Of a stretch of DNA of 64,000 nt, positions 1 through 64,000 are shown piece by piece. Made by a program: the position numbers and the translations under genes. Source of the DNA: Halorubrum sp. CBA1229 (GTDB taxonomy: Archaea > Halobacteriota > Halobacteria > Halobacteriales > Haloferacaceae); NCBI RefSeq assembly GCF_003721435.2, contig NZ_CP054585.1, positions 2,976,001 through 3,040,000 of the forward strand, read 5' to 3'. Positions within the stretch are counted from its first letter, which is position 1, and every line of letters starts with the position of its first letter. The notes beneath the pieces were generated by a model. That model was not told the DNA's origin. It searched no databases and saw only the letters and a list, made by a program, of their open reading frames with translations.

Positions 1-1
1 C

Positions 2-853
2 CTCGGGGGTATCTTCGCGGAGAAGTCGGGCGTGATCAACATCGGGCTGGAGGGGCTCCTGATCATCTCGGCGTTCAGCGCCATCTACGTCGCCGACCTC
101 ACCGGCGGTGTCTGGCTCGGCTTCGCCGGCGGAGTGGTCGCGAGCACGCTGCTCGCGGCGCTGTTCGCCGTCGTGACGATCGGGTTCCGCGCGGACCAGA
201 TCATCGCCGGGCTCGCGGTCTGGCTCATCGCGCTCGGGCTCGCGCCGTTCGCCTCGCAGGTGATCTACGGCAGTCCGAACACGCCGATCGTGGCGACGTC
301 GCCGTCGATCACGGTGCCGGTGCTCGCCGACATCCCGTTCTTCGGCGCGCTCTTCTCGGCGTCGCCGTCGGTGTACATGCTGTTCGCCGCCGTCTTCGGC
401 TCGTGGTACGTCTTCGAGCGGACGGCGTTCGGCCGGTGGATCCGCGCTAGCGGCGAGAACCCGAAGGCGCTCGATACCGCCGGTGTGAGCGTTACCCGCG
501 TCCGGTACGCGGCGGTGCTGATCTCGGGCGTCCTCGCGGGAATGGGCGGCGCGGCGCTGTCGCTCGACCTCGGTCAGTTCACCGGCAACGGCCCGACGAT
601 GGTCAACGGGAAGGGGTTCATCGCCATCGTCGCGTACCTGTTCGGCAACTACAACCCGGTCGGGGCGTTCCTCTCGACGATGCTGTTCGCGGGGCTGGAC
701 GCGGTCCAGACCGTGCTCCAGCTCCAGGGGATCGGGATCCCCCGTCAGCTCATCCGGGTCACGCCGTTCGTGGTTGTCATCCTCGTCCTCGCCTTAGTCG
801 GGCGGACGCGGCTCCCAGAGGCGGCCGGGGAGCACTACGAGACGGAGGAGTGA
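2..853 (+). CDS. ABC transporter permease (nucleoside/sugar BmpC-like), 5' partial
   Basis: Inner-membrane permease of an ABC importer of the branched-chain/ribose/nucleoside type. The reading frame is open from the window edge and the first visible residues, EKSGVINIGLEG, are the conserved N-terminal motif of this family, so the real start lies upstream and the GTG at 32 is internal. 283 residues are visible, about the last 90 percent of a usual permease. Several hydrophobic helices follow, with a soluble loop carrying GENPKALDTAGV (the EAA-like loop that contacts the ATPase) around residue 150. Partner genes (lipoprotein, ATPase, second permease) would lie before the window. The substrate cannot be fixed from this piece; purine nucleosides or basic-membrane-protein ligands are typical. 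Confidence 0.88.
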   Translation, partial: LGGIFAEKSGVINIGLEGLLIISAFSAIYVADLTGGVWLGFAGGVVASTLLAALFAVVTIGFRADQIIAGLAVWLIALGLAPFASQVIYGSPNTPIVATSPSITVPVLADIPFFGALFSASPSVYMLFAAVFGSWYVFERTAFGRWIRASGENPKALDTAGVSVTRVRYAAVLISGVLAGMGGAALSLDLGQFTGNGPTMVNGKGFIAIVAYLFGNYNPVGAFLSTMLFAGLDAVQTVLQLQGIGIPRQLIRVTPFVVVILVLALVGRTRLPEAAGEHYETEE

Positions 854-898
854 GGCCTCGTCCGGGACGAGAGGAGGGGTGAGGCCTCGTCCGAGGCC
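850..898. terminator. Two short hairpins after the ABC permease; candidate terminator
   Basis: A 15-base direct repeat, GTGAGGCCTCGTCCG, occurs at 850-864 and 879-893. Each copy folds. CTCGTCC pairs with GGACGAG at 857-871, and GGCCTC (883-888) pairs with GAGGCC (893-898) around a GTCC loop. It lies in the gap between the end of the permease and the end of the convergent ferredoxin gene. There is no U-tract, so terminator activity is inferred from position only. Confidence 0.3.
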
Positions 899-923
899 GA
901 CGCGGTCGGCGAAGGCCGGTCGC

Positions 924-1748
924 TCAGTCCGACGCCGATTCCGCGGACCCGTCGCCGTCAGCCAGCGAGGGGAGCCGCAGGTCGGCGAACTCGGATAAGT
1001 CGCCGACGCCGGTGACGACCCGGACCTCGTCGGTGACCGGGACGCCGACGCAGGAGAGCCGGGCGTTCGTCTCCCGGATCTGCGCGTCCGAGAGCACCGA
1101 CTGCCCCGGCATCGCGACGTCGCCGTCGACCACGATGACGGCGCAGTTCGAGCACGCGCCGCCCCGACAGGCGTACGGCCACGACCGGCCGCCGCGCTCC
1201 GCGGCCTCGAGGATCGACTCGTCGGGTTCGACGAGGAAGCGGCCGTACTCGGGCAGCCCGAGGTCCGACTCCGCCGCTTTCTCGAAGAGGTCCGGGTCGT
1301 TGAGCGACCAGCCGCGCTCGGTCATCGCGTCGTGGTCGAGGTGGTACACCGTGGAGGGCTCGCCCGTGACGAGGGGCTCGACCCCGCCCTGCGCGTACCC
1401 GCGGATCACGCCGGCCGCCTCGGAGACGGGGCGGTCCGACAGCTCGGCGAACCACTCCTCGACCGAATCGACCGTCAGGTTCGACTCCTCGGCGACCGCC
1501 TCGATATCGGCCCCTTCGAGCCGGGCGATCTCCGCGACGTACCCCGGCGAGTCGAGCGCCGCGATCGTCTCCTCGACCGACTCGGTCGACCGACCGTACC
1601 ACGACGCCAGTTCGCCCGTTCCGATCCCCTTGTCGTACGCCACGGCGAGCATCAGCGCCGCGGTCGTCTCCCCCTCGCGGACCTCGTCGAGCCACTCCCG
1701 GAGCCGCTCAGTGTCGACGTGTTTGAGTCCGGTCATATCCGACGCCAC
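924..1748 (-). CDS. 2Fe-2S ferredoxin with long helical N-terminal extension
   Basis: Plant/halobacterial-type [2Fe-2S] ferredoxin, a soluble one-electron carrier. The cluster ligands are visible in CRGGACSNC (C-x4-C-x2-C) near residue 193, with the fourth Cys in RLSCVGV near 232. The first 130 residues are not ferredoxin: they form a helical, HTH-like region (LREWLDEVREGETTAAL, ASWYGRSTESVEETI) also found in front of some haloarchaeal ferredoxins. This makes the protein (274 aa) twice the size of a classic halobacterial ferredoxin. A second ATG at 1736 is also possible. A T-rich box (TTTTTATC on the minus strand near 1765) sits close upstream. The electron partner is not evident from the neighbours. 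Confidence 0.85.
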   Translation of the reverse strand: MASDMTGLKHVDTERLREWLDEVREGETTAALMLAVAYDKGIGTGELASWYGRSTESVEETIAALDSPGYVAEIARLEGADIEAVAEESNLTVDSVEEWFAELSDRPVSEAAGVIRGYAQGGVEPLVTGEPSTVYHLDHDAMTERGWSLNDPDLFEKAAESDLGLPEYGRFLVEPDESILEAAERGGRSWPYACRGGACSNCAVIVVDGDVAMPGQSVLSDAQIRETNARLSCVGVPVTDEVRVVTGVGDLSEFADLRLPSLADGDGSAESASD

Positions 1749-1938
1749 GGAGCCGTTCCCGATAAAAACGAGGCCAGAACAGTAAGGTACCGATCTGGTG
1801 TCGGAGCCGGCGCTTTCGGCGAGGTGAACGGCCTCGACCGACCCGCCGTCGACCGGCTATCCACGGGGCTCGTGTTGGTCGAGAGGGGACCGAATCGGGA
1901 ACAAAGAGTTTTGCCACCGGGGGAACGACCCACGTGAC

Positions 1939-3309
1939 ATGACCATCGACGAGTACGACGTCGTCGTGGCCGGCGCCGGGACCGCCGGCTGTTACGCTGC
2001 CGCGACGATCGCGAACGAGGGGCTCGACGTCGTCATCGTCGAGCGGAAAGACGAGGAGGAAGCCGGACACATCGCCTGCGGCGACGCGCTGAAGGGCGCC
2101 GACGCCTTCCCGGAGGCCATCCCGAAGGAGCGCCTCGAACCGGCGTTCACGAACACCGGCGTCGACCACGGGCGGTTCGAGATCCCGCAGGAGGACACGG
2201 TCCTCGAGATCCCCGTCCCGGGCGAGCTCGCCGTCATCGACCGCTGGGAGTACGGGCGCCGGATCATCGCGGGCGCGGAGGACGCCGGGGTCGACTTCCA
2301 CTACGACACGGTGATCAACGACGTGATCCAGACCGCCGACGGGCGGGTCACGGGGGTCCGCGCGAAGCGCAAGGGCGACCCGGTCACCTACGAGGGCGAC
2401 ATCGTCATCGACGGCGCCGGGTCGCTGTCGCTGCTGCAGGACAAGGCGGACTTCGAGGGGACGACGTTCGACACCAACGTGCGCTACTCGCAGTTCTGCT
2501 CGGCGTACCGCGAGATCGTCGAGGTCCCCGAGCCGGTCGAGTGGGACGACGCCCTGGTGTTCAAGGCGACCGACCGCGCCGCCGGCTACCTCTGGTACTT
2601 CCCGCGGACGAGCACCGAGATCAACGCCGGGCTCGGCTTCCAGATGAACGAGGAGCCGATGCAGCTCGTCGAGGCGCTGAAACGCGACCTCCGGAACCGC
2701 CCCGAGTTCGAGGGCGCGACGGTCACGGACAAGCTCGGCGCCGCGCTCCCCACCCGCCGCCCGTACGACTCGGCGGTCGCGCCGGGGTACATGGCGGTCG
2801 GCGACGCCGCGGGCCACGTCAACCCGACCACCGGCGGCGGCATCGCCGGCGCGGCGTACGCGGGCAAGTACGCGGGCGAACAGGCCGTGAAGGCGGTTTC
2901 CGACGGCGACGTGAGCGAGGAGAACCTCTGGCGGTACAACACCCGCGTGATGGATCATTTCGGCGGCCGCTACGCCGGGCTCGACGTGTACAACGTGCTC
3001 TCGACCGCCGTCGACGTGGACGACCTGATGGGACTGCTCGCCGCGCTCCCGGGCGAGAAGCTCGCGGAGGCGTTATACGAGGGCTCCACGTCGATGTCGT
3101 TCGGGCTGAAGCTGAAGGCGGCGGTCAAGAGCTTCGGCTACTGGGGGACGATCCGGAACTTCTACCAGACGAAGACGCTCGCGGACGAGCTGCTGGCGCA
3201 CTACGAGTCGTACCCGACCAGCCCGGCCGCGATGGCCAACTGGACCGGCGAGCGCGACGCGATCATGGACCGGATCTACGAGACGACGGGCGCCGACGCG
3301 AAGTACTGA
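1939..3309 (+). CDS. Geranylgeranyl reductase family FAD-dependent oxidoreductase
   Basis: Flavoprotein of the geranylgeranyl-reductase family, which in archaea saturates isoprenoid chains of membrane lipids or acts on related polyprenyl substrates. The N-terminal Rossmann dinucleotide site VVVAGAGTAGCYAA is at residues 8-22. The second FAD motif GYMAVGDAAGHVNPTTGGG is near 280-298, with the GG-rich loop typical of this family. The mid-protein IDRWEYGRRI matches the substrate-side motif of family members. Length 456 aa is somewhat longer than digeranylgeranylglycerophospholipid reductase (about 400), because of a C-terminal helical extension. Start ATG at 1939. Haloarchaea carry several paralogues, so the exact substrate (archaeol precursor, menaquinone chain or carotenoid) is open. 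Confidence 0.86.
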   Translation: MTIDEYDVVVAGAGTAGCYAAATIANEGLDVVIVERKDEEEAGHIACGDALKGADAFPEAIPKERLEPAFTNTGVDHGRFEIPQEDTVLEIPVPGELAVIDRWEYGRRIIAGAEDAGVDFHYDTVINDVIQTADGRVTGVRAKRKGDPVTYEGDIVIDGAGSLSLLQDKADFEGTTFDTNVRYSQFCSAYREIVEVPEPVEWDDALVFKATDRAAGYLWYFPRTSTEINAGLGFQMNEEPMQLVEALKRDLRNRPEFEGATVTDKLGAALPTRRPYDSAVAPGYMAVGDAAGHVNPTTGGGIAGAAYAGKYAGEQAVKAVSDGDVSEENLWRYNTRVMDHFGGRYAGLDVYNVLSTAVDVDDLMGLLAALPGEKLAEALYEGSTSMSFGLKLKAAVKSFGYWGTIRNFYQTKTLADELLAHYESYPTSPAAMANWTGERDAIMDRIYETTGADAKY

Positions 3310-3468
3310 GCGGGGCGGTCGGTCCACGCCGGGTTCCGGTACCTCGGCCGCATTTATTTCGTTTTCCGGCCGGGTGATGTATCATAACGCGCGTTCGGGT
3401 TTGACCGTTCATAGATAACATGAGTCGCGCTACGCTCATGAGCGCCCGTCAAGTATTCATTCGCAATC

Positions 3469-4221
3469 ATGGAATCGACAGACCGCCTCTCAATCCTCCA
3501 TGTCGACGACGACCCCCAGTTAGGCGACCTCGTGAAGACGTATCTAGAGCGCGATGCCAGCGGTATCGACTGTTCGGTTACGGTCGAGGAGAACCCCGAG
3601 CGGGCGTTGGAGCTCATCGACTCCGCCGACCCCGCGTACGACTGCGTGATCAGCGACTACGACATGCCGCAGATGGACGGGATCACGTTTCTCAGAGCGG
3701 TTCGCGAGGCGTCTCCGGAACTTCCCGTGCTGCTCTTTTCGGGCGAGGAGACCTCGGACATCGCCGCCGAGATCATCCAGGCGGGCCTCACTGATTACCT
3801 GCGCAAGGGGTTCGGGACCGACCAGTACACGATGCTGATTCGGAGGGTCAGCCACGCCATCGACTCGGACGGCGAGTTCGATCCGGAGACGGACACCGAG
3901 CTTCACGGCGTCGGAATAATCGGACCGAACGAGCAGTTCGAAGCGGCGGACGAGACGTACGCGTCGCTCTACGGGTACACCACGGCCGAGCTCGAGGGGA
4001 AGTACTGGACCGAGCTACACCCCGATCACGAGGTCGAACACATCCGTACCCACGTGTTCCCGGTCGTTCGGGAGGGCGGCAAGTGGACGGGTCGCAGCGA
4101 GGGGCTCCGCGCGGACGACTCGACGTTCACCGAGTCGAAGATGGTCACGGCCACGGAAGACGGCCGGCTGCTGATCGCCGTCTCCGAACTCGACGACTCG
4201 ACGCTGGACACTCGGGAGTAG
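3469..4221 (+). CDS. Response regulator receiver + PAS domain protein
   Basis: Two-component protein without an output DNA-binding domain. The receiver domain occupies residues 7-128: acidic pocket D13-D15, phosphoacceptor D63 in CVISDYDMPQMDG, conserved K113 in LRKGFG. A PAS domain follows at about 148-240 (IIGPNEQFEAADETYASLYGY). There is no kinase core, so it may be a phosphorylation-responsive adaptor or a truncated relative of the haloarchaeal REC-PAS-kinase family; a full version lies at 18110. It is a single gene with no cognate kinase adjacent. The start ATG at 3469 fits the receiver N-terminus. Confidence 0.85.
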   Translation: MESTDRLSILHVDDDPQLGDLVKTYLERDASGIDCSVTVEENPERALELIDSADPAYDCVISDYDMPQMDGITFLRAVREASPELPVLLFSGEETSDIAAEIIQAGLTDYLRKGFGTDQYTMLIRRVSHAIDSDGEFDPETDTELHGVGIIGPNEQFEAADETYASLYGYTTAELEGKYWTELHPDHEVEHIRTHVFPVVREGGKWTGRSEGLRADDSTFTESKMVTATEDGRLLIAVSELDDSTLDTRE

Positions 4222-4323
4222 ACCCGCCGCGCGACCGGTCCGAGAGTCGGGGGCGGAGAGGGTCCTGCACTGACCGTGGCGCGAGGGCGTCGGGAGGCTG
4301 TCGCCCGCGACGGACCCGCCCGC

Positions 4324-4626
4324 TCAGTCCCAGGTTACCCACAGCAGGAACGCCAGCGCGACCGTCTGGAACACGTGGACGACGACGTTTGCCCGCCACG
4401 CCAGCGACGGCATGTCGGTCGCGAACCAGCCGGCGAGCACGGGATGGTATACGTAAAAATACAGCGAGAGCGCGTTCTGCGCTAAGAGTACGACGCCGAA
4501 CGCCGCCAGCCCTATCGAGTGTTTCGACCGGAACGTCAGGTAGTTCCGCGCCCACACCCACGTGAGCGCGACCAGCATCGCGACGTTGACGGCGACGCTC
4601 ACGCGCGCGATGTCTACCCACCGCAT
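4324..4626 (-). CDS. Small three-helix membrane protein paired with wHTH gene
   Basis: 100-residue protein with three hydrophobic segments (about residues 8-27, 38-60 and 80-98) and Trp-rich ends, finishing in FLLWVTWD. No enzymatic motif is visible. It lies 50 bases downstream of the wHTH gene on the same strand. Such regulator/small-membrane-protein pairs recur in haloarchaea, so the membrane protein is probably controlled by, or signals to, the adjacent regulator. I cannot assign a function. Confidence 0.72.
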   Translation of the reverse strand: MRWVDIARVSVAVNVAMLVALTWVWARNYLTFRSKHSIGLAAFGVVLLAQNALSLYFYVYHPVLAGWFATDMPSLAWRANVVVHVFQTVALAFLLWVTWD

Positions 4627-4676
4627 CGCTCACACCCCGCGAGCGCCGGCGCGGTCACACCGCGGGCCCGTGGCGG

Positions 4677-4955
4677 TCATAGCGCGAGCCCCTCGGCGAT
4701 CTCCTCGACGAGGTCCCAGTGCCGACGGGTCCCCTCCGTCGGGTAGTACACCGTGCCGTAGCCGTCTCCGGTGCGCTCGACCACGTCGTGGTCGCGGAGC
4801 ACATCCAGGTGGTGTCGCACCGTCGTGTAGTCGAGATTGAGGTGCTCGGCCAGCTGGTTCGCGTTCCGCGGGCGATCGTCGATCGCCCTGAGGATCCGGA
4901 CTCTGTTCGGGCCGCCGCGGGTGCCGGTGAGCACGTACCAGAGGGCGGCCTCCAT
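4677..4955 (-). CDS. ArsR-like winged helix-turn-helix transcriptional regulator
   Basis: 92-residue DNA-binding protein. The wHTH is at about residues 12-75: VRILRAIDDRPRNANQLAE is helices 1-2 and LNLDYTTVRHHLDVLRDHD is the recognition helix. The wing follows (ERTGDGYGTVYYPTEG). A longer frame starts at 5009, but the ATG at 4955 gives MEAALWYVL, the usual beginning of this group. A TATA-like GTTTAGG on the minus strand (4981-4987) sits about 27 bases before it, as expected for a leaderless mRNA. No metal-binding Cys cluster is present, so a metal sensor role is not supported. Likely an autoregulated repressor of the downstream membrane-protein gene. Confidence 0.83.
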   Translation of the reverse strand: MEAALWYVLTGTRGGPNRVRILRAIDDRPRNANQLAEHLNLDYTTVRHHLDVLRDHDVVERTGDGYGTVYYPTEGTRRHWDLVEEIAEGLAL

Positions 4956-5072
4956 GTCCGAACTGAGGGGCTCGCGGCGCCTAAACCTACCGCCGGAGGA
5001 AGCGTTCACGCCCGGCTCGGCCGTCTCACGAGGGGGTTCGGAGCCGGCGGCGCTCCCGGTCGACGCGTCGCC

Positions 5073-6353
5073 TCACGGGCTCGTCTCGGCGACCCGTAGG
5101 ATCGCCCCGCTCAGCACGTCGATGCCGACCGCGATGTCGTCCTCGACCACGTCGAAGGTGCTCGTGTGGTGGCCGCCCGGGTGATCGGTGCCGACGCCGA
5201 CGTAGCAGGCGAGCCCGCCGTTCTCCTGGACCGCCTGCATCAGGTAGGTGGCGTCCTCGGAGCCGCCGAGGTCGTCGCTGTCGACGACGTTCGTGACGCC
5301 CGCGGTGTCGCCCGCGACGTCGCCGACGATCCCGGCGAGGGCGGCGTCGCTGGTCGCGCTCGGGGCCTCCCCCTTCGTCGCCACGTCGACCTCGCAGTCG
5401 TGCATGCCGGCGGCCGACTCGAGGATGCGGTCGGCGTGCTCGGACATGTACGCGGCCAGCTCCGTCGTCGCCCCCCGGAGCTCCCCCTCGATGTACGACT
5501 CCTCCGGGATGATGTTCGTCGCGGTGCCGCCGCCGACGAGCCCGGCGTTCACTCGGGTCGGTCCGTCGGCGTGGCGGGGGATCGCGTAGAGGTTCTGGAC
5601 CGCCGCCGCCATCGCCTGCACGGCGTTGCGCCCCTGCTCGGGCCGCGCGCCGGCGTGGGACGGCTCACCGGTGAACTCAGCGAGGAAGTGCCGCACCGCG
5701 AGGAACCCCTCGACGCCGCAGACGACCTCGCCGGAGGGGTGATCGAGGCCGACGTGGACGGCGTAGAGGTAGTCGACGTCGTCGAGGTGTCCGGACTCGG
5801 CCATCGGCTTCCCGCCGGCGACCTGCTCCTCGCCGGGCTGGAAGAACACCTTCAGCGTGCCGGAAAAGTCGGAGTCGAGCACCGCGTCGAGCGTCCCGAG
5901 CCCCATCGTCGCGTGGGCGTCGTGACCGCACGCGTGCATGAACCCCTCGTGCTCGGAGCGGAACCCCTCGGCGACCGGCGCGTGGCCGGCGTCCTCGGAC
6001 TCGCGGATCGGCAGCGCGTCGATGTCGACGCGGAGCCCGATCACGGGGCCGTCGCCGCGCTCGACGACGGCGACGCAGCCGGTGTAGCCGCCCGAGAGCT
6101 CGTCGACGACGTCCGGGTCCGCGCCCGCGTCGCGGGCCCGTCGCTCCCACTCGGCGAGCTCGTCGTCGTCGGGGACGTTCATCCGGTCGTCGGTCGCGAG
6201 GGCGTCGCGCCCGACGTACAGCTCGGTCAGGTCGCGCTCCCGGAGCTCCCCGACGATCCGGGCGGTGGTGTAGAACTCGCGCCACGCCGGCTCGGGGTGG
6301 CGGTGGAGATCGCGGCGGAACTCGCGGTACGCGTCGGATTCGAGCGCGCTCAT
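5073..6353 (-). CDS. M20D family amidohydrolase (N-acyl amino acid hydrolase type)
   Basis: Zinc/manganese hydrolase of the M20D (IAA-amino-acid amidohydrolase / HipO-like) family, cleaving N-acyl or N-carbamoyl amino acids in the cytoplasm. Visible metal-site motifs are HACGHDAHAT near residue 140, FQPGEEQVAGG near 171, and HPGGHHTSTFD near 393. The dimerisation insert (SHAGARPEQGRNA) lies in the middle. Length 426 aa is normal. A TATA box (CTTTTAAG, minus strand, about 6378-6385) lies about 27 bases upstream of the ATG at 6353. It has no obvious operon partner. The natural substrate is not predictable. Confidence 0.88.
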   Translation of the reverse strand: MSALESDAYREFRRDLHRHPEPAWREFYTTARIVGELRERDLTELYVGRDALATDDRMNVPDDDELAEWERRARDAGADPDVVDELSGGYTGCVAVVERGDGPVIGLRVDIDALPIRESEDAGHAPVAEGFRSEHEGFMHACGHDAHATMGLGTLDAVLDSDFSGTLKVFFQPGEEQVAGGKPMAESGHLDDVDYLYAVHVGLDHPSGEVVCGVEGFLAVRHFLAEFTGEPSHAGARPEQGRNAVQAMAAAVQNLYAIPRHADGPTRVNAGLVGGGTATNIIPEESYIEGELRGATTELAAYMSEHADRILESAAGMHDCEVDVATKGEAPSATSDAALAGIVGDVAGDTAGVTNVVDSDDLGGSEDATYLMQAVQENGGLACYVGVGTDHPGGHHTSTFDVVEDDIAVGIDVLSGAILRVAETSP

Positions 6354-6445
6354 AGCCGAAGGTGGCCGCGAGCGTGCTTAAAAGGTCGCGTGGCGGAATC
6401 GGGCGGTCGCGGTCGCCGAGCGCCCCCGCTCGGCGGTCGAACCGA

Positions 6446-6778
6446 TCAGTCCCGGCGGTGACCGAGCGGCTTCTTCTGATCGACCTCGACCTCAACGTGG
6501 ATCGAGTCGGGGAAGTCGCGGCCGACGACCTCGCGGGCGATGTCGTCGGCGCCGTGGATCTCCATCGAGCGCTTGTAGACGGAGTAGCTCCACGGGGAGA
6601 ACTCGTCGCCTGCGCGGAGTTGTTTATAAAGGGGTACGCGGACGGTCTCGGCGGGCGCGGCGTGCGGGCCCTTACACTCCGCGCCCTTCCGTTCGAGGGT
6701 CGACTTGAGCTCCTGGACCGTCTCGGCGAGCACGTCGCGGTCGCCGGAGGCGAAGGAGAGTTTCGTGACGAAGGTCAT
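6446..6778 (-). CDS. uS10/mL48 family ribosomal-protein-like protein
   Basis: 110-residue basic/acidic protein resembling ribosomal protein uS10: an N-terminal strand MTFVTKLSFASGDR, a helix VLAETVQELKSTLERKG, then KGPHAAPAETVRVPLYKQL, which parallels the KGPIPLP loop of S10. Haloarchaea have, beside the canonical rpsJ near the translation-factor genes, a second S10-like protein, and this is that paralogue. The frame is open further upstream (to 6907), but the ATG at 6778 gives the family N-terminus. Whether it enters ribosomes is unknown. Confidence 0.8.
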   Translation of the reverse strand: MTFVTKLSFASGDRDVLAETVQELKSTLERKGAECKGPHAAPAETVRVPLYKQLRAGDEFSPWSYSVYKRSMEIHGADDIAREVVGRDFPDSIHVEVEVDQKKPLGHRRD

Positions 6779-6910
6779 GGCTGGGGGGTCGTCCGCCCAT
6801 GGTTGCCGGAGGAGTAAAAACGCATCTACCCGCGAGTCCGCGGGATCGGCGGCGACCCAGCTCGATCGGGGATCCGTCGCCGGCCCCTGCGTTCGGAACT
6901 CCGACACGCT

Positions 6911-6917
6911 CTTTAAG
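6911..6917 (+). promoter_or_regulatory. TATA box of the Nudix gene
   Basis: CTTTAAG lies 26-29 bases before the ATG at 6940, the standard distance for transcription starting on or near the start codon in haloarchaea. It supports 6940 as the start over the longer frame opening at 6799. Confidence 0.6.
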
Positions 6918-6939
6918 GGTGCTCGCTTACCTGACGGTA

Positions 6940-7386
6940 ATGACGGTCGAAGCGACCAGCGCTGGAGCCATCCTCTTCCGCGACACCCGCGGCGAACGGG
7001 AGTACTTGCTCCTGAAGAGCCGACCGGGGGACTGGGAGTTCCCCAAAGGCGGGGTCGAGGGGGACGAGGAGCTCCAGCAGACGGCGATCAGGGAGGTGTC
7101 GGAGGAGGCCGGGATCGAGGATTTCCGGCTCATCGACGGCTTCCGCAGGGAGTACGACTACGTGTTCGAGGCGAACGGCAAGACCATCCACAAGACGGTT
7201 CACCTGTTCATCGCGCGCTCGTTCGAGGCGAGCGCCGAGATCTCGAACGAGCACCGCGACCTGCAGTGGCGCGACTACGACCAGGCGCTCAACACGATCA
7301 CCCAGAACGGGCCCCGCGAGATCCTCGATGACGCCCACGACTACCTCGACGAGCGGAAAGACGAGGAGACCGGCGACTACGTTTGA
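6940..7386 (+). CDS. Nudix hydrolase (Ap4A-hydrolase-like)
   Basis: 148-residue Nudix pyrophosphatase. The complete Nudix box G-x5-E-x7-REVSEEAGI is at residues 39-61 and binds Mg2+. The surrounding fold (AGAILFRDTRGEREYLLLKS, then WEFPKGGVEG) is the asymmetric-Ap4A-hydrolase subgroup, so the likely substrate is diadenosine polyphosphate or a similar nucleotide. The start is set by the TATA box at 6911. The next gene (DUF5787) begins about 115 bases later with its own promoter. Confidence 0.88.
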   Translation: MTVEATSAGAILFRDTRGEREYLLLKSRPGDWEFPKGGVEGDEELQQTAIREVSEEAGIEDFRLIDGFRREYDYVFEANGKTIHKTVHLFIARSFEASAEISNEHRDLQWRDYDQALNTITQNGPREILDDAHDYLDERKDEETGDYV

Positions 7387-7473
7387 GCGGCCGCTCCGCT
7401 CCGAAACGGGCGAGCGCCGAGCCGGCGACGGCGCCCGGCTGGCCGCGGGGGCGACTCGCGTTCCGGCGGTTCG

Positions 7474-7481
7474 TTTTTAAA
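7474..7481 (+). promoter_or_regulatory. TATA box deciding the start of the DUF5787 gene
   Basis: TTTTTAAA lies 22-29 bases before GTG 7503, supporting that GTG rather than the TTG at 7383 as the start, since transcription from here could not include 7383. Confidence 0.6.
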
Positions 7482-7502
7482 CGGTCCCGCACTACTGCAG
7501 CC

Positions 7503-8546
7503 GTGACTCCGGACGCCGAGTTCGGCTACGAGCTCCTCGTCTGCCGGTACGCCGAACTGGCGTGGCACCCGAGCGACGGCGCGCGCCCCGCGCTCGTCGC
7601 CCGCCAGCTCGGCACCGCGGAGCGCCGCTGGGACACGGTCGTGATCGAGGTCGACCCCGCGGCGTTCGCGGCGCGGCGCGCCTTCGGCGACCGGACCATC
7701 GACTCCGACCTCCTCCACGTCGTCCGCCACGCGCCCGCGGAGTGGGCGTGGTACCGCGACGCGCTCCCGCACCCCGGCTACCCCTGGCGGTACGTCCGGC
7801 AGGCGGTCCACCGCGCCGCGGGGCGGGACCTGATCGAGAAGCGCCGCCGGAACAACCGCATCCAGCTCCGCCGGAAGCGACCGTACCCCGACTGGGTCGA
7901 GCGGATCGTCGCGATCGAGAACAAGCCCGACCTGGACCGCTCCGCGGCCGACCGGCTCGCCGACCAGCTGGAACACGACGTCGAGGCCGCCCTCGCCGAC
8001 GAGGCGTGGCTCGCGACCGAGACGACGGGCGAGCGCGTCGAGCCCGCCCTCCTGCGCGAGATGCCGGTCGAGGCAGGGATCCTCGCGACTGACTTCTCCG
8101 ACGGCGTCCGCGCCGAGGCGGGCGACGTGGCGTGGCACCCGAGCGACCTCTCTCCCGGCGGGGCCGGTGCGACGGACGGACCCGGAGGCAGCGGTGAGTC
8201 CTCCGATCGCGCCGGCTCTCGCACCCCCGAGACCGAGACCCTGCGGCTGGAGATCGCGGAGCGCGCCTACGGGAAGGGGTGGCGCTCGTATCACGAGACG
8301 ATGCGCCCGGACTGCCGCCACTTCGAACTCCGCCGTGAGGGGCGGTCGCTCGTCCCGCACTGCGCGACGAAGGAGAAGGTCCCGACCGCGCGCGAGTGTT
8401 CCGGCTCCTGTCCGTCGTTCTCGCCCGAGCCGCCCCAGTGGCGGACGAAGGGATGGCCCATCGAGGGCGGTCCCGGGAAAGGGGTCACGCGGCTGTTGGC
8501 TCGGCGGCGAGAGCGAGAGCGCGAGGCGGTCGACGCATTCGAGTGA
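7503..8546 (+). CDS. DUF5787 family protein
   Basis: 347-residue haloarchaeal protein of unknown function. It matches DUF5787 as I remember it: N-terminal FGYELLVCRYAEL, central PYPDWVERIVAIENKPDL with DVEAALADEAWLAT, and the late motif IAERAYGKGWRSY followed by a Cys cluster (DCRHFEL, PHCATKEK, RECSGSCPSF). The IENKPD...L segment with alternating strands is reminiscent of a PD-(D/E)XK nuclease core (E..K), and the C-terminal Cys residues could bind zinc; both are inference. GTG 7503 is chosen from the TATA box at 7474. The protein is Arg-rich for this genome, which fits nucleic-acid contact. Confidence 0.78.
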   Translation: MTPDAEFGYELLVCRYAELAWHPSDGARPALVARQLGTAERRWDTVVIEVDPAAFAARRAFGDRTIDSDLLHVVRHAPAEWAWYRDALPHPGYPWRYVRQAVHRAAGRDLIEKRRRNNRIQLRRKRPYPDWVERIVAIENKPDLDRSAADRLADQLEHDVEAALADEAWLATETTGERVEPALLREMPVEAGILATDFSDGVRAEAGDVAWHPSDLSPGGAGATDGPGGSGESSDRAGSRTPETETLRLEIAERAYGKGWRSYHETMRPDCRHFELRREGRSLVPHCATKEKVPTARECSGSCPSFSPEPPQWRTKGWPIEGGPGKGVTRLLARRREREREAVDAFE

Positions 8547-8567
8547 CTGCGCCTCGCAGGCAACCGC

Positions 8568-8777
8568 GTGAAGTTCCCGACCCCCTCCCCGTTCGAGTAC
8601 GCGGCGCGGACGGCGCTCGTGGTTCTCACCGTCGCCGTCGTGCGGTACACCGGCTTCCTCCTCGACGAACCCGGCGGGCTCGATCCGGTGTTTCTCGCCC
8701 TGGTCGCCGTGACGTATCCGGCCTTCTCGTACCTCCTCGCGCTCATCGCCGCGAACGTGAAACGCGTTCCGGAGTGA
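8568..8777 (+). CDS. Small two-helix membrane protein
   Basis: 69 residues, GTG start, 21 bases after the DUF5787 stop codon and probably cotranscribed. Two hydrophobic helices (about residues 13-30 and 41-62) with a short acidic loop and a basic C-terminus (NVKRVPE) predict an N-in/C-in topology. No known domain is visible. The codon pattern is typical of the genome, so it is likely a real gene of unknown role. Confidence 0.62.
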   Translation: MKFPTPSPFEYAARTALVVLTVAVVRYTGFLLDEPGGLDPVFLALVAVTYPAFSYLLALIAANVKRVPE

Positions 8778-8837
8778 GGAGCGCGCCGGGCTCCGCGGGC
8801 CGGGGCGCTCGCCGTCGGGCCCTGATAGCGTCGCCGC

Positions 8838-11800
8838 TTACGCCAACGCCGCCGCGAGCTTCTCCACCGGGTGCGGCGGCTCGGGGGCGTCGCCGTCGCG
8901 CTCCTTCAGCTGGGTCCGGCAGGAGGCGCCGGGCGCGACGACCTCGTCGCCGTCGCTCTCGTCGACCTGGTCGAAGAGGATCCGACCGATGGCCTTGCTC
9001 ATCGAGTAGTGCTCGGCCTCGTAGCCGAACGAGCCGGCCATCCCGCAACAGGAGGAGTCGAGCGGGTCGACGCCGTAGCCGGCGCGGCGGAGCACGCCGA
9101 CGGCGTGGTGGTCCTTCTTCGTCGCCTTCTGGTGGCAGTGCCCGTGGTAGGTGAGCGACTCGGTGGGCGCGTCGAGGGCGAGCGCCTCGTCGAGCCGATG
9201 GGCGTCGACGTACTCCATAATCCCGTACGTGTTCTCGGAGACGGCCGCCACGTCGGCGTCGGGCACGTCGCTGGCGTCGCCGTCGAGCAGGTCGTGGTAG
9301 TCCGACTGGAGCATCACGGCGTCGGTCGGCTCCACGACGACTACGTCCCAGTCGTCGCGGACGTCGGGCGCGAGCGTCTCCACGGCGTCCCTCGCCGCCG
9401 CGCGCGACTCGTCGAGCATCCCCTTCGAGTGCGGCGGGCGCCCGCTCCCGTCGACGTCCGGGATCCGGACGTGGCAGTTCGCGGCCTCCAACACCCGGAC
9501 CGCGGCCTTCCCCGCGCCGGGGTTCGTGTAGGTGGTGTACACGTCGGGGAAGAGGAGGACGTCGCGGTCGGCCTCGGCGCGGGGGACGCCGGCGCCGCCG
9601 CGGGCCTCGAACCAGTCGGTCAGGCTCTCCGAGCGGAACGTCGGGAGGTCGCGCTCCTTCGCGATCCCGAGCGCCTTCTCCATGACGAGGCCGGCGCCGG
9701 GGAGCTTCCCGGGGAGGTTCGAGAGCGGCGCGAGCTTCGAGCCGAGCGGCGCGAGCGACTCGAAGTTCCCGAGCAGCCGGGTCCTGAGGTCGATCCCGTG
9801 CTCCTCGTGGTGGGCGTGCTCGACCTCGGCCTTCAGCTTCGCCATGTCGACGCCGCTCGGGCAGTCCTTCTTACACCCCTTACAGCCGACGCACAGATCC
9901 ATCACCTCCGTGACGAACTCGTCGTCGGTGGGGTCGTCCGGCAGCTCGCCGCTGATGGCGCCGCGGAGCATGTTCGCCCGGCCGCGGGTCGCCTGGATCT
10001 CCTCCTCGGAGGCGCGGTACGTCGGGCACATCACGCCGCCGGTCGTCTCCTGGGGCCCGCGACAGCCGCCGCAGCCGTGGCAGAGCTCGACCATCCCGCG
10101 CATCCCGTTGTCGACGGCCCACTCCATCGCGGGGTCGAAGGCGGCGTCGTACTGGTACTCCGAGTCGAACCGGAGGTTCGAGCTCATGTCGAAGTCGCCG
10201 CAGACGTTCCCGGGGTTGAGCAGCCAGTCGGGGTCGAACGCGGTCTTGAGGTCGCGGAACGACTCCCAGAGCTCGTCGCCGTACAGCTTCCGGTTCCACT
10301 GGGTCCGGGCGTGGCCGTCGCCGTGTTCGCCGGAGACCGACCCGCCGAGCCGGACGACGGCGTCGGTGACGCGGTCGGCGATGTCGACCATCGCCTCGAC
10401 GTCCTCGACCTCCTTCGTGTTGATCAGCGGGCGGATGTGGAGCACGCCGGGACCGGCGTGCGCGTAGAACGTCGCGAACGTGTCGTTGTCCTCGAGGATC
10501 TGCTGGAACTCGCGGGTGTACTCGGGGAGGTGCTCCGGGGGGATCGCGCAGTCCTCGATGAAGGAGATGTGCTTCTCGTCCGTGGTTCGCGACAGGAGGA
10601 TCGGGAGGCCGGCCTTCCGCATCTTCCAGAAGCGGTCGCGCTGCTCGGGGTCGTGCGCCTCCATGGCGTCGACCGCGCGGCGCGGCTGGCTCGTCACGTC
10701 GGCGGCGCCCTCGGTCGGGTCCGCCTCCGTCTCGGGGCGCGACCGGTCGTCGGTCGCGCCCACCCGGTCGGCGACGAGGTCGGCGACCTTCTGTTTCCCG
10801 TTCGCGTCGCTATCGGCGTAGAACTCGACGAGGAGGACGGAGTTCGTCCCCTCGGGTAACATGCCGACCACGTCCTCGAACTCCGGGGTGTCGGCGGCGA
10901 GCCCGAGGAGGACGTCGTCCATCACCTCGACCGCGGCGGGGTCGTGCTCGAGGATGGGCGACACGTCCTCCATCGCGTCGAGGAGGTCGTCGTACGTCAG
11001 GAGCGCGACCGCCTTCGTGTGGGGGATCTCGACGAGCGAGACCGTCGCCTCGGTGACCGTCGCGAGCGTCCCCTCGCTGCCGGCCATGAGCCGGGCGAGG
11101 TTGACCACCCCTTCCTCGCCGTACTCGCCGCGGTACTCGTCGAGCAGCCGGTCGAGGTTGTAGCCGGAGACGTTCCGCTTCATCTCCGGGAACCGCTCGT
11201 CGATCTCGCCGGCCTCCTCGTCGAGGATCCGGACGACCTCGGCGTGGATCCGCGGGAGCAGTTCGTCGGCGTCGGGGTCGGCCGACTCGCGGAGGTCGTC
11301 GACGGCGACCTCGCCGAACGCCGTCACCGTCCCGTCCGCGAGCACGACCTCCGCCTCCTCCACGTAGTGGTCCGTCTTCCCGTACTTCAGCGAGTGCGCG
11401 CCGGTCGAGTTGTTGCCGATGGCGCCGCCGACCGCCGACTTGTCTCGCCACGCCGGGTCGGGGGCGAACTTCAGCCCGTGGGGCTCGACCGCCGCGTTGA
11501 GGTCGCCCACGTACGCGCCCGCCTGGACCCGGGCCTCCTCCGCGTCCGGGTCGGTCGAGAGCACCGCGTCCATCGAGTCGGTGAGGTCGAGGACGACCGC
11601 CTCGTTGACCGTCTGCCCCGCGAGCGACGTGCCCCCGCCCCGCGGCAGCACGGGGACCCCCTCGGCGAAGCAGTACTCCTGGACCGCCGCCACGTCCGCG
11701 GTCGACTCCGGCATCACGACGCCGATGGGCGTGACCTCGTACGCCGAGGCGTCGGTCGCGTAGAGCCGCTTCGAGTAGTCGTCGAACCGCACGTCGCCGT

Positions 11801-11909
11801 CCACCCGGCGCTCGAGCGCGTCCACGAGCTCCGGCCGATCGGTCTCTCCCCCGGTGTAGTCGAAGTCCCCCCCGTCTCTGGGGTCCGGATCCGGCGTGTT
11901 GGTTGCCAT
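8838..11909 (-). CDS. FAD-linked oxidase / Fe-S protein, D-lactate dehydrogenase-like
   Basis: 1023-residue fusion of a GlcD-type flavin dehydrogenase and a GlpC/HdrD-type Fe-S module. The PCMH FAD-binding domain is at about 50-290 (PRGGGTSLAGQTV; GGAIGNNSTGAHSLKYG) and the FAD-oxidase C domain at about 300-560 (SGEHGDGHART). Two 4Fe-4S motifs follow: CHGCGGCRGP near 610 and CVGCKGCKKDCPSG near 670. A cysteine-rich CCG domain sits near the end (YHGHCHQK, CCGMAGSFGYE). It oxidises a 2-hydroxy acid and passes electrons through Fe-S clusters to the quinone pool. The divergent LUD genes favour D-lactate over D-2-hydroxyglutarate, but that is inference. Its tail is clearly homologous to that of the protein at 12625. 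Confidence 0.85.
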   Translation of the reverse strand: MATNTPDPDPRDGGDFDYTGGETDRPELVDALERRVDGDVRFDDYSKRLYATDASAYEVTPIGVVMPESTADVAAVQEYCFAEGVPVLPRGGGTSLAGQTVNEAVVLDLTDSMDAVLSTDPDAEEARVQAGAYVGDLNAAVEPHGLKFAPDPAWRDKSAVGGAIGNNSTGAHSLKYGKTDHYVEEAEVVLADGTVTAFGEVAVDDLRESADPDADELLPRIHAEVVRILDEEAGEIDERFPEMKRNVSGYNLDRLLDEYRGEYGEEGVVNLARLMAGSEGTLATVTEATVSLVEIPHTKAVALLTYDDLLDAMEDVSPILEHDPAAVEVMDDVLLGLAADTPEFEDVVGMLPEGTNSVLLVEFYADSDANGKQKVADLVADRVGATDDRSRPETEADPTEGAADVTSQPRRAVDAMEAHDPEQRDRFWKMRKAGLPILLSRTTDEKHISFIEDCAIPPEHLPEYTREFQQILEDNDTFATFYAHAGPGVLHIRPLINTKEVEDVEAMVDIADRVTDAVVRLGGSVSGEHGDGHARTQWNRKLYGDELWESFRDLKTAFDPDWLLNPGNVCGDFDMSSNLRFDSEYQYDAAFDPAMEWAVDNGMRGMVELCHGCGGCRGPQETTGGVMCPTYRASEEEIQATRGRANMLRGAISGELPDDPTDDEFVTEVMDLCVGCKGCKKDCPSGVDMAKLKAEVEHAHHEEHGIDLRTRLLGNFESLAPLGSKLAPLSNLPGKLPGAGLVMEKALGIAKERDLPTFRSESLTDWFEARGGAGVPRAEADRDVLLFPDVYTTYTNPGAGKAAVRVLEAANCHVRIPDVDGSGRPPHSKGMLDESRAAARDAVETLAPDVRDDWDVVVVEPTDAVMLQSDYHDLLDGDASDVPDADVAAVSENTYGIMEYVDAHRLDEALALDAPTESLTYHGHCHQKATKKDHHAVGVLRRAGYGVDPLDSSCCGMAGSFGYEAEHYSMSKAIGRILFDQVDESDGDEVVAPGASCRTQLKERDGDAPEPPHPVEKLAAALA

Positions 11910-12044
11910 GGGAGACCATCACGGTCGAACTATGAAAAATCCCCTGACCCCGACGGGAGCGCGGGAATCCGGCGACGGCCGCCGGAATCGTCGGCGCGCG
12001 GGAGCCGGCGCAACACCCATATATATCCCCTTGAATGATGACGT
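11910..12044. promoter_or_regulatory. Divergent promoter of the lactate-utilisation locus
   Basis: This 135-base region separates the two outward-facing lactate genes. On the plus strand ATATATAT (12019-12026) is 26 bases before ATG 12045. On the minus strand the candidate box is the T-rich run opposite 11933-11942. A shared operator in between would allow joint induction; I see no clear dyad. Confidence 0.55.
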
Positions 12045-12632
12045 ATGTCAGCCGCCGACCGCTCGACGTTCAAGCGTCGACTCGACTCCCTCGGCGTCAC
12101 CGTCACCGAGGGGCCTGCGAGCGAGTGTGAAGACCTGGTCGACGAGGCCGCCGGCGACCCGGCTGTCGGGGTCGCGCTCGCCGAGGAGGGCGACGACGCG
12201 GACGAAGGGTCGATCGCGCTCCCGGACCGAGTCGCGACCGACCCGACCACGGCCGAGCTCCGCGCGGCCCACACCGGGGTCACGGACGCGTCGCTGGGCG
12301 TCGCCGAGTACGGGAGCGTCGCGATCGAGGCAGACACCGCCGGCACGGAGCCGGTGAGCCTCTTCGTCGACCGCCACGTGGTCGTCCTCCGCGAAGGCGA
12401 CCTCGTTCCGGACATGCCCGACGCGTTCGACTGGCTCGGCCCGAAGGCGCGCGACGAGTCGGTCGACGTGGTGTTCGCGACCGGCCCGAGCGCGACCGCC
12501 GACATGGGCGGGCTCGTCCACGGCGCGCACGGGCCGAAAGAGGTGCACGTGGTGCTGTTGCGGGGGGACGACGCGGGTGCGGACGAAAACGCCGATACCA
12601 CGTCCGACTCGGAGGTGACCGCCGATGAGTAG
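12045..12632 (+). CDS. LUD domain protein, LutC-like
   Basis: 195-residue protein of the LUD (lactate utilisation) family. LutC-type features are the GVTDASLGVAEYGSVAI strand-turn-strand, the LFVDRHVVVLREGDLVPDM segment and the C-terminal ATGPSATADMGGLVHGAHGP motif. In bacteria LutABC oxidises lactate to pyruvate through an Fe-S route, and LutC is the small subunit without clusters. It overlaps the next gene by 8 bases, indicating translational coupling. A TATA box 26 bases upstream makes ATG 12045 secure. Function by family and context; substrate inferred. Confidence 0.84.
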   Translation: MSAADRSTFKRRLDSLGVTVTEGPASECEDLVDEAAGDPAVGVALAEEGDDADEGSIALPDRVATDPTTAELRAAHTGVTDASLGVAEYGSVAIEADTAGTEPVSLFVDRHVVVLREGDLVPDMPDAFDWLGPKARDESVDVVFATGPSATADMGGLVHGAHGPKEVHVVLLRGDDAGADENADTTSDSEVTADE

Positions 12633-14859
12633 CGACGCGTCGAAGGGCGAGCGCATCCGCGAGCTGATGGCCACCGAGGGCGACGCGGTCGCCGAGAACA
12701 CCCGCGGCTTCAATCAGGGGCGGATCGAGTCGACCGGGCGGCTCGACGACTACGAAGAGCTGAAGGCCGACGCCCGCGAGATCAAGGAGGACGCGATCGC
12801 TCGGCTCCCGGAGCTCATCGACGAGGTGCGAGAGACCGTCGAGGCCAACGGCGGGACCGTGTACGTCGCCGACGACGCCGCGGACGCGAACCGGTACATC
12901 ACCGAGCTGACCGCGGAGCAGCGCGACGCCGACCGCCTCGTGAAGTCGAAGTCGATGACCAGCGAGGAGATCGAAGTGAACGAGGCGCTGGAGGCCGCGG
13001 GCGTGGAGGTGGTCGAGACGGACCTCGGCGAGTGGGTGCTCCAAGTCGCCGACGAGGCGCCCTCCCACATCGTCGCGCCGGCGATCCACAAGTCCCGCGA
13101 GGGGATCGCGGAGCTGTTCGCGGAGCGGTTCGACCCGGAGGACCCGCCGGAGACCGCCGAGGAGCTCACCATGTTCGCCCGCGAGCGGCTCGGGGAGCTG
13201 ATCGAGGACGCCGACGTGGGGATGACCGGCGCGAACTTCATCGCGGCTGACTCCGGTACCATGCTGTTAGTCACCAGCGAGGGCAACGCCCGGAAGACGG
13301 TGACCGCGACGGACACCCATATCGCGGTCGCGGGCGTCGAGAAGATCGTCCCGACCGTCGAGGAGTTCGCCCCCTTCGTCGAGCTGATCGGGCGCTCGGG
13401 GACGGGACAGGACGTGACCTCCTACATCTCCACGCTGACCCCACCGGTCGACTCGCCGGTTCCGGACTTCCGGAACGACGCGGACCCGCTCGCCGACGGC
13501 TCGGGCGACGACCGCGATTTCCACCTCGTCCTCATCGACAACGGCCGAATGGCGATGCGCGACGACGAGCAGCTGAAGGAGACGCTGTACTGCATCCGGT
13601 GTTCCGCCTGCTCGAACGCCTGCGGGAACTTCCAGAGCGTCGGGGGCCACGCGTTCGGCGGCGAGACGTACTCCGGCGGGATCGCGACCGGCTGGGAGGC
13701 GGGCATCGAGGGGCTCGACACCGCCGCCGAGTTCAACGACCTCTGTACCGGCTGTTCTCGCTGCGTCCCCGCCTGTCCGGTCGAGATCGATATCCCGTGG
13801 ATCAACACGGTCGTCCGCGACCGGATCAACCGCGGCGAGGCCGACCCCGGACAGACGGACTGGATGTTCGAGGAGTTGGTCCCGGACGAAGAACCCGGCG
13901 GGCTCGACCTGCGAACGCGCCTCGTCGGCAACTACGAGACGCTGGCGAAGTGGGGGAGCCGGACCGCGCCGGTCGCGAACCGGCTCGCCGACGCGGGGCC
14001 GGTGCGCGCGATCGCGGAGCGCGTCGCCGGGATCGACCGGCGGCGCGACCTGCCCGAGTTCGCGAGCGAGTCGCTCGTCGACTGGTTCGATGCCCGCGGT
14101 GGCCCCCGGGTTCCGGTCGACTCGGCCGAGCGCGAGGCCGTGCTCTACCCCGACACGGCGACGAACTACGTCGACGTCGACCGCGGGAAGGCCGCCGTGC
14201 GCGCGCTGGAGGCGCTCGACGTCCACGTGCGGATCCCGGACCTCCCGGGGAGCGGCCGCCCGCCGCTCTCGCAGGGGATGATCGCGACCGCCGAGTCGGC
14301 CGCCGAGGACGTGTACGCCGGGCTCGCGACCCACGTCGACGCCGGCCGCGACGTGGTCGTGATAGAGCCGAGCGACCTCGCGATGTTCCGGAGCGAGTAC
14401 AAGAAGTTCCTCCCCGAGGCCTCCCACGAGCGACTCGCCGAGGCCAGCTACGACGTGATGGAGTACTGCTTCGGCCTGCTGGAGAACGGCGGGGACCCGG
14501 CCGCGCTGCGCGCGCCGGCCGAGGGGACCGGCCCGGTGGCGTCCGGGACGCGCGTCGCCTATCACCCGCACTGTCAGGCGCGGACGATCGGCGTCGGCGA
14601 GCACGCCACCGCCGTCATGGAGGCGCTCGGCTATGACGTGCGCGTCTCCGACACCGAGTGCTGCGGGATGGCGGGCTCGTTCGGGTACAAAAGCGACTAC
14701 TACGAGCTGAGCATGGACGTCGGCGAGCCGATTCGGGAGCAGTTCGGCGACACCGACCGCACCGTCGTCGCCGCCGGGACCTCCTGCACCGAGCAGATCG
14801 ACGCGCTCCTCGGGGACGCGCCGATGCACCCGGTCGAGCTGGTCGCGCCGCGGGAGTGA
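12625..14859 (+). CDS. LUD domain + Fe-S + CCG-domain protein, LutB/LutA fusion-like
   Basis: 744 residues. The LUD domain is at about 20-290 (MTGANFIAADSGTMLLVTSEGN). Two 4Fe-4S motifs follow: CIRCSACSNAC from residue 323 and CTGCSRCVPACP from residue 374. A linker and a single CCG cysteine-rich domain come next (YHPHCQARTIG, CCGMAGSFGYK near 680). This joins in one chain what bacteria split into LutB (LUD plus Fe-S) and LutA (CCG domains). From GLDLRTRLVGNYETLA onward it aligns with the tail of the divergent dehydrogenase, so one arose by domain duplication from the other. It is probably the Fe-S core of the lactate oxidation complex, together with the LutC-like subunit. Confidence 0.85.
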   Translation: MSSDASKGERIRELMATEGDAVAENTRGFNQGRIESTGRLDDYEELKADAREIKEDAIARLPELIDEVRETVEANGGTVYVADDAADANRYITELTAEQRDADRLVKSKSMTSEEIEVNEALEAAGVEVVETDLGEWVLQVADEAPSHIVAPAIHKSREGIAELFAERFDPEDPPETAEELTMFARERLGELIEDADVGMTGANFIAADSGTMLLVTSEGNARKTVTATDTHIAVAGVEKIVPTVEEFAPFVELIGRSGTGQDVTSYISTLTPPVDSPVPDFRNDADPLADGSGDDRDFHLVLIDNGRMAMRDDEQLKETLYCIRCSACSNACGNFQSVGGHAFGGETYSGGIATGWEAGIEGLDTAAEFNDLCTGCSRCVPACPVEIDIPWINTVVRDRINRGEADPGQTDWMFEELVPDEEPGGLDLRTRLVGNYETLAKWGSRTAPVANRLADAGPVRAIAERVAGIDRRRDLPEFASESLVDWFDARGGPRVPVDSAEREAVLYPDTATNYVDVDRGKAAVRALEALDVHVRIPDLPGSGRPPLSQGMIATAESAAEDVYAGLATHVDAGRDVVVIEPSDLAMFRSEYKKFLPEASHERLAEASYDVMEYCFGLLENGGDPAALRAPAEGTGPVASGTRVAYHPHCQARTIGVGEHATAVMEALGYDVRVSDTECCGMAGSFGYKSDYYELSMDVGEPIREQFGDTDRTVVAAGTSCTEQIDALLGDAPMHPVELVAPRE

Positions 14860-14959
14860 GGCCTGCCGGGGGCTGATCCCGCTAACGCCCGCTCCCCGCG
14901 TCTGACGGACGTCGTTCGACAACGAACGCTTAATAGGCGCGCTCGTGACCGTATGGCAT

Positions 14960-15271
14960 ATGAACGCGGCTCCACAGGAGATCACGTCGCTCGTCGGTCG
15001 TGAGGTGTACTCGAACAACGGTGTCTTCGTCGGGGAGATCGAGGACGTGCGCCTCGATCTGGACGCGCGGTCGGTGACCGGACTCGCGCTTGCGGAGCTC
15101 AACCGCGAGCTGTTCGCCGGGCGCGTCGACGGGAACAGCGGCGTCATCGTCCCGTACCGCTGGGTCCGGGCCGTCGGCGACGTCGTGCTCATCAACGACG
15201 TCATCGAGCGGCTGGACACGGGCGGCGACGAGAACGAGGCCGAGGTCGGCCAGTCCGCGGGATCTAGTTAA
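14960..15271 (+). CDS. PRC-barrel domain protein
   Basis: 103-residue single PRC-barrel domain. ITSLVGREVYSNNGVFVGEIEDVRL is the usual entry and VIVPYRWVRAVGDVVLI the closing strands. PRC-barrels are RNA/protein interaction modules; in haloarchaea stand-alone copies are common and one group, CdpB, acts in cell division, but this assignment is not certain here. The start at ATG 14960 rests on the TATA box GCTTAATA at 14928-14935. Its TAA shares bases with the stop of the convergent DUF5789 gene. Confidence 0.82.
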   Translation: MNAAPQEITSLVGREVYSNNGVFVGEIEDVRLDLDARSVTGLALAELNRELFAGRVDGNSGVIVPYRWVRAVGDVVLINDVIERLDTGGDENEAEVGQSAGSS

Positions 15272-15594
15272 AAGGGGAGCGCGTCGCGCAGGCTGGCTAA
15301 GACGCCGCCGCCTTCGCGCCGCTCGCGGTCGAACACGGGGTACAGCGCGTCGAGGAACTCGGTCTCGTTCTCGAACTCGGTCTGTGGCACCTGTTCCAGC
15401 GCCTCCGAGAGGCGGATCGTCCGGCCCTTGGCGTCGTAGGGGATCTCGCTGTCGTCGAGCGCGTCGACGATCTCGTCGCCGGTCGCGGGGAACGAGACGC
15501 CGGCCTCCTCGACCCGCTCGTCCAGCACGGCGATGCCGAACTCGATCGCGTCGGGCTCCGAGGAACCGCCGCCGCCGGGTGGGCGTGCTGCCAT
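15268..15594 (-). CDS. DUF5789 family protein
   Basis: 108-residue acidic protein of haloarchaeal DUF5789 type: LDERVEEAGVSFPATGDEIVDAL followed by EIPYDAKGRTIRLSEAL and FLDALYPVFDRERR. The layout suggests a small alpha/beta DNA- or RNA-associated fold, but no function is established to my knowledge. A strong TATA box (TTTAAAAA, minus strand, about 15617-15626) lies about 27 bases before ATG 15594. It converges on the PRC-barrel gene with overlapping stop codons. Confidence 0.72.
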   Translation of the reverse strand: MAARPPGGGGSSEPDAIEFGIAVLDERVEEAGVSFPATGDEIVDALDDSEIPYDAKGRTIRLSEALEQVPQTEFENETEFLDALYPVFDRERREGGGVLASLRDALPF

Positions 15595-15706
15595 CGCACC
15601 GACGTACTCGCTCGCTCCTTTTTAAACCCATGCTCGCGCGACGGCTCGCTCGCGGGGGCCTCGCGCGCGTACCGCGACCGCGCCGGGGTCGAGTTCCCCG
15701 GGCGGC

Positions 15707-16120
15707 TCACTCCGGGAGCGACTCTTCGGGCGGGACCGCGTCGAGCACGGCGAGCTCCATCCCGTCGCCGGAGCGGTCGAACGCGGCGACCGTCTCGTCG
15801 TCGTACGGCGGGACCGCGACGAGCACGACCGCGGCGAGATCGTCGGTCTTCGACACGCCGAGGAACCCGTCGGGGTGCGAGAGGAACCGCGCGCCGCCGT
15901 GGCCCGCCGGGGTGCCGAGGTCGACGCCGAACACCGCGTTCACCGACCCGCCGACATCCGGGGTGAAATGCGTCAGCACCGGCGTCTCCGGGTCGAGTTC
16001 GGTGTCGACCTCGAAGTCGCCGGCGCGCGTCGCCGACAGCCGGAGGTTCGTCTCGCCCGGATCGCGCTCCGCGGCGCGTTCGAGCAGCACCGTCAGCAGG
16101 TCGCGGGTGACGTGGATCAC
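15707..16120 (-). CDS. Uncharacterised protein coupled to MBL-fold gene
   Basis: 137 residues from GTG 16120 (IHVTRDLLTVLLERAAERDP). The mixed alpha/beta sequence has a central FTPDVGGSVNAVFGVDLGTPAG and ends acidic; there are no catalytic or metal motifs and no membrane segment. The frame extends upstream, but only through the antisense-like, Arg-rich phase of the preceding gene. The GTG sits 2 bases after that gene's stop (TGAGCGTG), a classic coupled start. The domain resembles a Mov34/JAB-like fold in its DLL..LLE..A opening only vaguely, and I do not assign it. The pair likely forms one functional unit. Confidence 0.75.
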   Translation of the reverse strand: MIHVTRDLLTVLLERAAERDPGETNLRLSATRAGDFEVDTELDPETPVLTHFTPDVGGSVNAVFGVDLGTPAGHGGARFLSHPDGFLGVSKTDDLAAVVLVAVPPYDDETVAAFDRSGDGMELAVLDAVPPEESLPE

Positions 16121-16122
16121 GC

Positions 16123-16821
16123 TCAGATCCCGATCGCGGACCGGAGCGTCTTCACGTAGAGCCCCGGCGCCTTCCCCCGCGAGTTCGAGAGCGCGTCCTC
16201 CACCGCGATCGCCGCGCCGTCGAGCACGCCGACGCCGTGACCCACCAGCACGCGGTCCGGGTCGTGGCCCGAGAGCGCCTCCGTCGGCGGCGTCAGCCTG
16301 AGCATCGGATGGACGCCGATCCGCTCGCGGTCCCCGCGGAAGTACGACGAGGAGCCGAGCGACTCGGGGACGATCAGGGTCTCCCCGTCGAAGAAGCCGG
16401 CCTCCTGCCACGGCGGCAGCGAGGAGTCGCGGATCCGGAACGCCTCGAAGCCGGTGTCGGCGAGCCGGTCCCCGAACCGCTCGACGGGGGCGTTGAGCTC
16501 CCTCGCGACGCCCGTCATCCACTCGGGGACCCACACCGAGACGTCGTGACGGGTCGCGATCGCGGCGCTGTCCCGCTTGTGTCGGTCGAGGCCGACGACG
16601 ACGCCGGCGACCGTCCCGAGCTCTCCCAGCAGGTCGTCGAGCCCGGGGGCGTCAACAGGATCGAACACCCAGACGTCGTCGGTCTCGCTCTCGTCGTTCG
16701 GGACCGCGATCGCGTGGCTCGCGCGCTCCATCGTCTCGTCGGGGTACGCGATCCAGCCGACGCCGCCGTCGAACCGATCGATCTCGTGGAGGTCACCGTC
16801 GCCGTCGCCTTTCATTCCCAT
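16123..16821 (-). CDS. MBL-fold-like protein lacking the metal-binding HxHxDH motif
   Basis: 232 residues with the topology of a metallo-beta-lactamase-fold domain: DVWVFDPVDAPGLDDLLGELG followed by VAGVVVGLDRHKRDSAAIA. In active enzymes the equivalent of VVVGLDRHKRD is xxTHxHxDH, and here only one His and one Asp remain. Later ligand positions are also not evident (LVGHGVGVLDGAAI is a relic of the GHTPG/H strand). A metal-independent binding or scaffold role is therefore likely. An alternative start two codons in (MKGDGDGD) is possible. Coupled to the downstream 137-residue gene. Confidence 0.78.
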   Translation of the reverse strand: MGMKGDGDGDLHEIDRFDGGVGWIAYPDETMERASHAIAVPNDESETDDVWVFDPVDAPGLDDLLGELGTVAGVVVGLDRHKRDSAAIATRHDVSVWVPEWMTGVARELNAPVERFGDRLADTGFEAFRIRDSSLPPWQEAGFFDGETLIVPESLGSSSYFRGDRERIGVHPMLRLTPPTEALSGHDPDRVLVGHGVGVLDGAAIAVEDALSNSRGKAPGLYVKTLRSAIGI

Positions 16822-16914
16822 ACCGACGCTTCGGCCCGGATCCCTTTCAACCCGTCTCCGGCGGTGAGGGAACCGGTCTCGCTCGCGCCGGGACGCCGCG
16901 GGCGCCGCCGACGC

Positions 16915-17475
16915 CTACGCCTCGGGCCACTTGATCGAACAGCCGCGGGAGGGGCGGTCCGGGATATCGACGCTTTCGCCCGCGAGCACCGACTCCACGG
17001 CTGCTCTGACGTAGAACTCGGTCGGCTCGTCGTCCGGGTCGAGCGCGTCGTCGAGCCGGCCGTGATACCGGAGCCGCCACGCGTCGCCCTCGCGGCCGAA
17101 CAGGAACGGGTCGGGCGTACAGACCGCGCCGTACGCCTCGGCGACCGCGCCCGTCTCGTCGCGGAGGTACGCGTCGTAGGCGATCGCCCCGTCGGCGACC
17201 CGTTCGCGCATCGCCGCAAACGAGTCCTCGGCGTACTCGTCGGCGTCGTTGGGGTTGATCCCGACGACCGCGAGGTCGTCGTGCTCGGCCGCGAGCTCGT
17301 TGAGCAGATCGAACTTCGCCTGCGCGTACGGGCAGTGGTTACAGGTGAAAACGACGAGCAGCGCGTCCGCGTCGAACGAGTCGAGCGCGTGCGTCTCACC
17401 GTCGACGCCCGGCAGTTCGAAGTCGGGGGCCGCGTCGCCGCGGTCGAGCGCCGAGTCGGACTCTTTCATCACCAT
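16915..17475 (-). CDS. Thioredoxin-fold redoxin (AhpC/TSA-like) protein
   Basis: 186-residue cytoplasmic redoxin. DRGDAAPDFELPGVDGE is the peroxiredoxin/TlpA entry. The active-site CxxC is in VVFTCNHCPYAQAK near residue 44-47, and the cis-Pro/strand region AVCTPDPFLFGREG follows. This CNHCPY form belongs to the thioredoxin-family group that reduces disulfides or peroxides. The start ATG 17475 (or 17469) is chosen because upstream sequence in the same frame belongs to a different, membrane-type frame. The C-terminal RGCSIKWPEA is conserved in the group. Confidence 0.85.
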   Translation of the reverse strand: MVMKESDSALDRGDAAPDFELPGVDGETHALDSFDADALLVVFTCNHCPYAQAKFDLLNELAAEHDDLAVVGINPNDADEYAEDSFAAMRERVADGAIAYDAYLRDETGAVAEAYGAVCTPDPFLFGREGDAWRLRYHGRLDDALDPDDEPTEFYVRAAVESVLAGESVDIPDRPSRGCSIKWPEA

Positions 17476-17515
17476 GCGAGACGCTACCGGCGGCGGAAGG
17501 AAAACGGTTCCGCGG

Positions 17516-17779
17516 TCACCGCCGCCCGAACACCCGCGCGAGGGCGCGGGCCGTCCCGAGCGCGGCCAGCCAGCACGCCGCGAACGCGAGCGACGCGGCG
17601 AGCGAGGCCGCGAGGGCCGGGAGCCCGGCGACCGCAGCGACCAGTCCGGCAGCCGTGGCGAGGATCGCCGCGACGGCGGCGAGTAGGCCGCGAGCGGCTC
17701 GGACCGGCCGGACGTCCCGCGCCGTGTTCGGTCCTCGCGTTTGCCCCGGTCGTCGTGCTCGCCCCTCGCTCGGTCGCAC
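17516..17779 (-). CDS. Possible small hydrophobic membrane protein
   Basis: 87 residues from GTG 17779. After a basic N-terminus, residues 30-82 are almost wholly Ala/Leu/Val/Gly and would form two membrane helices. A TTTAGG box about 27 bases before the GTG fits a leaderless start, and the gene would lie 40 bases upstream of the redoxin gene. Low complexity in a GC-rich genome can produce such frames by chance, so I rate it as about even. Confidence 0.42.
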   Translation of the reverse strand: MRPSEGRARRPGQTRGPNTARDVRPVRAARGLLAAVAAILATAAGLVAAVAGLPALAASLAASLAFAACWLAALGTARALARVFGRR

Positions 17780-17874
17780 GGGGACGCTGGCCTCGCCATC
17801 CCTCCTAAACCCTCGGACCGTCCGCGGACTGCCGCCGACTCAGGGCTTTTGAGCGCGGCCCGCGTAGCGGACGC

Positions 17875-18060
17875 ATGTCAACCCATGAGCCGAACTACCG
17901 AACGCTCCGGCTGCTGTGCGCGAACGCCGCCGGCATGGCCGGCTTCCTGCTGGCGTTCGCGGTGGGTCGGGAGTTCGCGCTCGCGCTCGTCGCGGGACTC
18001 GTCGTCGCCGCCATCGGGTACGTCGCGTCGAGCGCGGTCGTCGAGTACGCGGGAGGGTGA
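17875..18060 (+). CDS. Small two-helix membrane protein
   Basis: 61 residues with a polar N-terminus (STHEPNYRTLRLL) and two hydrophobic segments (about 14-30 and 34-55). The sequence is compact and uses typical codons. It precedes the histidine kinase gene by 49 bases. Function unknown; proteins like this are common beside haloarchaeal signalling genes. Confidence 0.62.
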   Translation: MSTHEPNYRTLRLLCANAAGMAGFLLAFAVGREFALALVAGLVVAAIGYVASSAVVEYAGG

Positions 18061-18109
18061 CGGACCGAAGCGGAACGATTAACATGTCGGAAAATGCGTA
18101 CAAACACGA

Positions 18110-20674
18110 ATGACAGGAGGGGACGGAGACGGTTCGACGGCGATCGCGGCCGGAGAGAGCTCGCCGCCCTCGATCCGAGTCCTCCTCGTCGACGACGAGC
18201 CGGGGTTCGCGGACACCGCGGCGTCGCTCGTCGAGTCACGCGACGACCGCTTCGAGGTGACGCCGGAGACCGACCCGAGCGAGGCGCTGGCGGCGACCGA
18301 GTCGGGCGCGTTCGACTGCGTCGTCAGCGACTACGAGATGCCCGGGACCAACGGTATCGAGCTCCTAAAATCCGTCCGGGAGCGACGCGGCGACCTCCCG
18401 TTCGTGCTGTTCACCGGGAAGGGGTCCGAGCGGATAGCCGGCGAGGCGGTCGCCGCCGGCGCCGACGGGTACCTCCCGAAGGACGCCGCCGAGGACCCGT
18501 ACGACGCGCTCGTGTCGCGGGTCGCGGGCGTCGTGTCTGAGGCGCGGCCCGACCGCCGGTTTACGGAGCACCTCGACCGCATGACGGACGCGTTCTGCGA
18601 GATCGACGCGGAGTGGCGGCTCACGTACCTCAACGAGCGGGCCGCCGAGATGCTCGAACGCGACGCCGGCGACTTGCTCGGCGACCAGATCTGGGAACGG
18701 TTCCCCGCGATCCGCGGGACCCTTCTCGAGGAGGAGTTCAGAGCGGCGATGGCGGACGGCGAACAGCGGGCCTTCGAACGCCGCTTCGAGGCGATCGACG
18801 CCGACCTCGCCGTCGACGTCTACCCCTCGGAGACCGGCCTCTCCGTCTACTTCCGCGACGTGACCGAACGCAAGGAGCGCGAGCGGGAGCTCCGCGAGCT
18901 CTCGGAGCGGCTTCGGCTCGCGGTCGAGGGCGCCGACGTCGGCGTCTGGGACTGGGACCTCCGCACCGACGAGGTCCGGTTCGACGAGCGGTGGGCCGAG
19001 ATGCTGGGCTACGACCGCTCCGAGATCGCCTTCGAGCTCTCGGAGTGGGAAGACCGGGTGCATCCGGACGACATCGACGAGGCGTGGGCGGCGCTCGAGG
19101 CCCACTTCGCCGGCGAGACGGAGTACTACCGGTGCGACCACCGGATGCGGTCGAAGTCGGGCGAGTGGGTGTGGATCCGAGACCGCGGCCGCGTCGTCGA
19201 GCGCGACGCGGACGGCGATCCGGTCCGCGCGGTGGGGATCCACATCGACGTGACCGAGGAGAAGGAGCGCGAGCGCGACCTCGAACGCTACCGGCGACTC
19301 GTCGACGAGCTTCCCGACTGCGTGGCCGTCTACGACGCCGACGCCCGATTCGAGCTCGCCAACGACCGCATCACAGCGGTGTACGATACGCCCCGCGAGG
19401 AGCTCATCGGCCGACGGAGCCGGCTGATCCGGCGGATCCGCGAGACCCGAGACGGCGACCCGTTCGCGGCGCTCATCGAGGGGGACCGCGAGACGCTGTC
19501 GGGGACGGTCGAGATCGAGTTCCCCGGGCGGCCGGAGACGATCGTCGACTACGGGCTGCGCCGCCTCGTCATCGACGGGGAGTTCGACGGCGTCCTGGGG
19601 ATCTCCCGCGACGTGACGGACGACCGCCGCCGCCAGCGCCGGCTCGAACGCACCTCCGCTCGGCTCGAGGCCCTCTACGACGGCTCGCCGGACATGATCG
19701 ACATCCACGACGAGACGGGCGAGATCGTCGACGTGAACCGGGTGATGGCGGCGGAGTTGGGTTACGATCCCGAGGAGCTCGCCGGGATGAAGGTGTGGGA
19801 CGTCGACCGGGAGATGGACCCGGAGGCGGCGATCGAGATGTGGGACGAAATCGAGATGGACGAGACGATCCGGCTGGAGACGACGTTTGCGCGGGCCGAC
19901 GGCACGGCGTTCCCCGTCGAGGTCCACGTGCGCCGGATCGACGTCCACGGCGAGGACCGGTTCCTCGCCAGCAGCCGCGACATCTCGGAGCGGAGGGCGT
20001 ACGAGGAGCGGATCGAACGCGAGAACGAGCGGCTCGACGAGTTCGCCTCGATCGTCTCGCACGACCTCCGGAACCCCCTCAACGTGCTCTCCGGCTACCT
20101 CCGGCTCGCGAGGGAGACGGGGAGCGGCGACTACTTCGACCGCTGCGAGCACGCCCTCGACGAGATGGAGCGGCTGATCGAGGACGTGCTCACGCTCGCC
20201 AGACAGGGCGACGCCGTCGGACCGGTCGAGCCGGTCGCCATCGGGGAGCTGGCCGACCGGTACGACGCGGACGAGTTCGGGTCGGTCGAGGGCGTCGGAG
20301 CCGGGAGCGACGGCGAGGCCGACGCGGGCGACGTCGACGTCATCTTCGAGGCCGACGGCGAGGTGCTCGCGGACCGCGACCGCCTGAAGCGACTGCTGGA
20401 GAACCTCTTCCGAAACAGCGTCGAGCACGGCGGGGTCCGGGTCGTCGTCGGCGACCTCGAGGACGGCTTCTACGTCGCCGACGACGGGCCGGGGATCCCC
20501 GAGGAGCAACGCGACGAGGTGTTCGAGAGCGGCTACACCACCTCCGAGACGGGCACCGGGTTCGGGCTCGCGATCGTCGAGCGCATCGCCGAGGCCCACG
20601 GCTGGGAGGTGACGCTGACCGAGAGCGAGTCGGGCGGCGCGCGCTTCGAGTTCCGCGGGGTCGAGCGGCCGTGA
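18110..20674 (+). CDS. Receiver + four PAS + histidine kinase
   Basis: 854-residue hybrid sensor kinase, soluble (no membrane helices). The receiver domain is at residues 22-140 (acidic pair D28-D29, phosphoacceptor D74 in VVSDYEMPGTNG, K124). Four PAS/PAC units follow at about 145-255, 265-385, 390-505 and 515-635; the second has the GVWDWDLRTDEVRF signature. HisKA has the phosphorylatable H651 in IVSHDLRNPL. HATPase has the N box LENLFRNSVEHG, the G1 box VADDGPGIP and the G2 box GTGFGLAIVERI. It probably integrates redox, light or ligand cues. No cognate partner is adjacent. A GATTAACA box about 28 bases before ATG 18110 suggests leaderless transcription. Confidence 0.92.
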   Translation: MTGGDGDGSTAIAAGESSPPSIRVLLVDDEPGFADTAASLVESRDDRFEVTPETDPSEALAATESGAFDCVVSDYEMPGTNGIELLKSVRERRGDLPFVLFTGKGSERIAGEAVAAGADGYLPKDAAEDPYDALVSRVAGVVSEARPDRRFTEHLDRMTDAFCEIDAEWRLTYLNERAAEMLERDAGDLLGDQIWERFPAIRGTLLEEEFRAAMADGEQRAFERRFEAIDADLAVDVYPSETGLSVYFRDVTERKERERELRELSERLRLAVEGADVGVWDWDLRTDEVRFDERWAEMLGYDRSEIAFELSEWEDRVHPDDIDEAWAALEAHFAGETEYYRCDHRMRSKSGEWVWIRDRGRVVERDADGDPVRAVGIHIDVTEEKERERDLERYRRLVDELPDCVAVYDADARFELANDRITAVYDTPREELIGRRSRLIRRIRETRDGDPFAALIEGDRETLSGTVEIEFPGRPETIVDYGLRRLVIDGEFDGVLGISRDVTDDRRRQRRLERTSARLEALYDGSPDMIDIHDETGEIVDVNRVMAAELGYDPEELAGMKVWDVDREMDPEAAIEMWDEIEMDETIRLETTFARADGTAFPVEVHVRRIDVHGEDRFLASSRDISERRAYEERIERENERLDEFASIVSHDLRNPLNVLSGYLRLARETGSGDYFDRCEHALDEMERLIEDVLTLARQGDAVGPVEPVAIGELADRYDADEFGSVEGVGAGSDGEADAGDVDVIFEADGEVLADRDRLKRLLENLFRNSVEHGGVRVVVGDLEDGFYVADDGPGIPEEQRDEVFESGYTTSETGTGFGLAIVERIAEAHGWEVTLTESESGGARFEFRGVERP

Positions 20675-20780
20675 GCGACCGAGCGACGACCGTAGACGGA
20701 ACTCGGGAGCGACGACCACAGGCGTCGCTCGTGCGTGCGGCGGTGGCGGCTACGAAAAGCGGTCGGCGTCTCGGACGCCC

Positions 20781-21179
20781 TCAGAACGCGCCCGGATAGA
20801 CGCTCACGTCGGCGCGGAGCTCGTCGCGGAGCGCGCTGTGGACGTGACAGATGCCCTCTGCCCGCTCGGCGATGTCGGAGGCGGTCTCGTCGTCGAGGTC
20901 GGCCTCCACGTGGACGTCGAAGGCGATGGCCGACAGGTCATCGTCCTCGTCGAGGTCGGCGCTGGCGTCGATCTGGATCTTGCCGAGGTCCTCCTCGCCG
21001 CGCTGGCTCCCGCCCACGCGGAAGGCGGGGAGGTAACAGGAGGCGTACGTCGCGACGAGCGCGGCGTTCGGGTTCGGTCCGGTCTCGTCGGTCGCGTCGA
21101 TCTGCAGGTCGAAGTCGCCGACCTGGCTCGTGCAGGCGTACCCCTCCTCGGAAACGGTGGATGTCTCGATGTCTACCAT
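20781..21179 (-). CDS. OsmC/Ohr family protein
   Basis: 132-residue OsmC-fold thiol peroxidase, reducing organic hydroperoxides in the cytoplasm. The two redox cysteines are visible: ATYASCYLPAF near residue 46 and EGICHVHSAL near 113, spaced as in the family. The longer frame begins at 21224; ATG 21179 is preferred because the family starts directly in the first strand and CCTTTATC on the minus strand (about 21205-21215) gives a promoter at the right distance. Confidence 0.86.
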   Translation of the reverse strand: MVDIETSTVSEEGYACTSQVGDFDLQIDATDETGPNPNAALVATYASCYLPAFRVGGSQRGEEDLGKIQIDASADLDEDDDLSAIAFDVHVEADLDDETASDIAERAEGICHVHSALRDELRADVSVYPGAF

Positions 21180-21291
21180 AGTCGTTCTCTGGTTCGGTCT
21201 GACGGGGATAAAGGTTATCGGCATCGGAACGTCGTGGGGGCGTCGAACGGCGGCGCGCGTTCGCCGCCGGCGCCCCGGGCCGTCGTCTCCG

Positions 21292-22689
21292 TCAGTCGTC
21301 CGCGCGAACGTCCGCCGCCGACCCGGTCGCGCTGCGGAGGTCCGCCTCGATGGCCTCCAGCGTCCGCCCCTTCGTCTCGGGGACGGTGCGGTAGGTGAAA
21401 AGCAGGGCGACGACGCTGCACGCGCCGAACAGCCAGAACGTCCCCGGCGTGCCGATCCCGTCGAGCAACACGGGGAACGACAGCGCCACGGCGAGGTTCG
21501 CGAGCCAGTTGGCGACGGTCACGAGCCCCATCGCGCTCCCGCGGACCGCGAGCGGGTAGATCTCGGAGATGAGCAGCCAGAACACCGGGCCGAGTCCGAT
21601 CGCGAAGAACGCGACGAACGAGACGAGCGTGAGCGTCGCCAGCCAGCCGACTCCCCCGGTCGGGTCGGCGAACTGGAAGACGAGGCCGGAGGCGGCGAGC
21701 GACCCGATCATCCCTCCGGTCCCGACGAGCAGGAGGGGGCGCCGACCGACGCGGTCGACGAGCAGGATCGCGACGACCGTCATCGCGACGTTGACCGAGC
21801 CGATGAACACCGACGCGAGGATCGACTGCGAGCTCCCGAACGCGGTCGACTCCAGGATCGTCGGGGCGTAGTACATCACCGCGTTGATGCCGGTGATCTG
21901 TTGGAACACCGCGAGCCCGAGCCCCACGATCAGCGCCGGACGCATCCACGGACTGAGGAGGTCACGGACCCCGTTCCCGGACTGCGCCTCAACGGTCGCC
22001 TCGATCTCCGAGAGCTCCGACTCGATGTCGCCCTCCCGCGTGCGGCGGAGGACCGCGCGGGCCTCGTCGGTGCGGCCCCGCTCGTAGAGCCACCGGGGGC
22101 TCTCGGGCATCCGGGACATGCCGACGGCGAGCACGACGGCGGGGACCATTCCCGCGCCGAGCATGATCCGCCACGAGCCGGAGCCGGAGAAGGCGTAGTT
22201 GACGAAGTACGACGCGAGGATCCCCACGGTGACCATCAGCTGGTTCAGCGAGGTGAGGCCGCCGCGGACGGAGGGCGGCGCGATCTCGGAGATGTACAGC
22301 GGGCCGACGATCGACGCGAACCCGATGGCGATCCCGTCGATCATCCGCCCGGCGACGAGCACCTCGACGGTCGGCGCGACCGCCATGAGGAACGATCCGA
22401 GGAAGAACACGCCGGCCGACAGGAGGATGAACCGCTTGCGGCCGATGCGGTCGGAGATCTGACCCCCGACGGCAGCGCCGGCGGCCGCGCCGACCATCGC
22501 GCCGCTGACGACGATCCCCTCCACCAAGGGGGTCAGCTCGAAGGTGGTGTCGATAAAGAGGATGGCTCCGGAGATGATCCCCGTGTCGAACCCGAACAGG
22601 AGTCCGTTGAGCGCTGCGAGCGCGGAGACGATGTACACGAATCGGCCCCCCTCTCCGCGGATCACAGCCCGCATATCAGCGGTTGACAT
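21292..22689 (-). CDS. Sugar porter family MFS transporter
   Basis: 465-residue, 12-helix major facilitator of the sugar-porter family. Diagnostic motifs in order are GGQISDRIGRKR (loop 2-3), PESPRWLYERGR (after helix 6), LVDRVGRRPLLL (loop 8-9) and PETKGRTLEAIE (after helix 12); the helix 7 motif QQITGINAVMYYAPT is also clear. The likely substrate is a hexose or related polyol, imported with H+ or Na+. It is preceded by a long AT-rich promoter region, unusual for this window, so it may be under stronger or specific control. Confidence 0.93.
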   Translation of the reverse strand: MSTADMRAVIRGEGGRFVYIVSALAALNGLLFGFDTGIISGAILFIDTTFELTPLVEGIVVSGAMVGAAAGAAVGGQISDRIGRKRFILLSAGVFFLGSFLMAVAPTVEVLVAGRMIDGIAIGFASIVGPLYISEIAPPSVRGGLTSLNQLMVTVGILASYFVNYAFSGSGSWRIMLGAGMVPAVVLAVGMSRMPESPRWLYERGRTDEARAVLRRTREGDIESELSEIEATVEAQSGNGVRDLLSPWMRPALIVGLGLAVFQQITGINAVMYYAPTILESTAFGSSQSILASVFIGSVNVAMTVVAILLVDRVGRRPLLLVGTGGMIGSLAASGLVFQFADPTGGVGWLATLTLVSFVAFFAIGLGPVFWLLISEIYPLAVRGSAMGLVTVANWLANLAVALSFPVLLDGIGTPGTFWLFGACSVVALLFTYRTVPETKGRTLEAIEADLRSATGSAADVRADD

Positions 22690-23037
22690 GGCGTACCAAT
22701 CCGACCGTAACTGTCTTTTATTTAGAAGACTTCTGATTTATTATTAATTTAAATCTATGAAGGAATATTGTGTCCTTGGATGTCGACGGAATCTACAGAT
22801 ATTTGTATAATATTTATTCGGGTTTGAATAGTATTCTACGGAGCCGCGCATATGTCGGCGCGTCGGCGTCCGCAAAACGGAGCCGCGCCGCTCTCCGGTC
22901 TCGCCATGGCGAAAAAACAGTTCCACCGCGTGTCAACGGCCCCACCGCGTGTCAACGCGCTGTCGGCCCGCGAACCCACCGCATGTCGACCCGCGACCCG
23001 CGGCGTCGAAGCGTTCGGTGGCCGGCGTCGGCGTCGA
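22690..23037. promoter_or_regulatory. 348-base AT-rich upstream region of the sugar porter gene
   Basis: No gene is supported here. 22712-22850 is strikingly AT-rich against the GC-rich surroundings, with runs such as ATTTATTATTAATTTAAAT. A minus-strand TATA candidate (TAAATAAAAG, about 22714-22723) lies about 28 bases before the porter ATG at 22689. AGAAG-A-CTTCT at 22724-22734 is an 11-base dyad directly beside it. A threefold direct repeat lies at 22923-22990. Confidence 0.5.
22923..22990. repeat. Three 15-base direct repeats upstream of the sugar porter
   Basis: CCACCGCGTGTCAAC occurs at 22923-22937 and 22942-22956, with a third, diverged copy CCACCGCATGTCGAC at 22976-22990. Spacings start-to-start are 19 and 34 bases. 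They lie about 235-300 bases from the porter start and could be activator or repressor sites. Confidence 0.6.
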
Positions 23038-23760
23038 CTACTCCAGCGTGTACGTCTCGTCGCCGTCGAGGACGACGGGTTCGGCCGCGGCGCCTGCGGC
23101 CTTCACCTCGTTGACGAACTCCCGCGTCTCGATCTCGATCGGCGGGAACGAGTCGTAATGCATCGGGAACACCACGTCCGCGCCCACCCAGTCGGCGGCG
23201 ATGCCGGCGCCGGCGGGGCCCATCGTGAAGTGGTCGCCGGCGGGGAGCGCGGCGGCGTCGGGCTCGAGGTACGGCGCGATCACGTCGACCATCTCCGACA
23301 TGAGCCCGGTGTCGCCCGCGTGGTAGAACGTCGTGCAGTCGGGGTCGGACTCCTGGGTCGGCTTCTTATCGCCGACGACGAAGCCCGCGGGCATCCCGGC
23401 GGAGTAGTCGGGGTCGTTCTCGATCCCGTTCGAGTGGTCCGCGCGGACCATCGTCACCCACGCGTCGCCGCACTCCACGGTGCCGCCGATGTTCATGCCG
23501 CCGGCGGCGACCGAGTGCTCGAGGCCGAACTCCTCCTGGACGTAGGCGGTCAGCTCCGGCGTGGCGACCACGGTCGCGTCGGGGAACGCCGCGGCGTGAG
23601 CGATGTGGTCGCCGTGGCCGTGGGTCAACAGGAGGTAGTCCGGATCCAGGTCCTCCGGGTCGACGTCGGTCTTCGGGTTGTCGAAGAACGGATCGATCAG
23701 CAGTTCCGTGTCGTCGACGACGACGTGCCACGTCGAGTGGCCGTGCCAGGTGAGTTCCAT
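23038..23760 (-). CDS. UPF0173 metal-dependent hydrolase (MBL fold)
   Basis: 240-residue metallo-beta-lactamase-fold hydrolase of the UPF0173/YtkL-like group. Starting at [13 protein letters not shown], metal ligands are visible in [14 protein letters not shown] (HxHxDH), in VRADHSNG and in TFYHAGDTG, with a late [10 protein letters not shown] His. All ligands are present, so it should be active, although no physiological substrate is established for the group. The long upstream extension of the frame runs antisense through the next gene and is not coding; ATG 23760 gives the family N-terminus. A CTTTTATTA box lies about 35 bases upstream. Confidence 0.9.
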
Positions 23761-23847
23761 GGTACGACCGGATCGTCTCAGCGCGCGGTAATAAAAGTCG
23801 ACTCCGCGGAAGCCCTCTCGCGGTATCCCGGGCGTCGACGGGGAAGA

Positions 23848-23862
23848 GGAGTTAATAACTCC
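23848..23862 (+). promoter_or_regulatory. TATA box centred in a 15-base palindrome
   Basis: GGAGTTA-A-TAACTCC is a perfect dyad whose centre is the TTAATAA promoter element, 27 bases before ATG 23882. A dimeric regulator binding it would directly block TBP. Confidence 0.55.
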
Positions 23863-23881
23863 CCGACCGAACTCGACGGCG

Positions 23882-24895
23882 ATGCCCTCCGAGCGGCCCG
23901 AGAGCCCTCCCCCGACCGACGCGTGTCGCGAGTGCGGCCGGCCCATCCCGCCCGACGCCAACTTCTGTCCCGGCTGCGGGGCCGAGCTACGCGACGCGGC
24001 CGACGCCGCGTACTGCGCCGAGTGCGGCGGCCCCCTCGCTCCCGAGGACGAGTTCTGTGCCGCCTGCGGAGCGGCGCGTCCGGAGTCGGCGGGGCGCTCC
24101 GTCCGACGAGGCGACGCGGCGGCGGACGCCGAGGCGCACCGCGCGTTCCGGCGTCGGGTCCGGGACCACCTCGACGAGGGCTGGGAGCTCACCGAGGACC
24201 GCGGCGACCGGGTCGTGCTCGTCGAGAGAGGCGTCGGGTCGGTCCCCATGCACGTCCTCCTGCTCCTGACCACCGGCGGCGTTGGTAACTTGCTGTACGG
24301 CTGGTACCACTACTCGGAGCTGGCCGAGACGCGCCGGCTGGGCGTCTCCGACGGTCCCCTCCCGGACGGCGAACTGTCCGAGCCGAGGGAGGACGACGGG
24401 GCCCTCGTGACGCTCTCCGGGTACCTCCTCGGCGGGGTGCTCTCCCTGATCGGCCTCGGCATCGCCGCGGTCGCCGCGGAGCAGGGTGCGCCGCTCGGCG
24501 CGGCGTTCGGCCTCGCGTTCGCCGTCATCGGGGTCGCCCTGACGCCGCCCGCGGAACGACGGCTGAACCGGCGACACGGCCTCTCGCGGTTCGGCCGGAT
24601 CCGGACCGTCGACCACCGGGTCGTCCGGGCGACGGAACGCACCGAGTCCCCCTGCGTCGTCTGCGGCGAGTCGTTCGAGCGCGGGGTCGTCCGGCGCCGG
24701 CGCGACGAGACGGTCGCCGTCGGCGTCCCGGTCCGGACCCACGCGATGGAGCGCAACCACTACTGCGCCGACTGCGCCCGCGAGGAGCTGTTCGGCGGGG
24801 CCGACGAGAGGAACTCCGCCGGAGTCGGACCCGAGTCCGCCGACCGAAAGCCGGCGACCGAGAACCCACACACGACCGAGCGGGAGCGCGAGTGA
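23882..24895 (+). CDS. Double zinc-ribbon membrane protein
   Basis: 337 residues. Two tandem zinc ribbons open the protein: [19 protein letters not shown] (residues 15-33) and [19 protein letters not shown] (about 45-63). A cytoplasmic helical segment follows, then hydrophobic helices near 125-140, 180-200 and 205-225, then a third Cys pair set ([17 protein letters not shown]) near 260-300 with a disordered acidic tail. Zinc-ribbon plus membrane proteins of this kind are frequent in haloarchaea and are unassigned. The [20 protein letters not shown] segment matches the PH-like/YcxB-type domain of that group only loosely. Confidence 0.8.
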
Positions 24896-24920
24896 CGCGG
24901 CCGGCGCCGTCCGGCAACCC

Positions 24921-24928
24921 TTTTTAAG
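24921..24928 (+). promoter_or_regulatory. TATA box of the FAH-family gene
   Basis: TTTTTAAG lies 22-29 bases before ATG 24950, a leaderless-type arrangement. Confidence 0.55.
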
Positions 24929-24949
24929 ACCCCGCCCGATCGCTCGCAC

Positions 24950-25693
24950 ATGCACCACGCACGGTTCCGCGACCCGGCGGGTTCGGTCCGCGAAGGCACG
25001 TACGACCCCGAGAGCGACACCGTCGCCTTCGGCGGCGACGAGTACGCCCTCGACGACCCCGCGATCGACGTGCTCCCGCCGACGGATCCCTCGAAGATCG
25101 TCTGTATCGGGCGCAACTACGCCGACCACGCGGCCGAGCTCGGCAACGACGTGCCGGACCGGCCGCTCCTCTTCTTGAAGCCGCCGAACGCGCTGGCGAG
25201 CCACGGCGACACGGTCACCGTCCCCGCGGGGAAAGACCGGATCGACTGGGAGGCGGAGCTGGCGGTCGTGATCGGCGAGCAGTGCAAGGCGGTCGACGCC
25301 GAGGACGCGATGGACGTCGTCGCGGGCTTCACCTGCATGAACGACGTCTCGAACCGCGACGACCAGAACCGCGAGCAGAACTGGGTGCGCGGGAAGGCGT
25401 TCGACAACGCCGCGCCGCTCGGTCCCGTGATGGCGACGCCCGAGGAGGTCCCCGCGGACGCGAGCGTCGAGCTCCGGGTGAACGGCGAGACGAAGCAGTC
25501 GAGCGACCGCGGGCACCTCATCTTCGACGTGCCGACCCTGATCGAGGAGATCACGACGTACCTCACGCTGGAGGCCGGCGACGTGATCGCGACCGGGACC
25601 CCCGAGGGCGTCGGCGCGCTCGCCGACGGCGACACCGTCGAGGTGGAGGTCGAGGGCGTCGGCACCCTCGAACACGACGTGCGCGTCCCCTGA
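24950..25693 (+). CDS. Fumarylacetoacetate hydrolase family protein
   Basis: 247-residue member of the FAH family, which cleaves C-C bonds in, or decarboxylates, acylpyruvates and related 2-keto acids using a divalent metal. SKIVCIGRNYADHAAELG is the family lid/entry motif, IDWEAELAVVIG carries metal-ligand Glu residues, GFTCMNDVSNRDDQ the metal Asp, and GDVIATGTPEGVG the C-terminal signature. Similar archaeal proteins are annotated as 5-carboxymethyl-2-hydroxymuconate isomerase or acylpyruvate hydrolase; oxaloacetate decarboxylase activity is also known in the family. The substrate is undecided. Confidence 0.9.
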   Translation: MHHARFRDPAGSVREGTYDPESDTVAFGGDEYALDDPAIDVLPPTDPSKIVCIGRNYADHAAELGNDVPDRPLLFLKPPNALASHGDTVTVPAGKDRIDWEAELAVVIGEQCKAVDAEDAMDVVAGFTCMNDVSNRDDQNREQNWVRGKAFDNAAPLGPVMATPEEVPADASVELRVNGETKQSSDRGHLIFDVPTLIEEITTYLTLEAGDVIATGTPEGVGALADGDTVEVEVEGVGTLEHDVRVP

Positions 25694-25803
25694 GTCGGGA
25701 CCGGAACTCCCGCCTTCCGGTGCTCCCTGCGGGCCGGTCGCACACCGGGTTTCCGGTGAACCGACGGCGCGGGCCCGCCGTCACCGCCGCGCGGTTCGGC
25801 CAC

Positions 25804-25810
25804 CCTTAAG
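25804..25810 (+). promoter_or_regulatory. TATA box of the hisC operon
   Basis: CCTTAAG lies 25-31 bases before ATG 25835 and is the only promoter-like element before the three overlapping or closely spaced genes that follow. Confidence 0.5.
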
Positions 25811-25834
25811 ACCGCCCGTCCCGGACGAACGGGC

Positions 25835-26929
25835 ATGGAACCACGCGATCTCTCGGACCACTCCGAGTACGTCCCGGGCCGGGGCGTCGAGGAGGTCGCC
25901 CGCGACCGCGGGATCGACCCCGACGACCTGATCAAGCTCTCTTCGAACGAGAACCCGCACGGCCCCAGCCCGGCGGCCGTCGAGGCGATTCGCGAGCACG
26001 CCGACCGCGTCCACCAGTACCCGAAGTCCTCGCACACGGACCTCACCGCGAAGATCGCCGAGAAGTGGGGCGTGGCGACCGATCAGGTGTGGGTCTCGCC
26101 CGGTGCCGACGGCTCGATCGACTACCTCGCTCGGGCCGCGTTAGAGCCCGGCGACGAGGTCCTGGTGCCGACGCCGGGGTTCGCCTACTACGGGATGTCG
26201 GCGCGGTACCACCACGGCGAGGTGACGGAGTACGACCTCTCCCCGGCCGACGGCTTCGCGCAGGACGCGGAGACGGTCCTCTCCGCCTACGGCGGCGAGC
26301 GGATCGTCTACGTCACCTCCCCGCACAACCCCTCGGGCTCGACGATGCCCCTCGACGAGATCGAGGCGATCGCGGACGCGACCGCCGACGAGACCCTCGT
26401 CGTCGTCGACGAGGCGTACGGCGAGTTCGCCGCGGTCGACAGCGCGATCCCGCTGGTCGACGAGCGCGACGACGTGGCGGTGCTCCGGACGTTCTCGAAG
26501 GCGTACGGGCTCGCGGGGCTCCGGATCGGCTACAGCGTCGTCCCGGAGGCGTGGGGCGGGGCGTACGCCCGGGTGAACACCCCGTTCGCGGCGAACGAGC
26601 TGGCGTGCCGGGCCGCGCTCGCCGCCCTCGACGACGAGGACCACGTCGCCGAGTCGATCGAGACGGCGCGCTGGGCGCGCGAGTACATCGCGACCGAACT
26701 CGACGCGCCAACCGTCGAGTCGGCCGGGAACTTCGTGCTCGCCGAGGTCGGCGACGCGGAGCGGGTCGCCGACGCGGCGCAGGAGCGCGGCGTGATCATC
26801 CGCGACTGCACCTCCTTCGGGCTCCCGAACCACGTCCGGATCTCGACCGGGACCCGCGCGGAGACGCGCGAGGCGGTCGAGCGGCTCAACGAGACGCTGG
26901 CCGACCTCGGGCTCGGTGTCCGGGCGTGA
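25835..26929 (+). CDS. hisC: Histidinol-phosphate aminotransferase
   Basis: 364-residue PLP-dependent class I/II aminotransferase that converts imidazole-acetol phosphate and glutamate to histidinol phosphate. LIKLSSNENPHGPSP is the HisC N-terminal motif, YVTSPHNPSGS the PLP-pocket Asn-Pro motif, and RTFSKAYGLAGLRIGY holds the Schiff-base lysine. The C-terminal NHVRISTGTRAET includes the phosphate/carboxylate-binding Arg. Length is normal. It is the first gene of a three-gene operon; its TGA overlaps the GTG of the kinase gene. No other his genes are nearby, consistent with dispersed his genes in haloarchaea. Confidence 0.93.
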   Translation: MEPRDLSDHSEYVPGRGVEEVARDRGIDPDDLIKLSSNENPHGPSPAAVEAIREHADRVHQYPKSSHTDLTAKIAEKWGVATDQVWVSPGADGSIDYLARAALEPGDEVLVPTPGFAYYGMSARYHHGEVTEYDLSPADGFAQDAETVLSAYGGERIVYVTSPHNPSGSTMPLDEIEAIADATADETLVVVDEAYGEFAAVDSAIPLVDERDDVAVLRTFSKAYGLAGLRIGYSVVPEAWGGAYARVNTPFAANELACRAALAALDDEDHVAESIETARWAREYIATELDAPTVESAGNFVLAEVGDAERVADAAQERGVIIRDCTSFGLPNHVRISTGTRAETREAVERLNETLADLGLGVRA

Positions 26930-27546
26930 GCGGGGAGTCGCCGACCGAGGACGGAGACGCCGACGCCCACCGAGACCCCGACGCCCACCGAGACCCCGAC
27001 GCCCACCGAGACCCCGACGCCGATCCGGACCCCAGCCCGACCCGCGTCGCCGTCACCGGCACCCCCGGGACCGGAAAGTCGACCGCGACGGACCTGCTCG
27101 CCGACGAGTACGACGTTATCCACCTCAACGAACTTATAAAGGAAAACGACGCCCTCTGGACCGAGCGCGACGCCGACCGCGACACGCTCGTCGCCGACCT
27201 CGACGCGGTCCGCGAGCGACTCAGCGACTGGGCCGGGGTGCTCGACTCGCACCTCGCGCACCGGTTCGACGTCGACCGCGTGGTCGTCCTCCGGTGTCAC
27301 CCCGAGACGATCGAGGCGCGGCTCCGCGCACGCGGTGAGTCGGACGCCACGGCTTCCGAAAATGCGGAGAGCGAGGCGCTCGACGTGATCCTCTCGGAGG
27401 CCGTCGAGGAGCACGGTGTCGAGAACGTCTACGAGATCGACACCACCGACCGCGATCCCCAAGCCGTGGCCGACGCGATCCGCGCCGCGATCGAGGGCGA
27501 GCGCGAGCCGAGCGCCGGCACCGTCGACTTCATCGATTATATATGA
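26926..27546 (+). CDS. AK6/Fap7-type adenylate kinase family protein
   Basis: 206-residue P-loop kinase/ATPase related to eukaryotic AK6 (Fap7), which acts in maturation of the small ribosomal subunit besides having adenylate kinase activity. RVAVTGTPGTGKSTATDLL is the Walker A region and VVVLRCHPETIEARLRARG the lid/Arg motif. The start is GTG 26926, overlapping the hisC stop by 3 bases. Residues 10-30 are a threefold DAHRDP repeat from a 54-base tandem array, absent from the family core and probably disordered. A start after the repeat would lose nothing essential, but no good start codon lies before the P-loop strand. Confidence 0.87.
   Translation: MSGESPTEDGDADAHRDPDAHRDPDAHRDPDADPDPSPTRVAVTGTPGTGKSTATDLLADEYDVIHLNELIKENDALWTERDADRDTLVADLDAVRERLSDWAGVLDSHLAHRFDVDRVVVLRCHPETIEARLRARGESDATASENAESEALDVILSEAVEEHGVENVYEIDTTDRDPQAVADAIRAAIEGEREPSAGTVDFIDYI
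26962..27015 (+). repeat. 18-base tandem repeat within the AK6-like gene
   Basis: Three exact copies of GACGCCCACCGAGACCCC (26962-26979, 26980-26997, 26998-27015) encode DAHRDP three times in the N-terminal extension. The identity suggests recent slippage expansion. Confidence 0.9.
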
Positions 27547-27572
27547 ACCGGCCGCGACGGTAGAAGCGATAG

Positions 27573-28175
27573 ATGACTCTCGACCGGTACCGGTCGGTGG
27601 CGGACCGCCTGCTCGGACCGTGGGTGCGCGCCGCCGCCCGGCTCGGGCTCTCGCCGGACCAGGTGAGCGTCCTCGCGTTCGGCGTCGCGGTCGCGGCCGC
27701 GGGCGCGTTCGCGGTCGGCGACCCACTGTTCTACGCGGTCGGCGCCGTGTGCGTCCTCCTCAACGGCTGGCTCGACCTCGTCGACGGCGCCTTGGCGCGG
27801 CACCTGGAGGTCTCCTCGGACGGCGGCGACCTCCTCGACCACGTCCTCGACCGGTACGCCGACATCGCGATCATCGCCGGCTTCACGGTCGGGGTCGAGG
27901 CGTACGCCCTCGGCTTCCTCGCGGTCACCGGCGTCCTGATGACCTCGTACATGGGCACGCAGATCCAGGCGGTCGGCATCGGCCGCGAGTACGGCGGGCT
28001 GCTCGGGCGGGCCGACCGACTCGCGCTGATGGGTCTCGTCGGCCTCGTCGCGGCGGTCTACTCGGCGCCGATCGTCGCCGGACTCAACGTCGTCGGGCTC
28101 CTGCTCGCGCTGTTCGCCGCCGTGGGGCATCTCACCGCGGTCCAGCGGTTCCTGGGCGCGTGGAGCGATTTATAA
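27573..28175 (+). CDS. CDP-alcohol phosphatidyltransferase family protein
   Basis: 200-residue membrane enzyme that condenses a CDP-archaeol-type lipid with an alcohol. The full signature D-G-x2-A-R-x8-G-x3-D-x3-D is present in LVDGALARHLEVSSDGG followed by DLLDHVLD near residues 67-90, giving the metal-binding Asp residues. About six membrane helices are predicted. Family members in archaea make archaetidylinositol phosphate, archaetidylglycerol phosphate or archaetidylserine; size and clustering with an AK6-type kinase suggest the inositol-phosphate group, but this is not decided. It lies 26 bases after the kinase gene, same operon. Confidence 0.9.
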   Translation: MTLDRYRSVADRLLGPWVRAAARLGLSPDQVSVLAFGVAVAAAGAFAVGDPLFYAVGAVCVLLNGWLDLVDGALARHLEVSSDGGDLLDHVLDRYADIAIIAGFTVGVEAYALGFLAVTGVLMTSYMGTQIQAVGIGREYGGLLGRADRLALMGLVGLVAAVYSAPIVAGLNVVGLLLALFAAVGHLTAVQRFLGAWSDL

Positions 28176-28350
28176 ACGGGCCGACGTACTGAGTGCGAAT
28201 CCCGGAGCGACCGTGTGTTTGTTTATAAGTCAGAGCGCGGTGTTGCCATCGGCTATTTATCAGTGGTCGACGACTCTGCGGTGACGACCACCAAAGCCCC
28301 ACCCGCCTCGCACCGCAACCGCAGCCTCACGCCTCCCCAGCCTCGGCGGA

Positions 28351-28383
28351 CGGGCCGGCGCGGGCCGGAGCCGCGCCGGCCCG
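28351..28383. terminator. GC-rich 13-bp hairpin; candidate bidirectional terminator
   Basis: Arms CGGGCCGGCGCGG and CCGCGCCGGCCCG pair perfectly around GCCGGAG, midway between the converging operons. There is no T-run, so termination is inferred from stability and position. Confidence 0.4.
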
Positions 28384-28407
28384 CCGCCTCCCTCGCACGC
28401 GCTCCTC

Positions 28408-28429
28408 GCGGCCGTTTATAAACGGCCGC
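28408..28429. repeat. Perfect 22-base palindrome with TTTATAAA core
   Basis: GCGGCCG on the left mirrors CGGCCGC on the right around TTTATAAA. The flanks continue as an imperfect inverted repeat (CGCTCCTC against GAGGCGCG). It could be an operator over a promoter or a hairpin in RNA. Confidence 0.7.
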
Positions 28430-28548
28430 TCGGAGGCGCGCGCCACCGCATCAACTCTTTATAAATGATCGCCGCCGTACCCGTGCCGATCGAAACCGGA
28501 AGAGAACGTCTCACCGACGGAACCGTCCGACGGTAACGAGAAGGGCGA

Positions 28549-29886
28549 TTACGGCCGCGTCGCCTTCGCGAACCACGTCTCCGGGTTCTGTCGCTTGACG
28601 CGGAAGCTCGGGAGTTCTTCGGCGTCGACCAGGTCGAGCAGGAACCCTCGGACGGGCGCCGGGTCGCGGTCGCTCACGATGAGGCACTCCTCGCCGGCGT
28701 CGAGCTCGCGGAACCGCGCCTCGACGCGCTCCTTACGCGTCTCCGGGTCGAGCCCCCGCAGATCGACGGCGTCCTCGGGCGGGTCGACCGTCCAGACCTC
28801 GTCGTACCGCTCGTCGACCGCGGCGGCGAGGTCGGTCGCGTACTCGGGGAGTGCGTCGGCGTTCGGCGCCGGCGTCGACTGCATCTCCGGATCGAAGGGG
28901 AGGTCCGCGAGCACCGGCAGATCGAGCGCCTCGATCGGGTCGTCGCCGCCGAACAGGTCGTGCGGGGTCCCGCACTCCTCGCAGACGAACTCCCCCATGT
29001 TCGAGACGACGCCGAGCACGGGCACATCGTTCTCTTCGAACAGCTCCAGCGCCCGCGCGGTGTCGGAGACGGCGGCGTGGAACGGCGTCGTGACGAGGAC
29101 GACGCCGTCGACCGGCACCTCTTGGAGGGTGGTCAACGCCACGTCGCCCGTCCCCGGCGGCATGTCGACGACGACGGTGTCCGGGTCGCTCCAGGCGGCG
29201 GTCTCGAACAGGTCCGAGAGCGCGTCGTGCGCCATCGCGCCCCGCCACGCGAGCGGGCCGTCGTCCGAGAGCAGCCCGACGCTCATCACCTCCAACCCGC
29301 CGACGTCGACCGGGACGGGATTCCCGTCGTCGTCGCTGTAGACGGGGCCGCTCGCGCCGACGACCTCCGGGACGTTGGGGCCGTAGATGTCGGCGTCGAA
29401 CAGGCCGACTGAGGGGGCGTCGCCGTCCTCGCCGTCGGTCTCCTCGCCGCCACTCCCGGCCGCGAGCGCGCACGCCAGCGTCGTCGCGACCGTCGTCTTC
29501 CCGACGCCGCCCTTCGTGCTCGCGACCGCGATCACCCGGCCCGCGGTTCCCATCCCCGACGCGCGGCCGTCGAGGTCCGGGCTCGGATCGACCTGCTCGA
29601 TCCGCGCGTTCGACACCCCCGGCGCGTCGGAGGCGGCCCGGACCATGGCGGCCGACACTCGCTCGGCCGCGTCACGGGGGAACTCGCGCAGGTCCGCGGT
29701 GACCGTCGCGGCGCCGTCGTCGACCGCGACGTCCTCGACGACGCCCGCCTCGAACACGCTCACGCCGGCGTCCGGGTCGCGGACCTTCCGGAGCTCGGCC
29801 TCCACGGCGTCGGCTGGCGACTCGTGATCGGTCGGTTCGTCGGCGGCGTCTGCGTCGTCGGGCGTGTCAACGGTGGGATCTGTCAT
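28549..29886 (-). CDS. Mrp/NBP35-type Fe-S carrier ATPase fused to a DUF2249 domain
   Basis: 445 residues, last gene of the nar operon. Residues 22-100 form an MIP18/DUF59-like domain. Residues 115-360 are the Mrp ATPase: deviant Walker A KGGVGKTT (125-132), switch segment DADIYGPNVPEV, DMPPGTGD (241-248), and the Fe-S-carrying pair C302/C305 in VCEECGTPHDLFGG. Residues 373-445 (VDLRGLDPETRKERVEARF, SDRDPAPVRGFL, ETWFAKATRP) match DUF2249, a TusA-like fold seen beside NO and nitrate metabolism genes. The start is ATG 29886; upstream frame is shadow. It probably delivers Fe-S clusters to NarH, NarG or the Rieske protein; the fusion is unusual. Confidence 0.88.
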   Translation of the reverse strand: MTDPTVDTPDDADAADEPTDHESPADAVEAELRKVRDPDAGVSVFEAGVVEDVAVDDGAATVTADLREFPRDAAERVSAAMVRAASDAPGVSNARIEQVDPSPDLDGRASGMGTAGRVIAVASTKGGVGKTTVATTLACALAAGSGGEETDGEDGDAPSVGLFDADIYGPNVPEVVGASGPVYSDDDGNPVPVDVGGLEVMSVGLLSDDGPLAWRGAMAHDALSDLFETAAWSDPDTVVVDMPPGTGDVALTTLQEVPVDGVVLVTTPFHAAVSDTARALELFEENDVPVLGVVSNMGEFVCEECGTPHDLFGGDDPIEALDLPVLADLPFDPEMQSTPAPNADALPEYATDLAAAVDERYDEVWTVDPPEDAVDLRGLDPETRKERVEARFRELDAGEECLIVSDRDPAPVRGFLLDLVDAEELPSFRVKRQNPETWFAKATRP

Positions 29887-29921
29887 GGTGGTGTGGTCGG
29901 CGTCGGCGTTTCGAAGTCGCT

Positions 29922-30758
29922 TCACAGGTCCGGTCTCCGGTTGAGCGTGCTCTCGCCGGGCAGGTCGGCGCTGTCGTTCTCGGTGCCGCCGCTGAACTGC
30001 CGCCGGAACTTCCCGGGGTCGGCGTCGATGGCGCGGGCGGCGGTGCTCCGCACGACCTTCGGCTCCGTCTCGTCGGCCGCGACCGCTTCGAGGCGTTCGA
30101 GCGCGCGCTCGTCGTCGACGCCGGCGAGCAGGTGGACGGCCCACTCCCGCAGCCGCTCGCTGTCCGCGTGCGACAGCTCGAGCAGGACCGGGCGCAGCGC
30201 CTCGCCGCGGCTTTTGAACAGCGAGACCATCGCGTTTCTGACGACCGCGTGGTGGTCGTCGTCCAGCGCCGCCTCGATTGTCGCCGCGTACTCGCCGCGG
30301 TCGATCCGGTCGAGCGCGACGACGGCCTCGGCGCGGACCCACGGGTCGGAGTCGTCACACGCCGCGACCGCGGCCTCGCCCGCCCGCTGGCCGCCGAGCT
30401 CGCCGAGCGCCTCGACGGCGAACTGGCGCACGTCGGCGTCGGCGTCGGCGAGGCCGTGTTCGATCAGCGCGTCGACGGCGGCCTCGCTCGGTCGCCCATC
30501 GCCCAGCGCCAGCGCCGCCCGCCGGCGCTCGACCGGGTCGCCGTCGACGAGGTCCTCGATCTTCGCGGCCGCGTCGGTCCCGCGGAGCGGGGCCGTGTCC
30601 GTCGCCTGCAGCTCTCGCGGGCTCGCGTCGCCGATCGTCACGTCGCGGCTCACCTCGATGTCCTCGAGCCCGTCCGGCTCCTCGCCGAACCCCGGGCTCT
30701 CCTCGGGGTGGACGCGGGGGTCAGTCGGCCCGTCCGTCGCCTCCTCCGGGTCCCTCAT
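29922..30758 (-). CDS. HEAT-repeat protein of the nar operon
   Basis: 278 residues. An acidic, Pro-rich N-terminus (about 75 residues) precedes five or six HEAT/PBS-lyase-type repeats of about 30 residues, recognisable by DADVRQFAVEALGELG, DPWVRAEAVVALDRID, HHAVVRNAMVSLFKSRG and SERLREWAVHLLAG. Such repeats make protein-protein scaffolds. The ATG at 30758 overlaps the upstream stop by 4 bases, so it is translated with the operon. A role as assembly or docking factor for the nitrate reductase is inferred from context; no catalytic residue is visible. Confidence 0.82.
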   Translation of the reverse strand: MRDPEEATDGPTDPRVHPEESPGFGEEPDGLEDIEVSRDVTIGDASPRELQATDTAPLRGTDAAAKIEDLVDGDPVERRRAALALGDGRPSEAAVDALIEHGLADADADVRQFAVEALGELGGQRAGEAAVAACDDSDPWVRAEAVVALDRIDRGEYAATIEAALDDDHHAVVRNAMVSLFKSRGEALRPVLLELSHADSERLREWAVHLLAGVDDERALERLEAVAADETEPKVVRSTAARAIDADPGKFRRQFSGGTENDSADLPGESTLNRRPDL

Positions 30759-31681
30759 CGGGCGCTCACCCCGTTCTCGGTCGTCGGACCAGGCGAGTCC
30801 GGCCCGCCCGGTTCGCCGAGGAGCTCCTCGGCGCCCAGGGTCGCGAACGCGGCGCCGAGACAGACGGCGGTCGCGGCTCCCGGCGTCGCGGGGACCCCCG
30901 CGAGAACCAGGAGGACCGCGCCGATCGCGAGCCACGCGTCGCCCTCGCGGAGCCCGGCGACGGCGGCGGCGACCCCGCCGAACGCCGCGGTCGCGGCGAG
31001 CAGGTGCGGGCTCCCGACGACCGCGAACCCGACGAGCAGCGCGCTCCCGGTGACGTACGGCGCGGCGGCGCTCGCGAGAACGACCCCCGCAAACGCGGTC
31101 GCGCCCGCGACGAGCGCGACGGGGTCGCCCTCGGCCCGCACGACGAGCAGCGTCACTCCCCCGAGGAAGGCGACGGACCCGGCCGATCGGACGGCGGGGC
31201 CGGCGATCCCGGCCGTCGCGGCGAGCGAGAGTCCGGCGGCGAGCGCGAACGCCAGCGCGAGGACGGCGCGCCGGAGCTCGAAGTAGGTCGACGGCGGTCC
31301 CAGCGCGCGGGCGAACGCGACCGCGGCGCCGCCCGGGATCGCGACGGCCGCGGCGACGGTCGCCGCGTCGGACGCCGTCGCGAGCACGCCGAACACCCCG
31401 GCGAACAGGAGCCCGACGCGGACCGCGGAACGGTCCGCCGAGAGCGCGACAACGGCGAGCGCGACGCCGCTCGCGAGCGCCGCGACCGTCCCGGTGACCG
31501 GTACCAACCCCGACGCGAACCCGGCCGGTTCGAACGGCGCGTTGTACAGCACGCGGACCGCGGTCGCGACGCCGACGCCGACGGCGGCGAGCAGGCCGAT
31601 CGACCCCACGCGACCGCCGAGGCGACCGATCGGTGCCGACGGCGTCGTCCGCCCGTTCGCCCATTCGGTCGGTGAGCTCAC
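30755..31681 (-). CDS. Polytopic membrane protein of the nar operon, unassigned
   Basis: 308 residues, almost entirely hydrophobic (Ala/Val/Leu/Gly), about nine or ten transmembrane helices, with short loops and few charged residues. There is no His pair pattern clear enough for heme and no transporter motif. Overlaps of 4 bases on both sides tie it to the chaperone and HEAT-repeat genes. Candidates are a nitrate/nitrite carrier, a membrane anchor for the reductase or a quinol-interacting subunit; none can be supported by motif. Confidence 0.75.
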   Translation of the reverse strand: MSSPTEWANGRTTPSAPIGRLGGRVGSIGLLAAVGVGVATAVRVLYNAPFEPAGFASGLVPVTGTVAALASGVALAVVALSADRSAVRVGLLFAGVFGVLATASDAATVAAAVAIPGGAAVAFARALGPPSTYFELRRAVLALAFALAAGLSLAATAGIAGPAVRSAGSVAFLGGVTLLVVRAEGDPVALVAGATAFAGVVLASAAAPYVTGSALLVGFAVVGSPHLLAATAAFGGVAAAVAGLREGDAWLAIGAVLLVLAGVPATPGAATAVCLGAAFATLGAEELLGEPGGPDSPGPTTENGVSAR

Positions 31682-32472
31682 GACCGCTCACCCCCGTCCG
31701 AACCGTCGGTGACCGCGTGTTCGCGGTCGCCCCCCGCACCGGCGTCGAGACGCTCCGCGAGGTCGTCGACGTCGGCGGCGACGAAGGCGTCGAGGAAGCG
31801 CGCGAGGCGACCGTAGACGCTCGTGCCGGGCTCCTCGTCCAGGGCCGTCCGAAGCCCCGACGCGAGGACGGAGAGGTGGCGGTCGTGGAAGTCCAGTCGG
31901 GCGCGGTCGAGGTTCGCGGGCTCCGCGTCTCCCGACGCGTCGTCGCCCGCGGCGGCCAGGCGACAGAGATACCCCGCGAACTCGAGCTCCAGGCGGACGT
32001 GGTCGTGGTGGCGGCGCTCGTCGCCGCCGACCTCGCAGCCGAAGTGCTCGTACGCCCGAGCGAGGTCGAGGTTCACGTCGTTCCACGACACGTCGGAGCG
32101 GTACGTCGACTCGTACAGGGAGGCCGGCGGTCCCTGGTTCTCGACCGTTCCGTCCGTCCCGTCGATCACCTCGGAGTAGCCGATGACGAACAGGTCGTTG
32201 TACCGGGCCGCGAGCGTCTCGCGGTCGTCCGCCACGGTCAGGTCGGGCGGGTCAACGTCGAGGCCGGTCCGGTCGACGAGCGTCGCCATCGACTCGTCGA
32301 GCGAGCCGTCCGCGAACCGCTCGTGGATGCCGCCGCTCGGCTCGGCGAAGGCCGCCGCCGCCAGCGCGTAGACGCTTCCGCGCGCCGCGGCCTCCTCGTC
32401 GATCGCGTCGCGCCGAAGCCCCTCGTCGAACCCGGGACCGTCACGTTCGGCGATCGGTTCCGACACGGTCAC
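31678..32472 (-). CDS. narJ: TorD/DmsD/NarJ-type redox enzyme maturation chaperone
   Basis: 264-residue, all-helical acidic protein of the TorD family, which binds the Tat signal or apo form of a molybdoenzyme until cofactor is inserted. Seen are the helical opening RGSVYALAAAAFAEPSGG, the conserved ESTYRSDVSWNDVNLDLARAYEHFG in two pieces, and ERRHHDHVRLELEFAGYL, close to the E-P-x-D-H family motif region. It sits right after the gamma-like subunit with a 4-base overlap. Assignment to NarJ is by operon position; the sequence class is TorD-like. Confidence 0.82.
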   Translation of the reverse strand: MTVSEPIAERDGPGFDEGLRRDAIDEEAAARGSVYALAAAAFAEPSGGIHERFADGSLDESMATLVDRTGLDVDPPDLTVADDRETLAARYNDLFVIGYSEVIDGTDGTVENQGPPASLYESTYRSDVSWNDVNLDLARAYEHFGCEVGGDERRHHDHVRLELEFAGYLCRLAAAGDDASGDAEPANLDRARLDFHDRHLSVLASGLRTALDEEPGTSVYGRLARFLDAFVAADVDDLAERLDAGAGGDREHAVTDGSDGGERS

Positions 32473-33338
32473 TCACCCCTCGTCCGGCGGATCCCCTCGA
32501 CGGTCACGAGCGTGGTGAACACGACGGCGACCCCGGCGAGCGCCCACAGCACCGTCTCGTAGGGGGCCCCGCCTTCGGCCGGCCCGAGCGAGAGGTAGTA
32601 CCACTCGCTCGCGGCCTTCTGCCCGGAGCGCTCGTCGTTACCCCCCTCCCAGACCGCGAACGCGGCGTTCACGTCTTGGTCCGGGTCGACGTCGGTCACG
32701 TTCGCGCGGTCGGACGAGAGCGGCCGGGTGAACACGACGGCCCACCGGTCGCCGGTGTGCGTCGCGGTCGTCTCCACCGCCGACTCCGAAATCTGCGTCG
32801 TGCTCCCGGCGCCGCCGGCGAGCAGTGACTCCGTCCCGTCGGCGGCGTTCCAGTACCAGACGTTCACCCGGTTGTCGGTCGATCCCATCGCGATCGGCGG
32901 CCGCGACTCCGAGGCGACGGGGAGCTGGACCGCGGCGGCGTCGGCGAACGCGCGGAGCGAGTCCGTCGACTCGTTCGCCGTGGGGTCGCTCCACGACAGC
33001 CGGAGGTAGAGCCGCTCGTCGGTCCGCGCGGCCTCGACGCGGACAGACTCGACGGTGGTGTCGGCGCCGCCCGGCACCGCCGCGCCGGTGCTGCTCATCG
33101 GGACGGTCACCGTCTCGACGGACTCCCACGCGTCCCCGGTCGGCTCCGCGAGGTCGCCGGCGCTCGACTGTCCCTCGACCGGGATCTCGTAGGCCGCGCG
33201 CGCGTCGACGGCCGCGGGGAAGGCGGCGGTCGCGGCCACGACGGCGAGCGCGAGCGCGGCCGCGACGACGAGCTCCCGCGAGCCGATTCCGCGGTCGTCG
33301 ACCTCGTCGTCGCCGGGCCGATCGGCGTCACGCTCCAT
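32469..33338 (-). CDS. Ethylbenzene-dehydrogenase-like heme b subunit (NarGH gamma)
   Basis: 289 residues. An N-terminal signal/anchor helix (LVVAAALALAVVAATAAF), an extracellular domain of the ethylbenzene dehydrogenase gamma / DMSO-reductase heme b family (YLRLSWSDPTANESTDSL, MGSTDNRVNVWYWNA, WAVVFTRPL) and a C-terminal membrane helix (VLWALAGVAVVFTTLV). In EbdC, DdhC and SerC this domain binds one heme b and links the molybdoenzyme to external electron carriers; here it replaces NarI. A Met ligand would be expected near MGSTDN. The start overlaps the NarH end by 11 bases, confirming cotranslation. Confidence 0.83.
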   Translation of the reverse strand: MERDADRPGDDEVDDRGIGSRELVVAAALALAVVAATAAFPAAVDARAAYEIPVEGQSSAGDLAEPTGDAWESVETVTVPMSSTGAAVPGGADTTVESVRVEAARTDERLYLRLSWSDPTANESTDSLRAFADAAAVQLPVASESRPPIAMGSTDNRVNVWYWNAADGTESLLAGGAGSTTQISESAVETTATHTGDRWAVVFTRPLSSDRANVTDVDPDQDVNAAFAVWEGGNDERSGQKAASEWYYLSLGPAEGGAPYETVLWALAGVAVVFTTLVTVEGIRRTRGE

Positions 33339-34428
33339 CGTCGAACACCTCCAGCCGGTACTGGTCGTCGTTGTTCACGGTCGAGAGGATCTCCATGAGC
33401 TCGCTCTCCTCGCCCTGTCTGACCCGGTCGCGCTCGCGGTTGATCGTGTTGAGCGCCTCGTTCACCTGCGGGCCGAACAGCTCCTCCAGGTAGTTGCGCG
33501 GGATGCGCTCCGCGTCCACCGTCTCGCCGCTCTCCGACGTCTGCGGCGGCGCGAACGGCGGGATGTAGTAGACGTTCGGCTCCGTGCGGTACTCGGGGTG
33601 GAGCCGCAGGGCGACCTCGTACTCGTTCACGAGCTTGTAGATCGGCCCATCCTCGTCGTCGAGGAAGCCGACGTGCCGGAGCTGCGGCGGGCAGTCCTCG
33701 GCACAGGATGGGGGCCGCACCTCGCCCTCCGGTCCCTCCCCCTCGATCCGGGGGTAACAGAAGATGCACTTCTCGCTGGTCTTCGTCTGCGCGTTGTAGA
33801 ACACCTTCTTGTACGGACACCCCTCGACGCAGTACCGGTAGCCGCGGCAGCGGTCCTGGTCGACGAGGACGATCCCGTCCTCCTCGCGCTTGTAGATCGC
33901 GGAGCGCGGGCACGCCTCCACGCAGGAGGGGTGGGTGCAGTGGTTGCAGATCCGGGGGAGATAAAAGTAGTAGGAGTTGGGGTACTCGCCGGCGCCCTCG
34001 TCCTCGTCCCAGTTCGGCCCCCAGTCCGCGTTCTCCATGGGACGGAGCGGCTCGTCGCTCCCCTCGTACATGATCGCCTCGTGGTTGAACTCCCACGCGC
34101 GGCCGTAGTCCTCCTGCTCCGGGAGCTGGCCGGGCGTCCGGGACTGTCCGTCCTCGTCCCAGCCGCCGCCCATCTCTTCCCAGTCGCGGGGGTAGCCGGC
34201 GCCGGGCTTCGTCTCGACGTTGTTCCAGTACATGTACTCGCGTCCCCCGGACTCGGTCCAGTTGGTCTTACACGCGATCGTACACGTCTGGCAGCCGATG
34301 CACTTGTTCAGGTCCATCACCATCGCGACCTGATGGTCCACGCCCTCCGCGAGGGGAACGTCGCCGTCGTCGGTCTGCCGGGCGGCGTCGTCGGCCTGAC
34401 GGACCGTGTCGTCGGTGGTTTTGCTCAT
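33328..34428 (-). CDS. narH: Nitrate reductase beta subunit, four Fe-S clusters
   Basis: 366-residue ferredoxin-like electron-transfer subunit. CIGCQTCTIACKTNW begins the first cluster (C43, C46, C49, C53). CNHCTHPSCVEACP, CRGYRYCVEGCPYKK, CIFCYPR and CAEDCP supply the others; the aromatic residue in CRGYRYC marks the [3Fe-4S] site. NKCIGCQTC, PRDWEEMGGGW and the C-terminal PRNYLEELFGPQV resemble NarH, DdhB and SerB of the exported molybdoenzyme group. It has no own signal peptide and is expected to ride with NarG through the Tat pathway. The 4-base overlap with narG supports a stable complex. Confidence 0.93.
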   Translation of the reverse strand: MSKTTDDTVRQADDAARQTDDGDVPLAEGVDHQVAMVMDLNKCIGCQTCTIACKTNWTESGGREYMYWNNVETKPGAGYPRDWEEMGGGWDEDGQSRTPGQLPEQEDYGRAWEFNHEAIMYEGSDEPLRPMENADWGPNWDEDEGAGEYPNSYYFYLPRICNHCTHPSCVEACPRSAIYKREEDGIVLVDQDRCRGYRYCVEGCPYKKVFYNAQTKTSEKCIFCYPRIEGEGPEGEVRPPSCAEDCPPQLRHVGFLDDEDGPIYKLVNEYEVALRLHPEYRTEPNVYYIPPFAPPQTSESGETVDAERIPRNYLEELFGPQVNEALNTINRERDRVRQGEESELMEILSTVNNDDQYRLEVFDDGA

Positions 34429-37400
34429 GGGCCGTCACCTCCGAGCAGGTCCGAGACGCGACCCAACGCGCCGCGCGACGTCGACCCCGAATCGGTCGAC
34501 TCCGACCCCGAACCGGACGACTCAGACCCCGTCGCCGACGCCCCGAGCGGGCCGGCGTCGAGCGACGCCGGCTCCTCCCCGACCGGCTCGACCTCGATCC
34601 GGACGTCGCTGTTCACCCCGGTCGGGCCCCAGTAGTTCGGGAAAAAGTGGAGGTGCTCGCCCGTGTCCTCGGGATACTGGACGAGCTGGGTCGGCTTCAT
34701 GTACATCGGCACGAGCGAGTTGAAGTTGTTGCGGTCGGGGTACTGGAACCGCTCCCAGCTGAAGAAGTGCCGGACGGTGCCGGGCTCCCCGCTCGGGTAG
34801 ATCTTCGCCTGCACCTCGACCGAGTCGAGGTCGTTGTACACCCGCACGGTGTCGCCGTCCTCGATCCCGCGTTCCTCGGCGTCCTCGGGGTTGAGGTAGA
34901 CGGTCGGCTCGCCGCGCTGCAGCCGGAGCATCTTGCTGTCGTCGCGCCACGTCGAGTGGATCGACCAGCGGCTGTGCGGCGTGTTGTAGCTCAGCGGGTA
35001 CTCCGACTTCTCCTGGAGCACCGGCCCGTCTTTGTGCGTGGGGAGCTGCTCGTCGAGCTCTAAGAACCAGTCGTGGTCGATGTAATACTGCTGGCGTCCG
35101 GTGAACGTCGGCCACGGGTTCTTGTCCTGCACGTAGTCTTTCCACGGCGAGTACGCCTGGCCCTCCTCGATGTCCGACGACCAGTGGTCGCCCGTCTCGA
35201 GGAGGCGACGCGGCTGCGCTTCGATGTCGTCGAACGTGAGCTGCTCGTCGGCGCCCTCCGGGTTCGACTCCTCGGAGTTCTCGAGAATGAACTCCGCGGC
35301 CGCCTTGTCCTCGGCCAGCGCGCCGGGCTCGTTGTCGATCCAATCGCGCGTGTAGTCGTCGTGAACGGACTGGAGGTCGATCTCGCGGTCGAACTTCCGG
35401 TCCGACACCGGCTCCGTGCCGCGCTGCTCGGCGAGCTCCTGGATCTTCGCGGCGAGCTCGCGGAAGATCTGCCAGTCCGTCTTCGACTCGCCCAGCGGCT
35501 CGACCGCCGGCGTGAACGGGTGGACGTACGTGTGCATGTCCGTCACCGACAGGTCGTGCTTCTCGTAGTGGCTCGCCGTCGGAAGGACGATATCGCTGTT
35601 GAGCGCCGTCGAGTCCATCCGGAAGTTGATGTCGACGACCAGGTCGAGCTTCGGCCACAGCTCCTCCTCGACGGCGATGTTCCCCTTGGCCTGGTTGAAG
35701 TAGTTCCCGCGCCAGACGAACATGAGTCTGGGGTCCGGACGGCTGCCGTCGTCGCGCTCGCTCGGGTACAGCGGCATCCACCCCTTATCGATCGACTCCC
35801 GGATTTTCGCGGCCGTCTCCGGGTCCGTGTTCTCCATGATCCCGGCGTGGTAGTACGTCCACAGCGTCGTCGGGACGCCGCGAACGCTTCCGGTCGGGAA
35901 GGAGAGCTGCTTCCAGCCGTTGAACGTCCATATCTTCTCCTGACCCACGTAGTGGTCGAGGCCGGTCCCCTGTCGGCCGAGGTTCCCGGTGAGCGTGACG
36001 AGCAGCTGGATCGCGCGGTTCCCGAGGTCGTTGTGGTACCAGTCGTTGACCCCCTTCCCGTGGATGATCTTCGCGCGGTCGACCTCGGCGAACTCGCGGG
36101 CGATCTTCTGGTGTGTCTGCCTCCCGACGCCGGTGATCTCGTTGACCACCTCGGGAGTGTACTCCGACAGCTCGTCGCGGAGGTTCAGCCAGACGGTGCG
36201 GGTCTCGACCGCGCCGTCGGTCGTCTGAACCGTGCGCTCGGCGTCGAGGTCGGGGTCGAAGTCGAGCTCGATGCTCAGTGAGTGGTCGTGCTGTCCGTCC
36301 CGCTCGCCGAGCGAGCCCGGCGCCGTCCGGAGGGTGCCGTCGGCGTCCTGCATGACGAACACCTTCTCCGGGCGGTCGGCGTCGACGCTCAGCCCGGACA
36401 CCTCGCTCGCGCGGAGGAACTTCCCGGTGTCCTCGCGGACGAGCAGCGGCATGTCCGTCTGCTCTTTTAAATGCGCCTCGTCGTACAGCCCCTCGTCGAC
36501 GATGGTGCGGGCCATCCCGAGCGCGAGCGCGGTGTCGCTGCCGGGCTCCGGGCCGATCCACTCGTCGCAGTGGATCGCCGTCTGGCTGTAGTCGGTGAAG
36601 ATCCCGACGCGCTTGGCGCCGTCGTACCCCGCCTCGAGGAAGTACTTCGCGTCCGGGATCCGGGTGACGTTGATGTTCGAGCCCCACGCGATGATGTAGT
36701 CGGCGTTGTACCAGTCCGCGCTCTCGGCGTTCTCGGTCTGGGTCCCCCACGTGATCGGCTGGCCCGGCGGGAGGTCGGAGTACCAGTCGTAGAAGGAGTG
36801 GCTGACGCCGCCGAGCAGGTTGACGAGGCGGCTCCCCGAGGCGAACGAGACGGGGCTCATCGCCGGGATCGGCGTGAAGCCGCTGATCGCGTCGTACTCC
36901 CCGTCCTCGACGGCGTCGATGACCTCCTCGGCGATCTCGGTGAGCGCCTCGTCCCAGGAGATCCGCTCCCACTTACCCTCTCCCCGCTCGCCGGTCCGGC
37001 GGAGCGGGTGCGTGACGCGCTGGTCGGCGTTCACGTAGTCGGTGAAGCACGCCCCCTTCTGACAGCCGCGCGGGTTCGGGTCGGGAAGCGACTCGTCGAA
37101 GCGGGGGTAGTCGCCGGCCTGCTCCTCGCGCCACACCTGCCCGTTCCGCGTGTACACCTGCCACGAGCAGCTGCCCGTGCAGTTGACGCTGTGCGTCGAA
37201 CGGGCCTTGCCGTCCCAGTCCCACTCCTCGCGGTAGAGGTCCTCCCAGTCGCGGTACGGGTAGTTACCGATCGGGTCGTCGACCACATCCAGTGTGTTCA
37301 TCTCGGTGAGATCCTGCGCGGATCCCAGCCCGGTGGCGCCGACGGCGGCCGCCGCTCCGACTCCCTTCAGGAAGTCGCGGCGCGCGGTGCCGGCCTCGTC

Positions 37401-37439
37401 GCGTGTCGATTCGCCCGTCGTGTCTGTCGTGTCAGTCAT
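34425..37439 (-). CDS. narG: Nitrate reductase alpha subunit (Mo-bisMGD), Tat-exported
   Basis: 1004-residue catalytic subunit reducing nitrate to nitrite. The Tat signal is at residues 18-42 (TARRDFLKGVGAAAAVGATG), so the enzyme faces outside, unlike bacterial NarG. The N-terminal [4Fe-4S] motif with a His ligand is H83-C87-C91...C126. The Mo ligand is most likely D222 in YDWYSDLPPGQP, the Asp position of the NarG/DdhA/SerA group. The MGD-binding C-terminal domain starts near 800 (VYLNPEDAEERGIEDGDTV). Disordered Ser/Glu-rich tail. Perchlorate or chlorate reductase relatives are close, so nitrate is inferred from the Rieske/cytochrome b context and the NarO-like gene. Confidence 0.92.
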   Translation of the reverse strand: MTDTTDTTGESTRDEAGTARRDFLKGVGAAAAVGATGLGSAQDLTEMNTLDVVDDPIGNYPYRDWEDLYREEWDWDGKARSTHSVNCTGSCSWQVYTRNGQVWREEQAGDYPRFDESLPDPNPRGCQKGACFTDYVNADQRVTHPLRRTGERGEGKWERISWDEALTEIAEEVIDAVEDGEYDAISGFTPIPAMSPVSFASGSRLVNLLGGVSHSFYDWYSDLPPGQPITWGTQTENAESADWYNADYIIAWGSNINVTRIPDAKYFLEAGYDGAKRVGIFTDYSQTAIHCDEWIGPEPGSDTALALGMARTIVDEGLYDEAHLKEQTDMPLLVREDTGKFLRASEVSGLSVDADRPEKVFVMQDADGTLRTAPGSLGERDGQHDHSLSIELDFDPDLDAERTVQTTDGAVETRTVWLNLRDELSEYTPEVVNEITGVGRQTHQKIAREFAEVDRAKIIHGKGVNDWYHNDLGNRAIQLLVTLTGNLGRQGTGLDHYVGQEKIWTFNGWKQLSFPTGSVRGVPTTLWTYYHAGIMENTDPETAAKIRESIDKGWMPLYPSERDDGSRPDPRLMFVWRGNYFNQAKGNIAVEEELWPKLDLVVDINFRMDSTALNSDIVLPTASHYEKHDLSVTDMHTYVHPFTPAVEPLGESKTDWQIFRELAAKIQELAEQRGTEPVSDRKFDREIDLQSVHDDYTRDWIDNEPGALAEDKAAAEFILENSEESNPEGADEQLTFDDIEAQPRRLLETGDHWSSDIEEGQAYSPWKDYVQDKNPWPTFTGRQQYYIDHDWFLELDEQLPTHKDGPVLQEKSEYPLSYNTPHSRWSIHSTWRDDSKMLRLQRGEPTVYLNPEDAEERGIEDGDTVRVYNDLDSVEVQAKIYPSGEPGTVRHFFSWERFQYPDRNNFNSLVPMYMKPTQLVQYPEDTGEHLHFFPNYWGPTGVNSDVRIEVEPVGEEPASLDAGPLGASATGSESSGSGSESTDSGSTSRGALGRVSDLLGGDGP

Positions 37440-37633
37440 TGTTTGTCGATGAGAACGGTCGCGAGGCCGAGCGCGACGCCGAGCGCCGCGAACGCGACGC
37501 CCGCGAGCGTGCCGCCGCCCGCGTCGAGTCCGGCGGCGATCAGCCCCACGCCGGCCAGTTTCGTCGCTCGATCCGCCCAGCGGTACCGACGCGGCGACAG
37601 CTCCGCCAGCCGAGTTCCGCTCGACTCAGTCAT
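37436..37633 (-). CDS. Small nar-operon membrane protein
   Basis: 65 residues with a polar N-terminus ([13 protein letters not shown]) followed by two Ala/Gly-rich membrane helices, ending LIDKQ. It overlaps cytochrome b by 8 bases and narG by 4 bases, so it is translationally linked to both. Haloferax nar operons have a small open frame at the same place between narC and narG, as I recall. A role in holding NarG near the cytochrome is plausible but unproven. Confidence 0.75.
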
Positions 37634-39134
37634 CGTCCGACCCCCCCGTTCGCGTCGGCGAGTCGTCGCGGCTCGGTTCCGGCGGTCCCTCGTCGTCCCC
37701 CGAGGGCGGGCCCCCCTCCGAGTCGTCCCCGAAGCCGCCGAGGACGGCGTAGGTGAGGGTGCCGGCCGCGGCGGGAACGAGCACGATCGCGGCGATCAGG
37801 TAGGGACGGAGCGCGGCCGTCGACGTGCCGAGGATCTCGGCGAGGATCACGTCCATGCCGGCGATAGACGCGATCATGACGAGCGTGACGCCGACGATGC
37901 CGACCGCGGTCGGGAACGGTCGGTCGAGGTAGTTCCGCGTGAAGTGCTCCGGCTCCTCCGCGCGGTCGATGAACGGCCAGACCGCCACGGCGACGAACAC
38001 CAGACTCGGGAGGAGCAGCCCGCCCACGAACTCCGAACTGACGTGGATCCCGAGCACGTCGAAGCTCATCCACGAGGGGGTGAGCTTCAGGAACCCGTAC
38101 CCCCACATCAGGAACCAGTCCGGCATGACGAGCGACGGCGTCGACGCCGGGTCGTTCGGTCCGTATTGAGCGATGTTGTGAACGGGGAGCAGCCCGGCGA
38201 GCAGCGAGAGCACGGCCATCGTGAGGAAGAACACGACCGCGCTCACCGCGGCCTGATTCGGGAACGCCGGCAGCCCGATCACGACGCTGTCGTCGTCGCG
38301 GTCGATGAGACGGGCGCCCCCGTCGGTCGTTTCGGGCCCTCCGCTCCCGCTCGGCGCTTCCCCGGTCGCGTGCGGGGTGCCGTCCCCCGCTCCCGGGGCG
38401 GCCACGTCCCCGTCGCGCTGCGCCTCGGTGTGCTTCTGTCGGACGAGGATCGCCATGTGGACGGCGATGAGCCCTCCGATCGCGGCCGGGATGAGGAAGA
38501 CGTGCAGGAAGAACAGCCGCGGGATCGTCGCGCTCGTCGGGAACTGACCGCCGAAGACGATGCTCGCGAGCGGGTCGCCGACGATCGGGATCGAGGCGGC
38601 GACGTTGTAGCCGATGCCGACCGCCGTGCTCGCGAACTCGTCGTACGGGAGCGAGTAGCCGGTGTAGGCCGCGAACATCGCCAGCCCGGCGAGGCCGGTC
38701 CCGACGAGCCAGTTCGGCTCGCGCGGGTTCCGGTACGCGCCGGTGAAGAAGACGCGGAGCATGTGCAAGGCGATCGAAGCGACGAACAGATGTGCCGCCC
38801 AGTGATGCATGCGCCGCAGGAACATCCCGAACGGCACGTCGTAGGTGATGTAGAGGACGCTCGTGAACGCCGCCGGCAGCTCCTGCCCCTGGTACTGCAC
38901 GACGCTCCCGCTGTACTCGACGGCGGTCGTGCTCGGTTCGTAGAAGAACGCGAGGAACGTTCCAGTCGCGACGAGGATCCCGAAACAGAACAGCGCGACC
39001 TCGCCGAGGAGGAAGGAGTCCTCCGCGGGGAACGCCTTCCCGAGGAAGTCGCTCCCCTCCCCCAGACCCAGGCGCGAGTCGGCCCAGTCGTACGCGGACT
39101 CGGCCCGATCGACCGCCGCGTCGATCCGGGACAT
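37626..39134 (-). CDS. narC: Cytochrome b of the nitrate reductase quinol-oxidising module
   Basis: 502 residues, about nine membrane helices, joining the cytochrome b6-like half and the subunit-IV-like half of bc complexes. Heme b histidines lie in [20 protein letters not shown] and in [20 protein letters not shown] quinol-site PxxW-like motif is in [17 protein letters not shown] long acidic loop separates the halves and the tail is disordered. It works with the adjacent Rieske protein to oxidise menaquinol. ATG 39134 shares a base with the Rieske stop (TGATG), which fixes the start against the longer frame. Confidence 0.9.
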
Positions 39135-39919
39135 CACTCCCCCCCGGGGCCGACCGGCCCCTGGAAGTCCCCGGTCGCGACGAGGTAGCCGTCGCCCGAG
39201 AGCGTGATCGGGAGCTGCGGCAGCGCTCGCGGCGGCGGCCCCCCGACGACCTGCGCGCCCGTCACCGGGTCGAACCGCCCGGAGTGGCACGGACAGACGA
39301 GCACGTCGCCGTCGCGGTCGGCGACCATGCAGCCGGCGTGGGTGCACACTTTCGAGAACGCGGCGTACCCGCCGACGGTGTACTCGTCGCGCACCTGGTC
39401 GCCATACGCCGACTCCTCGAAGCGCACGAGCAGCGTCGGGGCGTCCTCTACCCCCGGGCGCGGCTCCGGGAATACCGTGAGCTGTTCGCCGGGGGCGATG
39501 CGGTCCTCCGCGATCCGCTCGCCCGCCTCGTCGACGAGGGGGATCCCCGCCTCGTACACCGGGCCCTGATACTTGCGCTCGAACACCCGCGTGAGCCCCG
39601 CGACGGGCGCGGCGAGGCTTCCGACCGCCGTGATCCCGCCGACCGTCGCGAGGACCTTCGCGTAGTCGCGGCGCTTGAGTTCGGCGCGCGCGTCCTTCCA
39701 GAACGGCCGGAAGATACTCGGGTCGACGGCGGGCCCGCCGTCGTTCTCCGGGCAGGCGTCGCACAGTTCTCCCTCGGCGTCGGACGCGTCGGAAGCGTCG
39801 GCGTCGGACGCGTCGACATCGGTACGCCCGCCGGGCGCCTCGCGCTCGCGAGGGCCGGCGCTCGGCGGGGCGTCGATTCCGTCTCCCGTCGGTCGTGTGT
39901 CGGGTGCGTCGTCTCCCAT
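39134..39919 (-). CDS. narB: Rieske [2Fe-2S] protein of the nar operon
   Basis: 261 residues. The cluster ligands are C192 and H194 in CTHAGC and C209 and H212 in CPCHSG, with C197 and C211 forming the stabilising disulfide. A twin-arginine anchor ([20 protein letters not shown], residues 81-100) should insert it by Tat with the Rieske head outside. The first 70 residues are acidic and disordered apart from a CDACPEN pair of cysteines (C53, C56) that typical Rieske proteins lack. The start is ATG 39919, one base overlapping the previous stop. It passes electrons from cytochrome b to NarGH, probably via a copper protein or the heme subunit. Confidence 0.91.
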
Positions 39920-40554
39920 CAGTGGTCCCTCCGTTCGGCGACTTCGACGTGGGGCATGAACCAGGCGTAGTACGACACCGTCGAGCCCAGCAGCGACATG
40001 AACAGCCCGAAGGCGTACACGCCGAAGTACTGGGTGCGCGCCAGGGTGAGGTACTCGGCCGTCAGCAGCGCCGAGAAGACGATAGCGAGGACGGTGAGCC
40101 CCCCCATCGCGACGAGCCCCTCGATGGCGTCGCTCGCGTCGTGGTACTGGACGACCCACCGGTCCTCCGTCTCGAACCAGGGGAACGTCGCCCGGTTCGT
40201 CCCGTCCGGCGGCGGTCCGTCGAGCCCGCCGTCGGCCGCGGCCGGGTCGTCCGCGCCGCCGGTATCGCTCGGACCCCCGCCGCTCGCGTCGGGGCGGGCG
40301 GCTCGGTTCATGAAGCGGTGGAAAAAGGCCATGGCCCCCAACAGCCCCAGCAGGGCGACCCAGACGATCACCCCGACCTGACTCGGTGAGAGCTTGTTCG
40401 GCGCGTCGACGAACCCCTCCAGCGGCTGCATCTCGCTCACGCTCTGGTCGATCCTGACCTCCTCCGAGGGCGGCTCGCCGTGGAGGCCGACGTACCACGT
40501 CGGCAGCAGCACGGCGAGCACGATGAGGAGGATCGCGATCGTTCGTCTGTCCAT
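39919..40554 (-). CDS. narA: Membrane protein, first gene of the nar operon
   Basis: 211 residues. The N-terminal helix ([19 protein letters not shown]) is followed by an external segment rich in Glu/Ser, a second helix ([19 protein letters not shown]), an acidic Gly/Asp loop, then two further helices near 140-160 and 172-192. No cofactor motif is evident. The symbol follows the name of the first gene of the Haloferax nar operon and rests on position only. ATG 40554 is preferred over the frame start at 40602 because it begins at the signal-like helix. It may be a membrane partner of cytochrome b. Confidence 0.72.
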
Positions 40555-40766
40555 AGGTGTGTGTAGTGTCTTGTGTCGTTGAGCCGGCTCGGCGGTACGC
40601 ACGCGGCCCCGCGGCGCCGGCCCGCCGTCCGCCGCGGCGATCGCTCGTGGGCTCTCGATGCCTCGCGGGCGTCCGGTGGACGGTTAATTACGGTACACAG
40701 AGACGTGACATACTGTATCCTAGGATCGGAAACGAACAACTAGCTACTCCCGAACTATTCGGCGAT
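40555..40766 (-). promoter_or_regulatory. Promoter region of the nar operon
   Basis: 212 bases between the NarO-like gene and narA. A minus-strand TATA candidate is TAATTAA (about 40683-40690), which would give a leader of roughly 100 bases. ATCCTAGGAT at about 40717-40726 is a 10-base palindrome next to it. A NarO-like dyad lies at 40751-40761. No gene is visible. Confidence 0.5.
40751..40761. promoter_or_regulatory. Candidate NarO-binding dyad CGAA-N3-TTCG
   Basis: CGAACTATTCG lies about 60 bases upstream of the candidate TATA element of the nar operon. The NarO motif I recall from Haloferax denitrification promoters is CGAA-N4-TTCG; here the spacer is one base shorter, so the match is suggestive only. 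It overlaps the end of the regulator gene region. Confidence 0.4.
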
Positions 40767-41501
40767 TTAAATACCCTCGCCGAACAGCTGGGACAGCACG
40801 GTGGCCGTCACGAGCCGGAGGTGTTCCGAGACGGTCGATTTGGCTACCCCGAGCTCGGCGGCGATCTCGTCGGCCGTGGCGCCGTCCGGACCGAAGTACC
40901 CCTCCTCGACCGCGACGGCGGCGACGGTCGCCTGTCGCTCCGTCACGTCGGAGAGGTCGACCGGGACCACGTCCGGCCGACCGTCGTTCGTGTCCCGATC
41001 CACGAGGATCCGGCGGACCTCCGCGCCGCCGAACGCGTCGACGATCGCCTGCAGCTCCCCGTACCCGGTCAACACGAAGGTGGCGAGCAGCTCCCCCTCG
41101 TCGATCAGCGTCTCGCGCGGCGACACCGGGAAGCCGGAGAACGCCGACGGGAGCCCGGCACAGGCGCAGGCGGTGCAGCCGCCGTCCGAGGGTGTCGACG
41201 TCGCGTCGGGGTCGGAGGGGTCGTGGTCCCCGCGCTCGCCGTCACCCTCGTCGCCGCCGTCGCGGGGTTCGCGATCGGCGCCCCCGCGCCCGAGTTCGTA
41301 CCGGCCGTGAGCCCGCCCGGCGAACTCCAGCAGGTCCAGCTCACTCGGCGCGTCGGCGGGGCTGTCGTCCGCGACGAAGTCGACGCGCGCGTCGTCTGGG
41401 TCGACCCGGACCGCCCGCAGGGTCGTCCGCTCGGACAGCGCCGTTACGGGACAGCGATCGCAGGTTGCGGCCGCCACTTGGACCTGGATCGTGTCGGTCA
41501 C
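40767..41501 (-). CDS. narO: NarO-like bat-type HTH regulator with cysteine cluster
   Basis: 244-residue transcription activator of the bacterio-opsin-activator (HTH_10) class. The N-terminal sensor part has five cysteines: C14 and C17 in ATCDRCPV, and C109, C112, C114 in GGCTACACAG, fitting an oxygen-sensitive Fe-S cluster as proposed for NarO. An Asp/Gly-rich disordered insert (about 70-108) separates them. The HTH is at the end: ATADEIAAELGVAKSTVSEHL. GTG 41501 is chosen because upstream frame overlaps repeats and lacks family similarity. Codirectional with and 212 bases before the nar operon, it is its presumed anaerobic activator. Confidence 0.87.
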   Translation of the reverse strand: MTDTIQVQVAAATCDRCPVTALSERTTLRAVRVDPDDARVDFVADDSPADAPSELDLLEFAGRAHGRYELGRGGADREPRDGGDEGDGERGDHDPSDPDATSTPSDGGCTACACAGLPSAFSGFPVSPRETLIDEGELLATFVLTGYGELQAIVDAFGGAEVRRILVDRDTNDGRPDVVPVDLSDVTERQATVAAVAVEEGYFGPDGATADEIAAELGVAKSTVSEHLRLVTATVLSQLFGEGI

Positions 41502-41612
41502 GGTGGTCGCGCCTACGACGAGGGGTCTCAAAAAGGTTGGAGTCCGTTCACAGACTCGGAACGCGTCGGATATCGCCCGCAGACGGAATATCGGACCCCC
41601 CGCGGAACCCGA

Positions 41613-41680
41613 CGTGTGAGCCGAGCGCGTTATCAACGTGTGACCCGAGCGCGTTATCAACGTGTGACCCGAGCGCGCCG
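41613..41680. repeat. 24-base tandem repeat, 2.8 copies
   Basis: CGTGTGACCCGAGCGCGTTATCAA-type units occupy 41613-41636 (one mismatch), 41637-41660 and, truncated, 41661-41680. They lie in the divergent region between the NarO-like gene and the small gene at 41775 and may be operator sites. Confidence 0.8.
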
Positions 41681-41741
41681 TCCGAGACCACGTCCGCGCT
41701 CGCTCCGCTTCCGGGGCTCGTCGCGCACCGCGAACGAGGGA

Positions 41742-41755
41742 ACGCTTAAAAGCGT
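41742..41755 (+). promoter_or_regulatory. TATA box inside an inverted repeat
   Basis: ACGCTT-AA-AAGCGT places the CTTAAAAG promoter core in a dyad about 27 bases before ATG 41775, so a repressor dimer could occlude it. It is the same arrangement as at 23848. Confidence 0.55.
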
Positions 41756-41774
41756 CCGGCCGGAACGAGGGGGT

Positions 41775-42011
41775 ATGCCAACCTTCGAACTGAACCTCTC
41801 GGACGACGTCTACGCGGAGTTCCAGCAGCTCGCCGAACAGGAGTTCGTCTCCGAGGAGCAGGCCGCGGAGGACCTCATCGCCTCCGGGATCGAGGCGTAC
41901 AACGTCTCCGTCGTCGACGAGGAGCCGCGCGACGAGATGCTCGACGGCGCGGAGAACAACATGTTCGACACCGCCGAGGACCCCGGGAGCTTAGAGGACG
42001 ACCGGCTGTAG
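41775..42011 (+). CDS. Small DUF7120-like / ribbon-helix-helix-type protein
   Basis: 78 residues. PTFELNLSDDVYAEFQQLAEQEFVS resembles the strand and first helix of CopG/Arc-type DNA-binding proteins, and EEQAAEDLIASGIEAY the second helix; the tail is very acidic. This matches small haloarchaeal proteins I recall as DUF7120. It may be autoregulated through the TATA-centred dyad upstream. DNA binding is inference; the acidic tail argues for protein contacts as well. Confidence 0.7.
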   Translation: MPTFELNLSDDVYAEFQQLAEQEFVSEEQAAEDLIASGIEAYNVSVVDEEPRDEMLDGAENNMFDTAEDPGSLEDDRL

Positions 42012-42044
42012 GCAGATTCGACTGCCCGACCGACGGCCGATCGG

Positions 42045-43229
42045 TCAGTAACCGAGCCGCAACAGTCGATTCGCGAGCAGCGCGGCCAGCCCGAGCGCCA
42101 TCACGCCCGCGAGTAGCCCGAACGCGGCCTCCCACCCCGCGACGTCTGAGATCGTTCCGACGACGACGCTTCCCGACGCCCCGATCACCATGTACGCGGT
42201 CCGGACGAGGCCGAACCCGGCGCCACGCTCCTCGTCGGACAGCAGGTCCATGAACCGGGACTGGACGGGCGCCCCCCACGACATCGCGACGCCGACGAAG
42301 CCGACGGCCGCGACCGTCGGGCCGAGGCCGAGGTCGAACCGCGCCGTCGCGACCAGGAGCCCGTAGCCGACGATGCCGGCGCTCATCGTCCCCATCGCGG
42401 TCGCGTCGCGGCCGAACCGGTCGGAGAGCGAGCCCGTGACCGGCTGCGTGCTGCCGTGGACGAGGAAGTACAGCGAGAACAGCAGCGCCGACAGCGCCGT
42501 CGAGAGCCCGCCGCCGACCTCCAGGAACGTCGGGAGGAAGGAGGCGGTCGCCTGCCACGTGAACGCCCCCATCGTCGCCAGCGCGGTCGTGTAGAGGATC
42601 GACGGCCGCGAGAGCAGTTCGACCAGGGGCGCGAGCGCGAACCGCTCCCGCAGCGGCTGATCGGGACGGATCGGCTCGGTGGGCCGCACCCGCCACGCGA
42701 ACAGGGCGAACACGGGTACTGCGACGGCGACGCCGAGGAGGACGCCGGCCCGCCAGCCGTACCGCGAGCCGACGAGCGCGGCGACCGGCGGCGCGGCGAG
42801 CCCCGCGATCGGGCCGCCCGCGACGTGGACGCCGATGGCGCGGCCGATGTCGTCGTACTGCTTGGCGAGGAACGTCGTCGCAACCGAGTAGTGGAGGCCG
42901 GCGCCCGCGCCGAGCAACACGGTGAACAGCATGAAGACAGCGATCGACGGGGAGACGGCGATCAGCAGCGAGGCGACCGCGGTGGCGCCCACGGCCGTCA
43001 GGATGACGGCGCGCTCCCCGTAGCGGTCGCCGAGCACGCCGGAGGGGAACTGCGCCAGCGCGTACGCCAGCCACATCCCCGAGAGGGCGAGCCCGACCGT
43101 CGCGTTCGTGACGCCGAACCGCGCCGTGATCTGCGGGACCAACGGACTGATGGCCAGCCGCGCGACCATCGTCGCGGTGAACGCGAGCGTACAGAGCGTG
43201 AGCGCCGTGTGCCGGTACCGCCAGTTCAC
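42045..43229 (-). CDS. MFS transporter
   Basis: 394 residues, 12 predicted membrane helices. The loop 2-3 MFS signature is GVLGDRYGERAVIL and the second-half counterpart is GSLSDRFGRDATAMG. No nitrate-porter (NarK) motif is found despite the nearby nar operon, so it is placed among general drug/metabolite facilitators. The start is GTG 43229. It is transcribed codirectionally with the M24 peptidase gene, separated by the 18-base tandem array. Substrate unknown. Confidence 0.85.
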   Translation of the reverse strand: MNWRYRHTALTLCTLAFTATMVARLAISPLVPQITARFGVTNATVGLALSGMWLAYALAQFPSGVLGDRYGERAVILTAVGATAVASLLIAVSPSIAVFMLFTVLLGAGAGLHYSVATTFLAKQYDDIGRAIGVHVAGGPIAGLAAPPVAALVGSRYGWRAGVLLGVAVAVPVFALFAWRVRPTEPIRPDQPLRERFALAPLVELLSRPSILYTTALATMGAFTWQATASFLPTFLEVGGGLSTALSALLFSLYFLVHGSTQPVTGSLSDRFGRDATAMGTMSAGIVGYGLLVATARFDLGLGPTVAAVGFVGVAMSWGAPVQSRFMDLLSDEERGAGFGLVRTAYMVIGASGSVVVGTISDVAGWEAAFGLLAGVMALGLAALLANRLLRLGY

Positions 43230-43314
43230 GGTCGTCGTTCTCGACCCGGGTGGAAGCGGGTTCCGGTCGCGGCCAGCCGGGCCGGCTGTGGTGTGCGATC
43301 GACCACCGAGCGGC

Positions 43315-43422
43315 GACGAGATCGGCGACAGCGACGAGATCGGCGACAGCGACGAGATCGGCGACGGCGACGAGATCGGCGACGGCGACGAGATCGGCGA
43401 CGGCGACGAGACCGGTGACGGG
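43315..43422. repeat. 18-base tandem repeat, six copies, between peptidase and MFS genes
   Basis: Units of GACGAGATCGGCGACRGC run from 43315 to 43422; the sixth is diverged (GACGAGACCGGTGACGGG). The first two carry A and the next three G at the variable base, showing stepwise expansion. The array starts 6 bases past the peptidase stop codon and ends 85 bases before the MFS start. There are no spacers, so it is not a CRISPR array. Confidence 0.92.
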
Positions 43423-43428
43423 GACCCG

Positions 43429-44619
43429 TCAGACCTCGAACGCGATCGGGTACTCCGTGAGGTTCTCGTACCCGTCCTCGGTGACGACCACGAGGTCCTC
43501 GATCCGGACGCCGCCGACCTCGGGATCGTACAGGCCCGGCTCGACGGTGATCACGTGGCCGGGCTCCAGCTCGCCCCCGCCGCTCGCGAGCCGGGGGGAC
43601 TCGTGGACGTCGAGGCCGATCCCGTGGCCGGTCGAGTGGATGAACCCCGTCTCCGTCTCGGGGTCGGTGCGGAACGTCGGCTCGCCGGCGTCCTCGTACA
43701 CCTCGCAGGCCGCGGCGTGGACCTCCTCGCCGGTCGCGCCCGGCTCGACCGCGTCGAGCGCGGCGTCGAGCGCGCGCTCGGTGAGGTCGTACCACTCCCG
43801 GAGCGCGGCCGGCGGCTCCCCGACGCAGAACGTCCGGGTCATGTCGGCGTTGTACTTCGTCGCCTTCGACCGGGGGAAAATGTCGACGATGATCGCCTCG
43901 TTCGCCCGGAGCGGGCCGGAGCCGCGGTCGTGGGGGTCGGCCGCCTGCGCGCCGCCGGCGACGATCGTCTCGTCGAGCGCGCAGCCGTGCCGGAGCAGCG
44001 TCACCTCGATCTCCTCGGCGACGCGCTCGCTGGTGAGCGGCTTGCCGTCGACGAGCAGGACGCCCGGCTCAGCGTCGGCCTCGCCGTCGGCGGGCGCGTC
44101 CTCGCCCGCCACGTCCGCGCTCGCCAGCAGCTCCTCTGCGGCGCGCATCGCGGCCCCGTTCGCCCGCTGTGCCTCGCGGATCGCGTCGACCTCCTCGTCG
44201 GTCTTCACGGCGCGGACCTCCCGGAGGAGGTCGTCGCCGTCGACCACGACGTCGATCCCGCGCTCGCGCATCGCGTCGGCGGTCCCGACCGGGCCGCGAG
44301 GCGGCATCGACATCGACTCGACCCCCTTGTCGCGGACGAACGCGGCGTACATGTCGTACCGCTCCTCCCGGCCGCCGTACTCGTAGTCGTAGTCGGCGTG
44401 GCGCTCGACGGTGTCGGCGTCGGCCTCCGCCTGCGCCCGCCCGTACTCCAGCCCGGAGACGAGCGCGTGGACCTCGCCGTCGGCGTACAGCGTCAGGAAC
44501 GGGTCCGGGCCGGTGAACCCGGAGAGGTACAGCTGGTTCGCGTCATCCTGCGACGCGTCGAGCAGGTAGCCGTCGGAATCGAGGGCGGCGAGCGTCTCGT
44601 CGAGGCGAGTCCGGTTCAT
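43429..44619 (-). CDS. M24 family metallopeptidase (Xaa-Pro aminopeptidase-like)
   Basis: 396 residues. The creatinase/prolidase N-terminal domain is at 1-140. The pita-bread catalytic domain contains IIVDIFPRSK (metal Asp), TRTFCVGEP, STGHGIGLDVHE (metal His), VITVEPGLY (metal Glu) and RIEDLVVV (metal Glu). One usual Asp sits in a slightly changed context, but all five ligand positions can be placed. It cleaves Xaa-Pro peptides in the cytoplasm. ATG 44619 (MNRTRLDETLAAL) is preferred over the frame start at 44784. Confidence 0.9.
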   Translation of the reverse strand: MNRTRLDETLAALDSDGYLLDASQDDANQLYLSGFTGPDPFLTLYADGEVHALVSGLEYGRAQAEADADTVERHADYDYEYGGREERYDMYAAFVRDKGVESMSMPPRGPVGTADAMRERGIDVVVDGDDLLREVRAVKTDEEVDAIREAQRANGAAMRAAEELLASADVAGEDAPADGEADAEPGVLLVDGKPLTSERVAEEIEVTLLRHGCALDETIVAGGAQAADPHDRGSGPLRANEAIIVDIFPRSKATKYNADMTRTFCVGEPPAALREWYDLTERALDAALDAVEPGATGEEVHAAACEVYEDAGEPTFRTDPETETGFIHSTGHGIGLDVHESPRLASGGGELEPGHVITVEPGLYDPEVGGVRIEDLVVVTEDGYENLTEYPIAFEV

Positions 44620-44930
44620 ACCGTTCGTGGTCGGCCGATACCCAAATCGGTTGCCCTCGCGGAACCGTTTCCGTCCCGAACCCACCGAGTTTATCACGAA
44701 ATATCTATATAGTGGCGGTCGGCCGACGGTCGACCGCGACCGGACGCGAATTTCGTTCGTGAGAAAACCGGCAACTATCGCCATCAGACGGTTCGAGACG
44801 ACCTCTCGACGTACTTTTCAGATCCGATATCGGCACAAGGATTTAAATGTGTTCAGCCCTTACCTGATAGTGAGGAAACCAACCGAGACGCGTCTCTCGG
44901 TCCCCTCGTTCCCTCCATTTGAACCAACCA
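44620..44930. promoter_or_regulatory. 311-base divergent region upstream of TFB and the M24 peptidase
   Basis: No gene is seen. The stretch 44690-44870 is clearly more AT-rich than its surroundings. Promoter-like elements are ATCTATATAG (44703-44712) and ATTTAAAT (44841-44848); the latter would give TFB a leader of roughly 60 bases instead of a leaderless mRNA. Such a long leader is unusual in this window and may allow translational control. Confidence 0.5.
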
Positions 44931-45902
44931 ATGAGCGAAAACGTTCGAACGTACACGGCGGAGCATGTCGACGACGAGCAGGAGAGCGAGTCGGCCGACG
45001 AGGAACTGCGTTGTCCCGAGTGCGGCGGCCAGCTCGCCACCGACACGGAGCACGGCGAAACGGTGTGTGTCGACTGCGGGCTCGTCGTCGAGGAGGACGA
45101 GATTGACCGCGGGCCGGAGTGGCGCGCGTTCGACTCCAAGGAGAAGGACAGCAAGTCCCGCGTCGGCGCCCCGACGACGAACATGATGCACGACAAGGGG
45201 CTCTCGACGAACATCGGCTGGCAGGACAAGGACGCCTACGGCAAGTCCCTCTCCAGCCGCCAGCGCGAGAAGATGCAGCGGCTCCGCACCTGGAACGAGC
45301 GGTTCCGCACCCGCGACTCCAAGGAGCGGAACCTGAAGCAGGCGCTCGGCGAGATCGACCGCATGGCCTCGGCGCTCGGCCTCCCGGACAACGTCCGCGA
45401 GACCGCCTCGGTCATCTACCGCCGCGCGCTCGACGAGGACCTGCTCCCCGGCCGCTCCATCGAGGGCGTCTCGACGGCCTCGCTGTACGCGGCCGCCCGG
45501 CAGGCCGGCACGCCGCGCAGCCTCGACGAGATCGCGGCCGTCTCCCGCGTCGAGAAGGACGAGATCGCCCGGACGTACCGCTACGTCGTCCGCGAGCTCA
45601 AGCTGGAGATCCAGCCCGCGGACCCCGAGAGCTACGTCCCGCGGTTCGCCTCCGACCTCGGCCTCTCGGACGAGGCCGAGCGCCGCGCCCGGTCGCTGCT
45701 CGACACCGCGAAGTCGCAGGGGATCCACTCCGGCAAGTCGCCGGTCGGCCTCGCGGCCGCCGCCGTCTACGCGGCCTCCCTGCTGGTCAACGAGAAGGTG
45801 ACGCAGAGCGAGGTCAGCGACGTCGCGAACATCAGCGAGGTCACCATCCGGAACCGCTACCACGAGCTGTTGGAGGCCGAGGACGGCGTCGCGCTGAGCT
45901 GA
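44931..45902 (+). CDS. tfb: Transcription initiation factor IIB (TFB)
   Basis: 323-residue general factor that bridges TBP-bound promoters and RNA polymerase. The N-terminal zinc ribbon CPECGGQLATDTEHG...CVDCG (about 26-49) is followed by the B-reader/linker and two cyclin folds: ALGEIDRMASALGLPDNV for the first and ARSLLDTAKSQGIHSGKSP for the second, with GVSTASLYAAARQAG and PVGLAAAAVYAAS as the cyclin repeat signatures. The ATG at 44931 is preferred to the TTG at 44919. Haloarchaea have several TFBs with distinct promoter sets; which one this is cannot be told. Confidence 0.95.
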   Translation: MSENVRTYTAEHVDDEQESESADEELRCPECGGQLATDTEHGETVCVDCGLVVEEDEIDRGPEWRAFDSKEKDSKSRVGAPTTNMMHDKGLSTNIGWQDKDAYGKSLSSRQREKMQRLRTWNERFRTRDSKERNLKQALGEIDRMASALGLPDNVRETASVIYRRALDEDLLPGRSIEGVSTASLYAAARQAGTPRSLDEIAAVSRVEKDEIARTYRYVVRELKLEIQPADPESYVPRFASDLGLSDEAERRARSLLDTAKSQGIHSGKSPVGLAAAAVYAASLLVNEKVTQSEVSDVANISEVTIRNRYHELLEAEDGVALS

Positions 45903-46068
45903 TCGGCGCGCCCGCCCGACCACGTCGACGCTCCGCCTTTTCGTCGTCGACGCACCGCACTTTTGACGCCGGCGCTCCGCCGTTTCTCTCCGAGACCGGA
46001 GCGACCGGACGCCCGGTTTCGACTTCCGTTTTCCGAACGCACAAGCCCTCGCGGGCCGAGCAACGCGT

Positions 46069-46542
46069 ATGGAGACCACCCGTCACTTCACCGCGACGAC
46101 GTACGTCGTCAACGACGGCGCGACCGCGCTCCACGCCCACGACCGGCTCGGGATCCGCCTCCCGCCGGGCGGCCACGTCGACCGCGACGAGCTTCCCCAC
46201 GAGGCGGCGCTCCGCGAGGTCCGCGAGGAGACCGGGCTGGAGGCCGAGCTGGTCGCGACCGAGTCGTCGATCGCGGGACCGAACACCCGCGGGCTCCCGG
46301 AGCCGGCCCACCTCATGCTCCACGACATCAACGTCCGCGAGGACGGATCGGTGGGCCACCAGCACGTCGATCACCTCTACTACGCCCGCGTCGACTCCCG
46401 CGAGATGGCGCCGAACGGCGACGGCGAGGTCGACCCGGACGCGTGGCGCTGGTACGACCCGACCGAGCTGGCCGCGAGCGACCTGCAACAGGACGTGATC
46501 GAGCTCGGCCGCGAGGCGATCGCGACCGTCGGGGACGCGTAG
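46069..46542 (+). CDS. Nudix hydrolase
   Basis: 157-residue Nudix-family pyrophosphohydrolase with a complete box G-x5-E-x7-REVREETGL at about residues 37-59. RLGIRLPPGGHVDRDELPHEA gives the usual lead-in. LMLHDINVREDGSVGHQHVDHLYYAR has several His residues of a subgroup acting on small nucleotides or lipid diphosphates. A single gene between TFB and the coiled-coil protein gene; substrate not predictable. Confidence 0.87.
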   Translation: METTRHFTATTYVVNDGATALHAHDRLGIRLPPGGHVDRDELPHEAALREVREETGLEAELVATESSIAGPNTRGLPEPAHLMLHDINVREDGSVGHQHVDHLYYARVDSREMAPNGDGEVDPDAWRWYDPTELAASDLQQDVIELGREAIATVGDA

Positions 46543-46684
46543 CCGGACGGGGTCTCGAGGGTCGAGCGGGAAAACCGCCGGACAGAGACCCGATCTCGGT
46601 CGGCAGAATCCCGCCCGATCGCTGTCAGACGAGCGTCTCACGGTCCGGAAGGTATTTGGGTCGTTGCAGGCCACATAAACCAAG

Positions 46685-49039
46685 ATGGACGCACAGCGAC
46701 GATCGGAGATCACCGGGTGGGACGCCCGCGAGTTCTCGGGCGGATTCGCCGGGCTCGGGCGCCTCGTCGACCGCGGGTTCTCCGGCGCGGTGACCGACGG
46801 TGCGGCGTGGCTGTTCGTGTTCGAGGGCCGCGTCGTCGGGACGGCCGACGGCGACCTGGACGAGTTCGCGGATGCCTCCGGCACGCTGTACGAGGCCCCC
46901 GAGGCGGTCCTCCCGGTGCTGTTCGCCATGCAGGAGCAGGGCGGCGAGCCGCGGGCGCAGTACTACACGAACGACACCCCGCTCTCGGAGGCGGACCGCA
47001 AGCTCTCGCAGGGCGGGTTCACCGGCTACGTCGAGCTCTCGGAGAACGTGCTCTCCGGCGACTACTACGTCACGTACACCGCCGGCGAGTCGATGGCCGC
47101 CGCGTACGTCGGCAACTCCAGACGGCTGGAGACCGGCGAGAAGGCGTTCTCGCTCGCCGACGACGAGGTCGGCATCTACACCGTCTACGAGGTCGACTTG
47201 GACGTCCGCGAGATTCCGTCCGACAGCGACGCGGGAACGGCCGCGTCCGGGGCGACCGCCACGAGCGATTCGGAGCCGGACGAGCCGGAACCGGACGAGG
47301 GATCGGCGGACGGGGCGACGGCGGACCGGACGGAACCGAGCGACCCAGGTCCGAAACGCAGTCCGGAACCCGAGGACGGTCCGGAGCCCGACGACGTCGC
47401 GTCTGGCGGGCCGACCGCCGTCGACGCGGCCCCGGACGCCGCCGGCGACGACGCGACCCCCGAAACAGCCGGAAGCGACGCGACCGCCGGAAGCGACGCG
47501 ACCGCCGAGAGCCGTGATGGCCCCGGCTCCCGGGCCGAGACCGACCGCGACGACGACCAGTCGCCCGTCGACATCGGCGGGGCGGGCGACCGCGGTGCCG
47601 CGGGCCGACAAAGAAACGAGAGCGAAGCGTCGACCGAAGCCGGCGCCCGGGCGGACGAACCGGCGAGTGATCCCGGCGAGGGAGCCTCCGAAATCGCGCC
47701 CGGCGGCAAGGACGCGACCGCGGCCGGAACCGACTCGGACCGATCCGGAGACGCGACCGACGGAGCGCACCCGAGCGACGACGTGTTCTCCGAGGAGGAG
47801 CAGTGGCGCGAGCAGAAATCGATCCCGGCGCTCGACCCGTCCGAGGCGAGCGACCCGCCGGGCGGCCGCAACGGCGCCGGAAACGCGACCGGGGGCGGCT
47901 CCGGAGGGTCGCGCGACTCGAACGGCGCCGCGGGGCGGAACGAGGCCGGAACGGCCGCGCAGTCAGCGAACGAGCCGTCTCCGGATCCGCGCTCGACCGC
48001 CGAGGCCGGCGCGAACCGGTCGGCCGTGTCGCAGCGCTCTCGGGGGGCCGGCGAGTCGCGCGACGAGGGAACGCGTCGGGAACGCCTTCGGCAGCTGGAG
48101 AGCGCGCTGGAGGAGTCGGAGCGAGAGCGCGAGTCGCTGGCGGCTGAGTTGGACGAGGTCGCCGCGGAGCGCGACGACATCGAGGGCGAGCGCGACGAGC
48201 TGGCGACGGAGGTCGACCGCCTCGAGTCGGAGGTCTCGACGCTCCGCGAGGAGCGGGATCGGCTCCGCAACGAGCTCGCCGCGGCCCGGGAGCGGCTTCC
48301 CGAGAGCGACCGCTCGCTCTCGCCCGCGGAGGCCCGGAGCGGGACGAACCTCTTCGTCAGGTACGACTCCAAGGGCGGGGCGACGCTGGAGGACGCCCAC
48401 GACGGCACCGTGGACCGCGACATGCTCCGCGAGAACCTCCGGATCGAGCACCACACGAGCTTCGAGACGGACGGGCTCTCGGTCGACGGCCGACCGTACG
48501 AGGAGTTCCTGCGGGACACGATCGAGTACGGGTTCACGCGCTGGCTCGTCGAGGACCTGCCGTTCGAGGTGAGCGGGACCGGCAATCAGAGCGTCCTCCG
48601 CGACCTCTACGACGCGATCCCCGAAGTCGACCGCGCGGAGATCGGCGGCTCGGTGTCGATCGCGATCCGCGAGAACGGCGAGGAGACGCGCGAGCAGCGC
48701 GCGTTCGATCTCGTCTTGCGCGACCGGATGGGGAACCCGCTGTTCGTCGCCGACCTCAACGACAGCCGGGACCCGACCGCCGAGGGGACGCTGGAGTCCC
48801 TCGTGAGCAACGGCCGCGACATCGCCGAGTCGAACGACTCGTTCGCGGGGGCGTTCGCGGTGACGGAGAGCTTCTTCGAGCCGGGCGCGTTAGAGACCGC
48901 GAGCGACGCCGTCGGCGGCGGGCTGTTCAGCCGGTCCAAGCGCGCGAGCTTCGTGAAGCTCTCGCGCAAGCAGGGGTACCACCTCTGTCTGGTCGAGGCC
49001 CGTGACGGCGGGTTCCACATGACCGTGCCCGACCTGTAG
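46685..49039 (+). CDS. Large haloarchaeal protein: N-terminal domain, acidic linker, coiled coil, C-terminal domain
   Basis: 784 residues, uncharacterised (DUF7527-like by memory). Residues 1-185 form a conserved domain (AWLFVFEGRVVGTADGDLDEFAD begins a beta-rich part; GYVELSENVLSGDYYVTYTAG repeats the style). Residues 190-455 are a low-complexity Asp/Glu/Gly/Ser/Thr/Pro linker. Residues 460-545 are a heptad coiled coil (RLRQLESALEESERERESLA). Residues 560-784 are a second globular domain containing FDLVLRDRMGNPLFVADLND, reminiscent of a restriction-endonuclease-like fold but without the catalytic Lys. No membrane helix. A scaffold or chromosome-associated role is conceivable; unproven. Confidence 0.85.
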   Translation: MDAQRRSEITGWDAREFSGGFAGLGRLVDRGFSGAVTDGAAWLFVFEGRVVGTADGDLDEFADASGTLYEAPEAVLPVLFAMQEQGGEPRAQYYTNDTPLSEADRKLSQGGFTGYVELSENVLSGDYYVTYTAGESMAAAYVGNSRRLETGEKAFSLADDEVGIYTVYEVDLDVREIPSDSDAGTAASGATATSDSEPDEPEPDEGSADGATADRTEPSDPGPKRSPEPEDGPEPDDVASGGPTAVDAAPDAAGDDATPETAGSDATAGSDATAESRDGPGSRAETDRDDDQSPVDIGGAGDRGAAGRQRNESEASTEAGARADEPASDPGEGASEIAPGGKDATAAGTDSDRSGDATDGAHPSDDVFSEEEQWREQKSIPALDPSEASDPPGGRNGAGNATGGGSGGSRDSNGAAGRNEAGTAAQSANEPSPDPRSTAEAGANRSAVSQRSRGAGESRDEGTRRERLRQLESALEESERERESLAAELDEVAAERDDIEGERDELATEVDRLESEVSTLREERDRLRNELAAARERLPESDRSLSPAEARSGTNLFVRYDSKGGATLEDAHDGTVDRDMLRENLRIEHHTSFETDGLSVDGRPYEEFLRDTIEYGFTRWLVEDLPFEVSGTGNQSVLRDLYDAIPEVDRAEIGGSVSIAIRENGEETREQRAFDLVLRDRMGNPLFVADLNDSRDPTAEGTLESLVSNGRDIAESNDSFAGAFAVTESFFEPGALETASDAVGGGLFSRSKRASFVKLSRKQGYHLCLVEARDGGFHMTVPDL

Positions 49040-49206
49040 AGCGGTCCGCAGAACGGGACGTTTGACGAGGATCAGTCAGCGAGCGGTAACGGATGATTCC
49101 TTTCGCAACGCGAGGCGATACCGACCGGACACGGGACGCTCCCGGCTGCGTCCGACCGCGGTCAAAACGCGGACTCCCGGCGGGCGAGGCGTACGAACGA
49201 GGGCGT

Positions 49207-49512
49207 TCAGTTCTCGAGTTCGGCGGCGTCGTCGATCCGCATGGAGCCGAGCTTCTCGACCGTCTCGTCGAGCTTCTCGTCGAGTTCGTCGACGAACTCG
49301 TGGGTCCGCTCGGTGGTGATCGCGCCCTGGCTGGACGGCTCGATGAGGTTCTCCTCCTCGAGCACGCGCAGCGAGTAGCGGACCTTGTGGTGGGGGTAGC
49401 CGGTCTCGTTCGACATCTTCACGATGCCGATCGGTTCGTTTTCGATGACCATTCGCAGAACCTGGAGGTGGCGTTCCAGCATGTCTACCTCCTTCTCTAG
49501 TCGATCTATCAT
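49207..49512 (-). CDS. Small winged-helix transcriptional regulator, divergent from purA
   Basis: 101 residues. The N-terminal helix (DRLEKEVDMLERHLQVLRMV) is a likely dimer coiled coil, followed by a winged HTH: GIVKMSNETGYPHHKVRYSLRVLEEENL. The wing and C-terminal helix (DELDEKLDETVEKLGSM) close the fold. ATG 49512 is supported by TTTTAAA on the minus strand (49540-49546), 28 bases upstream; the longer frame to 49860 would run into the purA gene. Conserved next to purA in relatives as I recall; regulation of purine synthesis is only a guess. Confidence 0.82.
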   Translation of the reverse strand: MIDRLEKEVDMLERHLQVLRMVIENEPIGIVKMSNETGYPHHKVRYSLRVLEEENLIEPSSQGAITTERTHEFVDELDEKLDETVEKLGSMRIDDAAELEN

Positions 49513-49816
49513 GGCACATGTTAACTCGTCATGCCCCGGTTTAAAAGTTGCTGTCGGCGACGGGGGCGGAGTCGCTCGATCCGGCGCTTTGACGTGGGAG
49601 TAGTTAACGTGTTCGATCGCTTCGACGACGACGGCCTTCGCGACCCGCCCGGACCGCCCGACTGAGACCGGTGACGGCGACCACGCGCGGGCGGAGAGCG
49701 ACCGCACGAACGGGCACATCTCACTCGGCCGTGCCTCGATGTGATGCACGTCTGTGGGGTAAGACCGACGACGGACCGTAATCGGTTTTACCCCCCGGCC
49801 GGAACCTCCGGGCCGT
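49513..49816. promoter_or_regulatory. 304-base divergent promoter region of the wHTH gene and purA
   Basis: No gene is seen. The boxes are TTTAAAA (49540-49546, minus strand) for the regulator gene and GGTTTTAC (49784-49791, plus strand) 26-33 bases before the purA ATG. AGTTAACG near 49600 is a further AT-rich patch. A regulator binding here could control both directions. Confidence 0.5.
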
Positions 49817-51166
49817 ATGACACTCACCATCGTCGGCTCCCAGCTGGGTGACGAGGGCAAGGGCGCGCTCGTCGACCGGTGGGGAGGGGACGCGGACGTC
49901 GTAGTCCGTTATCAGGGCGGCGACAACGCCGGCCACACCGTCGTCGAGGGGGGCGCGGAGTACAAGCTCTCGCTGGTACCGAGCGGCGCCGTCCGGGGCA
50001 CGGTCGGCGTCTTGGGCAACGGCTGCGTCGTCAACCCGCGCACGCTGTTCACCGAGATCGACGACCTGCGCGATCGCGGGCTCGACCCCGACGTGCGGGT
50101 CGCCCGGCGCGCGCATGTCATCATGCCGTACCACCGCGTGCTGGACGGGATCGAAGAGGAAATCAAGGCGGACGACGACGCCGGCGACGAGGTCGGCACG
50201 ACCGGCCGCGGCATCGGCCCGACGTACGAGGACAAGGCCGGGCGGCGAGGGGTTCGGATCGCCGACCTGCTCGACCCCGACGTGCTCCGCGAGAAGCTGG
50301 AGTACGCCGTCCCGCAGAAGCGCGCGCTCGTCGAGGACGTGTACGGGCTCGACCTCGATGACGACCGCGCCGAGGCGTTCGACGTCGACGCGCTCCACGA
50401 GGAGTTCGCCGCGATCGGCGAGCGCCTCGCTGACGAGGGGATGACCGTCAACTGCAGCGACTACCTCTACCGCCGCCGCGAGGCGGGCGACCGGATCCTG
50501 TTCGAGGGCGCACAGGGGACCCACATCGACGTCGACCACGGGAACTACCCGTTCGTCACGTCCTCGAATCCGACCGCCGGCGGCGCGGCGGTCGGTTCAG
50601 GAGTGGGCGTCACGACCGTCGGCGACGGCGAGGTCGTCGGCATCGTGAAGGCGTACCTCTCGCGGGTCGGCGAGGGACCGATGCCGACCGAGCTCGACGG
50701 CGACGCCGACGAGGAGGCGCTCGCCGACGACATCCGCGAGAAGGGCGGCGAGTTCGGTACCGTGACGGGTCGCCCGCGCCGGATCGGGTGGCTCGACCTC
50801 CCGATGCTCCGCCACGCCGCGCGCGTCTCCGGCTTCACGGGCGTCGCGGTCAACCACGTCGACGTGCTCGCCGGGCTCGACGAGCTGAAGGTGTGTACCG
50901 GCTACGAGCTCGATGGTGAAGAGATCGACACCGTCCCCACCACGACCGACCGATGGGAGCGGTGCGAACCGGTGTACGAGTCGCTCGACACCTGGGAGGA
51001 GTTCGACTCGGCCGCGGTCGCCGAGGGCGGCTACGACGCGCTCCCCGAGCCGGCGCGCGAGTACCTGGAGCTCGTCGCCGACGAGATCGACACGCCCGTC
51101 TACGCGGTCGGCGTCGGTCCCGACCGCGAGGAGACGGTCGAACTCGTGAACCCGTTCGACGAGTAG
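49817..51166 (+). CDS. purA: Adenylosuccinate synthetase
   Basis: 449-residue GTP-dependent ligase joining IMP and aspartate, the first step from IMP to AMP. IVGSQLGDEGKGALVDRWG carries the phosphate-binding loop and catalytic Asp; QGGDNAGHTVV is the IMP-side motif with the catalytic His. GRGIGPTYEDKAGRRGVRI, FEGAQGTHIDVDHGNYPFV and EFGTVTGRPRRIGWLDL follow in family order. Length is slightly above bacterial PurA. The TATA box is 27 bases upstream, leaderless. Acts in the cytoplasm. Confidence 0.96.
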   Translation: MTLTIVGSQLGDEGKGALVDRWGGDADVVVRYQGGDNAGHTVVEGGAEYKLSLVPSGAVRGTVGVLGNGCVVNPRTLFTEIDDLRDRGLDPDVRVARRAHVIMPYHRVLDGIEEEIKADDDAGDEVGTTGRGIGPTYEDKAGRRGVRIADLLDPDVLREKLEYAVPQKRALVEDVYGLDLDDDRAEAFDVDALHEEFAAIGERLADEGMTVNCSDYLYRRREAGDRILFEGAQGTHIDVDHGNYPFVTSSNPTAGGAAVGSGVGVTTVGDGEVVGIVKAYLSRVGEGPMPTELDGDADEEALADDIREKGGEFGTVTGRPRRIGWLDLPMLRHAARVSGFTGVAVNHVDVLAGLDELKVCTGYELDGEEIDTVPTTTDRWERCEPVYESLDTWEEFDSAAVAEGGYDALPEPAREYLELVADEIDTPVYAVGVGPDREETVELVNPFDE

Positions 51167-51199
51167 CGGACCGAGCGACCTTTTTTAAACGATCCGCCG

Positions 51200-52066
51200 C
51201 TACGCCTGCGGGTCGACGTCGTTCAACGCGCGCACGTCCTCGTCCGTCAGCGACAGCTCCGCGGCGGCGACGTTCGATTCGAGGTGCTCGACGCTCGACG
51301 TGCCCGGGATCGGGAGCGTCACGTCGGAGTGCTCTAAGAGCCACGCGAGCGCGACCTGCCGCGGCGTCGCGTCGCGACGGCCGGCCACCTCGCCGAGCGC
51401 CTCCGCGACGCCCTCCTCGTCGACCGTGTACATCGGCCCCCACGGGATGAAGCCGACGCCGCTGCGCTCGCAGGCCCGCAAGACGTCCTCGTCGTCGCGA
51501 TGGCCGACGTTGTACCGGTTCTGGACGGTGGCGACGTCGACGATCTCCGTCGCGGTCTCCAGCTGTTCGACGGTGACGTTCGAGAGCCCGACGTGGGCGA
51601 TCTGGCCGGCGTCTTTCATCTCCGCGAACGCGTGGACGGACGCCTCGAAGTCGGTGTCGGGGTCAGGACGATGGTACTGATAGAGGTCGATGGTGTCGGT
51701 GCCGAGCCGGTCGAGGCTACACAGCACCTGGTTTTTCAGGAAGTCCGGGTCGCCGTGGGGGAGCCAGTCGCCCTCGCGGTTGCGGAGCAGTCCGGCCTTC
51801 GAGGCGACGACCACGTCGTCGGGGTCGCCGAGCGCTTCGCCGATCAGCCGCTCCGAGACGCCCGGCCCGTAGGAGTCGGCGGTGTCGACGAAGTCGACGC
51901 CGAGCTCGACGGCGCGCTGGAGCACAGCCTTGGCCTCGTCCTCGTCGTCGGGTCGGCCGATGATGTCCTCGCCGGTGATCCGCATCGCGCCGAAACCGAG
52001 GCGGTTGACGGTCAGCTCGCCGCCGATGTCGAACGTGTCGCTCCGGTCGGTAGTGTCTGAAGTCAT
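51200..52066 (-). CDS. Aldo/keto reductase
   Basis: 288-residue NAD(P)H-dependent (alpha/beta)8 reductase. The catalytic Asp and Tyr are in FVDTADSYGPG, the Lys in VVASKAGLL and the His in YQYHRPD, so the tetrad is complete. WLLEHSDVTLPIPGTSSVEHLESN is the cofactor phosphate-binding end. Preferred start ATG 52066; the upstream extension is antisense to the Lrp gene. It converges on purA. The aldehyde or ketone substrate is unknown. Confidence 0.91.
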   Translation of the reverse strand: MTSDTTDRSDTFDIGGELTVNRLGFGAMRITGEDIIGRPDDEDEAKAVLQRAVELGVDFVDTADSYGPGVSERLIGEALGDPDDVVVASKAGLLRNREGDWLPHGDPDFLKNQVLCSLDRLGTDTIDLYQYHRPDPDTDFEASVHAFAEMKDAGQIAHVGLSNVTVEQLETATEIVDVATVQNRYNVGHRDDEDVLRACERSGVGFIPWGPMYTVDEEGVAEALGEVAGRRDATPRQVALAWLLEHSDVTLPIPGTSSVEHLESNVAAAELSLTDEDVRALNDVDPQA

Positions 52067-52207
52067 GGTCGGCCAGTCGCGGGCCGCGCCCAAAGTCGTG
52101 GGGATGGCGGAAGGATCGTCGCCGGAGGAGCGCGGTCCGCCCTCCGGCGCGCTCGCCCGTCTTGCGCACGTCGCTACTAATAAACCGCCCCCGTGCGATC
52201 GGAGGGT

Positions 52208-52696
52208 ATGGACGCCGAGCGCGAGGTACTCGACGTGTTGGCGCGGAACGCCCGCGAGGACATCGACGACATCGCGGCCCAGACGGGCCTCGACGCGGAG
52301 GCGGTAGCGGACGCGATCGACGCGCTGGAGGCGGACAACGTGGTCCACGGCTACCAGGCGGTCGTCGACTGGGACCGCGTCGACGAGGGGAAGATCCGGG
52401 CGGTCGTCGAGATCAACGTCGAGCTCGACCGCGAGACCGGCTACGAGCAGGTCGCCGACCGGATCGCGAAGTTCCCCGCGGTCGACGCCCTCCACCTCGT
52501 CTCCGGGGACTACGACTTCGCCGTCGAGGTGCTCGGCGAGACGATGCAGGACGTCTCGCGGTTCATCTCCGAGCAGGTCGCGCCCATGCCGGAGGTCACC
52601 CAGACGGTGACCCACTACATCATGGAGACCTACAAGGACGGCGGGATTCGGTTCGAGGACGGCGACGACGACGACCGCCTCTCCGTGTCGCCATGA
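52208..52696 (+). CDS. Lrp/AsnC family transcriptional regulator
   Basis: 162 residues. The N-terminal HTH (REVLDVLARNAREDIDDIAAQ, EAVADAIDALEADNVVHGY) and C-terminal RAM/ligand domain (VVEINVELDRETGYEQVADRI, ALHLVSGDYDFAVEV) are both complete. TACTAATAAA (52175-52184) is 24-33 bases before ATG 52208. The stop overlaps the aminotransferase start (ATGA), so both are made together; this suggests the regulator senses the amino acid handled by the enzyme and feeds back on the operon. Confidence 0.92.
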   Translation: MDAEREVLDVLARNAREDIDDIAAQTGLDAEAVADAIDALEADNVVHGYQAVVDWDRVDEGKIRAVVEINVELDRETGYEQVADRIAKFPAVDALHLVSGDYDFAVEVLGETMQDVSRFISEQVAPMPEVTQTVTHYIMETYKDGGIRFEDGDDDDRLSVSP

Positions 52697-53832
52697 GGCT
52701 CTCGGACCGCGCCAGCGACCTCCCGGAGTCGGGGATCCGGAAGTTCTTCGAACTCGCGGAGGCGCGCGACGACGTGATCTCGCTGGGCGTCGGCGAGCCC
52801 GACTTCTCGGCTCCGTGGGCGGCCCGCACCGCCGCGATCGACTCGCTCGAGCGCGGGAAGACCTCCTACACGTCGAACCGCGGGATGGCGGCGCTCCGCG
52901 AACGGATCGCCGCCCACCACGAGCGCTACGACCAGTCGTACGACCCGGAAGAGGAGGCGCTCGTCACGACCGGTGCGAGCGAGGCGGTCGATCTGGCGTT
53001 CCGCGCGCTCGTTGACCCCGGCGACACGGTCGCCGTCCACGAGCCGACGTACATCTCGTACGGGCCGGGGATCGAGCTGGCCGGCGGCGAACAGCTCACG
53101 GTGCCGACCCGCGCCGCGGACGACTTCGCGCTCACGCGGGAGGCCCTGGAGGCGTCGGGCGCCGCCGACGCCGACCTCCTCGTCCTCTGCTACCCGAACA
53201 ACCCGACTGGCGCGACGATGACCGACGAGGAGCTCGCCGAGGTCGCGGCCTTCTGCCGCGAGAACGACCTCCGGGTGGTCGCCGACGAGATCTACTCCGC
53301 GCTCACCTACGGCGCCGATCACGCCTCCATCGCCACGCAGCCGGGGATGCGCGAGCGCACCGTCGTCGTCAACGGCTTCTCGAAGGCGTACGCCATGACC
53401 GGGCTCCGGCTGGGGTACGCGCTAGGCCCGACCGACGCGATCGACGCGATGAACCGGATCCACCAGTACACGATGCTGTCGGCGCCGACGACGCCGCAGT
53501 ACGCCGCCATCGAGGCGCTCGACCGCTGCGACGACGAAGTCGCGGAGATGGTCGACGAGTACAACCGCCGCCGGCGGCTCGTCGTCTCCCGGTTCAACGA
53601 GATGGGGCTCGACACGTTCGAGCCCGGCGGCGCGTTCTACGCGTTCCCCGACTGCGGCGGCGACGACGAGGCGTTCGCCGAGGACCTGCTGGAGGCGCAG
53701 GGCGTCGCGGTCGTCCCCGGCTCCGTCTTCGGCGCGGGCGGCGAGGGCCACCTCCGCGTCTCGTACGCGACTTCGATGCGAGAGCTGAAAGAGGCGACCG
53801 ACCGGATCGCGACGTTCGTCGAGAACCGCTGA
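52693..53832 (+). CDS. PLP-dependent aminotransferase class I/II
   Basis: 379-residue aminotransferase of the AspC/alanine type. ISLGVGEPDFSAPWA is the N-terminal arm, VLCYPNNPTGATMTDEE the PLP-ring Asn motif, VADEIYSALTYG the Asp/Tyr contacts, NGFSKAYAMTGLRLGY the Schiff-base lysine, and HLRVSYATSMREL the carboxylate Arg. Amino-donor choice cannot be read from motifs; aromatic, aspartate or broad-range enzymes share them. ATG 52693 lies in the ATGA overlap with the Lrp gene. Confidence 0.92.
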   Translation: MRLSDRASDLPESGIRKFFELAEARDDVISLGVGEPDFSAPWAARTAAIDSLERGKTSYTSNRGMAALRERIAAHHERYDQSYDPEEEALVTTGASEAVDLAFRALVDPGDTVAVHEPTYISYGPGIELAGGEQLTVPTRAADDFALTREALEASGAADADLLVLCYPNNPTGATMTDEELAEVAAFCRENDLRVVADEIYSALTYGADHASIATQPGMRERTVVVNGFSKAYAMTGLRLGYALGPTDAIDAMNRIHQYTMLSAPTTPQYAAIEALDRCDDEVAEMVDEYNRRRRLVVSRFNEMGLDTFEPGGAFYAFPDCGGDDEAFAEDLLEAQGVAVVPGSVFGAGGEGHLRVSYATSMRELKEATDRIATFVENR

Positions 53833-53955
53833 GGCGACGCTCGACGCGTCGCGGTCGCGGGTCGACGTCGGCGGACCGAGGTGTAAACGAAAAACTACTT
53901 GCGAATTGTTCGGCGTTCGCCAACGATTATCACGGTTTACCCTGATACTCGAGGT

Positions 53956-55110
53956 ATGGAGTTTCAGCTGACCGACGAACAACGACAGCTTCGCGAGGAG
54001 GTACGGAAGTTCGCCGACGAGGAGATCCGACCGGTCGCGACCGAGTACGACGTCGACGAGAAGTACCCGCACGAGATTATGGACAAGGCCGCGGAGATGG
54101 GGCTGTTGGCTCCGCACGTCCCGGTGGAATACGGCGGCGTCGGGTACTCGTCGGTGGAGAACGCGATCCTGACCGAGGAGCTGTTCGCCGCCGACCCCGG
54201 GATCGGCCTCTGCGTCTCCAGCGCCGGGTTCGGCGCCGAGGCGCTGATGGAGTTCGGCACCGACGAGCAGAAGGAACGGATCCTCCCGGAGGTGACCGCC
54301 GGCGACGCCGTGATGGGCTCGGCCATCTCGGAGCCGCAGGCGGGCTCGGACGTGACATCGGTCGCGACGCGTGCTGAAAAGGACGGCGACGAGTGGGTGA
54401 TCAACGGCTCGAAGATGTGGATCACGAACGGCACCGTCGCCGACTACTTCGTGGTCGTCTGCGAGACCGACCCCGAGATCGACGACCGCTACTCCGGCTA
54501 CTCGCAGATCCTCGTGGAGGGCGACCGCGACGGGCTCACCCGCGACAAGATCACCGGGAAGCTCGGCATCCGCGCGAGCGACACCGCCGAGCTGCGGTTC
54601 GACGACGTCAGGGTCCCCGAGGAGAACCTCATCGGCCAGCGCGGGATGGGATTCCTCCAGCTCATGCAGTTCTTCGACGAGACCCGCACCGCGGTCGCCG
54701 CGCAGGGCGTCGGGATCGCCCGCGGCGCGGCCGAGCGCGCGCTGGAGTACGCGGAGGAGCGCGAGCAGTTCGACCGCCCGATCAGCGACTTCCAGGCGAT
54801 CAAACACAAGCTCGCGGAGATGCACACGAACACCGAGGCCGCGCGGTGGCTGACCTACCGCTCCGCGTGGGCCGTCGACAACGAGTCGGGGGACCTCACG
54901 GCGCTCGCCTCGATGGCCAAGGAGTTCGCCTCGCGGGTCGCCGTCGACGTCGCCGACGAGGCGGTGCAGGTCCACGGCGGCGCCGGCTTCGTCAACGATC
55001 ACGACGTCGAGCGGCTCTACCGCGACGCGAAGATCACCCAGATCTACGAGGGCACCACCGAGATCCAGAAGAACATCATCGCCCGCGAGCTGCTCGACGA
55101 GGGGATGTGA
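53956..55110 (+). CDS. Acyl-CoA dehydrogenase
   Basis: 384-residue FAD enzyme oxidising acyl-CoA to enoyl-CoA. AMGSAISEPQAGSDV and WVINGSKMWITNG are the FAD/substrate motifs, QFDRPISDFQAIKHKLAEM the helical C-domain entry, and the catalytic base is the Glu in YEGTTEIQKNII. Electrons go to ETF. It lacks a neighbouring thiolase or hydratase here. The frame opens upstream at 53899, but ATG 53956 (MEFQLTDEQRQLRE) is the family N-terminus. Chain-length preference is unknown; short/branched is common for this subtype. Confidence 0.94.
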   Translation: MEFQLTDEQRQLREEVRKFADEEIRPVATEYDVDEKYPHEIMDKAAEMGLLAPHVPVEYGGVGYSSVENAILTEELFAADPGIGLCVSSAGFGAEALMEFGTDEQKERILPEVTAGDAVMGSAISEPQAGSDVTSVATRAEKDGDEWVINGSKMWITNGTVADYFVVVCETDPEIDDRYSGYSQILVEGDRDGLTRDKITGKLGIRASDTAELRFDDVRVPEENLIGQRGMGFLQLMQFFDETRTAVAAQGVGIARGAAERALEYAEEREQFDRPISDFQAIKHKLAEMHTNTEAARWLTYRSAWAVDNESGDLTALASMAKEFASRVAVDVADEAVQVHGGAGFVNDHDVERLYRDAKITQIYEGTTEIQKNIIARELLDEGM

Positions 55111-55134
55111 GCCGGCTGCTCGTGGCCGACGTCC

Positions 55135-55554
55135 CTACTCCTCGTCGTATTCCATCGCGACCGAGTTGATGCAGAACCGCTTGCCCGTCGGCTCGGGGCC
55201 GTCGTCGAACACGTGGCCGAGGTGCGAGTCGCAGTTCGCACACCTGACCTCGGTGCGGCGCATCCCGTGGCTCGTGTCGACCGTCGTCGTCACGTTCTCC
55301 TCCTCGGCGGCGTAGAAGGCGGGCCAGCCGCAGCCGGACTCATACTTCGTCTCGGCGTCGAAGAGGACGGTCCCACAGGCCCGGCAGCGGTACTCCCCGT
55401 CGTCGGGGTGGTGATCGACGTACTCGCCGGAGAACTTCGCCTCCGTGCCGCTCTTGCGGAGCACGCGGTACTCCTCCTCGGAGAGGCGCTCCCGCCACTC
55501 CTCGTCGCTCAGTGCCTCGGGGTCGACCGCGTCTCGCTCGCCGGTCTCGCTCAT
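55135..55554 (-). CDS. msrB: Peptide methionine-R-sulfoxide reductase
   Basis: 139 residues. Two CxxC zinc pairs are in YRCRACGTVLFD and VRCANCDSHLG, and the catalytic Cys is in RFCINSVAMEY near the C-terminus. It reduces methionine-R-sulfoxide in oxidised proteins using thioredoxin. The N-terminus is about ten residues longer than typical and acidic. Convergent with the acyl-CoA dehydrogenase gene; no msrA is adjacent. Confidence 0.93.
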   Translation of the reverse strand: MSETGERDAVDPEALSDEEWRERLSEEEYRVLRKSGTEAKFSGEYVDHHPDDGEYRCRACGTVLFDAETKYESGCGWPAFYAAEEENVTTTVDTSHGMRRTEVRCANCDSHLGHVFDDGPEPTGKRFCINSVAMEYDEE

Positions 55555-55688
55555 ACAGCGAGTAGGGGACCCACGCTCAAGGGGGTTGCGGCGGGAACGG
55601 CGTCAGGCAGTGACCGTGTCACCCGGGCAGGCCCGGCTGACTCAGAGTCGGGCGTAAGCCGTATTCGGACGGGCACCGATCGACGTGT

Positions 55689-55925
55689 ATGGCACGCGAA
55701 GTCACCCACGAGGAGCGAGGGCCCGCGGTGCTCGACGAGTCGGACATGGGCGACGACGACCTGATCTACGTCTGTCAGTGCGGCCTCTCGGACTCGAAGC
55801 CGCTCTGTGACGGCTCGCACAACGCGACCGCGGACGAGGAAGACGGCGTCGTTTATAAATACGCGAACGACGACGCGGACGGCGAGCGCCGCGAGGTCGT
55901 CGCGATCGAGTACGACGATCGGTAA
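55689..55925 (+). CDS. CDGSH iron-sulfur domain protein
   Basis: 78-residue mitoNEET-like [2Fe-2S] protein. The cluster signature C-x-C-x2-(S/T)-x3-P-x-C-D-G-(S/T)-x-H is exact in VCQCGLSDSKPLCDGSH. Such small proteins act in electron or cluster transfer. ATG 55689. Convergent on the kinase gene at 55968. Partner unknown. Confidence 0.9.
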   Translation: MAREVTHEERGPAVLDESDMGDDDLIYVCQCGLSDSKPLCDGSHNATADEEDGVVYKYANDDADGERREVVAIEYDDR

Positions 55926-55967
55926 GCGGTCGCGAGACGGCCGCCCGGTCGCGGGAACGGCGGTCGC

Positions 55968-56987
55968 TCAGGGCTCGACGGGGGGCCGTTCGTCGAGGAA
56001 TTCGGCGATATCCCGTCCGCCGCCAGTACCGCCGGATTCGACGTAGTAGACCGCACAGGCGTTTCCACACGCCAACGCGAGGTCCCAGTCCCACCCGCAC
56101 GCCAGCGCGTGGCCGAGCCCGCCAGTGAACCGATCGCCGCCACCGGTGTGCCGCACCGGCCGCTCGACGCGGTAGTTGTCGACCCGCAGCCGCCCGTCGC
56201 ACGTGACGGCGGCGGCCTCGTCTCTCGCGTGCATCACCGCGGCCGTGATACCCGTCTCCTCTCGGATCGCGGCGAGCCGCGCGAGGTCGTCGTCGAACGG
56301 TCTGGAGAGAGGCGCGGCCGTCGTCCGAACCTCCTGCCGGTTGGCGGAGTACACCACGTCGAACGTGTCTTGGAGAGCGGCGACCGCGTCGAGTAACGCA
56401 CCGATCTCGTCGGGAGGGGACCCGACGATATCGCCCGGATCGAACACGAACGGAACTCGCGGCACGTCCGTGTCGCTCAGCTCGTGAAACGCGCTCTCGA
56501 GCCCTCCCACGGACCCCCAGTTGCTACAGCAGACGGCGTCTCCCCCGAACGCATCCGAGAGGTCACCGACTCGGCGTAGCTCCGCGAGGGTCCACTCCGC
56601 GACCTCGGAGCTCTCGACGAACATCACGTCTCGATCGCTGAAGCCGAGCACGTACACGAGCGCAGGTGACCCCATCGACACGGTGGCGAAGGGCAGCGAT
56701 TCGAATACCGGCGCGTCGAGATGGCCGTAACAGGTGACTGATCCGCCGAGCGCGTGCAGCTGTTTCGCCGTGTTGACCGCTTGACCACCGGGTTCAGTCG
56801 TCTCGACGGAAAACGAGAACGACGACCGATCTCCCAGAATCTCGCGGCCGAACGCGTCACGGGTCTCGAGCGACTCGGCGCCGTCTTCGACGACCGTACA
56901 GAAGTGGTCGACGCTTCCGTCGGGGAGCGTCGTCACCGTCGGGGACCCGGACTCACCGAGACGCCGCCGCAGCCGATCGTAGGGCAT
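55968..56987 (-). CDS. PfkB (ribokinase) family carbohydrate kinase
   Basis: 339 residues. The PfkB C-terminal motif is present as RHTGGGDRFTGGLGHALACG, where the catalytic Asp is in GGGDRF and the usual GAGD is changed to GGGD. The middle VFDPGDIVG and VYSANRQEV segments are typical sugar-kinase strands. The N-terminal sugar site contains TEPGGQAVNTAKQLHALGG. Third-position GC is somewhat lower than in neighbouring genes, so it may be an acquired gene. It may phosphorylate a sugar or nucleoside; no pathway neighbours help. Confidence 0.85.
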   Translation of the reverse strand: MPYDRLRRRLGESGSPTVTTLPDGSVDHFCTVVEDGAESLETRDAFGREILGDRSSFSFSVETTEPGGQAVNTAKQLHALGGSVTCYGHLDAPVFESLPFATVSMGSPALVYVLGFSDRDVMFVESSEVAEWTLAELRRVGDLSDAFGGDAVCCSNWGSVGGLESAFHELSDTDVPRVPFVFDPGDIVGSPPDEIGALLDAVAALQDTFDVVYSANRQEVRTTAAPLSRPFDDDLARLAAIREETGITAAVMHARDEAAAVTCDGRLRVDNYRVERPVRHTGGGDRFTGGLGHALACGWDWDLALACGNACAVYYVESGGTGGGRDIAEFLDERPPVEP

Positions 56988-57000
56988 GCTACACTCGCCG

Positions 57001-58086
57001 TTAGATCACCCCCATCTCCCCGAGCCGTTCGGGGAGGTACGTGTCGGTGACGAAGTCGAGTCCGCGGCTCGCGAGCGACTGCTGTTCGGACTTCTTCCCG
57101 ATGTCGAGCTGGAGCTCGATCTGCTCTTCCCAGTAGTCGGTCTGGAAGCGCGGGTCCTCGAGCTCCGACTCGAGGGCGTTCACGTCCGAGTCGGAGAGCG
57201 GGTCGGCCGGCAGGTCGTACTCGACGATGTCCTCGGGCTGGATCCCGACGAACTGCGCCTCCGGCGTCGCGAGGTACTTCGAGAGGTGCGCCGACTTGAT
57301 CGAGCCGTACGCCACGGAGCCGTAGATCCGGTAGGACCACGGGTCGCCGTCGGCGAAGACGGCGATGGGGACGTCCAGCTCGTCGTGGACGCGCTTCGTG
57401 ATCCGGCGGGTCGCCCGCGCCGGCTGGCCTTTTAAGTGAATGACGAGGCAGTCGTACGCCTCGTCGAACCCGTTCTCGACGAGTCGGTCGCGCATCCCGC
57501 CCGTCTCGACCGCGAGCGCGAAGTCGATGTCGTCGTCGAGGAACTCGATCATGTCCGGGTTGTTCGGGATCTGGTACCCCCCCTCGCCGACGTCCTCCTG
57601 ACAGTGGATCTCGCGCTCGCCGCGGCGGGTCTGCTCGCGGATCTCCAGCGGGCCCATCAGCGTCGCGCCCGACTCCTCCGGGCGCATGTGGAAGTCCTCG
57701 CGGGTGACCCCCGTCACGATCTCTAAGTCCTCCACGAGGTCGTTGGACTCGTCCTGCGACTTGAACTGGGCCTCGTCGTTGTCCCACGACTCGGAGAGGT
57801 AGTACAGCTCCCGCAGCGTCGAGGAGCGCCCCTCGTCGAGCTGGTTCGCGAGGAACTCGATCGTGTACGCCGCCTTCAGCAGCTTGCGGGCGCCGCGCAC
57901 CGAGTTGGCGCTGCGGGTCGACGTGCGGTCGCCGTACGTCCACACGCCGCTCTCCGTGTCGTACTCGATGTTGCTCTTCGTCCGCGTCGGGAGCTCCAGC
58001 TCCGGGATCTTCCCGCCCGCGAACTGGTCGTAGAAATCGGCGGCCAGGTCGATCAGCTCGTCTCGTGCGTCTGTGTCTGTCGTCAT
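57001..58086 (-). CDS. top6A: DNA topoisomerase VI subunit A
   Basis: 361-residue Spo11-related DNA-cleaving subunit. The catalytic tyrosine is one of Y95/Y96 in [10 protein letters not shown], the second by comparison with Spo11. The Toprim domain holds the metal-binding acidic residues in [14 protein letters not shown] near 241, and an earlier Glu is in [14 protein letters not shown]. It forms the A2B2 enzyme that relaxes supercoils and decatenates DNA. It begins right after the last base of top6B, forming a two-gene operon. Confidence 0.95.
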
Positions 58087-60567
58087 TTACGCGTTCACCG
58101 TGAGTTTCTCCGTCTCGACGCCGCCGACGCTGACCTCGAACTCGGCGTCGTCGTCGACCGCGTACGTCAGTTCCCGCTCGTCGCCCGAGGGCACCTCGGG
58201 CTTCCACTGGACGAACCACTCGCCGTCCATGTCGACGACCGTCCCCTCCGAGGGGTCCGTCGGCTCGGTCGAGACGATGTCGGTGATCTCCAGCTGCTCG
58301 TTGACGTCCGAGTGGTTCTCGACGACCAGCGTCACGGTGCCGTCCGACACCTCGCGCTCGACGCTGACGTTGTTCATGATGCGCGCCAAGGCCCCGTCGA
58401 TGTCGGGGCGCGGGCGGCCCGTGACCTCCGAGACCTTGTCGGCCATCTCCGGGAGGATCTTGCCGAGCACGTCCTGCTTCTCGCGGCGCTGCTGCATCGA
58501 GCGCCGCTTGTTGAGGTACGACTTCAGCTCGCGGGCGGCCTCCCGCACCGCGAGCTCGATCTCGTCTTCGATCGCGGGGACGTTCGCGAGCGCGTCCTTC
58601 GACTCGCTGGTGAACGGGACGTTCGTGGAGGCGACGTGGATGCTGATGACGGCCGGCCCGTTCGGCAGGCCCGAGCCGCCGGGCTGGTCGAGCCCGTAGT
58701 TGCGCCACCCAATCGACTTGATCACGTCCGTCGTCGCGCAGGCGCCGCGCTGGTAGACGAGCGGGACGCGGTTCGCGAACCGGAGCAGCTCCACCGACCC
58801 CTCGGCCGGAATCGACCCGCCGTAGGCGATGCCGGCCTCGACGATGAACGGGTCGCCGCCGTGGACCTCGGCGTCGCGGGTCGCCGCCGCGTAGAAGTCG
58901 GCGTCGTACTCCTTCCGGAGCCCCGCCTCGACGAGCTCGGCCGTGATCGGCGCGAGGCAGTCGGTCGGCGGCGCGAGGATGTCCGTGGTCCGCATCGCGG
59001 CGAGCAGGTCGGCCGACGTGTCGCGGTCGCCGGCGATGTCCCGGACCTTCGGCGGGTCGTCGGGCACCGTGCGCGCCCGCGACCAGAACGCCTCGACGAC
59101 GTTCTCGCGGGCGGTCTCGCCGAACGTCGCGTCGTGCTGCTCGGCGACGAAGTTGGCCGCGTCGGCGACGAGCCGCTCCAAGTCGTCGCGCGTGATCCGG
59201 AAGGCGCCGCCGTCGAGGTTGAGGAACCGGCGCGTTAGGGCGTCGGCCATCGCCTGCACGGCGGCGTCGTCCTTCCGCGTCGAGGTCGCCTCGTCCACGA
59301 GGGCGTACGCGTCGGCGACGAGCGGGGATTCGGCGTCTCCTGCGTCGCCGTCCTCATCGTCGCCGTCCGCGGCTCCGGCGGCGCCCCCGGCCGGCTCGCC
59401 GTCGGCGTCGACTCCGGTGATCGCCCGCCACGCCGCGTCGACCGCGTTCTCGCGGACGGTCCCGCCGAACGTCTTGCCGGTGTCGGTCTCGACCGTCTCG
59501 GCGACGTTGCCGACGATCGTCGCGAGCTCGGCCCGGGAGAGCCGGTCGTTGCTCGCGACCGTCTCGGCGACGCCCTCGGCGAAGTCGGCGGTCGCCGCCT
59601 TCCCCTTGTTGGCGACCGCCTCGCCGACCGCGGCCGCGACGTCGCGGTCGTCGTGCGCGCGCGGCGGCGTCCACGAGAGCTCGCGGCCGTAGTGGACGTC
59701 CCGGAAGTTGTCGATGACGCTGTCGGCGGTCTTCTTCCCGACCCGGGTGAACTCCTCCTGGAGGAACCCGGAGACGGAGTACGACTCGGTCGCCTCCAGC
59801 ATCTTGATCAGCGCGCCGAGCTCGACCCCGTGCGGGTGCGGGCGGATCTCCTTCGTCTCCGCCGGCAGCTCGTCGGTCGCGCGCTCGAACTTCATCGGCT
59901 CGTCGAGCCCCGGCTCGCGCAGCTCGATCCGGGCGTGGGGGTTGACGACCGCGGTGTGTTTCACGTAGTCGTGGAGCTGCCCGCGGGCGCGCATGTTCGC
60001 CTCCATCTCCAGCTCGATGCGCGTGCCGTGGGGGCGGTCCCACGTCGCCTCCTCGTCGGCCTTGATCTCCGGCTCGTTGGTGTCGGTGTCGATGATGAGC
60101 TCGAAGTACTGCGCCCGCGACTGCCCCTTGGGACGCGAGGTGATCTTCGCGGGCTGCCCAGACGTCAACTGAGAGTACAGCACGGCCGCTGAGATGCCGA
60201 TCCCCTGCTGCCCGCGGCTCTGCTCGCGGGCGTGGAAGCGGCTGCCGTACAGGAGCTTTCCGAACACCTTCGGGAGCTGTTCTTTCGTGATGCCCGGGCC
60301 GTTGTCCTCGATGACGACCCGGTAGTAGTCGCCCACCTCCTCGATCTCGATGTAGATGTCGGGGAGGACGCCGGCCTCCTCGGTCGCGTCGAGCGCGTTG
60401 TCGACCGCCTCCTTGACGGCGGTGACGAGCCCGCGGGCGCCCGAGTCGAACCCGAGCATGTGCTTGTTCTTCTCGAAGAACTCGGCGATGGAGATCTCGC
60501 GCTGGCCCTCGGCCAGCTCCTCCGCGATCCCCTCCTCGTCGCCGATCGTCGACTGGAAGGACGTCAT
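58087..60567 (-). CDS. top6B: DNA topoisomerase VI subunit B
   Basis: 826-residue GHKL ATPase subunit. The ATP site shows EAVDNALDA (53-61), EDNGPGI (87-93) and RGQQGIGIS (118-126). The transducer has the conserved lysine region near 580-600. Between 304 and about 500 a long insert absent from short archaeal Top6B (about 530 residues) separates the H2TH region from [15 protein letters not shown]. It contains two similar helical units (312-381 and 434-497). Start ATG 60567. Unlike some haloarchaea, no gyrB/gyrA lies next to it in this window. Confidence 0.95.
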
Positions 60568-60813
60568 TCGGTATCCTCTCCTTCCACCGAGGCACCTAAA
60601 AACGCACCGCCGGCGCGGTGAAAGTGGATCTCCGCGTCAGACGTCGTTTCGTCCGGGTGTGTGGGTCGGTTACGCACGGCGACGCGGGCCGACGGCAGCG
60701 GCGCTTCCGCGACGCGGTCGCGCTCCGGTACGTTGAAATAATTTAACTTTATTGAATAGTGTGGCACGGTGACGTGTGTCATATACACAACCGTGTCGAG
60801 AGGGAGCAGATCC
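60568..60813. promoter_or_regulatory. Divergent region between top6B and the Tat-exported protein gene
   Basis: 246 bases, no gene supported. The stretch 60731-60765 is AT-rich (GAAATAATTTAACTTTATTGAA region) and offers promoter elements. TGTGT-CATAT-ACACA at 60775-60789 is an inverted repeat just before the start of the Tat-exported gene. Top6B has a weak CTAAAAA box on the minus strand near 60595. Confidence 0.45.
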
Positions 60814-61887
60814 ATGAGAAACGACGACGCGAACGGAGAGGCGAATCGAGCGCGGGACGCGGACCGACCGCAGAACGCGAACCGACGCGGGGTTCTCCGG
60901 GGCGTGGCCGCGACCGGCGCCGCCGTCGTCTGGGGGTCGTCGGCCGTCGCGGGCGACCCGGGACGAGGTCGGGGGAACGGCTCCGACGGACCGTCAGCGG
61001 GCGGGTTCCCACCGAAGGGGATCACGGAGTACGGGCGGAGCGTCGATTTCGGTAACGGATCGGTCAGGACGTTCACGACGGAGACGCCGTCGGGCGAGCC
61101 GAAGTACCACGGCGTGAAGTTCGACCGCGCGGCGTTGGAGGGGTTACCGAGCGCTGACGACCTCGCGTCGGCAGACAATCGGGCTAAGACCGACAAATAC
61201 CGCGCCGGTGGGCAGGCGACAAAGGTCCATTTCAAGCAGTCGCTGCAGTTCTTCGTCCCGTTCCCGGCCGCGGCGGAGACGCCGTTCACGTTCTTGGGAC
61301 TCAACTGGAACCCCGGCGGTCACTTCGGTGGGGCGGGCGCGTGGCTCAAGCCGCACTTCGACGTCCACTTCCACATGCTCGACATGGCGACGGTCGATGC
61401 GGTCGAGGGGCCGAAGCTACCACCGTACGACACCGGGAACGGTGAGTACGATCTCGACGATTCGAAACCGGATCCCGACGGGCGGGTGACGAAGACGAAC
61501 TTCGATTACGACCAGCTTCCAGAGGGATATGCACGGTCGCCCGACTCGGTCGCCGACCAGCGATATATCACAGACATGGGCGAACACACGGCTCCCGCGG
61601 ACGCGCCCGAGCTCCCGGACTCACCGGGAGAGCCGGGGAACCCGGAGGCCTTCGATAACACCCTCATCCAGGGGTTCATCGGTGACGCCGAAACGTCGCG
61701 GCTGGCGTTCGTCGAGCCGATGATCACGAAAGAGTTTCTCAGAGACTTCGGGGGCAACGAAGCGTATGAGGTCCCGCAGCCGAGGGTCTACCCGCACGAC
61801 CAGCAGCATCCGACCGAGTACGGGGTCCGCGACCTTCCGTCGAAGGACGCGATCGCCGTGGTGCTCGGGGGGTTCGAGCAGGTCTGA
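60814..61887 (+). CDS. Tat-exported protein, TTHB210/DUF5602-like
   Basis: 357 residues. The twin-arginine signal is near residue 27 (NRRGVLRGVAATGAAVVWG), so it is exported folded. The mature part is rich in Asp/Pro/Gly with PHFDVHFHMLDMATVDAV near residue 188, a segment with three His that resembles the TTHB210-like family, possibly a metal site. No catalytic assignment. Codon use is slightly less GC-rich than in neighbours, and the promoter region is AT-rich, hinting at later acquisition. ATG 60814; an upstream frame start at 60769 is less likely because the Tat motif would be far inside. Confidence 0.75.
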   Translation: MRNDDANGEANRARDADRPQNANRRGVLRGVAATGAAVVWGSSAVAGDPGRGRGNGSDGPSAGGFPPKGITEYGRSVDFGNGSVRTFTTETPSGEPKYHGVKFDRAALEGLPSADDLASADNRAKTDKYRAGGQATKVHFKQSLQFFVPFPAAAETPFTFLGLNWNPGGHFGGAGAWLKPHFDVHFHMLDMATVDAVEGPKLPPYDTGNGEYDLDDSKPDPDGRVTKTNFDYDQLPEGYARSPDSVADQRYITDMGEHTAPADAPELPDSPGEPGNPEAFDNTLIQGFIGDAETSRLAFVEPMITKEFLRDFGGNEAYEVPQPRVYPHDQQHPTEYGVRDLPSKDAIAVVLGGFEQV

Positions 61888-61977
61888 CATGGGCTCCCGT
61901 CTCGTTCCGAGACCGCCCTCACGGCCGCTGGTTCGCCCGCCGACACCTTTCTCCGCGTGAGGGCCCTTCTGTCTCCC

Positions 61978-62952
61978 ATGTCAGGCTGGACGGAAGACGA
62001 GATGCCGCGACTGGACGGGAAGACCGTCGTCGTTACGGGGGCGAACAGCGGCCTCGGCTATGAGGGGAGCCGCGCGTTCGCCGAGAAGGGCGCGACAGTC
62101 GTGATGGCGTGCCGGAGCGTCGAGCGCGGCGAGCGCGCGGCCGACGAGATCCGGCGGGAGAGCGCGGTCGACCGCGGCGATCTCGACCTCGACGTGCGCG
62201 AGTGCGACCTCGCGTCGCTCGACTCGGTGGCGGCCTTCGCCGAGGGGCTCGGCGACGACTACGACGCGGTCGACGTCTGCTGTAACAACGCCGGCGTGAT
62301 GGCGATCCCGCGGAGCGAGACTGAGGACGGCTTCGAGACGCAGTTCGGCGTCAACCACCTCGGCCACTTCGCGCTGACGGGCCGGCTGTTCCCGCTTTTA
62401 AATAACGCCGAGGGAGTCGGGGGAGACGCGCGCGTCGTCACGCAGTCCTCGGGCGCCCACGAGCAGGGCGAGATGGACTTCTCGGACCTCAACTGGGAAC
62501 GCTCGTACGGGAAGTGGAAGGCCTACGGCCGGAGCAAGCTCGCGAACCTGTTGTTCGCCTACGAGCTCCAGCGGCGGATCAACGACGCCGCGGCGGGAGA
62601 CGACCCAGAGCGCGGCGACCCCGGCCTCCGGAGCGTCGCCTGCCACCCGGGTTACGCGGCCACGAACCTCCAGCATCGCACCGCGGAGGAGAGCGGCAGC
62701 CCGCTTTTAAAAGCCGGGATGAAGGCCGCGAACGCGGTGCTCGGGCAGGACGCCGCGACGGGCGCCCTACCGATGCTGTACGCCGCGACCGCCGACGTCG
62801 ACGGCGGCGCCTACGTCGAGCCGGGCGGGCTCATGAACATACGGGGAACGCCGACCGTGGGGCGGTCGAACGACGCCTCCTACGACCGCGCGGACGCCCG
62901 GCGCCTCTGGGAGTACTCCGAGGAGGCGACGGGCGTCGAGTTCCCTATTTAA
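61978..62952 (+). CDS. Short-chain dehydrogenase/reductase (retinol-dehydrogenase-like)
   Basis: 324-residue Rossmann oxidoreductase. The NAD(P) motif TGANSGLGYEG is at residues 20-30, NNAGVMAIP is the central strand, the active-site Ser is in VTQSSGAHEQG, and the Tyr/Lys pair in AYGRSKLAN. The C-terminal extension (VACHPGYAATNLQ) is the subgroup of retinol-dehydrogenase/WWOX-like SDRs. ATG 61978. The substrate is a hydroxy or keto compound of unknown nature. Two TTTTAAA-type sequences lie inside the gene (62396-62402, 62704-62715) and are probably fortuitous. Confidence 0.92.
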   Translation: MSGWTEDEMPRLDGKTVVVTGANSGLGYEGSRAFAEKGATVVMACRSVERGERAADEIRRESAVDRGDLDLDVRECDLASLDSVAAFAEGLGDDYDAVDVCCNNAGVMAIPRSETEDGFETQFGVNHLGHFALTGRLFPLLNNAEGVGGDARVVTQSSGAHEQGEMDFSDLNWERSYGKWKAYGRSKLANLLFAYELQRRINDAAAGDDPERGDPGLRSVACHPGYAATNLQHRTAEESGSPLLKAGMKAANAVLGQDAATGALPMLYAATADVDGGAYVEPGGLMNIRGTPTVGRSNDASYDRADARRLWEYSEEATGVEFPI

Positions 62953-62968
62953 ATAGGGCCCGCCGCGG

Positions 62969-63526
62969 CTAATGGAGCGTCCCCTCCCGCACGTGGGCGT
63001 CGTGGGCGAACAGCGCGTAGCCGACGTCGACCGCGCGGCGGCCGGTCTCGGCCGCGATTTCGCGGATCGGCTCGATCATCGTCACGTAGTCGTCGGCGTC
63101 GAACGACTCCTTCCGGCCGTCGAGGTAGCCCAACCGCTCCAGCGACGCCCAGACGCGGGTGTCGACGACGGCGTGGCTGTCCCCGTCGAGCGCCGCGACA
63201 ACGCACGACGCCGTCGGCGTCTTGAAGCCCGCGAGTCCGGTGATCAGGTGAATCGTCGAGAAGTCGCCGTCGACGACGCGCGCGTTCCGGGTCACCTCCC
63301 GGCAGCGCCGCTCGGGGTTCTTCCGGACGTGATAGGCGCTCCGCGTCGACGACTCGTAGGCGATCTCGTAGAGCTGCTCGCGCGTCAGGTGCCCCTGGGA
63401 GCGGTACCGCTCGCCGAACTCGCCGAGCCGCTCCGGGAGCACGCCCTGCGTCTCGGCGTAGCGGTCGAGGTTCTCGGCGACGAACGCGTCGAGGTCGACG
63501 GGGTCGTCGGGATCGTCGGTCTCCAT
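62969..63526 (-). CDS. Uncharacterised protein with a glycosylase-like helical core
   Basis: 185 residues. FKTPTASCVVAALDGDSHAVVDTRVWASLERLGYL (in two pieces of this run) resembles the region following the helix-hairpin-helix in HhH-GPD DNA glycosylase relatives, where an Asp lies at VVDTRVW. The conserved HLTREQLYEIAYES and RKNPERRCREVTRN are basic/helical. No Fe-S cluster. ATG 63526 rather than 63559. Could be a DNA-lesion-binding protein; only the fold hint supports this. Confidence 0.7.
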   Translation of the reverse strand: METDDPDDPVDLDAFVAENLDRYAETQGVLPERLGEFGERYRSQGHLTREQLYEIAYESSTRSAYHVRKNPERRCREVTRNARVVDGDFSTIHLITGLAGFKTPTASCVVAALDGDSHAVVDTRVWASLERLGYLDGRKESFDADDYVTMIEPIREIAAETGRRAVDVGYALFAHDAHVREGTLH

Positions 63527-63641
63527 ACCCGAGCGATTCTCGTCCGTCGACCAAAACACCGGCGCCGTCGCTCGCGGGCGTGATATACGCGGAACGTGTT
63601 TCGAGAGCTGTCCGTCGTCGCCGGTCGCGGGTACGGCCGAG

Positions 63642-63836
63642 CTACAGCCGAGTGAGGTTCTTCGCGCGCGGACCCTTCTCCGCCTCCTCGATCTCGAACT
63701 CTACCTCTTGGCCTTCCTCGAGGTCCGGGCCGCCGACGTCTTCCATGTGGAAGAACACGTCCTCGTCAGCGTCGTCACTCTCGATGAATCCGTAGCCGCC
63801 GGTGTCGTTGAAGAAGTCGACCTTGCCTGTCGCCAT
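63642..63836 (-). CDS. cspA: Cold-shock domain protein
   Basis: 64-residue single OB-fold cold-shock protein. RNP1-like GGYGFIE and RNP2-like VFFHMED are both present, with acidic replacements typical of haloarchaeal versions (DDADEDVFFH, EVEFEIEEAEKGPRAKNL). It binds single-stranded nucleic acids, as a possible RNA chaperone. The reading frame upstream to 63973 is non-coding. Confidence 0.93.
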   Translation of the reverse strand: MATGKVDFFNDTGGYGFIESDDADEDVFFHMEDVGGPDLEEGQEVEFEIEEAEKGPRAKNLTRL

Positions 63837-64000
63837 CGCATCCTGATAGACTCCCGACTGGGTGATAAGTGTTGCGTGCGCCCCGATTCTCCGCAGTTCG
63901 GTCGTTTCCGGCCCGAATAGACGCTGATTCCGTTTTTCCGAGTCGAACCGGTGCCGGTCGGACCGAGGGCCAACGGGAGCCGGACCGGTTCCCGAAACGT
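63837..64000. other. Upstream region of cspA to the window edge
   Basis: No gene is supported in these last 164 bases. TTATCACC (63866-63873) on the plus strand reads as GGTGATAA on the minus strand and is a weak promoter candidate for cspA. Confidence 0.3.

Follow-up and report, generated by a model that had tools for sequence, protein, structure and literature searches.

Between two converging genes of Halorubrum sp. CBA1229 lies a gap (28176-28548) in which no gene is called, and the question it raises is whether the hairpins and TTTATA-type motifs crowded into it belong to a non-coding RNA or to a dispersed element. The gap is part of the window, i.e. the whole stretch of 64,000 nucleotides that was analysed. 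Gene calls, both here and around the other copies in this genome, come from a custom codon-score script and not from a published caller. The convergent arrangement and the gene-free gap agree with the original prediction, which was made from the sequence only. Its 13-bp GC hairpin is likewise present (28351-28363/28371-28383, 100% complementary), as is its perfect 22-base palindrome, GCGGCCGTTTATAAACGGCCGC. The five TTTATA-type motifs are all found in or near the gap (28169, 28220, 28254 as TTTATC, the HP2 loop at about 28415, and 28458), but they are not independent of one another: two lie in degenerate 57-nt units, one in the HP2 loop and one in the 5' flank of a repeat, and the motif at 28169 closes the upstream gene, where GAT TTA TAA reads Asp-Leu-stop. 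GATTTATAA occurs likewise at the end of the phosphatidyltransferase gene in several species that lack the element. The features described for the gap are far beyond chance.

A BLAST search of the own genome with 28150-28570 finds at least 52 matching places among the 40 of 224 candidates that were scored, the best paralogue with E 1e-36. The sequence is thus multi-copy, as had been suspected, and with matches throughout the genus it is neither single nor unconserved. Positions 28217-28482 are one minus-strand copy of a large dispersed repeat family (Table 1); model R1, which comprises hairpin HP2, hairpin HP1 and the conserved box (together AB), matches it on the minus strand at 28325-28444 with 77.8 bits.

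Table 1. Features of the window copy and its flanking genes
Feature	Position	Strand	Remarks
CDP-alcohol phosphatidyltransferase gene	27573-28175	+	upstream flank of gap
Second, degenerate unit, ends in CTTATAAACAAAC	28217-28250	-	same-site alignment with Hd13 and H. amylolyticum
First 57-nt-type unit, diverged: GTGGGGCTTTGGTGGTCGTCACCGC...CACTGATAAATAGCC	28251-28303	-	unit consensus from 139 units
Linker of TGCGGT-type repeats	28304-28324	-	domain D (~118 nt) absent here
Conserved single-stranded box GAGGCTGGGGAGGCGTGAGG	28325-28344	-	near-invariant in alignment A1
Hairpin HP1 (module B), contains the 13-bp GC hairpin 28351-28383	28345-28388	-	helix 4 covariation
Hairpin HP2 (module A): GGCGCGCGCCTCC-GA-GCGGCCG(TTTATAAA)CGGCCGC-GA-GGAGCGCGTGC	28395-28444	-	includes palindrome 28408-28429
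5' flank: TATA-like ATTTATAAA (28458-28466) and upstream stretch CGGCGGCGATC	28458-28482	-	TATA-type hexamer in 73/100 own copies
ParA/Mrp-type P-loop NTPase gene with DUF2249	28549-29925	-	downstream flank of gap

The family in Halorubrum and in the class

A typical copy in the own genome runs in the order TTTATAAA, HP2, HP1, GAGGCTGGGGAGGCGTGAGG, domain D and 57-nt units. Over 40 aligned loci, read as the window minus strand, GAGGGA stands between HP2 and HP1, a TGCGGT-rich linker and GGGTGGG stand between GAGGCTGGGGAGGCGTGAGG and D, and the 57-nt units are in tandem. The own domain D reads ACTCAAAGGGGCAG ... CTGGGGCTTTGG; it follows AB in 93 of 100 AB copies with a median gap of 26 nt, and the seven copies without D include the window copy. 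The spacing of the 139 units is exactly 57 nt in 42 of 53 cases, and about half of the units carry TTATAA near their end. With at most one mismatch, the unit motif has 167 matches in the genome, the reversed pattern 13.

R1 finds 105 AB copies at E<=0.01, all of them on contig C1 (3,218,340 bases) and in both orientations (64 plus, 41 minus) with no clear replichore pattern. The second contig, C2 (0.36 Mb), has none, where about 11 would be expected under an even spread. Only 4 of 72,556 plasmid records contain a match, one of them from Halorubrum. None of 100 own copies overlaps a called gene. The neighbouring genes are convergent around 33 copies, divergent around 17 and tandem around 48 of 98; the two copies omitted have no gene on one side within the fetched stretch. 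In seven loci (L013, L031, L042, L045, L016, L020 and L027) unrelated perfect hairpins are inserted into the loops of D; they are of two or three kinds, which recur among the copies, e.g. TTCACGAGAGC...GCTCTCGTGA and GCGTGGCGC...GCGCCACG, and they resemble nested small palindromic repeats.

All genome searches were confined to the haloarchaeal class. R1 matches every Halorubrum genome (52/52), many of them at least 75 times, so that the hunch of a dispersed element of Halorubrum is borne out at both the genome and the genus level. In the family sample, weaker matches extend to 10 further genera, which makes 54 of 148 genomes and 11 of 28 genera in all. The D model, R2, reaches further, to 215 of 292 class genomes and 61 of 77 genera at E<=1e-5; under the stricter filter 77 of the 292 are without a D match. 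G255 (79 matches), G057 (66), G064 (55) and G257 (46) are rich in D, while other genomes have one match. Outside Halorubrum the domain stands singly or in pairs of outward-facing copies, with the cross-genus core GGGTGGGACTGAAAGGGGC - stem - GACGNNGYAAGCACCGCA ... GAGGAGCGCAGCGAG - stem - GGGGCTTTC. Of 60 D copies from other genera, 19 have the box sequence TGGGGAGG in the 120 nt upstream of D and none has it downstream. The 5' end of D, GGGTGGGAYTGAAA, found class-wide (e.g. in L160), may resemble the 3' part of haloarchaeal CRISPR repeats.

Twenty genomes showed a single D match at first, although one turned out to have two; no fixed locus of a single-copy "founder" was found among them, and the place of the single match is common only to related genomes. 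The sole D match of genome G343 (L321) lies directly upstream of a gene with an Orc1/Cdc6-like protein, as judged from its translation. Single D matches of several genomes (L308, L309, L313, L320 and L314) have common flanking genes; a guess from their translations is that these come from an integrative or plasmid element. Searched against 50,697 phage records, a complete Halorubrum copy of 421 nt finds no match, and the Halorubrum string occurs in no viral contig; the 15-base string GGGACTGAAAGGGGC is present in 16 viral contigs, none of which passes R2. On these grounds a viral origin was rejected.

Fold, strand and TATA-like ends

Domain D folds into a long stem whose internal loops are rich in G and A; it ends in a GNA-type loop and has a conserved GGG/GGG internal loop flanked by AAAG and CTTT. 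In 60 copies from outside the genus 96.8% of the cells pair, a percentage that leans towards structure, as all pair percentages do here, because alignments A3-A5 were fitted to models; double changes occur at 29 of 33 pairs, which none of 500 shuffles reaches. RNAalifold on the same 60-copy alignment gives double changes at 33 of 37 pairs. The own copies behave alike, with double changes at 24 of 33 pairs in 94 D copies and at 20 of 23 pairs in 100 AB copies (0/500 shuffles each). In these 100 copies helices 1-3 of HP2 covary, and helix 4 of HP1 has changes on both sides at 7 of 8 pairs. The outer stem of D is CAAAG/CTTTG in Halorubrum and mostly GAAAG/CTTTC elsewhere, a compensated change. 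Alignment A1 was built from 30 of 38 AB references and A2 from 24 of 31 D references; in A1 a manually drawn structure took the place of the pairing between HP2 and the downstream box proposed by RNAalifold.

The stems are not symmetrical between strands. G-U pairs outnumber A-C pairs 150:21 in own D, 97:9 in own AB and 80:14 in other genera (6-11 to 1), although U-G predominates in a single column of own D, without which the ratio there is 72:20. Controls with partners slid by 1-3 columns on identical alignments give ratios of 0.33-1.89, and the excess of G-U over A-C on one strand indicates that one strand folds. Selection thus appears to see the element strand folded, as RNA or as single-stranded DNA. 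The folding energies of the two strands differ little after shuffling (z lower on the element strand in 44, 27 and 34 of 60), and loop types do not separate RNA from DNA. Certain unpaired residues are kept in all the families of the class sampled (AAGGGG 55/60, GGGCTT 57/60). Covariation above chance on one strand, by which structured RNAs are recognised, is present. With respect to the predicted "non-coding RNA or dispersed element", dispersal is supported, while structure and strand bias fit an RNA and a folding DNA strand alike.

In the 50 nt that precede HP2, 73 of 100 own copies contain TTTATA or TTATAA, compared with 71 of 2000 random 50-mers; TTTATAA is commonest 19-24 nt before HP2. 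The TATA box starts at -26 in the mapped promoters of halovirus HF2, according to an excerpt of PMC8707807; at that distance, transcription would be predicted to start at about HP2 +2 to +7. For gaps of at least 45 nt the TATA frequency is 25/34 where the upstream gene points towards the element and 34/44 where it points away. Since its presence is independent of the direction of the upstream gene, the box does not serve the neighbouring gene, and the element as a promoter of its neighbours was rejected. Nor does the orientation of the copies follow the upstream gene (53 vs 45 of 98). In 60 copies from other genera no TTTATA or TTATAA lies within 120 nt upstream of D, so that, among the copies tested, the TATA-flanked form is a feature of Halorubrum.

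Head-to-head pairs and orthologous sites

All 13 two-D loci outside Halorubrum are arranged head to head, which at a chance of one in four each would be expected with a probability of about 1.5e-8. The 5' ends of the two D copies are 38-42 nt apart in seven loci and 96-289 nt apart in the rest. Copies of the own Halorubrum genome do not have this form. Just outside the D ends the first 8 nt are 65% alike within a locus and 41% between loci, the next 8 nt 47% and 25%, a likeness within loci that may partly be genome-wide likeness. The ends of two-D loci were compared; no target-site duplication or clean empty site emerged, and the search for a parent transposon covered the Y1 type. The Y1 transposase (PF01797), sought in 24 genomes hand-picked from D-rich and D-empty ones, has no match in G255 (79 D matches), G057 (66) and G229 (16). 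With PF01797 absent from three D-carrying genomes, mobilisation of the RAYT type is unsupported: either a Y1 maker was lost there or a different enzyme is at work. A single Y1 gene is present in the own genome (C1:1024074), 4.4 kb from the nearest AB copy.

Some sites are shared between genomes of the genus. Among 18 copies of other Halorubrum genomes five share both flanks with an own copy, six match on one side or match two different loci, and seven have no match. Compensated changes and swapped hairpins distinguish orthologous copies from one another; in H. amylolyticum, for example, the whole HP1 at the site orthologous to the window copy is different. This site is present in several states. 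G009 possesses AB, D and a unit, and Halorubrum sp. Hd13 AB and D, but D is absent from the window site (L048) and from H. amylolyticum, which retain AB. In G017 only the ends of the element are present, enclosing unrelated hairpins, and H. lipolyticum shares the neighbouring genes but has no element. The downstream gene varies as well: in the Halorubrum species of L050, L051, L052, L056 and L060 a small protein gene follows the phosphatidyltransferase gene instead of the ParA/Mrp gene, and the latter is found within the fetched downstream stretch in 5 of the 59 named loci L049-L107.

Explanations and relation to known repeats

With moderate confidence, we regard the window copy as a partly decayed member of an old REPIN-like (REP/BIME) non-autonomous repeat family dispersed in haloarchaea. 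This explanation takes up the observed dispersal, anatomy, folding strand and head-to-head pairs together with the shared and decayed orthologous sites. The repeat unit would be read on one strand and, when single-stranded, would fold into HP2, HP1, the G-rich box and then D. An enzyme of the host or of the element would recognise the folded strand and copy or move it, and such copying, rather than one local function, would maintain the family. Copies would settle between genes, be inherited in place for long, lose domains stepwise and be replaced by copies elsewhere; Halorubrum would carry an enlarged form of AB, D and tandem 57-nt units, flanked by TTTATAA. What speaks against this account is that Y1 is unmatched in three genomes with D copies, that neither a target-site duplication nor a clean empty site emerged, that D is longer than REPs and lacks their tag, and that head-to-head D pairs are not the form of the own copies.

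Less probable, though a serious possibility, is that each copy is a putative structured non-coding RNA gene on the window minus strand, the many copies being paralogous RNA genes. The TATA-like sequence at 28458-28466 would then start transcription just inside HP2, and the resulting AB(-D) RNA might bind a protein or ligand, putatively through the conserved G-rich and AAGCAC/GAGCGCAGCGA loops. Wobble pairs on one strand together with covariation, and unpaired residues conserved class-wide, are what such an RNA would show. In the Halorubrum form, moreover, 73 of 100 own copies have a TATA-like sequence, most often at a distance that would suit a promoter, and both this sequence and the orientation of the copies are independent of the upstream gene. 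On the other side, the TATA motifs are missing upstream of all 60 D copies from outside Halorubrum, and head-to-head pairs about 40 nt apart leave little room for promoters. The lack of a fixed genomic position (single D matches lie at different places except in related groups), the loss of a domain at the window site, the small difference in folding energy between the strands and the absence of an Rfam match also speak against it. The REPIN-like repeat and the structured RNA can both be true, as with transposon-borne RNAs. More tentatively still, D with AB may be a class-wide haloarchaeal structured RNA, with tens of copies in many genomes, that spreads by self-copying as an RNA- or single-strand-based element. 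It would have a G-tract core: D contains four conserved G-tracts (GGGGAGG, GGGTGGG, AAAGGGG and GGGGCTT), which could form a quadruplex-duplex core, favoured by potassium, which is multimolar in haloarchaeal cells.

It is improbable that the covariation stems from mutation, with template switching "correcting" quasi-palindromes during replication and the elements being inert debris. Such a process would account for the exchange of whole hairpins at orthologous sites and for the foreign perfect hairpins inserted in loops, but not for the unpaired AAGGGG and GGGCTT held across the families of the class; it yields Watson-Crick pairs and so gives no reason for a 6-11-fold excess of G-U over A-C. 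A bidirectional terminator or insulator between converging operons is very unlikely, for although convergent genes surround the window copy and 33 of 98 own copies, compared with 17 placed between divergent ones, 48 lie between tandem genes, and neither the strand asymmetry nor the conserved core of D is needed for termination.

Like the bacterial REP, BIME and REPIN elements, the family has about 100 or more copies that are intergenic, palindromic with compensatory changes and non-coding, and in other genera it forms inverted pairs at a fixed distance. As a high-copy intergenic palindromic repeat it resembles REPs (105 AB matches, none of 100 in called genes); inverted pairs with regular spacing are found in other genera (13/13, seven at 38-42 nt) and not in the Halorubrum form. 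The head-to-head layout of the two-D loci is that of REPIN pairs, and it is described for BIME-1 in part of PMC2817692. REPs, as characterised in a section of PMC3733652, are palindromes of 20-40 bp tagged with GTAG or CGTC at one end. No such tag is found in the conserved columns of alignments A1, A2 and A5. The haloarchaeal family is archaeal and larger, with a D of about 118 nt with internal loops and an AB of about 107 nt in place of 20-40 bp; it spans a whole class and not one species or genus, and the PF01797 search found no cognate RAYT. Because the tests of tag, size and RAYT fail, the family is not filed as REP.

Other classes of element are similar in part. MITEs are also short, non-coding and multi-copy, and in other genera two outward-facing D copies form the ends of a locus; these "terminal repeats", however, are not plain inverted repeats but folded domains whose two arms differ in their stems. 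Candidate structured RNAs of the Rfam type share the strong covariation, the wobble on one strand and the conserved loop residues, but the present family reaches about 100 copies per genome and lacks a TATA outside Halorubrum in the copies tested. The class I intergenic repeats of halovirus HF2 (58 bp, promoters), compared by description and not letter by letter, are similar in length (57-58 bp), TATA box and occurrence in or on Halorubrum, but viral. For the window copy, Rfam 15 yields a single sub-threshold hit, to Pyrobac-1 (E 0.83), which lies within the neighbouring gene, and six loci with complete copies or D give one below-cut-off hit (E 0.13). Literature searches, whose scope left out most subscription papers, found no paper on such a family, so that an earlier description is possible; hits for its sequence strings were only to papers whose titles concern other subjects. 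An excerpt of PMC7002113 reports 22 conserved intergenic RNAs of Halobacteria without function, to which the family may be linked. This widespread haloarchaeal repeat family appears to be uncatalogued.

The family makes up a large unexplained part of archaeal intergenic DNA, as a repeat present in most haloarchaeal genomes sampled and in up to about 100 copies per genome. It is either a haloarchaeal REPIN-like system, of which the searched literature yielded none, or a large family of structured RNAs that has so far been missed. GC-rich "hairpins" and TATA-like motifs between haloarchaeal genes can in many cases belong to one repeat, which calls for caution when they are read singly, and the family makes it testable what shapes the intergenic regions of haloarchaea.

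Follow-up and report, generated by a model that had tools for sequence, protein, structure and literature searches.

The closest described relative of the gene considered here lies in the nar operon of Haloferax mediterranei, where E6P09_17415 was reported in 2024 as a P-loop NTPase iron-sulfur carrier with a DUF2249 domain; the authors suggest a gene fusion, and the gene is induced in denitrification with a log2 fold change of 3.6 (PMC11218638). MrpORP is able to pass clusters to proteins of its own operon in vitro (PMC6345978). In nitrate reductase itself, the insertion of FS0 into NarG needs NarJ (PMC10609526), and Thermus without both of its DUF2249 proteins, DrpAB, has 90 rather than 900 U of nitrate reductase, with NarG still made (PMC6282519).

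Here we describe a gene of this kind from Halorubrum sp. CBA1229, found within a window that comprises the whole stretch of 64,000 nucleotides that was analyzed. We consider it somewhat probable that the encoded protein is a Mrp/ApbC-type [4Fe-4S] carrier dedicated to the alpha/beta modules of type II DMSO reductases (NarG/Ddh-like). Its partner is the class of type II molybdoenzymes rather than nitrate itself, and its defining client is not the Rieske protein. A first-pass annotation of the sequence had read the protein as a dedicated Fe-S loader in a nar operon, and that reading is supported in part.

The fusion gene, its operon, and its domains

The gene stands last in a translationally coupled run in which most junctions overlap by 1-11 nt, in the order narA-like, Rieske, cytochrome b, narG, narH, EB_dh-type gamma, narJ/TorD, polytopic, HEAT, and fusion (Table 1). 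This coupled order agrees with the terminal place, after the HEAT and polytopic genes, that the first-pass annotation had given it. An alternative in-frame GTG at 29925, which would yield a protein of 458 aa and overlap the stop of the HEAT gene by 4 nt, is plausibly the true start. Just past the end of the gene, at window positions 28408-28429, there is a perfect 22-bp palindrome, GCGGCCGTTTATAAACGGCCGC, with a TATA-like core inside; it is unique in the window at up to 3 mismatches, and occurred 0 times in 100 shuffles.

Table 1. Features of the fusion gene and the nar operon, in window coordinates.
Feature	Position	Strand	Basis or remark
Mrp-DUF2249 fusion gene	28549..29886	-	445 aa from ATG
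DUF2249 domain, residues 374-441, TusA-like fold, no conserved Cys	28564..28767	-	PF10006
Mrp/NUBPL P-loop ATPase domain (ParA/NUBPL), residues 117-338	28873..29538	-	PF10609 E 1.4e-62
CxxC C302-C305, presumed cluster-bridging motif	28972..28983	-	invariant in 98/98 fusions
Deviant Walker A KGGVGKTT, residues 125-132	29491..29514	-	K125 and K130 invariant, 98 fusions
FeS_assembly_P/DUF59 (MIP18-like) domain, residues 26-94	29605..29811	-	PF01883 E 1.6e-7
HEAT-repeat protein	29922..30758	-	PF13646 E 4e-23
Polytopic membrane protein, no Pfam family	30755..31681	-	position conserved in relatives
NarJ/TorD-type chaperone	31678..32472	-	TIGR03482 165 bits, above cut-off
EB_dh-type heme b gamma subunit	32469..33338	-	TIGR03477 218 bits, above cut-off
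NarH-type beta subunit, 15 Cys	33328..34428	-	TIGR03478 566 bits, above cut-off
NarG-type alpha subunit, twin-arginine motif, H-C-C-C FS0 motif	34425..37439	-	TIGR03479 1301 bits, above cut-off
Cytochrome b subunit	37626..39134	-	PF13631 E 6e-45
Rieske protein	39134..39919	-	PF00355 E 4e-9
Small membrane protein, narA-like first operon gene, no Pfam family	39919..40554	-	position and conservation
HTH_10 regulator adjoining operon, NarO/DmsR-like	40767..41501	-	PF04967 E 1e-11; DmsR_N at its cut-off

The earlier description of a single chain that joins Mrp to DUF2249 is borne out, with PF01883, PF10609, and PF10006 all falling on the 445-aa reading frame, and the placing of DUF2249 at residues 373-445 was right to within a few residues. 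PF10006 scores 37.7 bits on the full chain and 42.1 bits (E 7.8e-11) on the C-terminal tail alone, in both cases above the Pfam cut-off of 29.5. The MIP18-like N-terminus is likewise present as described but is ordinary, since alignments with the tail-less Mrp paralogues of this genome begin in that same N-terminal region. Invariant signature residues are found in both the Mrp and the DUF2249 parts across 98 fusions, and the fusion is therefore real and not a product of chance. The CxxC, which aligns to that of ApbC and Cfd1, together with the deviant Walker A makes a capacity for Fe-S carriage plausible. The MrpORP profile NF041136 scores 182 bits where its cut-off is 450, and matches only the ParA part.

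The AlphaFold model has a pLDDT of 88 over the whole chain and 93 over the tail. Structure matches to the Mrp part include ApbC (8zkc, the best PDB match), Cfd1, and proteins of the HypB type, and the modeled tail matches TsuB, SirA-like, and TusA chains with VIA-align Z scores of 9.6-8.5. In Foldseek the best match to the tail is TusA in its IscS complex, with an E no better than 0.006, and a sequence search of the tail against solved structures gave nothing significant; as modeled, the likeness to TusA is a resemblance of fold and not proof of kinship. The PA1006 protein of Pseudomonas is also TusA-like. As a persulfide-modified protein, PA1006 is needed for nitrate reductase activity (PMC3568144); given this, the fold, and the Foldseek match, the tail could be thought of as a sulfur relay, a TusA-type persulfide carrier that supplies either the sulfuration of Moco or the assembly of clusters on the Mrp domain. 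However, no persulfide cysteine is conserved in the tail, where at most 9 of the 98 fusions have a Cys at any column, and a role as persulfide carrier is disfavored and very improbable. The description of the tail as TusA-like thus holds for its fold but not for sulfur chemistry.

The same genome encodes three further Mrps without a tail, as well as separate DUF2249 genes. One tail-less Mrp (L154, 7798-8883, C1) closes a tetrathionate-reductase-like operon in the order DsrO-like, NrfD-like, TtrA-like, TorD, and Mrp, a layout similar to that at L149 in another genus, and a second (L155, 7009-8067, C2) has a DMSO-reductase-like operon on one side and a WtpA-like tungstate transporter gene on the other. 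When the nar fusion is included, three of the four Mrps of this genome therefore neighbor genes for Mo/W enzymes. Two small DUF2249 genes are found at L158 (7474-7707 and 11767-12000), the latter with a multicopper-oxidase gene immediately downstream.

Distribution across the Halobacteria and a second operon type

The survey covered 391 Halobacteria genomes, the same set being used in the searches for NarG, the fusion, and the second-type and third-type alpha subunits described below; genes in relatives were called with a composition-based caller and labeled from BLAST comparisons with a small number of references. Of these genomes, 86 have NarG, 94 have the fusion, and 76 have both. The fusion hence occurs in 76 of 86 genomes with NarG as against 18 of 305 without it, a co-occurrence with a Fisher p of about 8e-52 when the genomes are treated without kinship correction. 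Seventy-two copies share the strand of narG and follow it at a distance of 4.2-6.4 kb downstream, and, with circular contigs counted, a fusion stands within 12 kb at 74 of 88 NarG loci; a few of the other 14 are contig breaks. In ten of the genomes with NarG the fusion is missing altogether, which indicates that it is not strictly required and that other carriers suffice there.

At five loci of one genus (L061-L065), the place of the fusion after HEAT in the nar operon is occupied by a conserved protein of 80-83 aa that belongs to no known family. Separate DUF2249 genes are found close by, and at L061, L063, and L064 the gene after this reading frame is radical-SAM-like. The small protein was considered as a split-off piece of DUF2249 or DUF59, and this found no support, with no Pfam match and an hhalign probability of 5.6.

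Nearly all fusion copies away from narG lie at the end of a second type of operon, the context of ten of them (L110-L119) being judged from coordinates, and those at L040 and L052 lie just upstream of it. This operon encodes alpha, beta, TorD, an EB_dh gamma, and in most cases also HEAT and a protein that has about 216 aa and belongs to no known family; Rieske and cytochrome b are absent from it in the loci read. Its alpha subunit is 25-34% identical to NarG by segment and its beta subunit mostly 35-41% identical to NarH, and TIGR03479, TIGR03478, TIGR03477, and TIGR03482 are the best matches for its alpha, beta, gamma, and chaperone, respectively, all below cut-off. The second-type alpha is found in 35 genomes, and 30 of the 35 loci have a fusion within 12 kb. 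Diverged fusions are in place at the loci of G146 and G297, and in G088 the contig ends before the expected position. Only G368 and G369 (loci L142 and L143) were seen with a second-type operon without its own fusion; both carry a nar-linked fusion elsewhere, which is possibly shared between the two operons.

Overall, 104 of the 110 fusion matches are within 12 kb of a gene for NarG or the second-type alpha. The other six are those of G165, G244, G281, G187, and G376, and one copy in G168. G165, G244, and G281 have neither NarG nor the second-type alpha; a Rieske-like gene lies beside a shortened fusion in G165 and a HEAT fragment is found in G244, and these two loci look like remnants of nar operons, while the neighbors of the fusion in G281 are unrelated. 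In G187 and G376 the fusion is at a contig end with NarG on another contig of the same genome, which fits broken assemblies. The G168 copy (L115, contig 11) is a second fusion in a NarG genome for which no second-type alpha is listed; it was counted without a partner in this tally but grouped with the second-operon copies in the alignment, tree, and overlaps. The tie to nar proposed in the first-pass annotation is thus seen in 76 of 86 NarG genomes, but the partner it implied has to be widened from nitrate to type II DMSO-reductase operons. The fusion does occur in 18 genomes without nar, and an equal presence in such genomes was what the first-pass annotation had named against its own reading; 15 of these 18 have the second type II operon, and three have neither.

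No fusion outside the Halobacteria was found among the matches listed for 295 genomes of the phylum, about 240 of them outside the class, nor among the 80 loci kept from the matches listed in a genome-contig scan; among the 50 best plasmid records there was none outside the haloarchaea. The plasmid record of Halobaculum sp. CBA1158 has a partial fusion match near its start.

In a rapid phylogeny of the Mrp part, which has SH-aLRT support only and several long branches, the fusions lie on one side, apart from the housekeeping Mrps, with the nar copies nested among the second-operon copies and most tail-less Mrps outside. Four sequences that fall beside the fusions (L128, L129, L130, and L135) were first labeled tail-less and are third-type copies with diverged tails. 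The fusions are of common descent. At least one Mrp match is present in every genome searched and some nar operons manage without the fusion, as would be expected if it were a generic extra Mrp copy, held in the operon by linkage and with no dedicated client; the near-exclusive linkage to distinct type II operons, the separate branch, and the conserved tail argue against such a copy, which we regard as quite improbable.

It has also been suggested that DUF2249 proteins act as sensors, both in H. mediterranei (PMC11218638) and in Thermus, where deletion of DrpA/B makes nar expression independent of nitrate (PMC6282519). The DUF2249 part of the fusion would then sense nitrate or reactive nitrogen species, and either gate the carrier or report to a regulator. 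However, the fusion is also tied to the second operon with its non-NarG alpha, and a diverged form to the third operon; the tail motif reads SDRDP in the nar type where second-type tails read NDHDP; and the H. mediterranei fusion is reported to be without the histidines of DrpA (PMC11218638). A sensory role is accordingly rated as improbable, if less so than a generic copy.

A third operon type and the FS0 motif

A third operon, whose alpha is found in 33 of the 391 genomes, has alpha, beta, and TorD beside a related Mrp with a DLRG...W tail; gamma, HEAT, and Rieske were not detected in operons of this type. The Mrp is present at 17 of 20 newly fetched third-type loci and not at L240 or L241, and L258 ends at a contig end. 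PF10006 has no match on the relatives at L239 and L137. Most third-type Mrps have lost the CxxC and kept Walker A and the tail; the CxxC is kept in some copies of the branch (L128, L130, L135, and L145). The first-pass annotation had included the Rieske protein among the clients of the loader, and this is not favored, since the second and third operon types are without a Rieske gene. The partners common to all operon types are only alpha, beta, and TorD, which leaves the alpha and beta subunits as the shared candidate clients.

The FS0 motif differs between the types. At the loci that fit the search pattern, as a few did not, it is H-C-C-C for NarG and C-C-C-C for the second type, and in the third-type alpha an Asp replaces one Cys, with the beta subunit keeping 15 Cys. 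The altered FS0 and the loss of the CxxC together hint at FS0 as the recipient cluster, and may represent one or two evolutionary events. A tentative and rather doubtful extension is that the family is specific to FS0, with Mrp-DUF2249 and TorD/NarJ loading this cluster by way of a Cys-free docking domain, and with the branch that has an Asp in FS0, where the CxxC is mostly lost, acting as an ATPase assembly factor only.

As most third-type copies have no CxxC, the wider family must do more than carry a cluster bound at this motif. The retention of Walker A and the tail in these relatives, the close structural match to 3vx3, an ATPase-type HypB without a CxxC, and the MobA or MobB genes near several of the operons would all suit an ATP-driven assembly or cofactor-insertion factor, HypB-like, which would act with TorD at the molybdenum-cofactor step and for which Fe-S carriage would be secondary. 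Such a factor does not need a CxxC, yet the motif is found in every one of the nar-type and second-type fusions, and we judge this role to be unlikely, though a more serious contender than a sensor.

A proposed role in cluster loading and its relation to known systems

In the carrier role that we prefer, the Mrp domain would take up a [4Fe-4S] cluster at the CxxC, with ATP bound at the deviant Walker A. The C-terminal DUF2249, TusA-like but without the sulfur-carrying Cys, would dock the carrier on an assembly of apo-alpha/beta with TorD (NarJ), and the cluster would be passed to alpha/beta before export, with FS0 of alpha as a possible, and the likeliest single, recipient. Three published findings, all on other proteins, speak for this role: the need for NarJ in FS0 insertion (PMC10609526), cluster transfer by MrpORP (PMC6345978), and the low activity of Thermus drpAB mutants in which NarG is made (PMC6282519). 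The twin-arginine signal on the alpha subunits examined places cluster loading in the cytoplasm, prior to export. We infer each element of this function, namely cluster binding, transfer, the docking partner, and the recipient cluster.

Outside E. coli, to our knowledge, little is understood about the route by which FS0 and the other clusters enter NarG-type enzymes. With a carrier that follows a single class of enzyme across operons of several types, in genetically tractable organisms such as Haloferax, the question becomes directly testable, both as to the cluster that is loaded and as to DUF2249 as the docking part. The fusion also points to a possible non-sensory function of DUF2249, and cluster loading might account for the low nitrate reductase activity reported for the Thermus drp mutants.

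The housekeeping carriers ApbC, Cfd1, and Mrp share the P-loop ATPase, the deviant Walker A, and the CxxC with the fusion, but have no DUF2249 tail and belong to a separate branch. MrpORP is, like the fusion, a dedicated Mrp/NBP35 protein with an extra C-terminal domain, and delivers clusters to its physiological partners of the ORP complex in vitro (PMC6345978); its extra domain, however, is of the dinitrogenase-cofactor type and binds a cluster of its own, where the fusion has DUF2249. The ATPase-type HypB of Thermococcus (3vx3 and 5aun) is similarly a Mrp-type ATPase dedicated to the maturation of one metalloenzyme, but it helps to insert Ni into hydrogenase and has neither CxxC nor tail. 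The TusA family has its fold in common with the tail, in which the catalytic Cys is absent. DrpA and DrpB of Thermus resemble the fusion as DUF2249 proteins encoded downstream of nar and needed for full nitrate reductase activity, and differ from it in having no Mrp domain, in the periplasmic location of DrpA, and in being proposed as nitrate sensors (PMC6282519). E6P09_17415 of H. mediterranei, like the fusion in the window, combines a P-loop NTPase iron-sulfur carrier with DUF2249 and belongs to a nar operon; the part of that study drawn on here treats DUF2249 proteins as possible sensors, and holds no Fe-S loader model or survey of operon types (PMC11218638). The Mrp-DUF2249 fusion is therefore already known from Haloferax mediterranei and the gene in the window is a further member, and what is new is its distribution.
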